From positions 1-30,232 of IMG/VR virus record IMGVR_UViG_3300009180_000145: DNA of 30,232 bases; one strand, 5' to 3'. The position numbers were made by a program, and so were the translations under genes. Shown piece by piece: positions 1-30,232 of the stretch (its first letter is position 1; each line of letters opens with the position of its first letter). The notes beneath the pieces were generated by a model. It was not told where the DNA came from and searched no databases. It saw only the letters and a list, made by a program, of their open reading frames with translations. This DNA is from a virus.

Positions 1-60
1 AAAAATAGCGGAGTTGATCCAAAACAATTGTCAGATTTACAAAAGAAAATTGCTGAATAG
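1..60 (+). CDS. 3' end of a head-tail connector gene (partial)
   Basis: The frame starting at base 1 is open for 19 codons and stops at TAG 58-60. If the right end of the window is joined directly to the left end, this frame continues the head closure gene at 29894 without a break, giving a 132-residue protein. The residues (VDPKQLSDLQKKIAE) also look like the usual N-terminal helix of a gp10-like tail completion protein, and the same frame reopens after the TAG into exactly such a protein. Which gene it belongs to depends on the true junction, which cannot be seen here. Confidence 0.5.
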   Translation, partial: KNSGVDPKQLSDLQKKIAE

Positions 61-81
61 GGTAAATTATCCAAACAGGAA

Positions 82-441
82 TTGTCAAATGAATTGGTTA
101 AAACTGCAATGTTTGCGGTTGCAGGAATGAAAACAGATGCCCGGCATGACACCGGTAATTTAAGAAATCAAACCGGATTTGAAAGGCAAAATGAAAATAC
201 GGTTGTAATATTTTCACGTGCGCCTTATGCGCCATACGTTGAATTTGGAACAGGCAGAAAGGTTGATTTAAGCCATTTAACAAAGTTGGGATTTCCTGCA
301 AGTTATGCGGCACAATTTAAAGGCAAAGGAATTAAGGAGGTGAATTTGCCGGCACGGCCGTTTTTCTTTACAAATTTGCGTAAGGAATTAGGTAATTTGA
401 CAGACAGATTAGAAACAAAAATTAAACAATTAACAAAATAA
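82..441 (+). CDS. HK97 gp10-like tail completion / head-tail joining protein
   Basis: Probably a gp10-like protein that helps join tail to head. Seen: the family signature DTGNLRNQTGFE at residues 23-34, then PYAPYVEFGTG at 48-58, and ARPFFF near the C-terminus. The start used is TTG at 82; the first in-frame ATG is at 109. At 119 residues it is shorter than usual, and the helix normally found at the N-terminus lies upstream in the same frame (bases 13-57), cut off by TAG at 58-60. The protein may therefore be N-terminally shortened, or the TAG may be a mutation or consensus error. It overlaps the next gene by one base (TAATG), which suggests translational coupling. Confidence 0.75.
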   Translation: MSNELVKTAMFAVAGMKTDARHDTGNLRNQTGFERQNENTVVIFSRAPYAPYVEFGTGRKVDLSHLTKLGFPASYAAQFKGKGIKEVNLPARPFFFTNLRKELGNLTDRLETKIKQLTK

Positions 442-881
442 TGTTAGAACCGATACAATTTATCCGAAAGGCAATCATTACACGTTTGACAAATAATGTG
501 GTGATTGGCGGTGTGACATTTGGTGTTTATAACCGTGTTCCATCTGCGGCATCGTTTCCGTATATTTTGGTTTATTCTATTTCATCTGATGAAACAGATT
601 TTAATCAGTCATCATTTATCACCGAAACAATCACACGAATTGAAGTAGTGACACGTTTCCAATCAGATTCAGGCGGTGAAATTACAGCCAATAGTGCAAT
701 CAATAGAATTTTAGAATTAATTAGAACACGATCAAATGGATATTTTGACCTTTCTGCGGATGGATTCAATGTATTTACCTGCGTGAAAGAATCATCAACA
801 TACATGGTGGATGATGAACGTGATCACACATATTTTCGTGGCATAGTAGAAATCAGTAATAAAATCCAACAGACAATTTAA
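441..881 (+). CDS. Tail terminator protein (DUF3168-like)
   Basis: A 146-residue protein that fits the tail terminator / tail completion family which caps the tail tube. It follows the gp10-like gene, the normal place for this function in siphoviruses. Visible features: an N-terminal helix (IQFIRKAIITRL), a beta segment with a Tyr-Asn-Arg-Val-Pro turn and PYILVYSI, and a long middle helix (ITANSAINRILELIRTR) before the C-terminal strands, the usual order in DUF3168-type proteins. ATG 441 overlaps the preceding TAA. Assignment rests on position and fold pattern, since sequence conservation in this family is low. Confidence 0.7.
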   Translation: MLEPIQFIRKAIITRLTNNVVIGGVTFGVYNRVPSAASFPYILVYSISSDETDFNQSSFITETITRIEVVTRFQSDSGGEITANSAINRILELIRTRSNGYFDLSADGFNVFTCVKESSTYMVDDERDHTYFRGIVEISNKIQQTI

Positions 882-883
882 AA

Positions 884-1171
884 ATGGAATTAAGGGATGC
901 CATTATTGGCCTAGCATCATCATCAGTCACGGCATTTATATCGTGGATATTAGGGAAACGCAAAGAAAATGCGGACATCAGTACAATACAATTAGAAAAT
1001 TCCCAACGTGTGATTGATATGGTAACGCAAATGAATGAGAAGTTGGAGGCCAAAGTTGATCAATTAAGCAAAAAGGTTGATGAATTAACCGTTGAAATTG
1101 AAAATCTACGTGAGGAAAACCATAAATTAAAGCATGGCAAACCGGTAAAAAAGAAGCCGGAACAGGAATAA
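884..1171 (+). CDS. Small membrane-anchored coiled-coil protein, candidate holin
   Basis: A 95-residue protein with one hydrophobic segment near the N-terminus (about residues 6-23), a basic stop (GKRK) and then a long heptad-rich coiled coil (about 45-85) ending in a basic tail. Similar small proteins occur next to endolysins in Bacteroidota phages and prophages, where they are left unnamed or called cell wall anchor. Its place directly before the endolysin, with a one-base TAATG overlap, makes a holin role the most likely guess. The extended cytoplasmic-type coiled coil is not typical of classical holins, so a scaffold or tail-associated role remains possible. Confidence 0.5.
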   Translation: MELRDAIIGLASSSVTAFISWILGKRKENADISTIQLENSQRVIDMVTQMNEKLEAKVDQLSKKVDELTVEIENLREENHKLKHGKPVKKKPEQE

Positions 1172-1659
1172 TGAAAGATCAAACAACATTGGATCGGATT
1201 GAGTTGATGCACCCAAAATTGCGTGCAGAGGTTGTCACAATTTATGATGAAATTGTGACTGCATTAAGAGGCAAAGCATTTTGCAGATTTAGTCACACAT
1301 TGCGCACATTTAAAGAGCAGGAGGCAATTTATGCACAGGGCAGAACAAAGCCGGGTATTATTGTTTCAAAGGCAAAACCGGGTTTAAGTTTACACAATTA
1401 CGGATTGGCAATTGACATTGTTTTAATTGATGGCAAAGCGGTTTCATGGGATGTTAAAAAGGATTTTGATTCTGATGGCAAAGCGGATTGGATGGAGGTT
1501 GTGGCGGTGTTTAAAAAGTACGGTTGGGAATGGGGTGGCGATTGGAAAAAATTTCCTGATATGCCACATTTTCAAAAAGCATTTGGAAAAACACCATCGG
1601 ATTTATTTGCAATGTACAATGCAAAGAAAATTGATGCACAGGGATACGTGATTTTGTAG
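1171..1659 (+). CDS. Endolysin, M15-family zinc D-Ala/L-Ala-D-Glu peptidase with EF-hand loop
   Basis: Predicted peptidoglycan peptidase that releases progeny by cutting stem-peptide bonds. The M15 (VanY / L-alanoyl-D-glutamate peptidase) motifs are present: SLHNYGLAID with His75 and Asp82, and MPHFQ with His133, which would bind zinc; EWGGDW at 120-125 precedes the last histidine as in phage M15 enzymes. Residues 98-109 form a full EF-hand-like calcium loop (Asp98, Asp100, Asp102, Gly103, Asp106, Glu109) inserted between the zinc motifs. No signal peptide or separate wall-binding domain is visible in 162 residues, so a holin is needed for export. It sits in a lysis cassette between a holin-like gene and a spanin candidate. 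Stop is TAG. Confidence 0.92.
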   Translation: MKDQTTLDRIELMHPKLRAEVVTIYDEIVTALRGKAFCRFSHTLRTFKEQEAIYAQGRTKPGIIVSKAKPGLSLHNYGLAIDIVLIDGKAVSWDVKKDFDSDGKADWMEVVAVFKKYGWEWGGDWKKFPDMPHFQKAFGKTPSDLFAMYNAKKIDAQGYVIL

Positions 1660-1728
1660 GATATATCCATCATAATTGACAAAAAGTGGGGTTAATGTAA
1701 AATATAACCAACATTAAATAATATAAAA

Positions 1729-2178
1729 ATGAAAAAATACCTAATCATCGCCATCATTTTGTTTGCAAGTTGCAAACCATCAAAAACAATTATCAAAGAA
1801 TCAACCATTGTAAAATATGATACCATCCACACATCGGATGTGATCTACAAAACAAAGGCCATTCGGGATTCAATTATCATTGAAAATCCGTGTGATTCTT
1901 TGGGCATTTTAACGGACTTTTATTCAAAATTTATAATACCACAGGGATCAATCACATTGCGTTCAACACGTGGCAGAATTGAGGCCAAAATTGACATTGA
2001 TTCAATAGAATCTGTGTATAAATCCAAATATCAATTGTCAAAATCAGACAATACAAAGGTTGAATACAAAAAGATTGTCACAAACGTTATTCCATTGTGG
2101 GCCATTATCACAATCATGTTTGAATCAATCATCATTATCGGTTATGTGTTCATAAAAACAAGGCTAATAATTTTTTAA
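1729..2178 (+). CDS. Probable unimolecular spanin (lipoprotein with C-terminal membrane anchor)
   Basis: A 149-residue protein that begins with a lipoprotein signal (MKKYLIIAIILFASC, lipidated Cys15), has a hydrophilic periplasmic middle, and ends with a strongly hydrophobic segment (about 120-143) followed by a short basic tail. An outer-membrane lipid anchor at one end and an inner-membrane helix at the other is the architecture of u-spanins, exemplified by phage T1 gp11, which fuse the two membranes in the last step of lysis. It directly follows the endolysin. The lipobox is imperfect (Phe at -3) but tolerable for Bacteroidota. No sequence homologue is recognised; the call rests on topology and neighbours. 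Confidence 0.65.
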   Translation: MKKYLIIAIILFASCKPSKTIIKESTIVKYDTIHTSDVIYKTKAIRDSIIIENPCDSLGILTDFYSKFIIPQGSITLRSTRGRIEAKIDIDSIESVYKSKYQLSKSDNTKVEYKKIVTNVIPLWAIITIMFESIIIIGYVFIKTRLIIF

Positions 2179-2204
2179 CTTGCATAAAATAAAGCAGGCA
2201 GAAA

Positions 2205-5200
2205 ATGGCATCATTAACCGGTAATTTAGTAGCCGAAACATACAAAGCATTGTTGAAAACAATCGACAATGACATCCTAACAGCAAGCGAAAAGCAAATT
2301 ACAGATGGATTCGGTGGGGGATCAAATGTTTTTATTGATTCTAATGGCTTTTTAAGAGCCAACAAATACAAGGTCACTAATGGTTTAGCAACGCAATTTT
2401 TAAAGGCGGATGGATCATTGGATGCAAATACCTATTTGACATCCATAACAAGTTCACAAATCATTGCCGCATTAGGGTTCACACCGGTCACAAATGCCCG
2501 GACATTGACAATTAATGGAACAACCTATGATTTATCAGCAAACAGATCATGGACTATTGCAGGAACATCAGCCGTTTGGGGCAATATTACCGGCACATTA
2601 TCCAATCAGACAGATTTACAAAATGCCTTAAATGCCAAATTTAATAATCCAACCGGTACGATTTCACAATACATTCGTGGTGATGGATCAATCGCAACGT
2701 TTCCAACAATTACCGGTGGTTTGCCAATAGGCGGAACAACAGGCCAAATTTTGGCTAAAATTAACGCAACGGACTATAATACTGAATGGATTGATAATTT
2801 TGCCACACAGACAAAAAATGAGGTCAAATTAGGGCAAACATTAACCAAAGGTGCAGCGGTTTACGTTTCATCAGCCAATGGAACAAATATCATTGTTTCG
2901 GCTGCATCAAATACAACAGAGGCATTGAGTTCAAAAACGTTTGGTTTACTCGAAACAGGAGGTGCAACAAATGCGTTTGTTAAATGCGTGACATTTGGAT
3001 TATTAGCAGGATTGGACACATCCACAGCAACGGCCGGTGATCCGGTTTGGTTGGGTGTAAATGGTGCATTGATTTTTGGTTTAGCAAATAAACCATTTGC
3101 ACCTGCGCATTTAGTTTATATTGGAGTTGTTACACGTGTGCAATCAAATAATGGTGAAATCTTTGTAAACGTTCAAAATGGGTTTGAATTAAAAGAAATT
3201 CATGATGTTGCTGCGCAAACACCAACAAATAATGATGGATTATTTTACGAATCAGCCACATCATTATGGAAAAATAAGAGCATCGCAACGGTGTTAGGAT
3301 ATACACCACAGGCGCAATTGAATGGAACCGGATTTGTGAAAGCAACAGGAACAACAATATCGTATGACAATTCAACGTATTTGACAACCGGTGATGCAGC
3401 AAGTACATACCAATTATTGACAAATTTATCAACAGATTTGACTGCATCGGCAACCAAATATCCATCGGTAAATGCAGTTGTGACCGGGTTGGGTACAAAA
3501 CAACCATTAGATGCAGATTTGACAGCCATTGCGGCATTGGTTGGAACAACCGGATTTTTAATTAAAACGGCAGCCGACACATGGTCATTGGATACAAATA
3601 CTTATTTGACAACAACAAGTGCAGCAAGTACATATTTAACACAAACAACGGCCGCAAGTACATACCAACGTTTGGATAAAATGGTGTCAAATTTATTGGC
3701 ATCATCAACAGAATATCCAAATAGCAATGCCGTATTGGCAAAGTTGGCATTGAAAGCGGATGCGGCAAATCCTGTATTTACAGGTGATTTATCAATCAGC
3801 GGTGCAACACCACGATTGTATTTTGTTGATACAGATCAAAATCCTGATTATACCATTTTTGTTGATTCAGGATATTTCTACATTTACGATCAAACAGCCG
3901 GTGCAACAAAATTCCAAATAACACCATCAGGCAATGCAATCAATACAGGCACATTGACATCTGCATCATTTATCAAATCAGGTGGCACTGCAAGTCAGTA
4001 TTTAATGGCTGATGGATCAGTCACAACATTATCAGGATTAGTGACAGGATCAGGAACAACAAATTATTTGCCAAAATGGACATCAGCAAGTGCGTTGGGT
4101 AATAGTATATTATTTGAAACAACAGGATTTGCAAATATTGCCGGAGATTTAAAAATTGAATCAACAGAGCCACAAATATATTTAACTAAAACAGGAACAG
4201 ATGCAGGAATATGGCGAATATTAGGATCAACAGGTCAAACATTACGCAGATTTAGAATTTATGATGAAATAGCCGGATTAGATAGATTTGATATTTTTTC
4301 ATCAGGTAATGTTTCAATTGGAACAACAACAGATTCAGGATACAAATTAGATGTAAATGGATCATTAAGAATACAAGGTGTTAATCCATCAATTACAACA
4401 GATAGCGCAACAGATTACACAATTATAAATGCACGTAAAAACGGAACAAGAACGTGGCAAATTGATAGTGTTAGTGGCAATTTTTGGCTTTATATGCAAG
4501 GTGCAGCAAATTATGCGTTACAAATTGCAGGTTCAACAGGTGCAGCCGTGTTTTCGAGTAGTGTTACGGCAGATGGCTTTGGCAGCGGAATTTCATCATT
4601 AAGTGCGTGGGGTGCTTCTCCTGTTAGACCAATTATTGAAGGAAGAGAGGGTAATGCAATTTCAAATTATGTTGGATTGCCTGAAATGTATTATACATCT
4701 AATGCATATTATAATGGTACTGCTTGGATTAGAAAGTCTGCAAATGCATCAATGAATATGGTGTTAAGCGGGTATAATAATAACTTTTTAATTCAATCAG
4801 GACCAACAGGTGCAGCAAATGGAATAATAACTTTTTCTACATTATTTTTAATTAATGGTTCAAATGGCAACGTAGGTATTGGAAATTCAGGTGCAAGTAA
4901 TTTATTAACAATTGGTCAAGATGCTACAATTCACTATACACAAACAGGAATTGCAGCAATGACATTAAAGGGATTATCAAGTGGTGCAAGAGCATTATTT
5001 GAAATTCATTCCGCAGACGCAGCCGTAAAATTGGTTTTGCAATCTGTTTCAGGTTATGGAGTAAATTTGGGGGCATTAACTGCATCAGATATACATATAA
5101 ATAATTCATCGGGTAATATTACCATAAAAGCAGGTGGAAACGTATTAATTGGATCAACAACAGATTCGGGATATAAATTAGATGTAAATGGTACACTAAA

Positions 5201-5738
5201 AACAAGCGGTGACATTTTTACAACATCTACTTTAAAAATGTCAGGAAGTAGTTCATACAATTGGATGATTCAAAATTACAATGATGGCAATTGGGGGTTT
5301 GGAATGTTTAATAGTGGATCACAATATTATCCAACCGTTTATTTTTCAGGTGACGGCACAAATGATCGTGGTTTTAGGGTGCGAAATGTTAATGGTGGCA
5401 CAAATTCATTTTTGGTTAATTCATTAGGAAATGGAACATTTTTAGGATCAGTCACAGCCACATCATTTTTTGAATCATCAGATAATCGATTAAAAAAATT
5501 GATTGATGGATCAGCACAAATTGCAGGAATTGAAAATTTAGAAGCCAAATTATACGAAAAAAATGGCAAAATTGAATTTGGATATTTTGCACAGGATGCA
5601 CAGGAATTTATGCCATATTCAGTTGAAAAAAACATGGATGGATTTTTAACATTATCATATCGTGAAGTACATACAGCAAAAATTGCACGATTAGAACAAA
5701 GGGTTGCCGAATTAGAAAAACAATTAAACGCAGCATAA
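2205..5738 (+). CDS. Long tail fibre / receptor-binding protein with C-terminal S74 chaperone
   Basis: At 1177 residues this is the largest protein here. It is low-complexity, rich in Gly, Ser, Thr, Ala and Asn, with repeated motifs such as AASTY (around 3400-3670) and TTDSGYKLDVNG (twice), as expected for a trimeric, beta-structured fibre. The C-terminus from about residue 1085 is a peptidase S74 intramolecular chaperone: SSDNRLKKLIDG at 1091-1102 with the candidate catalytic Ser and Lys, FGYFAQDAQEFMP, SYREVHTAKIARLEQRV, then a short coiled coil. Such domains trimerise the fibre and are then self-cleaved. The gene lies between the lysis cassette and the tail tube genes and probably sets host range. 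The middle is poorly conserved in general, so receptor specificity cannot be read. Confidence 0.88.
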   Translation: MASLTGNLVAETYKALLKTIDNDILTASEKQITDGFGGGSNVFIDSNGFLRANKYKVTNGLATQFLKADGSLDANTYLTSITSSQIIAALGFTPVTNARTLTINGTTYDLSANRSWTIAGTSAVWGNITGTLSNQTDLQNALNAKFNNPTGTISQYIRGDGSIATFPTITGGLPIGGTTGQILAKINATDYNTEWIDNFATQTKNEVKLGQTLTKGAAVYVSSANGTNIIVSAASNTTEALSSKTFGLLETGGATNAFVKCVTFGLLAGLDTSTATAGDPVWLGVNGALIFGLANKPFAPAHLVYIGVVTRVQSNNGEIFVNVQNGFELKEIHDVAAQTPTNNDGLFYESATSLWKNKSIATVLGYTPQAQLNGTGFVKATGTTISYDNSTYLTTGDAASTYQLLTNLSTDLTASATKYPSVNAVVTGLGTKQPLDADLTAIAALVGTTGFLIKTAADTWSLDTNTYLTTTSAASTYLTQTTAASTYQRLDKMVSNLLASSTEYPNSNAVLAKLALKADAANPVFTGDLSISGATPRLYFVDTDQNPDYTIFVDSGYFYIYDQTAGATKFQITPSGNAINTGTLTSASFIKSGGTASQYLMADGSVTTLSGLVTGSGTTNYLPKWTSASALGNSILFETTGFANIAGDLKIESTEPQIYLTKTGTDAGIWRILGSTGQTLRRFRIYDEIAGLDRFDIFSSGNVSIGTTTDSGYKLDVNGSLRIQGVNPSITTDSATDYTIINARKNGTRTWQIDSVSGNFWLYMQGAANYALQIAGSTGAAVFSSSVTADGFGSGISSLSAWGASPVRPIIEGREGNAISNYVGLPEMYYTSNAYYNGTAWIRKSANASMNMVLSGYNNNFLIQSGPTGAANGIITFSTLFLINGSNGNVGIGNSGASNLLTIGQDATIHYTQTGIAAMTLKGLSSGARALFEIHSADAAVKLVLQSVSGYGVNLGALTASDIHINNSSGNITIKAGGNVLIGSTTDSGYKLDVNGTLKTSGDIFTTSTLKMSGSSSYNWMIQNYNDGNWGFGMFNSGSQYYPTVYFSGDGTNDRGFRVRNVNGGTNSFLVNSLGNGTFLGSVTATSFFESSDNRLKKLIDGSAQIAGIENLEAKLYEKNGKIEFGYFAQDAQEFMPYSVEKNMDGFLTLSYREVHTAKIARLEQRVAELEKQLNAA
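4320..4360 (+). repeat. 41-bp coding repeat in the tail fibre, copy 1
   Basis: Bases 4320-4360 and 5151-5191 match at 38 of 41 positions by eye and are in the same frame. Each encodes Gly-(Thr/Ser)-Thr-Thr followed by DSGYKLDVNG. They are internal fibre repeats and possible sites of recombination between fibre segments. Confidence 0.85.
5151..5191 (+). repeat. 41-bp coding repeat in the tail fibre, copy 2
   Basis: Second copy of the fibre repeat that begins at 4320, differing at three bases by eye. It lies about 830 bases downstream, upstream of the S74 domain. Confidence 0.85.
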
Positions 5739-5741
5739 AAT

Positions 5742-6176
5742 ATGTCATGGGCAGGAATAGCAAATAATCAGGCGGTTTCGTGGAATAATTTACAGGATGC
5801 CGTAAATAATAACGTATTTATTAAAATTGGATTGATACCACCGTCAGGTGTTTCAGGTACAAGGGAGGTCACAAAATTAGGAGCATTGACAACAATTGAT
5901 TGTCAGGCATCATATTTGTCAGGGAAAACAGATAACCAATTAGTCGTAAAAAGCAATTTAGTTGCTACGGCTTACACATATTATCAATTGACTGCGTGTG
6001 GCGGTGGTGCAGCGGTTTACACTAAAATTTTACCAACATTAGGAGTTGGCCAAAGATATGTTTTGCCCGGAATTACACCATTATTTTACTATTATAATGG
6101 AGCAAATCAAACAACATTACCGGCCGGATATAATGGATCAATTCAAATTGTGGTAGGTTCAACGTATTGTCCATAA
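5742..6176 (+). CDS. Small fibre- or baseplate-associated protein, unknown function
   Basis: A 144-residue protein that starts three bases after the fibre stop codon. The opening SWAGIANNQAVSWNNLQDAV resembles openings of short proteins and fibre segments in Bacteroidota phages. The rest is beta-rich with many Tyr, Thr and Gly (ATAYTYYQLTACGGGAAVY, then LPGITPLFYYYNGAN) and three cysteines. The composition suggests a secreted or virion-exposed adhesin-like fold. Tight coupling with the fibre gene suggests a fibre tip, receptor-binding or fibre-assembly role. No enzymatic motif is visible. Confidence 0.6.
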   Translation: MSWAGIANNQAVSWNNLQDAVNNNVFIKIGLIPPSGVSGTREVTKLGALTTIDCQASYLSGKTDNQLVVKSNLVATAYTYYQLTACGGGAAVYTKILPTLGVGQRYVLPGITPLFYYYNGANQTTLPAGYNGSIQIVVGSTYCP

Positions 6177-6180
6177 TCTG

Positions 6181-6188
6181 TATATTTG
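6181..6188 (+). promoter_or_regulatory. Bacteroidota-type -7 promoter element (TATATTTG)
   Basis: TATATTTG fits the TAnnTTTG -7 consensus of Bacteroidota and lies in the only non-coding gap between 5742 and 6963, 27 bases before ATG 6216. No TTTG box is seen 19-21 bases upstream, so it would be a weak or atypical promoter. Confidence 0.4.
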
Positions 6189-6215
6189 CATATTAAACAA
6201 CCAAATCAACATAAA

Positions 6216-6611
6216 ATGAAAAGAAAGTACGCAGAAATCATTGTTTTGTCACGCATTTTAAGCCATTTTGCCGGTGATCAAAAGACAAAGGCACAAAAGA
6301 AATTGGCCAAAATCAATGAGAAATTAAAGCCATATTTGGATAAATATGAGGAACAGGCAGAGGAATACAGATTGGACAATGCATCAGTTGATAAAGATGG
6401 CAACCTAATTTTAAAAGAAAATGGCGGTTATTCATACACAAAAGATGGATTAAAAAAATTGACTGAAAAATCAAAGGCATTAAATTTAACAGAGGTTGAT
6501 TTTATTGCCATTCAAATTGTCAATCCTGATGGATTAGAAGAATTTGGATTTTTAAATGGATGGGTTGAGGGTGTTGAGTTCACAAACATAGAAGAAGAAA
6601 TAGAAATATAA
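6216..6611 (+). CDS. Hypothetical coiled-coil protein, possibly DUF1617-like
   Basis: A 131-residue, charged, mostly helical protein. A longer reading from TTG 6186 would overlap the promoter-like TATATTTG, so ATG 6216 after an A-rich leader is preferred. Residues 25-55 form a helix rich in Lys and Glu (KAQKKLAKINEKLKPYLDKY), followed by a DKDGNLIL turn and an acidic C-terminus. This order resembles DUF1617-type phage proteins found in tail regions. The role is unknown; context suggests an accessory tail or assembly protein. Confidence 0.6.
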   Translation: MKRKYAEIIVLSRILSHFAGDQKTKAQKKLAKINEKLKPYLDKYEEQAEEYRLDNASVDKDGNLILKENGGYSYTKDGLKKLTEKSKALNLTEVDFIAIQIVNPDGLEEFGFLNGWVEGVEFTNIEEEIEI

Positions 6612-6614
6612 AAT

Positions 6615-6962
6615 ATGAAAACAATCGAACCGGTTTCCATTTGGGATAATGGCAAAACATTAAATGCAACCATTTTAAATGCGTATGCGGTCAATGTAAC
6701 GTTGGGAACATCCGCAACATTTTATTATTCATTGAGTGCGGAAAATGAGGATCAAACAATTGGATCACAGGTTGCACAGGGCAATTTATCAATGACAGGT
6801 GATGATTATGCAAAATGGGCCGCAGATGCTTATGCATGGGATTGGGTTGCAGAGCAATTAAATTTAACAATTACAGGCGAATACGTGCCACCTGTGCCAC
6901 CGGAACCAACACCGACACCGGAAGCATCGATTGAGCCATCAATTGAATCACCTGCGGTTTAA
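6615..6962 (+). CDS. Hypothetical protein with Pro-rich C-terminal tail
   Basis: A 115-residue protein. Residues 1-80 look like a compact mixed fold with a Trp-rich helix (DDYAKWAADAYAWDWVAEQL). From about residue 89 there is a Pro/Glu/Ser/Thr-rich tail (VPPVPPEPTPTPEASIEPS), likely unstructured. It starts four bases after the previous gene and its TAA directly abuts the ATG of the tail tube gene, so it is co-translated with tail proteins. It could be a tail tube accessory or decoration protein; nothing in it fixes a function. Confidence 0.6.
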   Translation: MKTIEPVSIWDNGKTLNATILNAYAVNVTLGTSATFYYSLSAENEDQTIGSQVAQGNLSMTGDDYAKWAADAYAWDWVAEQLNLTITGEYVPPVPPEPTPTPEASIEPSIESPAV

Positions 6963-7412
6963 ATGGCATTAGTAAACGGCACCAATGTTGTTTTATATGA
7001 AGGCGATGTGGCATTAGGGCATTCCAAATCAGCCACGATGTCTTTACAAATGGACATGGCCGAATTTACCAATAAAAATTCGCAGGGTTGGAAGGAAGTA
7101 TTGGCCGGTAAAAGATCGGCATCATTTTCAGCGGATGGATTGATTGATTATTCTGATCAGGTTAATTACAACCAATTTGTGGACAGAATTATTACACGAT
7201 CACAGGTGCAATGGGTATTCCAAACGGCCGGGATGTTTTATTACGGTTTAGGGTATATCAACAACGTGGAACAGGTTTCACAGATGGAAAACGTTTCAAC
7301 ATATTCTGTTGATTTTATCATTTCAGGCCGGATTTATACGGATACACGATTGATATGGAATCAGGTGTTTACGAATTGGGAAAACTTAAATATTCAATGG
7401 CAAAATCTATAA
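6963..7412 (+). CDS. Tail tube protein, TP901-1 major tail family (paralogue 1)
   Basis: A 149-residue member of the TP901-1-like tail tube family. Visible signatures: NGTNVVLYEGDVALGHSKSA at the N-terminus, MDMAEFTNKNSQGWKEVLAG around 30-49, and SADGLIDYSDQVNYNQFVDR around 57-76. It is clearly paralogous to the gene at 7467: the strand order and the GW(K/S)E and DGL(I/V)(D/N)Y positions correspond. Compared with that gene it has an extra aromatic C-terminal stretch (TNWENLNIQWQNL) and ordinary codon use, which suggests a less abundant tube or tube-end protein. Confidence 0.82.
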   Translation: MALVNGTNVVLYEGDVALGHSKSATMSLQMDMAEFTNKNSQGWKEVLAGKRSASFSADGLIDYSDQVNYNQFVDRIITRSQVQWVFQTAGMFYYGLGYINNVEQVSQMENVSTYSVDFIISGRIYTDTRLIWNQVFTNWENLNIQWQNL

Positions 7413-7423
7413 TGCATTTTGAA

Positions 7424-7431
7424 TATATTTG
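7424..7431 (+). promoter_or_regulatory. Bacteroidota-type -7 promoter element before tail tube gene 2
   Basis: TATATTTG in the 54-base gap ahead of the second tail tube gene, 35 bases before its ATG. The -33 TTTG box is not evident. Together with the strong hairpin after the gene it would make 7467-7877 a separate highly expressed unit. Confidence 0.45.
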
Positions 7432-7466
7432 CATTAAATAACAGAGCATAAAAATTAAACAAAAAT

Positions 7467-7877
7467 ATGGCAACATCGGGAGTATTTAACGGCACGAACC
7501 TATTGATCAAAGTTGAGGGAACGGCTATTGCACACACAACATCATGTTCATTGTCTATTTCACAGGACATTGCAGATGCAACAACAAAAGATTCATCAGG
7601 TTGGTCTGAGGGAATCAGCGGTTTACGTTCAGGCGAAATTTCGTTTGATGGTTTAGTGAACTACGCATCTGCGGCAAATGCAGAGGAATTGGTTGATTTT
7701 GTTTTGAATCGTACAATCATCACGTGTGTATTTGGAACAATCGCATCAGGTGACACGATCTACACAGCGGAGGGATACATTGCATCCATCGAGCAATCGG
7801 CAGAAATGGAAGCAGCGGTGACATTCAGCGGATCAATCACATTGACAGGCGCAATCGTAAAATCAGTAAACGCATAA
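7467..7877 (+). CDS. Major tail tube protein, TP901-1 family (paralogue 2)
   Basis: A 136-residue tail tube protein. It has the family order GTNLLIKVEGTAIAHTTSCS, SISQDIADATTKDSSGW, GLRSGEISFDGLVNYAS, then a long strand region and a Gly-Ser-Ile-Thr-Leu-Thr-Gly C-terminal strand. It is a paralogue of the preceding gene. Codon use is richer in C-ending codons (ATC, AAC, TTC) than in the surrounding genes, similar to the major capsid gene, and the gene is bracketed by its own promoter-like element and a strong hairpin. These suggest it is the abundant tube subunit. Confidence 0.85.
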   Translation: MATSGVFNGTNLLIKVEGTAIAHTTSCSLSISQDIADATTKDSSGWSEGISGLRSGEISFDGLVNYASAANAEELVDFVLNRTIITCVFGTIASGDTIYTAEGYIASIEQSAEMEAAVTFSGSITLTGAIVKSVNA

Positions 7878-7899
7878 TTTGCTGATTCAGTAATACATT

Positions 7900-7927
7900 C
7901 CCCTGCATCGGTAAAATGGTGCAGGGG
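7900..7927 (+). terminator. GC-rich hairpin after tail tube gene 2
   Basis: CCCCTGCATC (7900-7909) pairs with GGTGCAGGGG (7918-7927), giving ten pairs including one G-U, with an eight-base loop. The following bases (TTCAGAGTTT) are only moderately T-rich, so this may be a leaky terminator or a 3'-end RNA stabiliser that leaves most transcripts short after the tube gene. Confidence 0.65.
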
Positions 7928-7957
7928 TTCAGAGTTTATCACCTAATCAAACACAAA

Positions 7958-8350
7958 ATGGAAGTCAATCAAAAAAGGGGCTATTGTCAATTGAATATTG
8001 GCGGTAAAAATCGCACCCTGCATTTTTCAATGAATTTTTGGGCAGCCTTTGAACAGGCATCAGGATTCAGCATTTCAGAGATCGATAAGGTTTTTGGAGG
8101 CGGTTTGTCATTATCATCAATGCGTGCGTTGGTTTATTCCGGCCTATTAGCATACGATCAGGAAAAAGGCAATCAGGTAGATTACACGATTTATTCTGTT
8201 GGGGATTGGATGGAAGATGTAAATCAGGATCAATTGACATTGATTGTTGAAACATTAATGCAATCGCGTATTTTAGGCAATGACCTAAATGCAGGTGTGC
8301 GCAGGAACGTTGAGAAATCCACAAAAAACCCAAAGCAGATCAAGCCCTAA
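7958..8350 (+). CDS. Tail assembly chaperone, short form (gpG-like)
   Basis: A 130-residue protein located between the tail tube and tape measure genes, the standard position of the tail assembly chaperone that coats the tape measure before tube polymerisation. ATG 7958 follows an AAACACAAA leader; the longer reading from 7916 starts inside the hairpin loop and is unlikely. Visible: GKNRTLHFSMNFWAAFEQ, then a helical region, and YSVGDWMEDVNQDQLTLIVE. Near the 3' end the in-frame heptamer A AAA AAC (8323-8329) allows slippage into the -1 frame and a longer product. Confidence 0.8.
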   Translation: MEVNQKRGYCQLNIGGKNRTLHFSMNFWAAFEQASGFSISEIDKVFGGGLSLSSMRALVYSGLLAYDQEKGNQVDYTIYSVGDWMEDVNQDQLTLIVETLMQSRILGNDLNAGVRRNVEKSTKNPKQIKP

Positions 8351-8372
8351 CATGGGATCGAATGCTTGATTT
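8323..8372 (+). promoter_or_regulatory. Programmed -1 ribosomal frameshift site: A AAA AAC plus stem-loop
   Basis: The zero-frame codons ACA AAA AAC contain the classical slippery heptamer A AAA AAC at 8323-8329. Slipping back one base puts the ribosome exactly in the frame of the second chaperone part, which is open from 8314 to the stop at 8664. After a 9-base spacer, ATCAAGC (8339-8345) pairs with GCTTGAT (8364-8370), extendable by a G-U and an A-T pair to 9 pairs (8337-8372). The stem encloses the zero-frame stop TAA (8348-8350). Heptamer, spacing and stem match the usual -1 signal. Confidence 0.88.
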
Positions 8373-8664
8373 TTATATCGGTCAGGCAGGTATTCCACCG
8401 GATCAGTTTTGGCGCAACACATGGAAAGAAAATGCGTTGTTGGGGGAATCATGGAGTGTTTCAATAAACCTGCATTGGGAAATGCACAGGTTTACAAGCA
8501 CAATGATCATTAATTCACAAGCTAAAAAACGTTCTCAATTGATAACACCTGATAAATTATTCCCATTGCCACAGGATGTGTATTTAGAGAAAGGAAAACC
8601 GAAATCAACACCGGAACAATTCAAGGCATTTTTAGATCAAATTGAAAAAAGTCAATCCAAATAA
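8329..8664 (+). CDS. Tail assembly chaperone, frameshift extension (gpT-like part of gpGT)
   Basis: This -1-frame segment of 111 residues would be fused to residues 1-124 of the short form, giving a protein of about 235 residues. Its first residues are PKADQALTWDRMLDFYIGQ, then GIPPDQFWRNTWKE, a helical middle and an acidic/basic tail. The internal ATG 8362 lies inside the predicted stimulatory stem, has no convincing leader, and would drop conserved-looking residues (LTWDR), so translation by frameshift is preferred over independent initiation. In lambda-type tails the extended form binds the tape measure protein, whose gene follows. Confidence 0.82.
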   Translation, partial: PKADQALTWDRMLDFYIGQAGIPPDQFWRNTWKENALLGESWSVSINLHWEMHRFTSTMIINSQAKKRSQLITPDKLFPLPQDVYLEKGKPKSTPEQFKAFLDQIEKSQSK

Positions 8665-8682
8665 TGGGTTGGCTTTTTTTTT
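8650..8682 (+). terminator. Intrinsic terminator before the tape measure gene
   Basis: AGTCAATCC (8650-8658) pairs with GGGTTGGCT (8666-8674) over nine positions including G-U pairs, with a seven-base loop and a run of nine T (8674-8682). It overlaps the end of the chaperone extension, whose TAA is in the loop. It probably lowers expression of the long tape measure gene relative to the tube and chaperone genes. Confidence 0.8.
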
Positions 8683-8693
8683 AACTTTACATC

Positions 8694-11237
8694 ATGGCAA
8701 ATGAATTGAAAGTAAATATAACAGGTGATGCATCAGGATTAAATGATGCATTATCGAGCGCAGACAAGAATTTAAAAGATTTTGGCAAATCTGCATCAGA
8801 TATTGGAAAATCAATGTCTTTATATATCACAGCACCTTTGGTTTTAGCCGGTGGCGCAGCGATTAAATTGGCATCTGATTTCAATGAATCGATGAACAAA
8901 GTGGATGTTTCATTCAAAAGTTCAGCGGCAGAGGTTCAGGCATTCGCAAAAACAGCATTAACATCATTCGGTATTGCAGAAGGTACGGCATTAGATATGG
9001 CCGCATTATTTGGGGATATGGCAACCGGAATGGGAGTTGCAACAGGTGATGCCGCAAAACTTTCAACATCATTGGTTGGATTAGCCGGTGATTTAGCATC
9101 ATTCAAAAACATTGGGATTGATCAGGTACAAACAGCATTAGCCGGAATCTTTACAGGTGAAACCGAATCATTAAAACGATTAGGAATCGTAATGACAGAG
9201 GCCAATGTAAAGGCATACGCATTTTCAACAGGAATCAAAAAATCCTATGATGAAATGACACAGGCCGAAAAGGTCATGTTGCGTTATAATTACGTTTTAT
9301 CAGTCACAAAGAATGCGCATGGTGATTTTGAACGCACAGGAGGCGGAGCAGCCAATCAGATGCGTATGTTTAGTGAATCATTGAAACAAGTTGGTGCGCA
9401 ATTTGGGCAAACCGTATTGCCTTATGTTACGGCTGCATTTAAAGCAATGAACAGCCTGATGGTTTCAATTTCACAAACATCAACAGCAACAAAAACAATA
9501 ATTTTTGCATTAGGCGGATTTGCTGCGGCAATTGGCCCTGTTTTAATTGCGGTTGGATTCCTTTCAACAAATATGGTGACAGGATTTAATGCAGCAACAA
9601 AGGCGGTCAAATTATTATGGACAACAATGCTTGCAAATCCAATGGTTGCAATTATATCAATCGTTACAGCATTGACCGGTGCATATTTATTGCAAATGGG
9701 TGTATTTAAGGAATTGACAAATGTTCAAAAAGAAGTCAATAACCTAAAAGAAGAATCCGTAAATGCAACAAAAAGAGAGGAAAACGAATTGCAACGATTG
9801 GTTAAATTGGCGCAAAATCAAAACGTTTCATTATCTGAAAGAGAAAAGGCAATCAAAGCCATTAATGCAATATCACCTGAATATTTAAAAGGGATCACAT
9901 TAGAAACAATTGGCACAGATGGTGCCAAAAAATCAATGGATCAATACATTGGATCATTACGACAAAAGGCAATGACAATGGCGGCAAATACTAAAATTCA
10001 GGAATTAACAACCAAAAAATTGGCATTGCAAACAGGCGAAGCAGATGCAGGATCATCCGTAATGGGTGCATTAGCAATTGCGTATGGTGTTGCAACAAAT
10101 AATGGTAATTTATTGGCCAAAGGAACGGTTGATCGTGCCAAAAGAACAGAAACAGAAATAAAAAGCATTGATAAACTTATTGAAACGTATGCCAAAATGG
10201 GCAATATTGATTTGAATAAAGTTGAATCAGCAACAAGCACAGGAACACAAACGGCAACAGGTGCGCCAAAAGCAGCAAAAAAAGCCGGAAAAGATCCGGA
10301 AATAGAGGCAAAAAAGAAAGCATTTGAAGAAAGCAACAAATATTTTGCAGGTGAATTTGATAAACTTTCAGCCTTAAAAAATAAAGTTGATAAAGAAGAT
10401 CAGGCAGCAGCAGATGCAGCAGCAACAAAGTATTTGACAGATCGCCAAAAAGAGGTTGGGGATTTGGCATCAGTTTATGATCAACAAATAAACGAACGTA
10501 ATAGACTGCATCAAAGCACAACAGCAATTGACGAAAAAAATCAATCTGATAAAACTGCAATGCAAGCTAAATTTGATGCAGAGGATTTGGCAGCAATGTC
10601 AGCCAATTTTGAAGAGCAGGTACAAGTGATGAATAAATTTGCCGAACAAGACACAAAAGCGGCAACAGAAACATTGGCTGCAAATATGGAAAAAACAAAA
10701 GCCATAATAAATGCAATAGGTGAGGCGGTAGGTTCTGTATTTTCAGGTTTAGGAAATGCAATTGTAGATTCAATGGGATTGGCATCATCAGGTTTAGAAG
10801 GTTTTGCAGGTTCAATGATGAAAACATTGGTTCAATTAGGGGCAATGATTGTTCAGCAATTAGCCATGAACCTTGCATCATCTTTGGGTTGGGTTACACA
10901 ATCGGCAGCGCAATCAGGAGCAGCCACCGGGCCATTGGCGGTATTTACAACACCGGCATTTATTGCAACGGCAGTTGGTGGGGTATTATCAGCATTTGCA
11001 GCCATTCCAAAATTTGCCGCAGGTGGTATTGTTTCGGGGCCAACAATGGGTTTGATGGGTGAATATCCGGGCGCAAAATCGAATCCGGAAGTAATTGCGC
11101 CATTGAGTAAATTGCAAAATATGTTAGACACAGGCAATGGCGGAGGCGGTGCAATGTCAGGTGAATTTGTGTTAAGAGGTCAGGATTTAGTGGTGGCATT
11201 ACAACGTGCAGAAAAACAACGCAACAGAATAGGATAA
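8694..11237 (+). CDS. Tape measure protein
   Basis: An 847-residue tape measure protein that sets tail length and forms the central tail filament. The N-terminal part (about 20-260) carries the usual tape measure core: LKDFGKSASDIGKSMSLYIT, ASDFNESMNKVDVSF, GIAEGTALDMAALFGDMATG and KYAF-like repeats. Two long hydrophobic stretches follow (about 265-300 and 305-345), then coiled-coil sequence with Lys/Glu/Gln (about 345-640), and a Gly/Ala-rich hydrophobic C-terminal region (about 665-780). By the usual 0.15 nm per residue the tail would be near 125 nm. No lysozyme or peptidase motif is obvious. With no sheath gene nearby, the virion should be a siphovirus. Confidence 0.92.
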   Translation: MANELKVNITGDASGLNDALSSADKNLKDFGKSASDIGKSMSLYITAPLVLAGGAAIKLASDFNESMNKVDVSFKSSAAEVQAFAKTALTSFGIAEGTALDMAALFGDMATGMGVATGDAAKLSTSLVGLAGDLASFKNIGIDQVQTALAGIFTGETESLKRLGIVMTEANVKAYAFSTGIKKSYDEMTQAEKVMLRYNYVLSVTKNAHGDFERTGGGAANQMRMFSESLKQVGAQFGQTVLPYVTAAFKAMNSLMVSISQTSTATKTIIFALGGFAAAIGPVLIAVGFLSTNMVTGFNAATKAVKLLWTTMLANPMVAIISIVTALTGAYLLQMGVFKELTNVQKEVNNLKEESVNATKREENELQRLVKLAQNQNVSLSEREKAIKAINAISPEYLKGITLETIGTDGAKKSMDQYIGSLRQKAMTMAANTKIQELTTKKLALQTGEADAGSSVMGALAIAYGVATNNGNLLAKGTVDRAKRTETEIKSIDKLIETYAKMGNIDLNKVESATSTGTQTATGAPKAAKKAGKDPEIEAKKKAFEESNKYFAGEFDKLSALKNKVDKEDQAAADAAATKYLTDRQKEVGDLASVYDQQINERNRLHQSTTAIDEKNQSDKTAMQAKFDAEDLAAMSANFEEQVQVMNKFAEQDTKAATETLAANMEKTKAIINAIGEAVGSVFSGLGNAIVDSMGLASSGLEGFAGSMMKTLVQLGAMIVQQLAMNLASSLGWVTQSAAQSGAATGPLAVFTTPAFIATAVGGVLSAFAAIPKFAAGGIVSGPTMGLMGEYPGAKSNPEVIAPLSKLQNMLDTGNGGGGAMSGEFVLRGQDLVVALQRAEKQRNRIG

Positions 11238-11241
11238 AAAT

Positions 11242-13170
11242 ATGGCATACGGTGTAAAATATCGTTTGGAATTTGCCGACATTAAAGGCAACAAACGAAA
11301 GGTGGAAATATTTAAAAATGGATATTCAGGTGCCGTTTTGCCAATGGTTGGCACATCAGAGCCGGTTGAAATTGAGTGGAAGGCAGAGGAAGATTTATAC
11401 GAGCCATTGATTGGATCATTATGCAAGTTGAATTTGATGGTTACAGATGATGTCACCTATGATGATTTTTATTTGTACGATGAAAGGGAATACAAAGTGG
11501 TGATTTATTGGGAATCATCAGCCGGTAATTATTCTACATTTTGGTCAGGATGGGTTGTAAATGATTTATATTCACAGGCATTGGTTTCAACACCATATTC
11601 ATTATCAATTACAGCCACAGACAATTTAGGTCAATTAGATGGGTACGATACATGGATGCCGGCCGTTGGTGTGGATAATCAAACCCTATGGAAATTCATG
11701 TACAATGGTTTAGCCAATTTGCAATTGGATTATGACATTTATATTAGCAATGATTTAAGGATTTCAACCGATACAGCATGGAAAAACATCTTTGATCAGA
11801 TCACCATTAGAAAAGTTGGATTTTACAATAATAAATACATTATAAATGATGCAAAAATGACATTGCGTTCAATATTACTTGGATTCAATTGTCGTATTTT
11901 CCAATCGTTTGGCCGTTGGTATATTATCAATAATTCATCTTATGGTGATCAACGAATTATCGCAGGCATACAGGCCGGAACATATACCGGTGCCGGCATT
12001 TTAACAGCCAAACAAGGCTTTTTGAATGCAGGATCAGAGGACATCAAATATTGGATTTATAATGCCGCAGGTGTGGCGCAATCAGCCGTGACAACAAATA
12101 TGTTGAAGGTTGTGCCAACAAATATGCAGCCAATTGGGCAAAATCTGTTTAGAACACCACGTAGGCCGGTCAAAAAATATCAGGAAATTGTTGATATTTC
12201 ACAGCAACAAGAGGATTTGAATTTAAACGCATCGTTTGAATTTGGGTATGAAAATTGGGATACATTATTCGGAGCAGTTGGAACATTTGAGGCAAACCCA
12301 TTTGCAGGCCGTAAGTCAATCAAATTTACAGGCACAAGTGCATTGGGTGTATATCAAACAAAATTGTTCACGGTTGGGGCAGCATCGGCCATTAAAGCCA
12401 ATCAATATCAGGTTTTAATATCGGTTAATATTGACATCGGTGGATCGGATAACAGATTGCCGTGGTATTTACGCATCGAATATGCACCATCAACATATTG
12501 GTATTGGTCAAATACAAACAAAACATGGGGAACATCCGGATCAATTGTTTGGAATGAAACGGCCGTTGTTGGAGCAGGTAGATTTGAAACATTCAAATTT
12601 ACAACAGCAAATGCACCGGATTCAGGCCAAATGGAATTGGGTTTTGCATTGCCTTATATAAATACAACCGGATCATACACAGGAATTTATTTAGATAACT
12701 GCGCAATTCGGAATATTGATAAGGATCAAAACGTGTATAAAGAAGCATGGTTCATTCGTGAGCAATCGGGTACATTTGTGACATCTGATGTTTTAGAACA
12801 CAAAGATGTGGTGCAGGCTGATTTGGATTCCGTTGTATTTTCGGGGGCATTTACAGATAATAATGCATTTAAACGTGCGCAGGATGCCAACGGATTATTT
12901 TTAGAACAAATAGTCACACAGCAAAGATTAAACGATTTTAGGCAATATTCAATGCAATATGAAGGCGATTTATACAATATGGATCAGTATTCAATCATGA
13001 CAATGGCGCATAAATTGTGGATTAAATTCAACACATTAACCGAAACAGATTCGGCCATTGTCGATTCAATCCGGGTTCAGTTGAAATCAAATGTGTACAC
13101 GTGTCAATTTCACATTCCGAATAATTACACGGATGTGGCAAATACATACAGGGTATCGTATCAAGAATAA
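11242..13170 (+). CDS. Distal tail / tail hub protein with a carbohydrate-binding-like domain
   Basis: A 642-residue protein directly after the tape measure, the place of distal tail and baseplate hub proteins. The N-terminal part (1-180) is beta-rich with GVKYRLEFADIKGNKRKVEI and FWSGWVVNDLYSQ, features of hub proteins in Bacteroidota phages and prophages. Residues about 325-495 look like an inserted jelly-roll of the CBM4/9 type: LNASFEFGYENWDT, FAGRKSIKFTG, an aromatic middle (YAPSTYWYWSN), and a closing TGIYLDNCAIRNI. This domain could bind surface glycans. The C-terminal 150 residues resume hub-like sequence. The split between distal-tail and tail-associated functions cannot be made by eye. 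Confidence 0.72.
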   Translation: MAYGVKYRLEFADIKGNKRKVEIFKNGYSGAVLPMVGTSEPVEIEWKAEEDLYEPLIGSLCKLNLMVTDDVTYDDFYLYDEREYKVVIYWESSAGNYSTFWSGWVVNDLYSQALVSTPYSLSITATDNLGQLDGYDTWMPAVGVDNQTLWKFMYNGLANLQLDYDIYISNDLRISTDTAWKNIFDQITIRKVGFYNNKYIINDAKMTLRSILLGFNCRIFQSFGRWYIINNSSYGDQRIIAGIQAGTYTGAGILTAKQGFLNAGSEDIKYWIYNAAGVAQSAVTTNMLKVVPTNMQPIGQNLFRTPRRPVKKYQEIVDISQQQEDLNLNASFEFGYENWDTLFGAVGTFEANPFAGRKSIKFTGTSALGVYQTKLFTVGAASAIKANQYQVLISVNIDIGGSDNRLPWYLRIEYAPSTYWYWSNTNKTWGTSGSIVWNETAVVGAGRFETFKFTTANAPDSGQMELGFALPYINTTGSYTGIYLDNCAIRNIDKDQNVYKEAWFIREQSGTFVTSDVLEHKDVVQADLDSVVFSGAFTDNNAFKRAQDANGLFLEQIVTQQRLNDFRQYSMQYEGDLYNMDQYSIMTMAHKLWIKFNTLTETDSAIVDSIRVQLKSNVYTCQFHIPNNYTDVANTYRVSYQE

Positions 13171-13201
13171 TTTTGTTTTTCATAGATGGGTTTGATAGTG
13201 C

Positions 13202-13233
13202 GCATCCGTGCATTTTATAAGTGCATCGGATGT
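13202..13233 (+). other. Stem-loop in the intergenic gap after the tail genes
   Basis: GCATCCG at 13202-13208 pairs with CGGATGT at 13227-13233 (outer pair G-U), then TGCA (13209-13212) with TGCA (13222-13225), with one bulged T at 13226 and a nine-base A/T loop. It is not followed by a T-run. It could stabilise the 3' end of the tail mRNA or be part of a small RNA. Confidence 0.55.
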
Positions 13234-13249
13234 TGATTAGGGTGAATGC

Positions 13250-13287
13250 AAAATGGTCGTGGAATAATCTGCGGCCATTTTTGTTTT
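13250..13287 (+). terminator. Intrinsic terminator after the tail module
   Basis: AAAATGGTCGTGG (13250-13262) pairs with CTGCGGCCATTTT (13269-13281) over 13 positions, some G-U, with a six-base loop AATAAT and a T-rich tail (TTGTTTT). It separates the structural tail genes from the phosphoesterase gene. Confidence 0.82.
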
Positions 13288-13301
13288 ATTTAGTGGAATA
13301 A

Positions 13302-13326
13302 CTAATTAGCAATTTGACTAATTTTA
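13302..13326 (+). promoter_or_regulatory. Repeated promoter/operator element, copy 1
   Basis: A 24-bp sequence at 13302-13325 is identical to 27126-27149. It begins CTAATTAGCAATTTG and ends ACTAATTTT. It contains the palindrome CTAATTAG and a -7-like TAATTTTA (13319-13326, one mismatch to TAnnTTTG). The start codon at 13342 is 17 bases after the repeat end, the same as in copy 2. It probably controls the phosphoesterase gene. Confidence 0.7.
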
Positions 13327-13341
13327 TAAAAAAAACTACAA

Positions 13342-14328
13342 ATGGGCAAAAAACACGATCAAATCAGAGATCATTTTTATTCATCACCATTAAATGTCAA
13401 AACCTTTTCAGAGAAATATTATGAAACATACGGATATGTAAGTGCCGAAAGATTCCGAAAGGTAATGAGGGTACACAACATTTTGATCCGTGAGCGCAAC
13501 GTTTGGCAATTAGCCAATTTACCAAATTCAAAAATTGAATCAACAAATTTTGATGAATTAGACAATTTTGGGTTTGAAAATTCAATTGGTGAGGAATATT
13601 TGCCTACATCATTGCCTGATCATTTTAAGGTGATTGGCATCCTTTCAGATATACACGTTCCGTTCCATTCAATGGATGCATTGATATGTGCAATAAAGGA
13701 ATTGAAGCGCAGAAACATCGATTGCCTGTATCTGAATGGAGACACATTCGATAATTATTCGATTTCCCGGCATCAGCGCGATCCCAATTTAAGGGATATG
13801 CCAAGAGAAATTGAAATGTGCAGAAATTTCATGCAAACCCTGCGAAGCAATTTTCCATTAATCCCTATTTATTTCAAGGCAGGGAATCATGAAAACAGGT
13901 ATCAAAGATATTTAAACGAGCAGGCAGAGGAATTTGCGCAGTTGCACGAAATGCAATTTGAGCAATTTTTTAGATTGGATCATTTGGATATTAAATTTAT
14001 ACCTGATTGGCAGGGTGTATATATGGGTGATTTATTAGTAATTCACGGCCATGAGGGTTTCGGTGTGGGTGGAATTAATCCATCGCAGTCGCTATTTAAT
14101 AAAATGTTCTGCAATACCCTGATGGGCCATGTGCATCGCCAAACCACCACAACAAGAAAAACAGGGTTTGGGCAATACATTCACACGTATTCCACCGGGT
14201 GTTTAACCACCACAGCACCAAAATATATGCCATTTAATCAGCACACACAGGGATTTGCAATTGTTGAAATCACAGATGGCAAATCAAAGGTTGATCTAAT
14301 TGCAATAAAAGATGGCAAAATTGTGTAG
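13342..14328 (+). CDS. Calcineurin-like metallophosphoesterase
   Basis: A 328-residue phosphoesterase with the full set of two-metal motifs: SDIHVP (Asp103, His105), NGDTFD (Asp134), GNHENR (Asn182, His183), IHGHE (His235, His237) and MGHVHRQ (His263, His265). An N-terminal extension of about 90 residues looks helical and may be a DNA-binding or partner-binding segment. Phage enzymes of this type may act on nucleic acid ends, nucleotides or host signals; the substrate cannot be inferred. The gene stands alone between two terminators, downstream of a repeated promoter element, so it is a separate transcription unit. Stop is TAG. Confidence 0.9.
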   Translation: MGKKHDQIRDHFYSSPLNVKTFSEKYYETYGYVSAERFRKVMRVHNILIRERNVWQLANLPNSKIESTNFDELDNFGFENSIGEEYLPTSLPDHFKVIGILSDIHVPFHSMDALICAIKELKRRNIDCLYLNGDTFDNYSISRHQRDPNLRDMPREIEMCRNFMQTLRSNFPLIPIYFKAGNHENRYQRYLNEQAEEFAQLHEMQFEQFFRLDHLDIKFIPDWQGVYMGDLLVIHGHEGFGVGGINPSQSLFNKMFCNTLMGHVHRQTTTTRKTGFGQYIHTYSTGCLTTTAPKYMPFNQHTQGFAIVEITDGKSKVDLIAIKDGKIV

Positions 14329-14370
14329 ATTTGCATGAATAAATAGGTTTAGTGATTCATAAGTTGTTGT

Positions 14371-14407
14371 AAAAAAAGGGCAAATCCATTGGGTTTTCCC
14401 TTTTTTG
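14371..14407 (+). terminator. Strong intrinsic terminator after the phosphoesterase gene
   Basis: AAAAAAGGG (14372-14380) pairs with CCCTTTTTT (14398-14406). After one C-T mismatch, AAATCC (14382-14387) pairs with GGGTTT (14391-14396) around a three-base loop. The T-run serves as the tail. The symmetric A and T runs would let it work in both directions. Confidence 0.88.
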
Positions 14408-14422
14408 TTACACTATTTTTCC

Positions 14423-14474
14423 AATAGGTTTTTAATAGGTAACCTATTTTTTACCTATTTTTTACATATTTTTT
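14423..14474 (+). repeat. Helically phased AATAGGT/ACCTATT repeat array
   Basis: AATAGGT occurs at 14423 and 14434; its reverse complement ACCTATT at 14442 and 14453; a variant ACATATT at 14464. Copies on each side of the centre (14441) are spaced exactly 11 bases and separated by T-tracts. The inner pair forms a near-perfect palindrome, AATAGGTAACCTATT. This looks like a multi-site operator, or iterons of a replication origin, on DNA likely to be curved by the phased T-tracts. It lies in the 258-base gap between a terminator and the early promoter. Confidence 0.8.
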
Positions 14475-14525
14475 GACCGTTAGATAAATAATTGGTATTT
14501 TTTTGCATTATTTTGTTTGAAATTG

Positions 14526-14556
14526 TTTGGATATATAAAATAAGGTGTTACATTTG
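14526..14556 (+). promoter_or_regulatory. Bacteroidota consensus promoter for the early region
   Basis: TTTG (14526-14529), 19 bases, then TACATTTG (14549-14556) matches the Bacteroidota TTTG-N19-TAnnTTTG consensus exactly. Transcription would start near 14561-14564, leaving an A/C-rich unstructured leader of about 25 bases before ATG 14587. The phased repeats lie about 50 bases upstream, placed to regulate it. Confidence 0.82.
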
Positions 14557-14586
14557 AAGAACAAACAACAACAAAACATTAAAACG

Positions 14587-14772
14587 ATGGAAATCACAAT
14601 CAGCAAATCAACCAAAGAAAGCCGCATTGGCGAATTGATGGCCGTAAACAAACACAATGGCATCAAGCAAACAAAGGCCGAATTGAGAAAATTATCCTAT
14701 GATCAGATCAATAATTTATTGATTAATGGATATGAAAAATTTGGAACAGGATTTAAAATGAAATTTAATTAA
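14587..14772 (+). CDS. Small basic protein, first gene of the early operon
   Basis: A 61-residue basic protein (MEITISKSTKESRIGELMAV...). An upstream in-frame TTG at 14545 would include the promoter and leader, so ATG 14587 is preferred. The sequence looks helical (KAELRKLSYDQINNLLINGY) and ends in a basic GTGFKMKFN. As the first gene after the early promoter it could be a host-takeover or regulatory protein. No family is recognised. Confidence 0.65.
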   Translation: MEITISKSTKESRIGELMAVNKHNGIKQTKAELRKLSYDQINNLLINGYEKFGTGFKMKFN

Positions 14773-14791
14773 TCTATAAACAACAACAATT

Positions 14792-14902
14792 ATGTGGAAT
14801 TTCTTAAAAACAATCGACAAAAACGACATCGCAGGTTTAGTAATCTGTTTGACCGTTATGGCAGTATGCGTGAAAATCATGTATATAATCGGGAACATCT
14901 AA
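14792..14902 (+). CDS. Single-pass membrane micro-protein
   Basis: ATG 14792 opens a 36-codon frame: MWNFLKTIDKNDIAGLVICL, then TVMAVCVKIMYIIGNI. Residues about 14-34 form one clear membrane helix. It follows an A/C-rich leader (AAACAACAACAATT) of the same style as the first gene's. A GTG two bases later in another frame gives a longer reading, but its first 40 residues are only the shadow of this peptide. It could be a membrane-targeted early effector; no homologue is recognised. Confidence 0.6.
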   Translation: MWNFLKTIDKNDIAGLVICLTVMAVCVKIMYIIGNI

Positions 14903-14913
14903 ACACTACGGCC

Positions 14914-15102
14914 ATGATTTACAAAATCACATTCAAAGATTATGCAGGCTATTACACGGTGACAAAGAATTTTAATGACATCGATGAATTAGGCAAATAC
15001 ATCCAAAATGAGATGCAAAACTGCGGAGGCAAAGAAATAGGCACAGAGGAATTTGAATCAATTGAGGAAATGTTAAATAAAAGATATGCGGATAAAAATT
15101 AA
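14914..15102 (+). CDS. Hypothetical early protein
   Basis: A 62-residue protein (MIYKITFKDYAGYYTVTKNF...). ATG 14914 is preferred over the upstream GTG at 14794, which would run through the membrane micro-protein gene. It has a beta-alpha look and an acidic C-terminal helix. It overlaps the next gene by 17 bases. Function unknown. Confidence 0.6.
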   Translation: MIYKITFKDYAGYYTVTKNFNDIDELGKYIQNEMQNCGGKEIGTEEFESIEEMLNKRYADKN

Positions 15103-15289
15103 TCAATCAGAGTTGCAAAAATTAGTGGCTGATGACCTAAACAATCAAGGGATTCAGCCACCACGAAAAGACAAATGGGAACCACACAATGTGCAGATGG
15201 CCATTTCAAGAAAACTAAATTATCCCCTAATGTGGGAATCAATTAATCGAATTTCAAAACAATTATACGATGAATCAAAAATCAAATAA
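15086..15289 (+). CDS. Hypothetical early protein
   Basis: A 67-residue, charged, mostly helical protein starting inside the end of the previous gene and overlapping the ERF gene by 20 bases. It carries LQKLVADDLNNQGIQPPRKD and a Trp-containing helix (YPLMWESINRISKQLY). Overlaps on both sides suggest coupled translation. Function unknown. Confidence 0.58.
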   Translation: MRIKINQSELQKLVADDLNNQGIQPPRKDKWEPHNVQMAISRKLNYPLMWESINRISKQLYDESKIK

Positions 15290-15869
15290 TCCATTGGCCG
15301 ATATACAGGCAAAATTGAAAGCACCCAAAGGGCAATTTAATTCATTTGGTAAATACCATTACAGATCGGCAGAGGATATTTTGGAGGCCGTTAAAAAGGT
15401 TGTGAATCCAATGGGGTTTTCAATAGTATTGACTGATCAAGTCAAAGAAGTTGGAGGCCGCATTTATGTGGAGGCAATCGCATCATTATTCAATGGTGAA
15501 TTGGAATATAATTCAACCGGGTTTGCACGTGAAGAAGAAATCAAAAAGGGAATGGATGGATCACAGATCACAGGGGCTGCATCGAGTTATGCAAGAAAGT
15601 ACGCATTAAACGGTTTATTTGCCATCGATGATACAAAGGATTCAGATGCAACAAATGATCACGGCAAATCGCAGGAATCGAAGCCACAGGCCAAAGCATC
15701 ACCACCGGAACCATTAGAATTTGACATTGAATTTGGATATTTAATGGAACAGGTAAAAAAGGCAACAAATAACAATCAATTGATGGCCATTTGGAATACA
15801 TTATCAACAGATGCAAAAGCCAATAAAGAAATTGTGCAGTTATTTAAACACAGAAAATCAGAGTTTTAA
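15270..15869 (+). CDS. erf: ERF-family single-strand annealing recombinase
   Basis: A 199-residue ERF (essential recombination function) protein. The conserved core is clear: YHYRSAEDILEAVKKVV (29-45), GRIYVEAIASL (63-73), and FAREEEIKKGMDGSQITGAA (85-104) followed by SSYARKYALNGLFAIDDTKD (105-124). ERF proteins anneal complementary single strands and support phage recombination, genome circularisation or repair. The C-terminal 70 residues are variable, with a Ser/Pro/Lys linker and a helical end that probably binds partners. An SSB-like protein is encoded 500 bases downstream, the usual company for an annealing protein. Confidence 0.92.
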   Translation: MNQKSNNPLADIQAKLKAPKGQFNSFGKYHYRSAEDILEAVKKVVNPMGFSIVLTDQVKEVGGRIYVEAIASLFNGELEYNSTGFAREEEIKKGMDGSQITGAASSYARKYALNGLFAIDDTKDSDATNDHGKSQESKPQAKASPPEPLEFDIEFGYLMEQVKKATNNNQLMAIWNTLSTDAKANKEIVQLFKHRKSEF

Positions 15870-15889
15870 CCCAAATAAATTTATATCTT

Positions 15890-16354
15890 ATGAAAAATGA
15901 ATTAATGGCCGTTGATGGTCAAATCCTAGAATTAAACAAAAAAGAAATTGCGCAGATGGCCGAAAACTTTATGGCCAACGCAGATTCAATTAATACCGTG
16001 AAATTAGCCGCACAATTGGCAAAATTCACGTTATTGTCATCCGAAATGGACAAACACCTTAAAGAGCATTTATTTGTTGATTTGCGCCAAAATAAAGATG
16101 GTAAATTAACGGCATACGGTGTGGATTTTTCAGAAATGGAAGGCGGTGTGAAATACGATTATTCCGAAACCGAATCATGGTGTAAATTGCAATTTGAAAT
16201 TGACCGGTTAAAAGACAAACAAAAAGAGGTTGAGGCATTTTGCAAGGCATTAAAATCAAAGACAACAACATTGGATGAGGAATCCGGTGAATTGGCTGAT
16301 TATTATCCACCATCGAAATCATCAACCACCACAATTAAAAAAATTATTAAATAA
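15890..16354 (+). CDS. Conserved phage protein of unknown function between ERF and SSB-like genes
   Basis: A 154-residue protein with a helical N-terminus (about 15-60), a central segment KDGKLTAYGVDFSEMEGGVK, a second helical stretch (about 100-125) and a C-terminal ESGELADYYPPSKSSTTTIK before a basic end. Proteins with this tail occur near recombination genes in phages. No catalytic pattern is visible. Context suggests a role in recombination or replication, possibly with ERF. Confidence 0.65.
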   Translation: MKNELMAVDGQILELNKKEIAQMAENFMANADSINTVKLAAQLAKFTLLSSEMDKHLKEHLFVDLRQNKDGKLTAYGVDFSEMEGGVKYDYSETESWCKLQFEIDRLKDKQKEVEAFCKALKSKTTTLDEESGELADYYPPSKSSTTTIKKIIK

Positions 16355-16375
16355 ACAATCTAAATAAAAAATCAA

Positions 16376-16684
16376 ATGGCACGTTTAATCAGCATTAAAA
16401 TTGACCTTTCAAAAATCGACAAAGCACGCATTTATGAAAGTCAAAAGACAGGGGCAAAGTATTTGGACATTACAGGGGTATTGACCGACACACCTGATCA
16501 GTATGAAAACAATGGTTTTGTAAAGCAGAACACATCAAAAGAGGAACGTGAATCAGGGTTAAAAATGCCAATTATCGGCAATTTTAAGTTGCTAAAAATC
16601 TTGGATCAACCGGGCCAATCAGCACCGGCACAGCCGATCCAACGTGAAATCAATCCAATCACACCTGATGATTTACCATTTTAA
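16376..16684 (+). CDS. SSB-like single-stranded DNA-binding protein
   Basis: A 102-residue protein with a short strand-rich core (LISIKIDLSKIDKARIYESQ ... GAKYLDITGVL), a Pro/Gln-rich linker (PGQSAPAQPIQ) and the C-terminal tip ITPDDLPF. An acidic tip ending in DDLPF is the partner-recruiting end of bacterial SSB proteins. Compared with host SSB it is short and its OB core diverged. It sits in the ERF cluster and would coat single strands or recruit host repair and replication proteins. Confidence 0.7.
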   Translation: MARLISIKIDLSKIDKARIYESQKTGAKYLDITGVLTDTPDQYENNGFVKQNTSKEERESGLKMPIIGNFKLLKILDQPGQSAPAQPIQREINPITPDDLPF

Positions 16685-16953
16685 TGCGCAAAATCGTAGA
16701 TAGTTACACGACACGGCACGGAGAATTGAAAGCAATTTATTCCGTTGCAACGGCCAATTTAAAGCACAGGGATGTTGAAATTGGGAGTGTGTATGAACTT
16801 GAATACCGATTGGGGAATCAGGTTATGTTTTTGAAAGGTGAATTGGATCACGCAACAGATGGCAACCGGACATTGTTTTTTAAACATCCTGATCCGGAAC
16901 GCAAATTAATAGGGATTCCGATTATGTCAATCATTAGATACGTACGAAAATGA
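16684..16953 (+). CDS. Hypothetical protein next to the SSB-like gene
   Basis: An 89-residue protein starting with a one-base TAATG overlap. Beta-rich, with VYELEYRLGNQVMFLKGELD and a basic C-terminus. No family recognised. Coupling with the SSB-like gene suggests a DNA-metabolism role. Confidence 0.6.
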   Translation: MRKIVDSYTTRHGELKAIYSVATANLKHRDVEIGSVYELEYRLGNQVMFLKGELDHATDGNRTLFFKHPDPERKLIGIPIMSIIRYVRK

Positions 16954-17060
16954 GTATAGAGGACAAAATAAATTTGATATTTTATTGGACAATTGCACAA
17001 ATGTTTTTCACGATATTAGGTGCGATTTTAAATATGATTAAAGATGGAAAAACGAAATGA
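16950..17060 (+). CDS. Single-pass membrane micro-protein
   Basis: ATG 16950 overlaps the preceding TGA (ATGA) and opens 36 codons: MSIEDKINLIFYWTIAQMFF then TILGAILNMIKDGKTK. One membrane helix spans about residues 8-29, with a basic end. The tight stop/start coupling supports translation. Function unknown; similar in size and topology to the small peptides at 14792 and 21329. Confidence 0.6.
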   Translation: MSIEDKINLIFYWTIAQMFFTILGAILNMIKDGKTK

Positions 17061-17205
17061 ATTAGGATACACGTTCAATCAGGTTTGGGCGCACATATCC
17101 AAAGAATTAGAACGCAGTAGAAGAAAATTGCATATTATTCACCCAAAACAACATAATTATGGTAACTTTTCAGCAGTACGATCAAAGCAACAAGCACATT
17201 TATGA
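17044..17205 (+). CDS. Small basic hypothetical protein, overlapping the next gene
   Basis: A 53-codon frame from ATG 17044 overlaps the micro-protein by 17 bases and the next gene by 47 bases. It encodes MEKRNELGYTFNQVWAHISK, then a basic helix with Glu, Arg and Lys and an Arg/Gln-rich end. The first 37 residues fall in otherwise unclaimed DNA and look protein-like. The long overlap makes it less certain. Confidence 0.42.
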   Translation: MEKRNELGYTFNQVWAHISKELERSRRKLHIIHPKQHNYGNFSAVRSKQQAHL

Positions 17206-17434
17206 GTTGTACAAGTCCATCGCAGTAAAGATGGCACAGGAAGGCCGCAGGCAGATAGGATCAAAATACATCTTTGAGGCAATGCGTTACGATTATTCGT
17301 TTAATTCTAACAATGATTCATATAAGGTGAACAACAATTTTGCACCCATGTATGCCCGGAAATTTGTATTGGAGCATCCACAATATGGAAACCTGTTTAA
17401 ATTTAAGCCATTGAAAGGTTCGATGTTAATGTAA
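17159..17434 (+). CDS. Conserved small phage protein of unknown function
   Basis: A 91-residue protein. It has the order FQQYDQSNKHIYELYKSIAV, GRRQIGSKYIFEAMRYD, YKVNNNFAPMYARKFVLEHP, then LFKFKPLKG. Short proteins with the VNNN(F/Y).P.YAR pattern are widespread in phage early regions, and its conservation suggests a DNA-related or host-interaction role. No enzymatic motif is known for it. Confidence 0.75.
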   Translation: MVTFQQYDQSNKHIYELYKSIAVKMAQEGRRQIGSKYIFEAMRYDYSFNSNNDSYKVNNNFAPMYARKFVLEHPQYGNLFKFKPLKGSMLM

Positions 17435-17440
17435 TTTTTG

Positions 17441-17448
17441 TATTTTTG
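17441..17448 (+). promoter_or_regulatory. Promoter-like element before the initiator gene (TATTTTTG)
   Basis: TATTTTTG matches TAnnTTTG and lies just after the previous stop codon, in the 122-base gap ahead of ATG 17557. No TTTG is seen at -33. Transcription from here would give a leader of roughly 100 bases holding the inverted repeat at 17461-17523. Confidence 0.45.
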
Positions 17449-17455
17449 TGATGTA

Positions 17456-17523
17456 GGTGTGATCTCACATAATAACACCAATGGACTTAAAATGCCATCA
17501 TCTAATGAAACCGAAGTGAGATC
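17456..17523 (+). ncRNA. Possible structured leader RNA (pseudoknot-like inverted repeats)
   Basis: GATCTCAC (17461-17468) is perfectly complementary to GTGAGATC (17516-17523). GGTGT (17456-17460) can pair with ACACC (17475-17479), which puts GATCTCAC in its loop, so the two helices together form an H-type pseudoknot. A 4-bp ATGG/CCAT hairpin (17481-17498) lies between. It precedes the replication initiator by 33 bases. It does not fit a tRNA or a riboswitch class recognisable by eye. Confidence 0.45.
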
Positions 17524-17556
17524 CGGTGGATTTATTTGGTGGCTTTTTATATTAAT

Positions 17557-18225
17557 ATGGGAAAATTAGTAATCAAAAACAGATTTGCAACGGTGCCAAA
17601 TGATTTGGTAAACAGCAAAGAAATTTCATTGAAGGCAAAAGGGTTGTTTGCCTACATTCAATCAAAACCTGATGGTTGGGATTTTAGTGCTGAAAGGATA
17701 GCATATCAATCAAAGGAAGGTTTGCCGGCTATTATGGCAGCATTAAAGGAATTAGAGAATTTTGGGTATTTAACACGTGAACGATATATGTCCGAAATTG
17801 GCCATCGATTGGTTCAATATACATTATTTGATGTACCTACATTGCAAAATGCTAATGAGGAAAATGTACATAGAGGTTTTCCTCATGAGGAAAATGCTTA
17901 TATAGCAAAACCATCAGTATATATAAAGAAAGAAAATACAAATAAAGAATCTATAAAAACTATTATAGAAAATAAGGTAAATGAATTTCGAAATTTGATT
18001 GAATCATCTGCATTTTTATTGGGTGATCAATACGAATCATTTATTGATTATTGGGCAGAACCTAATCAAAAAAATGGGAAATTGCGATGGGAGGATCAGA
18101 AATTTTTTGATATTGAAAGGCGAATTACAACGTGGATGAATAACAATAAAAAATACAACAACAATGGATCAGAAACAAAACTTGGAACGAGTGCAGCAAG
18201 AATGGCAGCCCTTGCAAAATTTTAA
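17557..18225 (+). CDS. Replication initiator / replisome organiser with winged helix-turn-helix
   Basis: ATG 17557 is preferred to an upstream in-frame TTG. The N-terminal 90 residues form a winged helix-turn-helix of the kind seen in phage replisome organisers: FATVPNDLVNSKEISLKAKG, LFAYIQSKPDGWDFS, then a recognition region with Glu/Leu and FGYLTRERY. The middle is low complexity (ANEENVHRGF ... KKENTNKESIK). The C-terminal part, with KLRWEDQKFFDIERRITTWM, resembles the DnaD-like end that binds partners. It probably binds the origin and loads host replication proteins. A long, possibly structured leader precedes it. Confidence 0.75.
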   Translation: MGKLVIKNRFATVPNDLVNSKEISLKAKGLFAYIQSKPDGWDFSAERIAYQSKEGLPAIMAALKELENFGYLTRERYMSEIGHRLVQYTLFDVPTLQNANEENVHRGFPHEENAYIAKPSVYIKKENTNKESIKTIIENKVNEFRNLIESSAFLLGDQYESFIDYWAEPNQKNGKLRWEDQKFFDIERRITTWMNNNKKYNNNGSETKLGTSAARMAALAKF

Positions 18226-18910
18226 TGGTATAGTCAATACAATAATTAAGGCACAAAGCACACTAAACATTAGGACACGATCAGAAAATGATTTAAAACA
18301 GGTTTTGCGGTTATCAATGCTAATGGTTGGCCTGCGTGGTGCAAATATGCCGACAGATGAGGAAAAATATGTTTTGTTAGCATTTATCAAATCAAATTAC
18401 GGCAATCAAACACCCGAAGAAATAGCCATTGCATTTGAAATGGCAGTTGCAGGTAAATTAAATACTGATTGCAAATGCTATGAGAATTTTTCGTGTGAAT
18501 ATTTTGGCAGGATCATGAACGCATACATTGAATATGCAAGGCAGGAAACAAAGAATGTCAAAAAGCCGGAAGCCGAAACAACATTACCTGTGCCAACCGA
18601 TAAGGAATTAAAGCAACAGGCCATTTACAACGTTAATGCGTTTATTAACAAAATAAAGGTGGCAAAAGATACAAAAGGCAAATTTGATTGGCCTGTGGGT
18701 GGTTTATCTGTATTGTACGATTATTTAGTCAAATTCCAAATATGTAAATGCCCTGAACCGGAACGAATTGAGATTGCTGCAAAATTAAAGCCATTTCACA
18801 ATGATCATAAATTATGGGTGGCCGCCTGTAAAGGTGAGGCATACAAATCATTTTGCCATTCATTAGTTGATATGGATATGACATTGGATGAAAAAGGTCA
18901 GATTATATGA
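18164..18910 (+). CDS. Probable replication partner protein (helicase-loader position)
   Basis: A 248-residue helical protein overlapping the initiator gene by 62 bases. It contains QVLRLSMLMVGLRGANMPTD, a Cys-containing stretch (CKCYENFSCEYFGR, about 103-116) and PEPERIEIAAKLKPFHNDHK. In many phages the gene after a winged-helix initiator encodes a helicase loader, but no Walker A motif is visible here, so an AAA+ loader is unlikely. A DnaD-, DnaB- or primase-interacting role is inferred from position only. The exact start is uncertain because of the long overlap. Confidence 0.6.
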   Translation: MDQKQNLERVQQEWQPLQNFNGIVNTIIKAQSTLNIRTRSENDLKQVLRLSMLMVGLRGANMPTDEEKYVLLAFIKSNYGNQTPEEIAIAFEMAVAGKLNTDCKCYENFSCEYFGRIMNAYIEYARQETKNVKKPEAETTLPVPTDKELKQQAIYNVNAFINKIKVAKDTKGKFDWPVGGLSVLYDYLVKFQICKCPEPERIEIAAKLKPFHNDHKLWVAACKGEAYKSFCHSLVDMDMTLDEKGQII

Positions 18911-19539
18911 GCATTCCTGAAAAATATCACGTGAAATCGATCATTTCAGAACAAACATATGATTGGTTGTTGCACAAACATTATGCAAAACGAATCCCAT
19001 CAATTTCGTATGCATTTGGATTGTATCAATCTGAAATTTTAAAAGGTGTTTTGACAATTGGAAAACCTGCATCGCCATCATTATGCGATGGTGTATGTGG
19101 CAAAGAGTTTAGCCAATATGTTTATGAATTAAACCGATTATGCGTTGATGACAATCTTGAAAAAAATGTTTTATCATATTTTGTTTCACAGGCATTGAAA
19201 TTGATCAAAGATGATTTAATTATTGTAAGTTATGCCGACACGATGATGTCACATAATGGATATATTTATCAGGCAACAAATTGGATTTACACAGGGGCCA
19301 CAAAAGAAAGGACAGATATTGGATTTGAAGATGGCACCCATTCAAGGCATTATAATAAAAATATTGATTATTCAATTCGGAAATTTAGAAGTTCAAAACA
19401 CAGATATGTGTATTTTCTTGGAAAACTTAAAAGGACATTTATAAAAAATTTAAAATATCCGATTGAAGATTATCCAAAAGGAGAAAACAAAAAATACGAT
19501 TCAAGTTATAAACCAAAAGTGCAATTGGATTTGTTTTAA
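18907..19539 (+). CDS. Mom-like DNA modification enzyme with C-terminal clamp-binding motif
   Basis: A 210-residue protein resembling the phage Mu Mom family, a GNAT-like fold that modifies adenine in phage DNA to resist restriction. Family-type motifs: YELNRLCVD (73-81), LIIVSYADT (104-112) and GYIYQATNWIYTG (118-130), followed by an HSRHYNK segment. The last five residues are QLDLF (206-210), a canonical sliding-clamp-binding pentapeptide, suggesting recruitment to replication forks. It starts with an ATGA overlap after the replication partner gene. The exact chemical modification and target sequence cannot be read. A related GNAT-like protein of other function is the main alternative. Confidence 0.75.
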   Translation: MSIPEKYHVKSIISEQTYDWLLHKHYAKRIPSISYAFGLYQSEILKGVLTIGKPASPSLCDGVCGKEFSQYVYELNRLCVDDNLEKNVLSYFVSQALKLIKDDLIIVSYADTMMSHNGYIYQATNWIYTGATKERTDIGFEDGTHSRHYNKNIDYSIRKFRSSKHRYVYFLGKLKRTFIKNLKYPIEDYPKGENKKYDSSYKPKVQLDLF

Positions 19540-19601
19540 ATTAAAAATGGGCATTAATTCCGCCTTTATATAAACACAGAATTTAAACCAATAACGGACA
19601 T

Positions 19602-19835
19602 ATGAAAAAGAAATTAATTTTAAGCGCAGTTTTTATCACGATTGGATCAATTGTATGTATTGCATATAATCAGGTCAGAAAATCAAAGTATGGTGGCAAA
19701 AAACAAGTAATTGCCAAACGTTTAGAAATCAGTCAGGCATTTATGATGGATACATTTAAACCCATTGAGGATTTTGAAATTATTTATTTTGATGAACACA
19801 GGGGATTGGTAGAAATTAAAACGACAGCAAAATGA
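19602..19835 (+). CDS. Small membrane-anchored hypothetical protein
   Basis: A 77-residue protein with a basic start and one hydrophobic helix (KLILSAVFITIGSIVCIAYN, 4-23), then a basic linker and a short soluble domain ending FEIIYFDEHRGLVEIKTTAK. It could be membrane-anchored or secreted. It follows a 62-base gap in which no clear promoter or terminator is visible, and it ends in an ATGA overlap with the nuclease gene. Function unknown. Confidence 0.62.
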   Translation: MKKKLILSAVFITIGSIVCIAYNQVRKSKYGGKKQVIAKRLEISQAFMMDTFKPIEDFEIIYFDEHRGLVEIKTTAK

Positions 19836-20257
19836 GAAACGAACACGAACACAGATTGCAAACGGTTTTAGCAATGTATTTGGATTTGCACAATTACACG
19901 TTTTTTGCAATACCAAATGGTGGATGGCGCAACAAAGCAGTTGCCGGCAAATTAAAGGCAGAGGGAGTGAAAGCAGGTGTGGCAGATATGTTGATCCTTT
20001 TGCCAAACCAATCATTTCATGGCCTGTTTATAGAGGTCAAAATTGTTGGGAATTATCAGCAACCTAATCAAAAGGAATTTGAAGCAAAAGCAAGGGAATG
20101 CGGATATGAATACCTAATTGTGCGATCATTGGATGAATTGATTGAAAAGCTAAAATACTATGAGGCAAACAAATTTATTGAACAGGACAAAGTTATGGCC
20201 GCATACAGATCAGGATATATTGATGGAAAACTTGAAAATCAAATGACAATACGATGA
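19832..20257 (+). CDS. VRR-NUC domain nuclease (PD-(D/E)XK fold)
   Basis: A 141-residue stand-alone VRR-NUC protein. The pattern is complete: EHRLQTVLAMYLD at the N-terminus, FFAIPNGG, KLKAEGVKAGVADMLIL with Asp52, HGLFIEVK with Glu68 and Lys70, and a conserved Gln (NQKEFEAKARECGYEYLIV). Asp52, Glu68 and Lys70 form the metal-binding nuclease site. Phage VRR-NUC proteins are thought to cut branched DNA such as Holliday junctions, fitting the ERF and replication genes nearby. The C-terminal 40 residues are a helical extension. Confidence 0.9.
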   Translation: MRNEHEHRLQTVLAMYLDLHNYTFFAIPNGGWRNKAVAGKLKAEGVKAGVADMLILLPNQSFHGLFIEVKIVGNYQQPNQKEFEAKARECGYEYLIVRSLDELIEKLKYYEANKFIEQDKVMAAYRSGYIDGKLENQMTIR

Positions 20258-20466
20258 CAAATAGAGAAAAAGCCATTGTATGGGCAAAGGAAAGAATTGC
20301 CGATCCAAATTTTAGTCAGGAGCCGGTACAAATCACGGCATGGGAACGCATTGATAATCCAAAATTATTCCTAGAAACCTGCATTTCCCGGTTGGAACAT
20401 GGATCAGAACGAGAAAAACGGCCGGTTTATAATCGTGTCAGAAACCTAAAAATTGCATTATCATGA
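20254..20466 (+). CDS. Hypothetical protein
   Basis: A 70-residue, charged, helical protein coupled to the nuclease by an ATGA overlap. It carries REKAIVWAKERIADPNF and FLETCISRLEHGSEREKRP. Basic C-terminus. No family recognised. Confidence 0.6.
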   Translation: MTNREKAIVWAKERIADPNFSQEPVQITAWERIDNPKLFLETCISRLEHGSEREKRPVYNRVRNLKIALS

Positions 20467-20654
20467 CAATGCACGATGATCAAATATGGGTAAATGGCGA
20501 TGTGAAATGTTCGGATCAATTATCGACTGATGAAGCAATGGAAATAATTGAGGAAATACAGGACATGATGATATTTTATAAATTAATCAAAATTGATTTG
20601 TGTATTGATCCATATAAATTCCCAAAGGAAATTTTAGATATTAAAAACCTATGA
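20463..20654 (+). CDS. Hypothetical protein
   Basis: A 63-residue acidic protein with an ATGA overlap to the previous gene and another to the next. It has a helical STDEAMEIIEEIQDMMIFYK stretch. Function unknown. Confidence 0.58.
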   Translation: MTMHDDQIWVNGDVKCSDQLSTDEAMEIIEEIQDMMIFYKLIKIDLCIDPYKFPKEILDIKNL

Positions 20655-21037
20655 AAGCGACAACAGACAAAATCAGATTATTGACATTCTTTGCATTATC
20701 GCAAAATATGTTGGATTTCATCGATGGATCATGGCAAGGCCATCCGGCAAACAAACAGGGGGTGAAAATGATCACAAAGCAAATGATCAGGGAGTTGGAA
20801 AAAACAATGAATGTTCTATTTCCGAACAATAAAAATGATGATCCGGATTTACCTGATGCATTGGATACGTTTCAAAATGCCTGTACAGCAATGGAGGCAT
20901 TTTTTATGTTAGGAATGGAAATGGATCAGATGAATCAAACAAAGAAAGATTCGTTGAATACACAGATTAATATTTTGTTAAAATCTTATGGAATTGATTG
21001 TTGGGATAAACCAATGTCAAACCTATGGAAAAACTAA
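20651..21037 (+). CDS. Hypothetical protein
   Basis: A 128-residue helical protein, coupled upstream by ATGA. Features: an N-terminal helix, GSWQGHPANKQG, a Met-rich stretch (TAMEAFFMLGMEMDQMNQTK) and CWDKPMSNLW at the end. No motif suggests an activity. The 73 bases after its stop contain no convincing gene. Confidence 0.6.
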   Translation: MKATTDKIRLLTFFALSQNMLDFIDGSWQGHPANKQGVKMITKQMIRELEKTMNVLFPNNKNDDPDLPDALDTFQNACTAMEAFFMLGMEMDQMNQTKKDSLNTQINILLKSYGIDCWDKPMSNLWKN

Positions 21038-21110
21038 TTAAATTTGTTGCGCAGTTGGGTGATGAATAACTGCCTGAAACAAAAGCACACATTTACCTAA
21101 TCAATATAAA

Positions 21111-21329
21111 ATGAAAAATGAGAGCCGTGAAATGGTGGATCATCCGCAACATTATCAATCTGATGGAGGCATCGAGGCAATTGATGTAATTGAATCATTC
21201 CATTTGGATTTTAATTTAGGAAACGCAATCAAATATATTTTAAGAGCAGACAGCAAAGGCAACAAGAAACAGGATTTGGAAAAATCATTGTGGTATATTA
21301 ACCGGGAGTTATTAAAATTTAAAGGATAA
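21111..21329 (+). CDS. DUF3310-family protein
   Basis: A 72-residue protein with the DUF3310 pattern: DHPQHYQSDGGIEAIDVIES, GNAIKYILRADSKGNKKQDL and EKSLWYINREL. This small family is very common in phage early regions; its function is not firmly known and it has been linked loosely to nucleotide metabolism. Its TAA overlaps the ATG of a micro-protein gene (TAATG). Confidence 0.88.
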   Translation: MKNESREMVDHPQHYQSDGGIEAIDVIESFHLDFNLGNAIKYILRADSKGNKKQDLEKSLWYINRELLKFKG

Positions 21330-21442
21330 TGGATCATAATCATTTAGTCACAATTATTTGGTGGATTGATGGCTTAAAATGCATTATAATACTATTATTG
21401 ATTTATTTAATTAACCAACAAAATAATGGCAGACAAGAATAA
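21329..21442 (+). CDS. Single-pass membrane micro-protein
   Basis: ATG 21329 overlaps the DUF3310 stop and opens 37 codons: MDHNHLVTIIWWIDGLKCII then ILLLIYLINQQNNGRQE. A long hydrophobic helix covers about residues 6-29. It overlaps the HAD gene by 17 bases. Third peptide of this size and topology in the early region. Confidence 0.55.
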   Translation: MDHNHLVTIIWWIDGLKCIIILLLIYLINQQNNGRQE

Positions 21443-21746
21443 AATTTCATTTGATTTTGATGATACATTATCAACAGATAAAGGACAGGCAATGGCCAAA
21501 AGGTTTATTGATGAAGGGATGACCGTGTACATTATAACAGCAAGACAACGCAGAATGTCAGCCGGTGTTTATGAGGTGGCTGATGAATTAGGCATACCAC
21601 ATACACGAATCTATTTTACAAATGGAGCAGACAAATGGGAAACAATCAAACGTTTGGACATTGGCATCCATTATGATAATAATCAGGAGCAGATTGATAA
21701 AATCAACCAAAATACAGATTGCGAAGGCCGTTTGTTTACAGCATAA
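21426..21746 (+). CDS. Small HAD-superfamily phosphatase
   Basis: A 106-residue minimal HAD hydrolase with all four motifs: DFDDTLS (nucleophile Asp10, acid Asp12), IITAR (Thr38), Lys70, and HYDNN (Asp84). No cap domain is present, so it may act on large substrates such as nucleic acid 5' or 3' phosphates, or on nucleotides. Similar mini-HAD proteins are frequent in phages. It is coupled to the ParB-like gene by TAATG. Confidence 0.85.
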   Translation: MADKNKISFDFDDTLSTDKGQAMAKRFIDEGMTVYIITARQRRMSAGVYEVADELGIPHTRIYFTNGADKWETIKRLDIGIHYDNNQEQIDKINQNTDCEGRLFTA

Positions 21747-22258
21747 TGATTGAGGATATAAACATAAAATTAGTCATTCCGCATCCGAACAATCCACGTT
21801 TGATTAAAGATGATAAGTTTAAAAAATTGGTGAAGTCCATTAAGGAGTTCCCGGAAATGTTGCAATTGAGGCCAATTATTGTTGATGACAATATGATTGT
21901 ATTGGGTGGCAATATGCGTTTGCGTGCCTGTATTGAAGCAGGATTGAAACGTGTGCCAATTATAAAGGCATCAGCATTGACACCGGAACAACAGAAACGG
22001 TTTATAATTGTGGACAATGCCGGGTTTGGTGAGTGGGATTGGGATGTATTGGCCAATCAATGGGAAATAGATGATTTGACTGAATGGGGGGTTGATTTGC
22101 CTGTTTATAAGGAATTAGGGTTTGAATTGCCTGTTGATCAAACGGCTGATCCAAAGGATCAATTTCTAATTGAAGTGGTTTTTGAATCAGAGGAACAAAG
22201 GCAAATGGCATACAATCATTTCATTGAAAATGGGTTAAATTGCAGATTAAAAAAATAG
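21746..22258 (+). CDS. ParB-like (ParB/Srx fold) protein upstream of terminase
   Basis: A 170-residue protein starting at the TAATG overlap; an in-frame TTG 27 bases upstream lies inside the previous gene and is less likely. The ParB/Srx core is visible: HPNNPRLI (13-20), LRPIIVDDNMIVLGG (41-55) and GGNMRLRACIEAG (54-66). The rest is helical with acidic and aromatic segments (FGEWDWDVLANQWE). In phages such proteins often sit just before the small terminase and may be DNA-binding, nucleases or CTP-dependent clamps. The DNA-binding helix-turn-helix typical of plasmid ParB is not evident. Stop TAG. Confidence 0.82.
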   Translation: MIEDINIKLVIPHPNNPRLIKDDKFKKLVKSIKEFPEMLQLRPIIVDDNMIVLGGNMRLRACIEAGLKRVPIIKASALTPEQQKRFIIVDNAGFGEWDWDVLANQWEIDDLTEWGVDLPVYKELGFELPVDQTADPKDQFLIEVVFESEEQRQMAYNHFIENGLNCRLKK

Positions 22259-22261
22259 AAT

Positions 22262-22627
22262 ATGGCGGTAAATGCACGTGTGACAAAGTTGAACAAGAAA
22301 CGGATGTTGGATGCCCTTGAAAAATCATTGGGCATTGTGACAACAGCATCGAAGGCAACAGAGATTCCACGATCTGTGCATTATGAATGGATGCAAAAGG
22401 ATTTAGCATACCGGGAGGCAGTTGATGCATTAGCTGATATGACATTGGATTTTGCGGAATCGCAGTTGCACAGGCAAATCAAAGATGGCAATACAACGGC
22501 CACAATATTTTATTTAAAGACCAAAGGCAAAAAACGTGGATACGTGGAACGCACAGAGGTTGTACATGAAACCGGCATTGAATCTGCCATAATAGAATGG
22601 ACACCGGCAACAATCGAAAACGAATAG
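22262..22627 (+). CDS. terS: Small terminase subunit
   Basis: A 121-residue protein with an N-terminal helix-turn-helix (KRMLDALEKSLGIVTTASKA then TEIPRSVHYEWMQKD), a helical oligomerisation core (about 55-75) and a short C-terminal part that probably contacts the large subunit. It begins three bases after the ParB-like gene and overlaps the large terminase gene by 31 bases. It would recognise the packaging site. Stop TAG. Confidence 0.85.
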   Translation: MAVNARVTKLNKKRMLDALEKSLGIVTTASKATEIPRSVHYEWMQKDLAYREAVDALADMTLDFAESQLHRQIKDGNTTATIFYLKTKGKKRGYVERTEVVHETGIESAIIEWTPATIENE

Positions 22628-23781
22628 GGCAGAAATGCAACATTCAGTTTTATCAGACATTAAACAGCAATAAACGAATCAAAGTTCATCAGGGCGGCAC
22701 ACGTTCGGGGAAAACTTATGCCCTGTGCCAATATCTGATTTATAAAATGACATCATCCAAAATACCATTGGTGATTTCAATTGTGCGGAAAACATTACCT
22801 GCATTAAAGGGATCAGTTCAACGTGATTTCCTAGAAATATTAGATAATTTGGGCATTCTTTATGTGGGGCAACACAACAAATCAGAAAACACATACACGT
22901 TTGGCGGTCACGTTGTAGAATTTTTATCAGTTGATGAGCCGCAAAAAATAAGAGGCCGGAAACGTAATATTTGCTATTGCAATGAGGTCAATGAGTTAGA
23001 TTATGAGGATTTCAGGCAGTTATTAATGCGGACAACAGATGAAATGATCTGTGATTTTAATCCATCCGATCCGGTGCATTGGATTTATGATGAGGTAATC
23101 ACACGTGATGATTGCGATATGTGGATCACAACGTATTTGGACAATAAGTTTTTGCCACCTGAATTGATCAATGAAATTGAAAGATTAAAGGCAAAAGATC
23201 CGGATTATTGGAGGGTTTACGGTGAGGGAAAACGTGCCGTGTTTAGTGATCGGCAAATATTTCCTAATTGGCAATTCATTCCAAAGGCGGAATTTCCTGA
23301 ATTTGATGATGTGTTTTATGGATTGGATTTTGGATTCAGTCATGATCCAACAGCCATTGTGCAATTGGCAAAGGTTGGTGATAAATTATTCATCCATGAA
23401 ATTGTGTACAAAAAGGGAATGACAAACCGTGACATTGCCGATTTCCTAAAAGAAAAGAAAATCAATGAACACATAATTTATTGTGAATCCGCAGAACCCA
23501 AATCAATTGAGGAATTAAGGCAGATGGATATTTTGGCAATGCCTGCAATCAAAGGTGAGGGATCAATAAAGGCCGGAATTAGTTTATTAAAGGAACATGA
23601 GGTGATCTGTTCAATAGAATCGCAGAATTTGCACAATGAATTTCAGTTTTATTTTTGGGAACAATTAAAGGATGGAACGATTATAAATAAGCCGATTGAC
23701 AAACACAATCACCTGATGGATGCAATTCGGTATGGGGTATATACCAAATACAAAAACCGTTCTGATTTTTTTGTGGTTTAA
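22597..23781 (+). CDS. terL: Large terminase subunit (ATPase and nuclease)
   Basis: A 394-residue DNA packaging motor. ATPase: Walker A GGTRSGKTY (33-41), Walker B region NICYCNEVNEL with Glu130, coupling motif CDFNPSDPVHW (152-162). RNase H-like nuclease: GLDFGFSHDPT with Asp244, an acidic CESAEP around 296-301, and HLMDAIRYG with Asp375. Length is close to the minimum for complete TerL. ATG 22597 overlaps the small terminase gene; no later in-frame start fits before Walker A. The next gene is the portal on which it docks. Confidence 0.95.
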   Translation: MDTGNNRKRIGQKCNIQFYQTLNSNKRIKVHQGGTRSGKTYALCQYLIYKMTSSKIPLVISIVRKTLPALKGSVQRDFLEILDNLGILYVGQHNKSENTYTFGGHVVEFLSVDEPQKIRGRKRNICYCNEVNELDYEDFRQLLMRTTDEMICDFNPSDPVHWIYDEVITRDDCDMWITTYLDNKFLPPELINEIERLKAKDPDYWRVYGEGKRAVFSDRQIFPNWQFIPKAEFPEFDDVFYGLDFGFSHDPTAIVQLAKVGDKLFIHEIVYKKGMTNRDIADFLKEKKINEHIIYCESAEPKSIEELRQMDILAMPAIKGEGSIKAGISLLKEHEVICSIESQNLHNEFQFYFWEQLKDGTIINKPIDKHNHLMDAIRYGVYTKYKNRSDFFVV

Positions 23782-23786
23782 TTATG

Positions 23787-23794
23787 TATTTTTG
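23787..23794 (+). promoter_or_regulatory. Promoter-like element before the portal gene (TATTTTTG)
   Basis: TATTTTTG fits TAnnTTTG in the 32-base gap between terminase and portal, ending 19 bases before ATG 23814. A TTTG lies only 13 bases upstream, too close for the standard -33 box. Confidence 0.4.
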
Positions 23795-23813
23795 AGAAAA
23801 AAAAGCGATACAG

Positions 23814-25190
23814 ATGGCATCATTGATTGATACATTCCGGCAGACAATTGCCAAAGCATTGGGATCAGGTACGAATCCGGCATACAACAAATTGATTTAT
23901 ACGTGGCTAGGCACAAACATCATTGTCAATGAGGATGCAGATTCCACATATATCCGTGATGGATACCAACGCAATGCAACCATTTATTCAATCATTAATT
24001 TGATTGTTAAGGCAGCAACCACCATTCCGATGACCGTTTACAGGGTTACAAATGAGGGATCAGCAAAGCAATACAAGGCAATGACATCCGGTGTAATGGA
24101 TGGGAATGCAATGTACAAAGCTAATATTTTGCGCAAAAGAGCATTTGAGGAAGTGACAGATAGTGATTTAGAGGCATTATTGAAACGGCCAAACCCTTCA
24201 CAATCATTTTCAGCATGGTTGGGCGAATTAGTTGCATTCGGTAAATTAACCGGCAACAGATACGTTTACGGAATTGGGCCGGATACAGGGCCAAACGTGG
24301 GTAAATTCACAGAATTATATGCATTACCTTCGCAATTAGTGGAAATCGTTTCAGGTGGTGTAATGCAACCGGTGGCAGGATACAAAATACAATACAATTC
24401 AATGATTGAGGTTCCACCCGAAAGTGTGTGCCACATAAAAGATTTTAATCCGGATTATGACAGCACAGGATCAAACCTATATGGACAATCGCCATTGCGT
24501 GCCGGTCTGAGGGTATTATCCGCCAACAATGAGGCAGTCACCACCGGATTAAAATATTTACAGAATCAAACATCACGTGGTATGTTGATTTCAAAAGATG
24601 GTAATTTAACAGAGGTGCAGGCGCAAGCATTAAAAGACAAATTCCGCAAAAATTATCAGGGATCATCAAACGCAGGGGATGTGATTATCACACCAAAGGA
24701 TTTGAGTTGGGTGAATTTTGGTTTATCTGCATCGGATTTATCATTGATTGAACAATACAATGGCACGGTAAAGGATTTGTGTAATATTTACAATATCCCT
24801 GTGCAGTTGCTAAACAATACAGATTCATCGACATACAACAACATGAAGGAAGCCAAAAAGGCTTTATATCAAAATGCGGTAATTCCTGAATTGATCAAAA
24901 TACGTGATGAATTAAACAGATGGTTAGCACCAAAATTTGGCAAAAATGATGAGTATTTCATTGATTTTGATTTTACTGCCATCAGCGAAATGCAGGAGGA
25001 AGTTGATAAGTTGGTGACACAATTATCATCTGCGTGGTGGGTTACACCAAACGAAAAACGTGATGCAATGAATTATGCGATGGACACAGAAAACCAATTC
25101 ATGAATGATTATTTTATTCCGGCTAATTTAATGGCACAGAATCAAACAATTGATGCATTAGAAAATCCAAAGTCACTAAAAATTGACTAA
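23814..25190 (+). CDS. Portal protein (HK97 family)
   Basis: A 458-residue HK97-type portal. Typical segments: NATIYSIINLIVKAATTIPM near residue 55, LLKRPNPSQSFSAWLGELVA around 124, GNRYVYGIG, a central QSPLRAGLRVLSANNEA, RGMLISKDGNLTEVQ, and IEQYNGTVKDLCNIYNIPVQ followed by the long helices. The portal forms the dodecameric ring at one capsid vertex for DNA entry and tail attachment. The MuF gene starts three bases after its stop. Confidence 0.93.
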   Translation: MASLIDTFRQTIAKALGSGTNPAYNKLIYTWLGTNIIVNEDADSTYIRDGYQRNATIYSIINLIVKAATTIPMTVYRVTNEGSAKQYKAMTSGVMDGNAMYKANILRKRAFEEVTDSDLEALLKRPNPSQSFSAWLGELVAFGKLTGNRYVYGIGPDTGPNVGKFTELYALPSQLVEIVSGGVMQPVAGYKIQYNSMIEVPPESVCHIKDFNPDYDSTGSNLYGQSPLRAGLRVLSANNEAVTTGLKYLQNQTSRGMLISKDGNLTEVQAQALKDKFRKNYQGSSNAGDVIITPKDLSWVNFGLSASDLSLIEQYNGTVKDLCNIYNIPVQLLNNTDSSTYNNMKEAKKALYQNAVIPELIKIRDELNRWLAPKFGKNDEYFIDFDFTAISEMQEEVDKLVTQLSSAWWVTPNEKRDAMNYAMDTENQFMNDYFIPANLMAQNQTIDALENPKSLKID

Positions 25191-25192
25191 AT

Positions 25193-26908
25193 ATGCCATT
25201 GCCTAAACCGGAAACAGGTGAAAGCCAAAATGATTTCATGGGCCGTTGTGTTGTTGATCCTAATATTGTCAATGATTTTGGCACCATTGATCAACGTGTG
25301 GCGGTGTGTAGCAATTTATTCAATCCGCAGAAAGAAACAAAGGCACAGGATAATTGGGCGGATGATTTCGAAAACCAATTGACAAAAGCGGAACGCACAT
25401 CAGTTCGTGATTTTACAGATTTTTACCGGGCAGAATATAATGATGCCATTGATCTATTTTTAAAGGTAGGGGCAATGACACCTGCATCAGCACAGGGATT
25501 TTTTCAGGATGCACAATACATTGAAATGTATGAAACCATGTATTCTAAAATCGGTTTACAATTTGCCAATTGGTATTCAAAAAACATTGAAAAATATTTA
25601 CCAAAAGCAGATGTGGGCAATATGCAATCCATTTGGCGCAATGCATTTGCGTTTATGGGCAATCAGGTTGGCACACAGAGTGCAATTATGGTTTCATCAA
25701 CAGCACAGGCCACATTGACAAACACAATCAGGCAATTTATGGCCGATCCTGTATTTCAATCAGGGGGTGAAGTTGTACAGGCTAAAATGTTGCGCCAAAA
25801 ATTCAATCATTTAGCAGATTATCAGGCACGCAGGATTGTCCGTACAGAGGCAACAAATGCAGCCAATTACGCAACAGAGCAGGCAGCATTGAATTTGTTT
25901 CCCGGTCAGGATATGACCAAAACATGGCGATCGGGTTATGATGCAAGGGTAAGGCCGGCACATCAGGCAGCCAATGGGCAGATTGTGCCATTTAATAGCA
26001 AATTTTCAGTTGGTGGCGAATCATTACAAAGACCGGGTGATCCAAGTGCATCGGCCGGAAACAGAATCAATTGCCGTTGTTCAATGATTGTATTGCCAAA
26101 AGCAGGCGCACAGACAATTGGGCCATTGATCACCAATATTGGATTTGGAATGGCACAGGCAGAGGTTGTGGATGCAATATCATCTGCATTAATAGCACCG
26201 GAAATAATTGCAACGGTTGTGGCAGAAACGGCAGTTGTTGAGGCACAGGCGCAGAAAGAAGCAATGAGGCCGGACAATTGGGACAAAATTGTTCCAAAAG
26301 GTACGCAAATCAATGATGATTATTTGGCATTATTAAATACAAAACCACAAATGATTGATAATTATGGTAATGGATCAAGTTATAACATAAGTAAAAATAT
26401 TATAAAAATTGATACTAAAAGACATTCGGCAAGTACAATTGGGAATGTTTTATCACACGAATTTGGCCATGCAATACACCATCAAAATGAATGGGTAACA
26501 CGTTCAAAAGTAAATACATTAATAAGAGAATTTTTTAATAAACATCAAAAAATGGTAGGTGTTGGTGTTAGGGGCGAAGAAAGAATCAAATTATTAAATG
26601 ATGCATATCAAAAATTAAAATATTCTCAAAGTGCCGAATTTTTAAAACAATTTAATGATATAGATCCAAAATTATTAAATGAACATATAATTAATATGTT
26701 TGATTTTTTCGGAGCATTAACAAAAAACAAAATTGGTGGAGGACATAAAAATATATATTATAAAGTAATAAATAACGATAAGGTGGAATACATGGCCCAC
26801 GTATTTGAAAATTTTTACAATGGTAATCCTGTATTTAAAAAATTATTTCCATCAATTTATGATGATACTATTGAATTGCTGAATCAATTAATTAAACTAA
26901 AAAAATGA
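25193..26908 (+). CDS. MuF minor head protein fused to a C-terminal zincin-like domain
   Basis: A 571-residue protein with three parts. Residues 1-50 carry a conserved phage leader (ESQNDFMGRCVVDPN). Residues about 60-300 are the Phage Mu protein F / SPP1 gp7 head morphogenesis module: RRIVRTEATNAANYATEQ (about 213-230), a WRSGYDARVRPAHQ segment and NRINCRC at 290-296. After an Ala-rich linker (about 320-355), residues 370-571 form a separate domain with VLSHEFGHAIHH: the zincin motif HExxH at 422-426, and a possible third zinc ligand in VEYMAHVFENF (Glu532 or Glu539). The DNA encoding this domain is visibly AT-richer. MuF proteins with swapped C-terminal toxins are known; this fits a capsid-carried metallopeptidase effector delivered with the genome. 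Confidence 0.85.
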   Translation: MPLPKPETGESQNDFMGRCVVDPNIVNDFGTIDQRVAVCSNLFNPQKETKAQDNWADDFENQLTKAERTSVRDFTDFYRAEYNDAIDLFLKVGAMTPASAQGFFQDAQYIEMYETMYSKIGLQFANWYSKNIEKYLPKADVGNMQSIWRNAFAFMGNQVGTQSAIMVSSTAQATLTNTIRQFMADPVFQSGGEVVQAKMLRQKFNHLADYQARRIVRTEATNAANYATEQAALNLFPGQDMTKTWRSGYDARVRPAHQAANGQIVPFNSKFSVGGESLQRPGDPSASAGNRINCRCSMIVLPKAGAQTIGPLITNIGFGMAQAEVVDAISSALIAPEIIATVVAETAVVEAQAQKEAMRPDNWDKIVPKGTQINDDYLALLNTKPQMIDNYGNGSSYNISKNIIKIDTKRHSASTIGNVLSHEFGHAIHHQNEWVTRSKVNTLIREFFNKHQKMVGVGVRGEERIKLLNDAYQKLKYSQSAEFLKQFNDIDPKLLNEHIINMFDFFGALTKNKIGGGHKNIYYKVINNDKVEYMAHVFENFYNGNPVFKKLFPSIYDDTIELLNQLIKLKK

Positions 26909-27108
26909 CATTATTTGAATTTAATATATTTGTAGATCAATATATGATTTTACATCCAAATGCAGAAAATCCTAAAAATTGGCTTTTTGTTTTAGGCATT
27001 AATGATATTGTTAGTTTTATTAAAAATGCAAATGGCAGAGAATTAATTTTCATATCAGAAAATGAAGATGTGTTGGATGGTGGCCATATTGCATACAAAG
27101 AAAATTAA
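26905..27108 (+). CDS. Candidate immunity/antitoxin protein for the MuF effector
   Basis: A 67-residue protein starting at an ATGA overlap with the MuF gene. It reads MTLFEFNIFVDQYMILHPNA, then NWLFVLGINDIVSFI, and an acidic C-terminal part. It shares the AT-rich composition of the MuF C-terminal domain and not that of the protease gene downstream. No family is recognised. The immunity role is inferred from position and shared composition; it might instead regulate or stabilise the effector during head assembly. Confidence 0.5.
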   Translation: MTLFEFNIFVDQYMILHPNAENPKNWLFVLGINDIVSFIKNANGRELIFISENEDVLDGGHIAYKEN

Positions 27109-27125
27109 TTTTTGCATTTAGTTTT

Positions 27126-27150
27126 CTAATTAGCAATTTGACTAATTTTG
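27126..27150 (+). promoter_or_regulatory. Repeated promoter/operator element, copy 2
   Basis: The 24 bases 27126-27149 are identical to 13302-13325. Here the element ends in a perfect -7 box, TAATTTTG (27143-27150). The prohead protease ATG (27166) is 17 bases from the repeat end, as in copy 1. It probably drives the protease-capsid-connector unit, after the MuF effector cassette. Confidence 0.75.
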
Positions 27151-27165
27151 GGCAAAGGATAGAAT

Positions 27166-27849
27166 ATGATTTACAAACAAACATCGATTGGTATTGAGGA
27201 CATAGATGAAACAAACGGTATTGTTTCAGGTTATGGATCAATTTTTGGCAATATAGATTCAGATAATGACATCATATTGGCAGGAGCATACACCAAAACA
27301 TTGCAGGAAAACGGTTCACGTGTTAGATATTGCAATCAGCACAGAATCGATCAACCATTAGGTAAATTCACAGAATTACGTGAGGATGGCACCGGATTGT
27401 ATTTTGTGGCGCAAGTTCCAAAAACGAGAATGGGTGAGGATATTTTATTACTAATGAAAAACGGTGTAATCACGGAAAATTCAGTTGGTATTATGCCAAT
27501 CATTAAGGAAAACCGGGCAGATGGTGTGCGTTTATTAAAGGAATGTAAATTGTACGAAATATCATGCGTTACATTGGCAGCAAATCCAATGGCATTGATC
27601 ACAGATGCAAAGGGTGAAATTAATCAGGATTTATTGGCAAAACGTTTCGACATTTTAGCCAAAATGATTAAAAAAGAAAACGTATCCGATGAATTAGGAT
27701 ACGCAATTGAAGGTGAGTTGATGAAATTAAAATCATTGTTTGTGGATGTAACCACACGGCCGGCAGAAATTGTCACCGTGCCGGAAATCAAACAGGTTGA
27801 AATTTCCGAAATATTTTTATATTTAAACAAAAAAATTAAGTCAAAATAA
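27166..27849 (+). CDS. Prohead maturation protease (HK97 U35 family)
   Basis: A 227-residue capsid protease. Family motifs: GYGSIFGNIDSDNDIILAGA (22-41), NQHRIDQPLGK with candidate catalytic His59, TENSVGIM with Ser106, and LYEISCVTLAANPMA (129-143) with Glu131. It would cut the N-terminal delta domain of the capsid protein during maturation. The C-terminal 80 residues are helical and probably interact with the capsid scaffold. A dedicated promoter-like element precedes it and the capsid gene follows immediately. Confidence 0.92.
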   Translation: MIYKQTSIGIEDIDETNGIVSGYGSIFGNIDSDNDIILAGAYTKTLQENGSRVRYCNQHRIDQPLGKFTELREDGTGLYFVAQVPKTRMGEDILLLMKNGVITENSVGIMPIIKENRADGVRLLKECKLYEISCVTLAANPMALITDAKGEINQDLLAKRFDILAKMIKKENVSDELGYAIEGELMKLKSLFVDVTTRPAEIVTVPEIKQVEISEIFLYLNKKIKSK

Positions 27850-27850
27850 C

Positions 27851-29047
27851 ATGACAGAAGAAATCAAAAATCAATTAGATGAATTAAATTCAGCTATTGA
27901 CAGCCGTATCGCAAAAGCGGAAGGCCAAGCAGTTGCATCAGCAACAGGAAAAGCGGATGAATTATTAAAATCCGAAATCAAGAATTTAGAAACTAAATTC
28001 ACAGAAATCCACAGCCGTATTGATGCCGCAGAGGTTGCAGCAAAGAAAACAGCATCAGGAGCAAACGCACAATCTTTCAAGCAATCATTAATTGATGGCA
28101 TTACAAAGGGTGGTTTAGATGGTTTAGTAAATGGCAACAGCCGTTCAGCTAAATTTGAGATCAAAGCAGGTGATATGACCGTTGCAAACAATTTCACAGG
28201 TGAAGTAATCCCTGCGCAATATGTTCCGGGTATCAAGTATGATCCAACACGTCCGGTACACGTTCGCCAATTATTGGCACAAGGTTCAACATCATCTGAG
28301 GTTGTTCGTTACGTACGTGAATCAGCATACGACAATGGTGCAGCAGCGACAGCACAGGGATCAACGTTTACTGAATCAGATTTCGATTTGACAGCATACG
28401 ATGCAAACGTTCAGAAAATCGGTACTTATTTCCGTATTTCTGAGGAAATGTTAGCAGATACCCCACAGCTAACATCTTATTTAGCAGCACGTGCGCCTGA
28501 GAAATTATTAACTGTTGAGGATGCTCAATTACTTTATGGTAACGGAACAGCACCAAACATTTCAGGTATTTCAACATCAGGATCAACAGCATTCGCAGCA
28601 GGTGCATTTGCAGGTTCAGTTGTAGCAGCAAATCAATTTGATGTTTTAACGGTAGCAATTAACCAATTAGCATTGGTAAACTATCGTCCTGATTATATCA
28701 TGTTGAATCCAACAGATTTCAACAAAATCCTTTTATTGAAGGCAACAACCAATGAGTATTTGCAAGAGCAAGCATACATGGGTTTACAACCACAATTTTT
28801 AGGAATACCGGTTGTAATCAACACAGCGGTAACGGCAGGAACGTATTTGGTAGGTAATTTCGCAATGGGTACTCAATTATGGGTTCGTGAAAACCTTTCA
28901 TTAGAGTTTTTCCGTGAGGATGGAACAAACGTACGTGATGGTTTCGTGACCGTTCGTTTGGTTGAGCGTATTGCATTAACTAACTACGCACCATTAGCAA
29001 TTGTTAAGGGTGTATTTGCAACGGACATCGCTGCAATCTTAGATTAG
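27851..29047 (+). CDS. Major capsid protein (HK97 fold)
   Basis: A 398-residue HK97-type capsid protein with an N-terminal coiled-coil delta domain (about 1-65) that acts as internal scaffold and is likely removed by the upstream protease near residues 95-110. Capsid landmarks: VIPAQYVPGIKYD, FDLTAYDANVQKIGTYFRIS, LYGNGTAPNISGI, NYRPDYIMLNPTDFNKILLL, QPQFLGIPVVI and the C-terminal FREDGTNVRDGFVTVRLVER. Codon use is shifted to CGT, TTC, AAC and GGT relative to neighbours, typical of a very highly expressed gene. A terminator follows. Confidence 0.95.
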   Translation: MTEEIKNQLDELNSAIDSRIAKAEGQAVASATGKADELLKSEIKNLETKFTEIHSRIDAAEVAAKKTASGANAQSFKQSLIDGITKGGLDGLVNGNSRSAKFEIKAGDMTVANNFTGEVIPAQYVPGIKYDPTRPVHVRQLLAQGSTSSEVVRYVRESAYDNGAAATAQGSTFTESDFDLTAYDANVQKIGTYFRISEEMLADTPQLTSYLAARAPEKLLTVEDAQLLYGNGTAPNISGISTSGSTAFAAGAFAGSVVAANQFDVLTVAINQLALVNYRPDYIMLNPTDFNKILLLKATTNEYLQEQAYMGLQPQFLGIPVVINTAVTAGTYLVGNFAMGTQLWVRENLSLEFFREDGTNVRDGFVTVRLVERIALTNYAPLAIVKGVFATDIAAILD

Positions 29048-29070
29048 TTTTAATACAGATTCAAATTAAG

Positions 29071-29106
29071 AGAGGCCACCTAAATTTTGGGTGGCTTTTC
29101 TTTTTA
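29071..29106 (+). terminator. Intrinsic terminator after the capsid gene
   Basis: GCCACC (29075-29080) pairs with GGTGGC (29090-29095), extended outward by AGAG with TTTT (A-T and G-U pairs), with a T/G closing pair and A/T loop, then TTTTCTTTTT. It should limit transcription downstream of the abundant capsid mRNA. Confidence 0.88.
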
Positions 29107-29112
29107 TATTTG
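29105..29112 (+). promoter_or_regulatory. Promoter-like element after the capsid terminator (TATATTTG)
   Basis: TATATTTG (TAnnTTTG) follows the terminator T-run directly and ends 19 bases before ATG 29132. The TTTG at 29086-29089 is 15 bases upstream, shorter than the usual 19-21. It may restart transcription for the connector genes. Confidence 0.45.
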
Positions 29113-29131
29113 TTCAAAAAATAGCACAATT

Positions 29132-29404
29132 ATGGGCAAAGTTTTAATGCGAAAAACGGTATTTGATAATAAAACAGGATACCACAAAGCCGGTGAAATC
29201 GTTACGGTTTCGGCTGATGTTGAAAGACATTATTTGGCACACAATTATGCAGTCAAAGCAGAGGCAGAGATTGTTGAAATAAAGGTGGAGGCCATTGAAA
29301 TTGAAACCAAAGTGGAGGCCGTAGAGGTTGAAACAAAGGAACAAAAAATGATCTACGGACACATAGGACACAAACCAAAAAAGAATGCGGCAAATAAAAA
29401 TTAA
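29132..29404 (+). CDS. Small head-associated protein with acidic tandem repeats
   Basis: ATG 29132 is preferred; an in-frame start at 29087 would run through the terminator. The 90-residue protein begins with a short beta domain (MGKVLMRKTVFDNKTGYHKA ... GEIVTVSADVERHYLAH), a form common for small proteins between capsid and connector. It then has two imperfect repeats of KVEA(I/V)E(I/V)ETK (about 50-68) and a basic end. It could be a capsid decoration or assembly protein. Function unknown. Confidence 0.68.
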   Translation: MGKVLMRKTVFDNKTGYHKAGEIVTVSADVERHYLAHNYAVKAEAEIVEIKVEAIEIETKVEAVEVETKEQKMIYGHIGHKPKKNAANKN

Positions 29405-29894
29405 TGATGTGATTGGGGTTCCAATCATTTCACGTACAGATGCAAAGAATTACATCCGTATTGATACAAATGCTGATGATACATTGATTGATTTGATGAT
29501 TGAAGCGGCACACACAGCGGCTGAAAACTACATGAGCCGTGATATAATTGCAAAGGATCGCACCTATTATTTAGATTTTTCAAATGATGGGTTTATTGAT
29601 GTGCCATTTGGCCCTGTGGCATCTGTTGATGCAGTTACGGTCAAAAATATTTCGGTGCCATTTACCGTGTATGGTTTAGGTGATCCGATTGTTGAAATTG
29701 GGCCATTAGGATCAAATATTAAAATCGATTTTATTACATCCGGAATGAATGATGGCATTTTAAAGCAGGCATTATTGATGATGGTTTCGACATATTACGA
29801 TAATAGAACGGATTTCGTTACCGGTATGACCGTGAATGATGTTCCAAGTGCATCGGCAAAATTATTGGATGGATTAAAATCAGTATTTATATAA
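29385..29894 (+). CDS. Head-tail connector protein (gp6-like)
   Basis: A 169-residue head-tail adaptor of the HK97 gp6 type. It has the expected N-terminal helices (TDAKNYIRIDTNADDTLIDL, MIEAAHTAAENYMSRDI), a central beta part (YYLDFSNDGFIDVPFGPVAS) and a final helix (ILKQALLMMVSTYYDNRTDF). The adaptor ring binds under the portal. It overlaps the previous gene by 20 bases and the next by one (TAATG). Confidence 0.85.
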   Translation: MRQIKINDVIGVPIISRTDAKNYIRIDTNADDTLIDLMIEAAHTAAENYMSRDIIAKDRTYYLDFSNDGFIDVPFGPVASVDAVTVKNISVPFTVYGLGDPIVEIGPLGSNIKIDFITSGMNDGILKQALLMMVSTYYDNRTDFVTGMTVNDVPSASAKLLDGLKSVFI

Positions 29895-30232
29895 TGGCAT
29901 CAGGGAACACGGCATCTTTATTGAAACAACGTATTTTGATCAAACGTTTGGCACGCACATCAGATGGATTTGGTGGCACAACACCGGGCGGTTACGTTAC
30001 AATTGACACCGTATGGTGCCGTGTTCAGGAAACAAAGGGTGCCATTGATGAAAAGATGAGCATCCGTTTATTGTCCACAGAAATAGAAATCACGATCAGA
30101 AAGGAAACGGCTGATTTGATTGCCAATGAGGATGTATTGAGTGTAGAAGGATTTGCGGCATTGTATCGGATTAATTCCAATTTTCAAACGTTTGAGAATT
30201 TTTGGGTTAAAATGACAGCCACCAAAATTGCA
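29894..30232 (+). CDS. Head closure / head-tail adaptor protein (3' end outside the window)
   Basis: ATG 29894 opens a frame that runs to the window edge (113 residues visible). Family-type features: a basic N-terminus (LKQRILIKRLARTSDGFGG), VTIDTVWCRVQETKGAID, and the closing LSVEGFAALYRINS near residue 88. It would stop DNA leakage by closing the connector after packaging. If the window is circular, the frame continues into bases 1-60 and stops at TAG 58-60, making 132 residues, somewhat longer than usual. Confidence 0.82.
   Translation, partial: MASGNTASLLKQRILIKRLARTSDGFGGTTPGGYVTIDTVWCRVQETKGAIDEKMSIRLLSTEIEITIRKETADLIANEDVLSVEGFAALYRINSNFQTFENFWVKMTATKIA

Follow-up and report, generated by a model that had tools for sequence, protein, structure and literature searches.

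The window analysed here, a 30,232-nucleotide stretch of viral DNA (positions 1 to 30,232 of IMG/VR record IMGVR_UViG_3300009180_000145), encodes a Mom-type DNA-modification enzyme in which a GNAT-like core is extended by a tail that is predicted to be disordered and ends in QLDLF, the consensus bacterial sliding-clamp motif. A Q-x-x-L-F ending is conserved among the homologues of this protein and is found again on further DNA-modification enzymes of phages. We consider it likely that the tail tethers Mom to the clamp and that the enzyme acts on phage DNA while it replicates, a reading in which clamp binding, adenine modification and replication coupling are each inferred.

A Mom-family enzyme with an added C-terminal tail

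The features of the window protein are as follows.

18907..19539, + strand: Mom-family DNA-modification enzyme, 210 aa, whole ORF including the stop (PF25680, PHROG 1384, Foldseek 8bv8)
18907..19479, + strand: folded GNAT-like Mom core, residues 1-191, to the YPK where Mu Mom ends (AlphaFold model, 8bv8 profile alignment)
19174..19176, + strand: Ser90, counterpart of the serine mutated in Mu Mom S124A (homologue invariance, 8bv8 alignment)
19480..19521, + strand: linker GENKKYDSSYKPKV, predicted to be disordered, residues 192-205 (pLDDT, spacing of 14 residues)
19522..19536, + strand: putative C-terminal beta-clamp-binding motif QLDLF, binding inferred, residues 206-210 (QxxLF conservation, PMC11139829 consensus)

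The ORF runs from an ATG at 18907 to a TAA at 19537-19539, with the protein ending ...YKPKVQLDLF, and its coordinates, strand and sequence agreed with a preliminary description that had been made from sequence alone. That description had also assigned the protein to the Mom family and had named a structural match to Mu Mom as a check, and both held: membership is shown by profile, fold and a conserved active-site serine. Pfam PF25680 (Mom) matched residues 7-191 across profile positions 2-202 of 202 (E 3e-36, 125.4 bits, cut-off 27.1), PHROG 1384 ('Mom-like') matched with E 6e-64, and the three Mom motifs cited in the preliminary description (ELNRL, SYAD and YIYQATNWIYTG) were all found. The AlphaFold model (mean pLDDT 83.7) returned Mu Mom (8bv8) as its top PDB match in Foldseek (E 7e-13, TM 0.69-0.72), and the profile match to the same protein (E 1.3e-25) stops at YPK. 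The 8bv8 entry is titled 'inactive mutant S124A' of Mu Mom; the position of S124, inferred from the single local difference between 8bv8 and wild-type Mu Mom (NSEARAI versus NSESRAI), aligns with Ser90 of the window protein, which is invariant across 22 homologues. The enzyme probably modifies adenine, although this is inferred without modification data, and the earlier proposal that such modification counters restriction likewise remains an inference for this phage.

Past YPK, the protein runs 19 residues further (GENKKYDSSYKPKVQLDLF). In the AlphaFold model the last ~18 residues are disordered, the last two ten-residue blocks have mean pLDDT values of 54 and 41, and residues 205-210 fall below 50, which places the motif in a region predicted to be accessible and flexible; the possibility that the tail forms part of the folded core was rejected because the model leaves it disordered. 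QLDLF fits the clamp motif pattern Q-aliphatic-x-[L/M]-[F/L] and was the strongest peptide ligand in several studies of the clamp, for which several natural motifs sit at the C-terminus (PMC11139829). The consensus match that had been noted for this C-terminus held, and the 'flexible basic segment' reported before it (YPKGENKKYDxSYKP) is present, with the refinement that it is itself well conserved.

Conservation of the ending among Mom homologues

A scan of IMG/VR with patterns taken from the Mom core only, leaving the tail unused, yielded 81 complete homologues, 67 of which carry Q-x-x-[LMI]-F at the stop or up to three residues before it, down to 50% identity. The preliminary description had named an unconserved C-terminal pentapeptide in a homologue alignment as grounds for refutation, and its claim survived that test. 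When homologues were clustered at 75% core identity, the strict motif was retained by 40 of the 72 representatives and the relaxed motif by 47. Leu occupies position 4 in 37 of these 40, and 39 have a YPK-to-Q spacing of 14 residues, while positions 2 and 3 hold 12 and 11 different residues, respectively. The conserved core is thus Q-x-x-L-F, and exact QLDLF is not invariant; across the family, Thr or Gly frequently takes the place of the aliphatic residue that the best ligands have at position 2, and in some homologues the motif stands off the exact C-terminus (LLFV, LLFG, LLFK and LLFVD).

Codons at the conserved Q (CAA/CAG), L (TTA/TTG/CTA/CTT/CTG) and F (TTT/TTC) change synonymously, and a DNA-level element beneath the tail was rejected on that basis. 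When the last 25 residues were shuffled, 0.14% of genes acquired Q..[LMI]F close to the C-terminus, so that 0.14 occurrences were expected and 69 observed among 109 Mom tails; shuffling and conservation together reject a chance match. A scan of genome contigs gave no match with the single window protein and 12 loci with an alignment. Tailed relatives were also present in bins with the labels Winogradskyella, Bacteroidales and Bacteroidetes, as well as in a single Pelagibacter bin, and these labels suggest mainly Bacteroidota hosts, with the host of the window phage itself unknown.

On a tree of 118 Mom cores (tail excluded), the Q tail is paraphyletic. A clade of 31 Moms (support 100/99) carries another conserved tail, 30 of the 31 lacking Q..LF, and includes most of the cultured-phage Moms examined (for example, A511, Riggi and JeffCo). 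The tail was therefore rejected as a feature of the whole Mom family, being absent from Mu Mom and from this cultured-phage clade. Some alternative-tail Moms have regained the motif at other spacing: KPKEDKKQLGLF (L383), KPKEDKKQLDLF (L408) and MQIGLFERS (L401). The second conserved tail reads YxLGxRxKxKxINxxTxxxFYE (L141-L145 and L362-L369); its clade includes many phages that encode a polymerase of their own, and it is possible that this tail docks on a different partner. A separate observation concerns locus L090, where three consecutive Mom-like genes (ORFs near 4401, 5288 and 5971; 42-63% identity to the window protein) all end in PTTQTKLL.

The same ending on other phage DNA-modification enzymes

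Across the Mom loci, such an ending was found on 19 of 1594 non-Mom ORFs, most of them DNA methyltransferases. Sister phages, chosen by terminase, carried it on 4 of 1341 non-Mom genes, namely two N6/N4 methyltransferases and two ABC-ATPase/GNAT proteins (ABC-GNAT). Homologue scans recovered Q..[LMI]F in 54 of 80 ABC-GNAT proteins (often as AQNQISMF) and in 36 of 52 methyltransferases (often as DQLTLF); both scans were seeded with a tail-bearing protein and their rates are biased accordingly. In loci not anchored on methyltransferases, 18 of 59 methyltransferases had the ending versus 7 of 2737 other genes (p 2e-26). Over all loci, it occurred on 14 of 3228 genes outside the pattern-defined classes; by eye, ~10 of these 14 were methyltransferases, enzymes related to them or fragments, all overlooked by the pattern, and the remainder was close to the shuffling expectation (0.14%). 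None of the 12 C5 methyltransferases recognised by pattern had the ending, and a tail on all modification enzymes was rejected for that reason.

The ABC-GNAT endings NQISMF and NQLSLF come closest to the clamp consensus, and one variant places the motif before the C-terminus (NQISIFDIEGI). We rejected ABC-GNAT as a Mom relative on a weak profile comparison (probability 11%, E 0.0027); the two may both belong to the GNAT superfamily, with no closer kinship shown, and the methyltransferases have a fold separate from both.

Gene neighbourhood and probable dependence on the host replisome

The Mom gene lies among replication genes, next to the following features.

16376..16684, + strand: small protein ending in a conserved, SSB-like acidic tip (DDLPF), replication neighbourhood (28 sister-phage homologues)
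17536..18225, + strand: replication initiation/helicase-loader-like protein, upstream of Mom (phrog_428 E 7e-17, DnaD-like phrog_186)
18164..18910, + strand: conserved early gene, upstream edge of the cargo slot (only an uncharacterised PHROG match)
19832..20257, + strand: VRR-NUC family protein, downstream edge of the cargo slot (Pfam VRR_NUC E 6e-5, phrog_824)

The early gene overlaps the Mom start by 4 bases, and the VRR-NUC product, for which the Pfam match is just under the cut-off, also matches a Holliday-junction-resolvase PHROG. In the sister phage L177, an ABC-GNAT ending in HKHQLTLF takes the place of Mom between the replication gene and VRR-NUC, and C5 methyltransferases or PAPS-reductase-like genes fill the same slot in other sister phages. 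Bounded by the early gene and VRR-NUC, this slot (window 18911-19831; L158, L165, L173, L177, L187, L210 and L217) is a cargo hotspot in which Mom, C5 methyltransferases, PAPS-reductase-like proteins and ABC-GNAT interchange. Elsewhere in the window, a ParB-N-only protein (21719-22258) corresponds to ParB-methyltransferase fusions of 400-508 aa in sister phages (L168:8136-9662 and L188:7506-8708).

The replication region also contains an ERF recombinase, and a search for PolA in the window gave no match. With an initiator, ERF and an SSB-like protein present and no recognised polymerase, the phage most likely uses host Pol III and its clamp. The D[DE]LPF tip of the 16376-16684 product, kept in 28 sister-phage homologues, resembles the C-terminal tip of bacterial SSB, and the product may be a phage SSB with a role in recruiting the partners of host SSB. 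No PolA, PolB or PolIII-alpha was found in the 25 IMG/VR records carrying this kind of Mom (23 with a Q..[LMI]F Mom and two with QLRII or QLSIL), and 23 of the 25 had no clamp above the cut-off. One record with a Q..LF-tailed Mom (L133, G018) has at 1755-1943 a weak, below-cut-off match to the beta clamp middle domain (E 6e-6), conceivably a divergent phage clamp. Two Bacteroidota genomes encode DinB-type polymerases ending in QLKFEF and QLYLFDNQE, from which it follows that such hosts use the same kind of motif; it was not seen at the C-terminus of the other Y-family proteins examined in those genomes.

Among phages with the other or an extended Mom tail, a polymerase match was found in 8 of 9 cultured phages (pPM_01 being below the cut-off) and in 3 of 20 IMG/VR records. 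Ancestry and the fragmentary state of the records both confound the association between the tail and the absence of a phage polymerase (p 0.0004 pooled, 0.08 within IMG/VR); we rejected it as proof and retain it as weak support only.

Proposed mechanism and alternative explanations

Family, fold, motif, conservation, predicted disorder, recurrence and gene context are shown by these results, and the mechanism that we propose from them is inferred. A Mom-type enzyme with a GNAT-like core and an added disordered tail would dock through its terminal motif on the host clamp, which would tether it to the replication fork and to the clamps left behind the fork, such that phage DNA would be modified while being made, before host restriction enzymes act; the same hook would serve other DNA-modification enzymes of the same and related phages. 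Tail disorder, as with known C-terminal clamp motifs (PMC11139829), favours docking, and the part of the Mom family without the motif counts against it. The main doubts are that many homologues have a weak residue at position 2 and that binding data are lacking altogether. Clamp-tethered modification during replication, as put forward in the preliminary description, is thus supported, with binding and replication coupling still inferred.

Three other readings of the tail were weighed. It could bind the host clamp in order to occupy it, with Mom serving in addition to restrain replication or repair in the host, much as the SocB toxin of Caulobacter binds the clamp via such a motif and can block replication (PMC9690074). 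We regard this as very unlikely: the motif is found mainly on DNA-modification enzymes and hardly on other phage genes, and the phages themselves appear dependent on the host replisome. Less remote, but still unlikely, is that the tail docks on some other host or phage partner, or is a C-terminal degradation signal that only resembles a clamp motif. The sister clade does have a second, different conserved tail, and there are no partner data; however, a C-end signal would not tolerate LLFV, LLFG, LLFK, LLFVD or the ABC-GNAT ending NQISIFDIEGI, and the composition matches the clamp consensus, most closely in ABC-GNAT.

The ending might instead be a product of chance or of inheritance alone, without function. 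Most tails in the family were inherited in one lineage, so that copies are not independent, but there is very little else to recommend this view: Q, L and F are kept beside freely varying neighbours and through synonymous codon change, the motif was regained in a second Mom clade, it recurs on methyltransferases and ABC-GNAT, and its count among Mom tails far exceeds the shuffling expectation. Clamp tethering of Mom remains our preferred reading.

Relation to known systems and wider implications

Mu Mom (methylcarbamoylase, 8bv8) shares with the window protein its family, by profile and fold, and the conserved serine that was mutated, but ends at or just after YPK without a clamp motif; the window gene, unlike that of Mu, lies among replication genes with no adjacent Com-like gene recognised. 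C-terminal QLxLF-type motifs on flexible tails are known from Pol II, Pol IV and Pol III alpha (PMC11139829), which are polymerases, whereas the window protein is a phage DNA-modification enzyme for which binding is inferred. Precedents for the proposed coupling exist in principle only. In eukaryotes, the sliding clamp PCNA guides DNMT1 to new DNA (PMC9690074), although enzyme, clamp and motif are unrelated to those considered here and DNMT1 maintains host methylation rather than acting against restriction. PolI-coupled plasmid methyltransferases tie modification of a mobile element to replication, with a role against restriction, and the authors raise the possibility that the coupling is mediated by a host protein, for example the clamp (PMC7736820); in that system, PolI was identified as the partner and single-stranded DNA as the substrate, and the relevant passages of that paper contain no clamp motif. 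In the open-access literature that we searched, which leaves out most subscription papers, we found neither Mom nor phage methyltransferases described as having a clamp motif.

New phage DNA is sensitive to restriction until it is modified, and a clamp-riding enzyme would remove this period of exposure at the fork and could act preferentially on phage DNA that is replicating, rather than on host DNA at rest. A bolder reading, towards which we lean only slightly, is that clamp tethering is a general anti-restriction strategy of replisome-borrowing phages, adopted by enzymes of different ancestry (Mom, N6/N4 methyltransferases, ABC-GNAT and possibly short C5-like methyltransferases), with phage DNA receiving its mark on leaving the fork. 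Since several enzyme families share the ending, what began as an oddity of a single protein becomes a rule that can be tested and, if the bolder reading is true, the motif would be a tag by which unknown DNA-modification enzymes of phages could be recognised. One such candidate is the ABC-ATPase/GNAT fusion itself, a protein of unknown function (phrog_11143; L177:2779-3945, with homologues in L221-L299) that is likely to be an undescribed DNA-modification enzyme. The cultured Nonlabens phage P12024S encodes a copy (L424:3001-4140) ending in AQNQISLF and provides a cultured model for the tailed ABC-GNAT.
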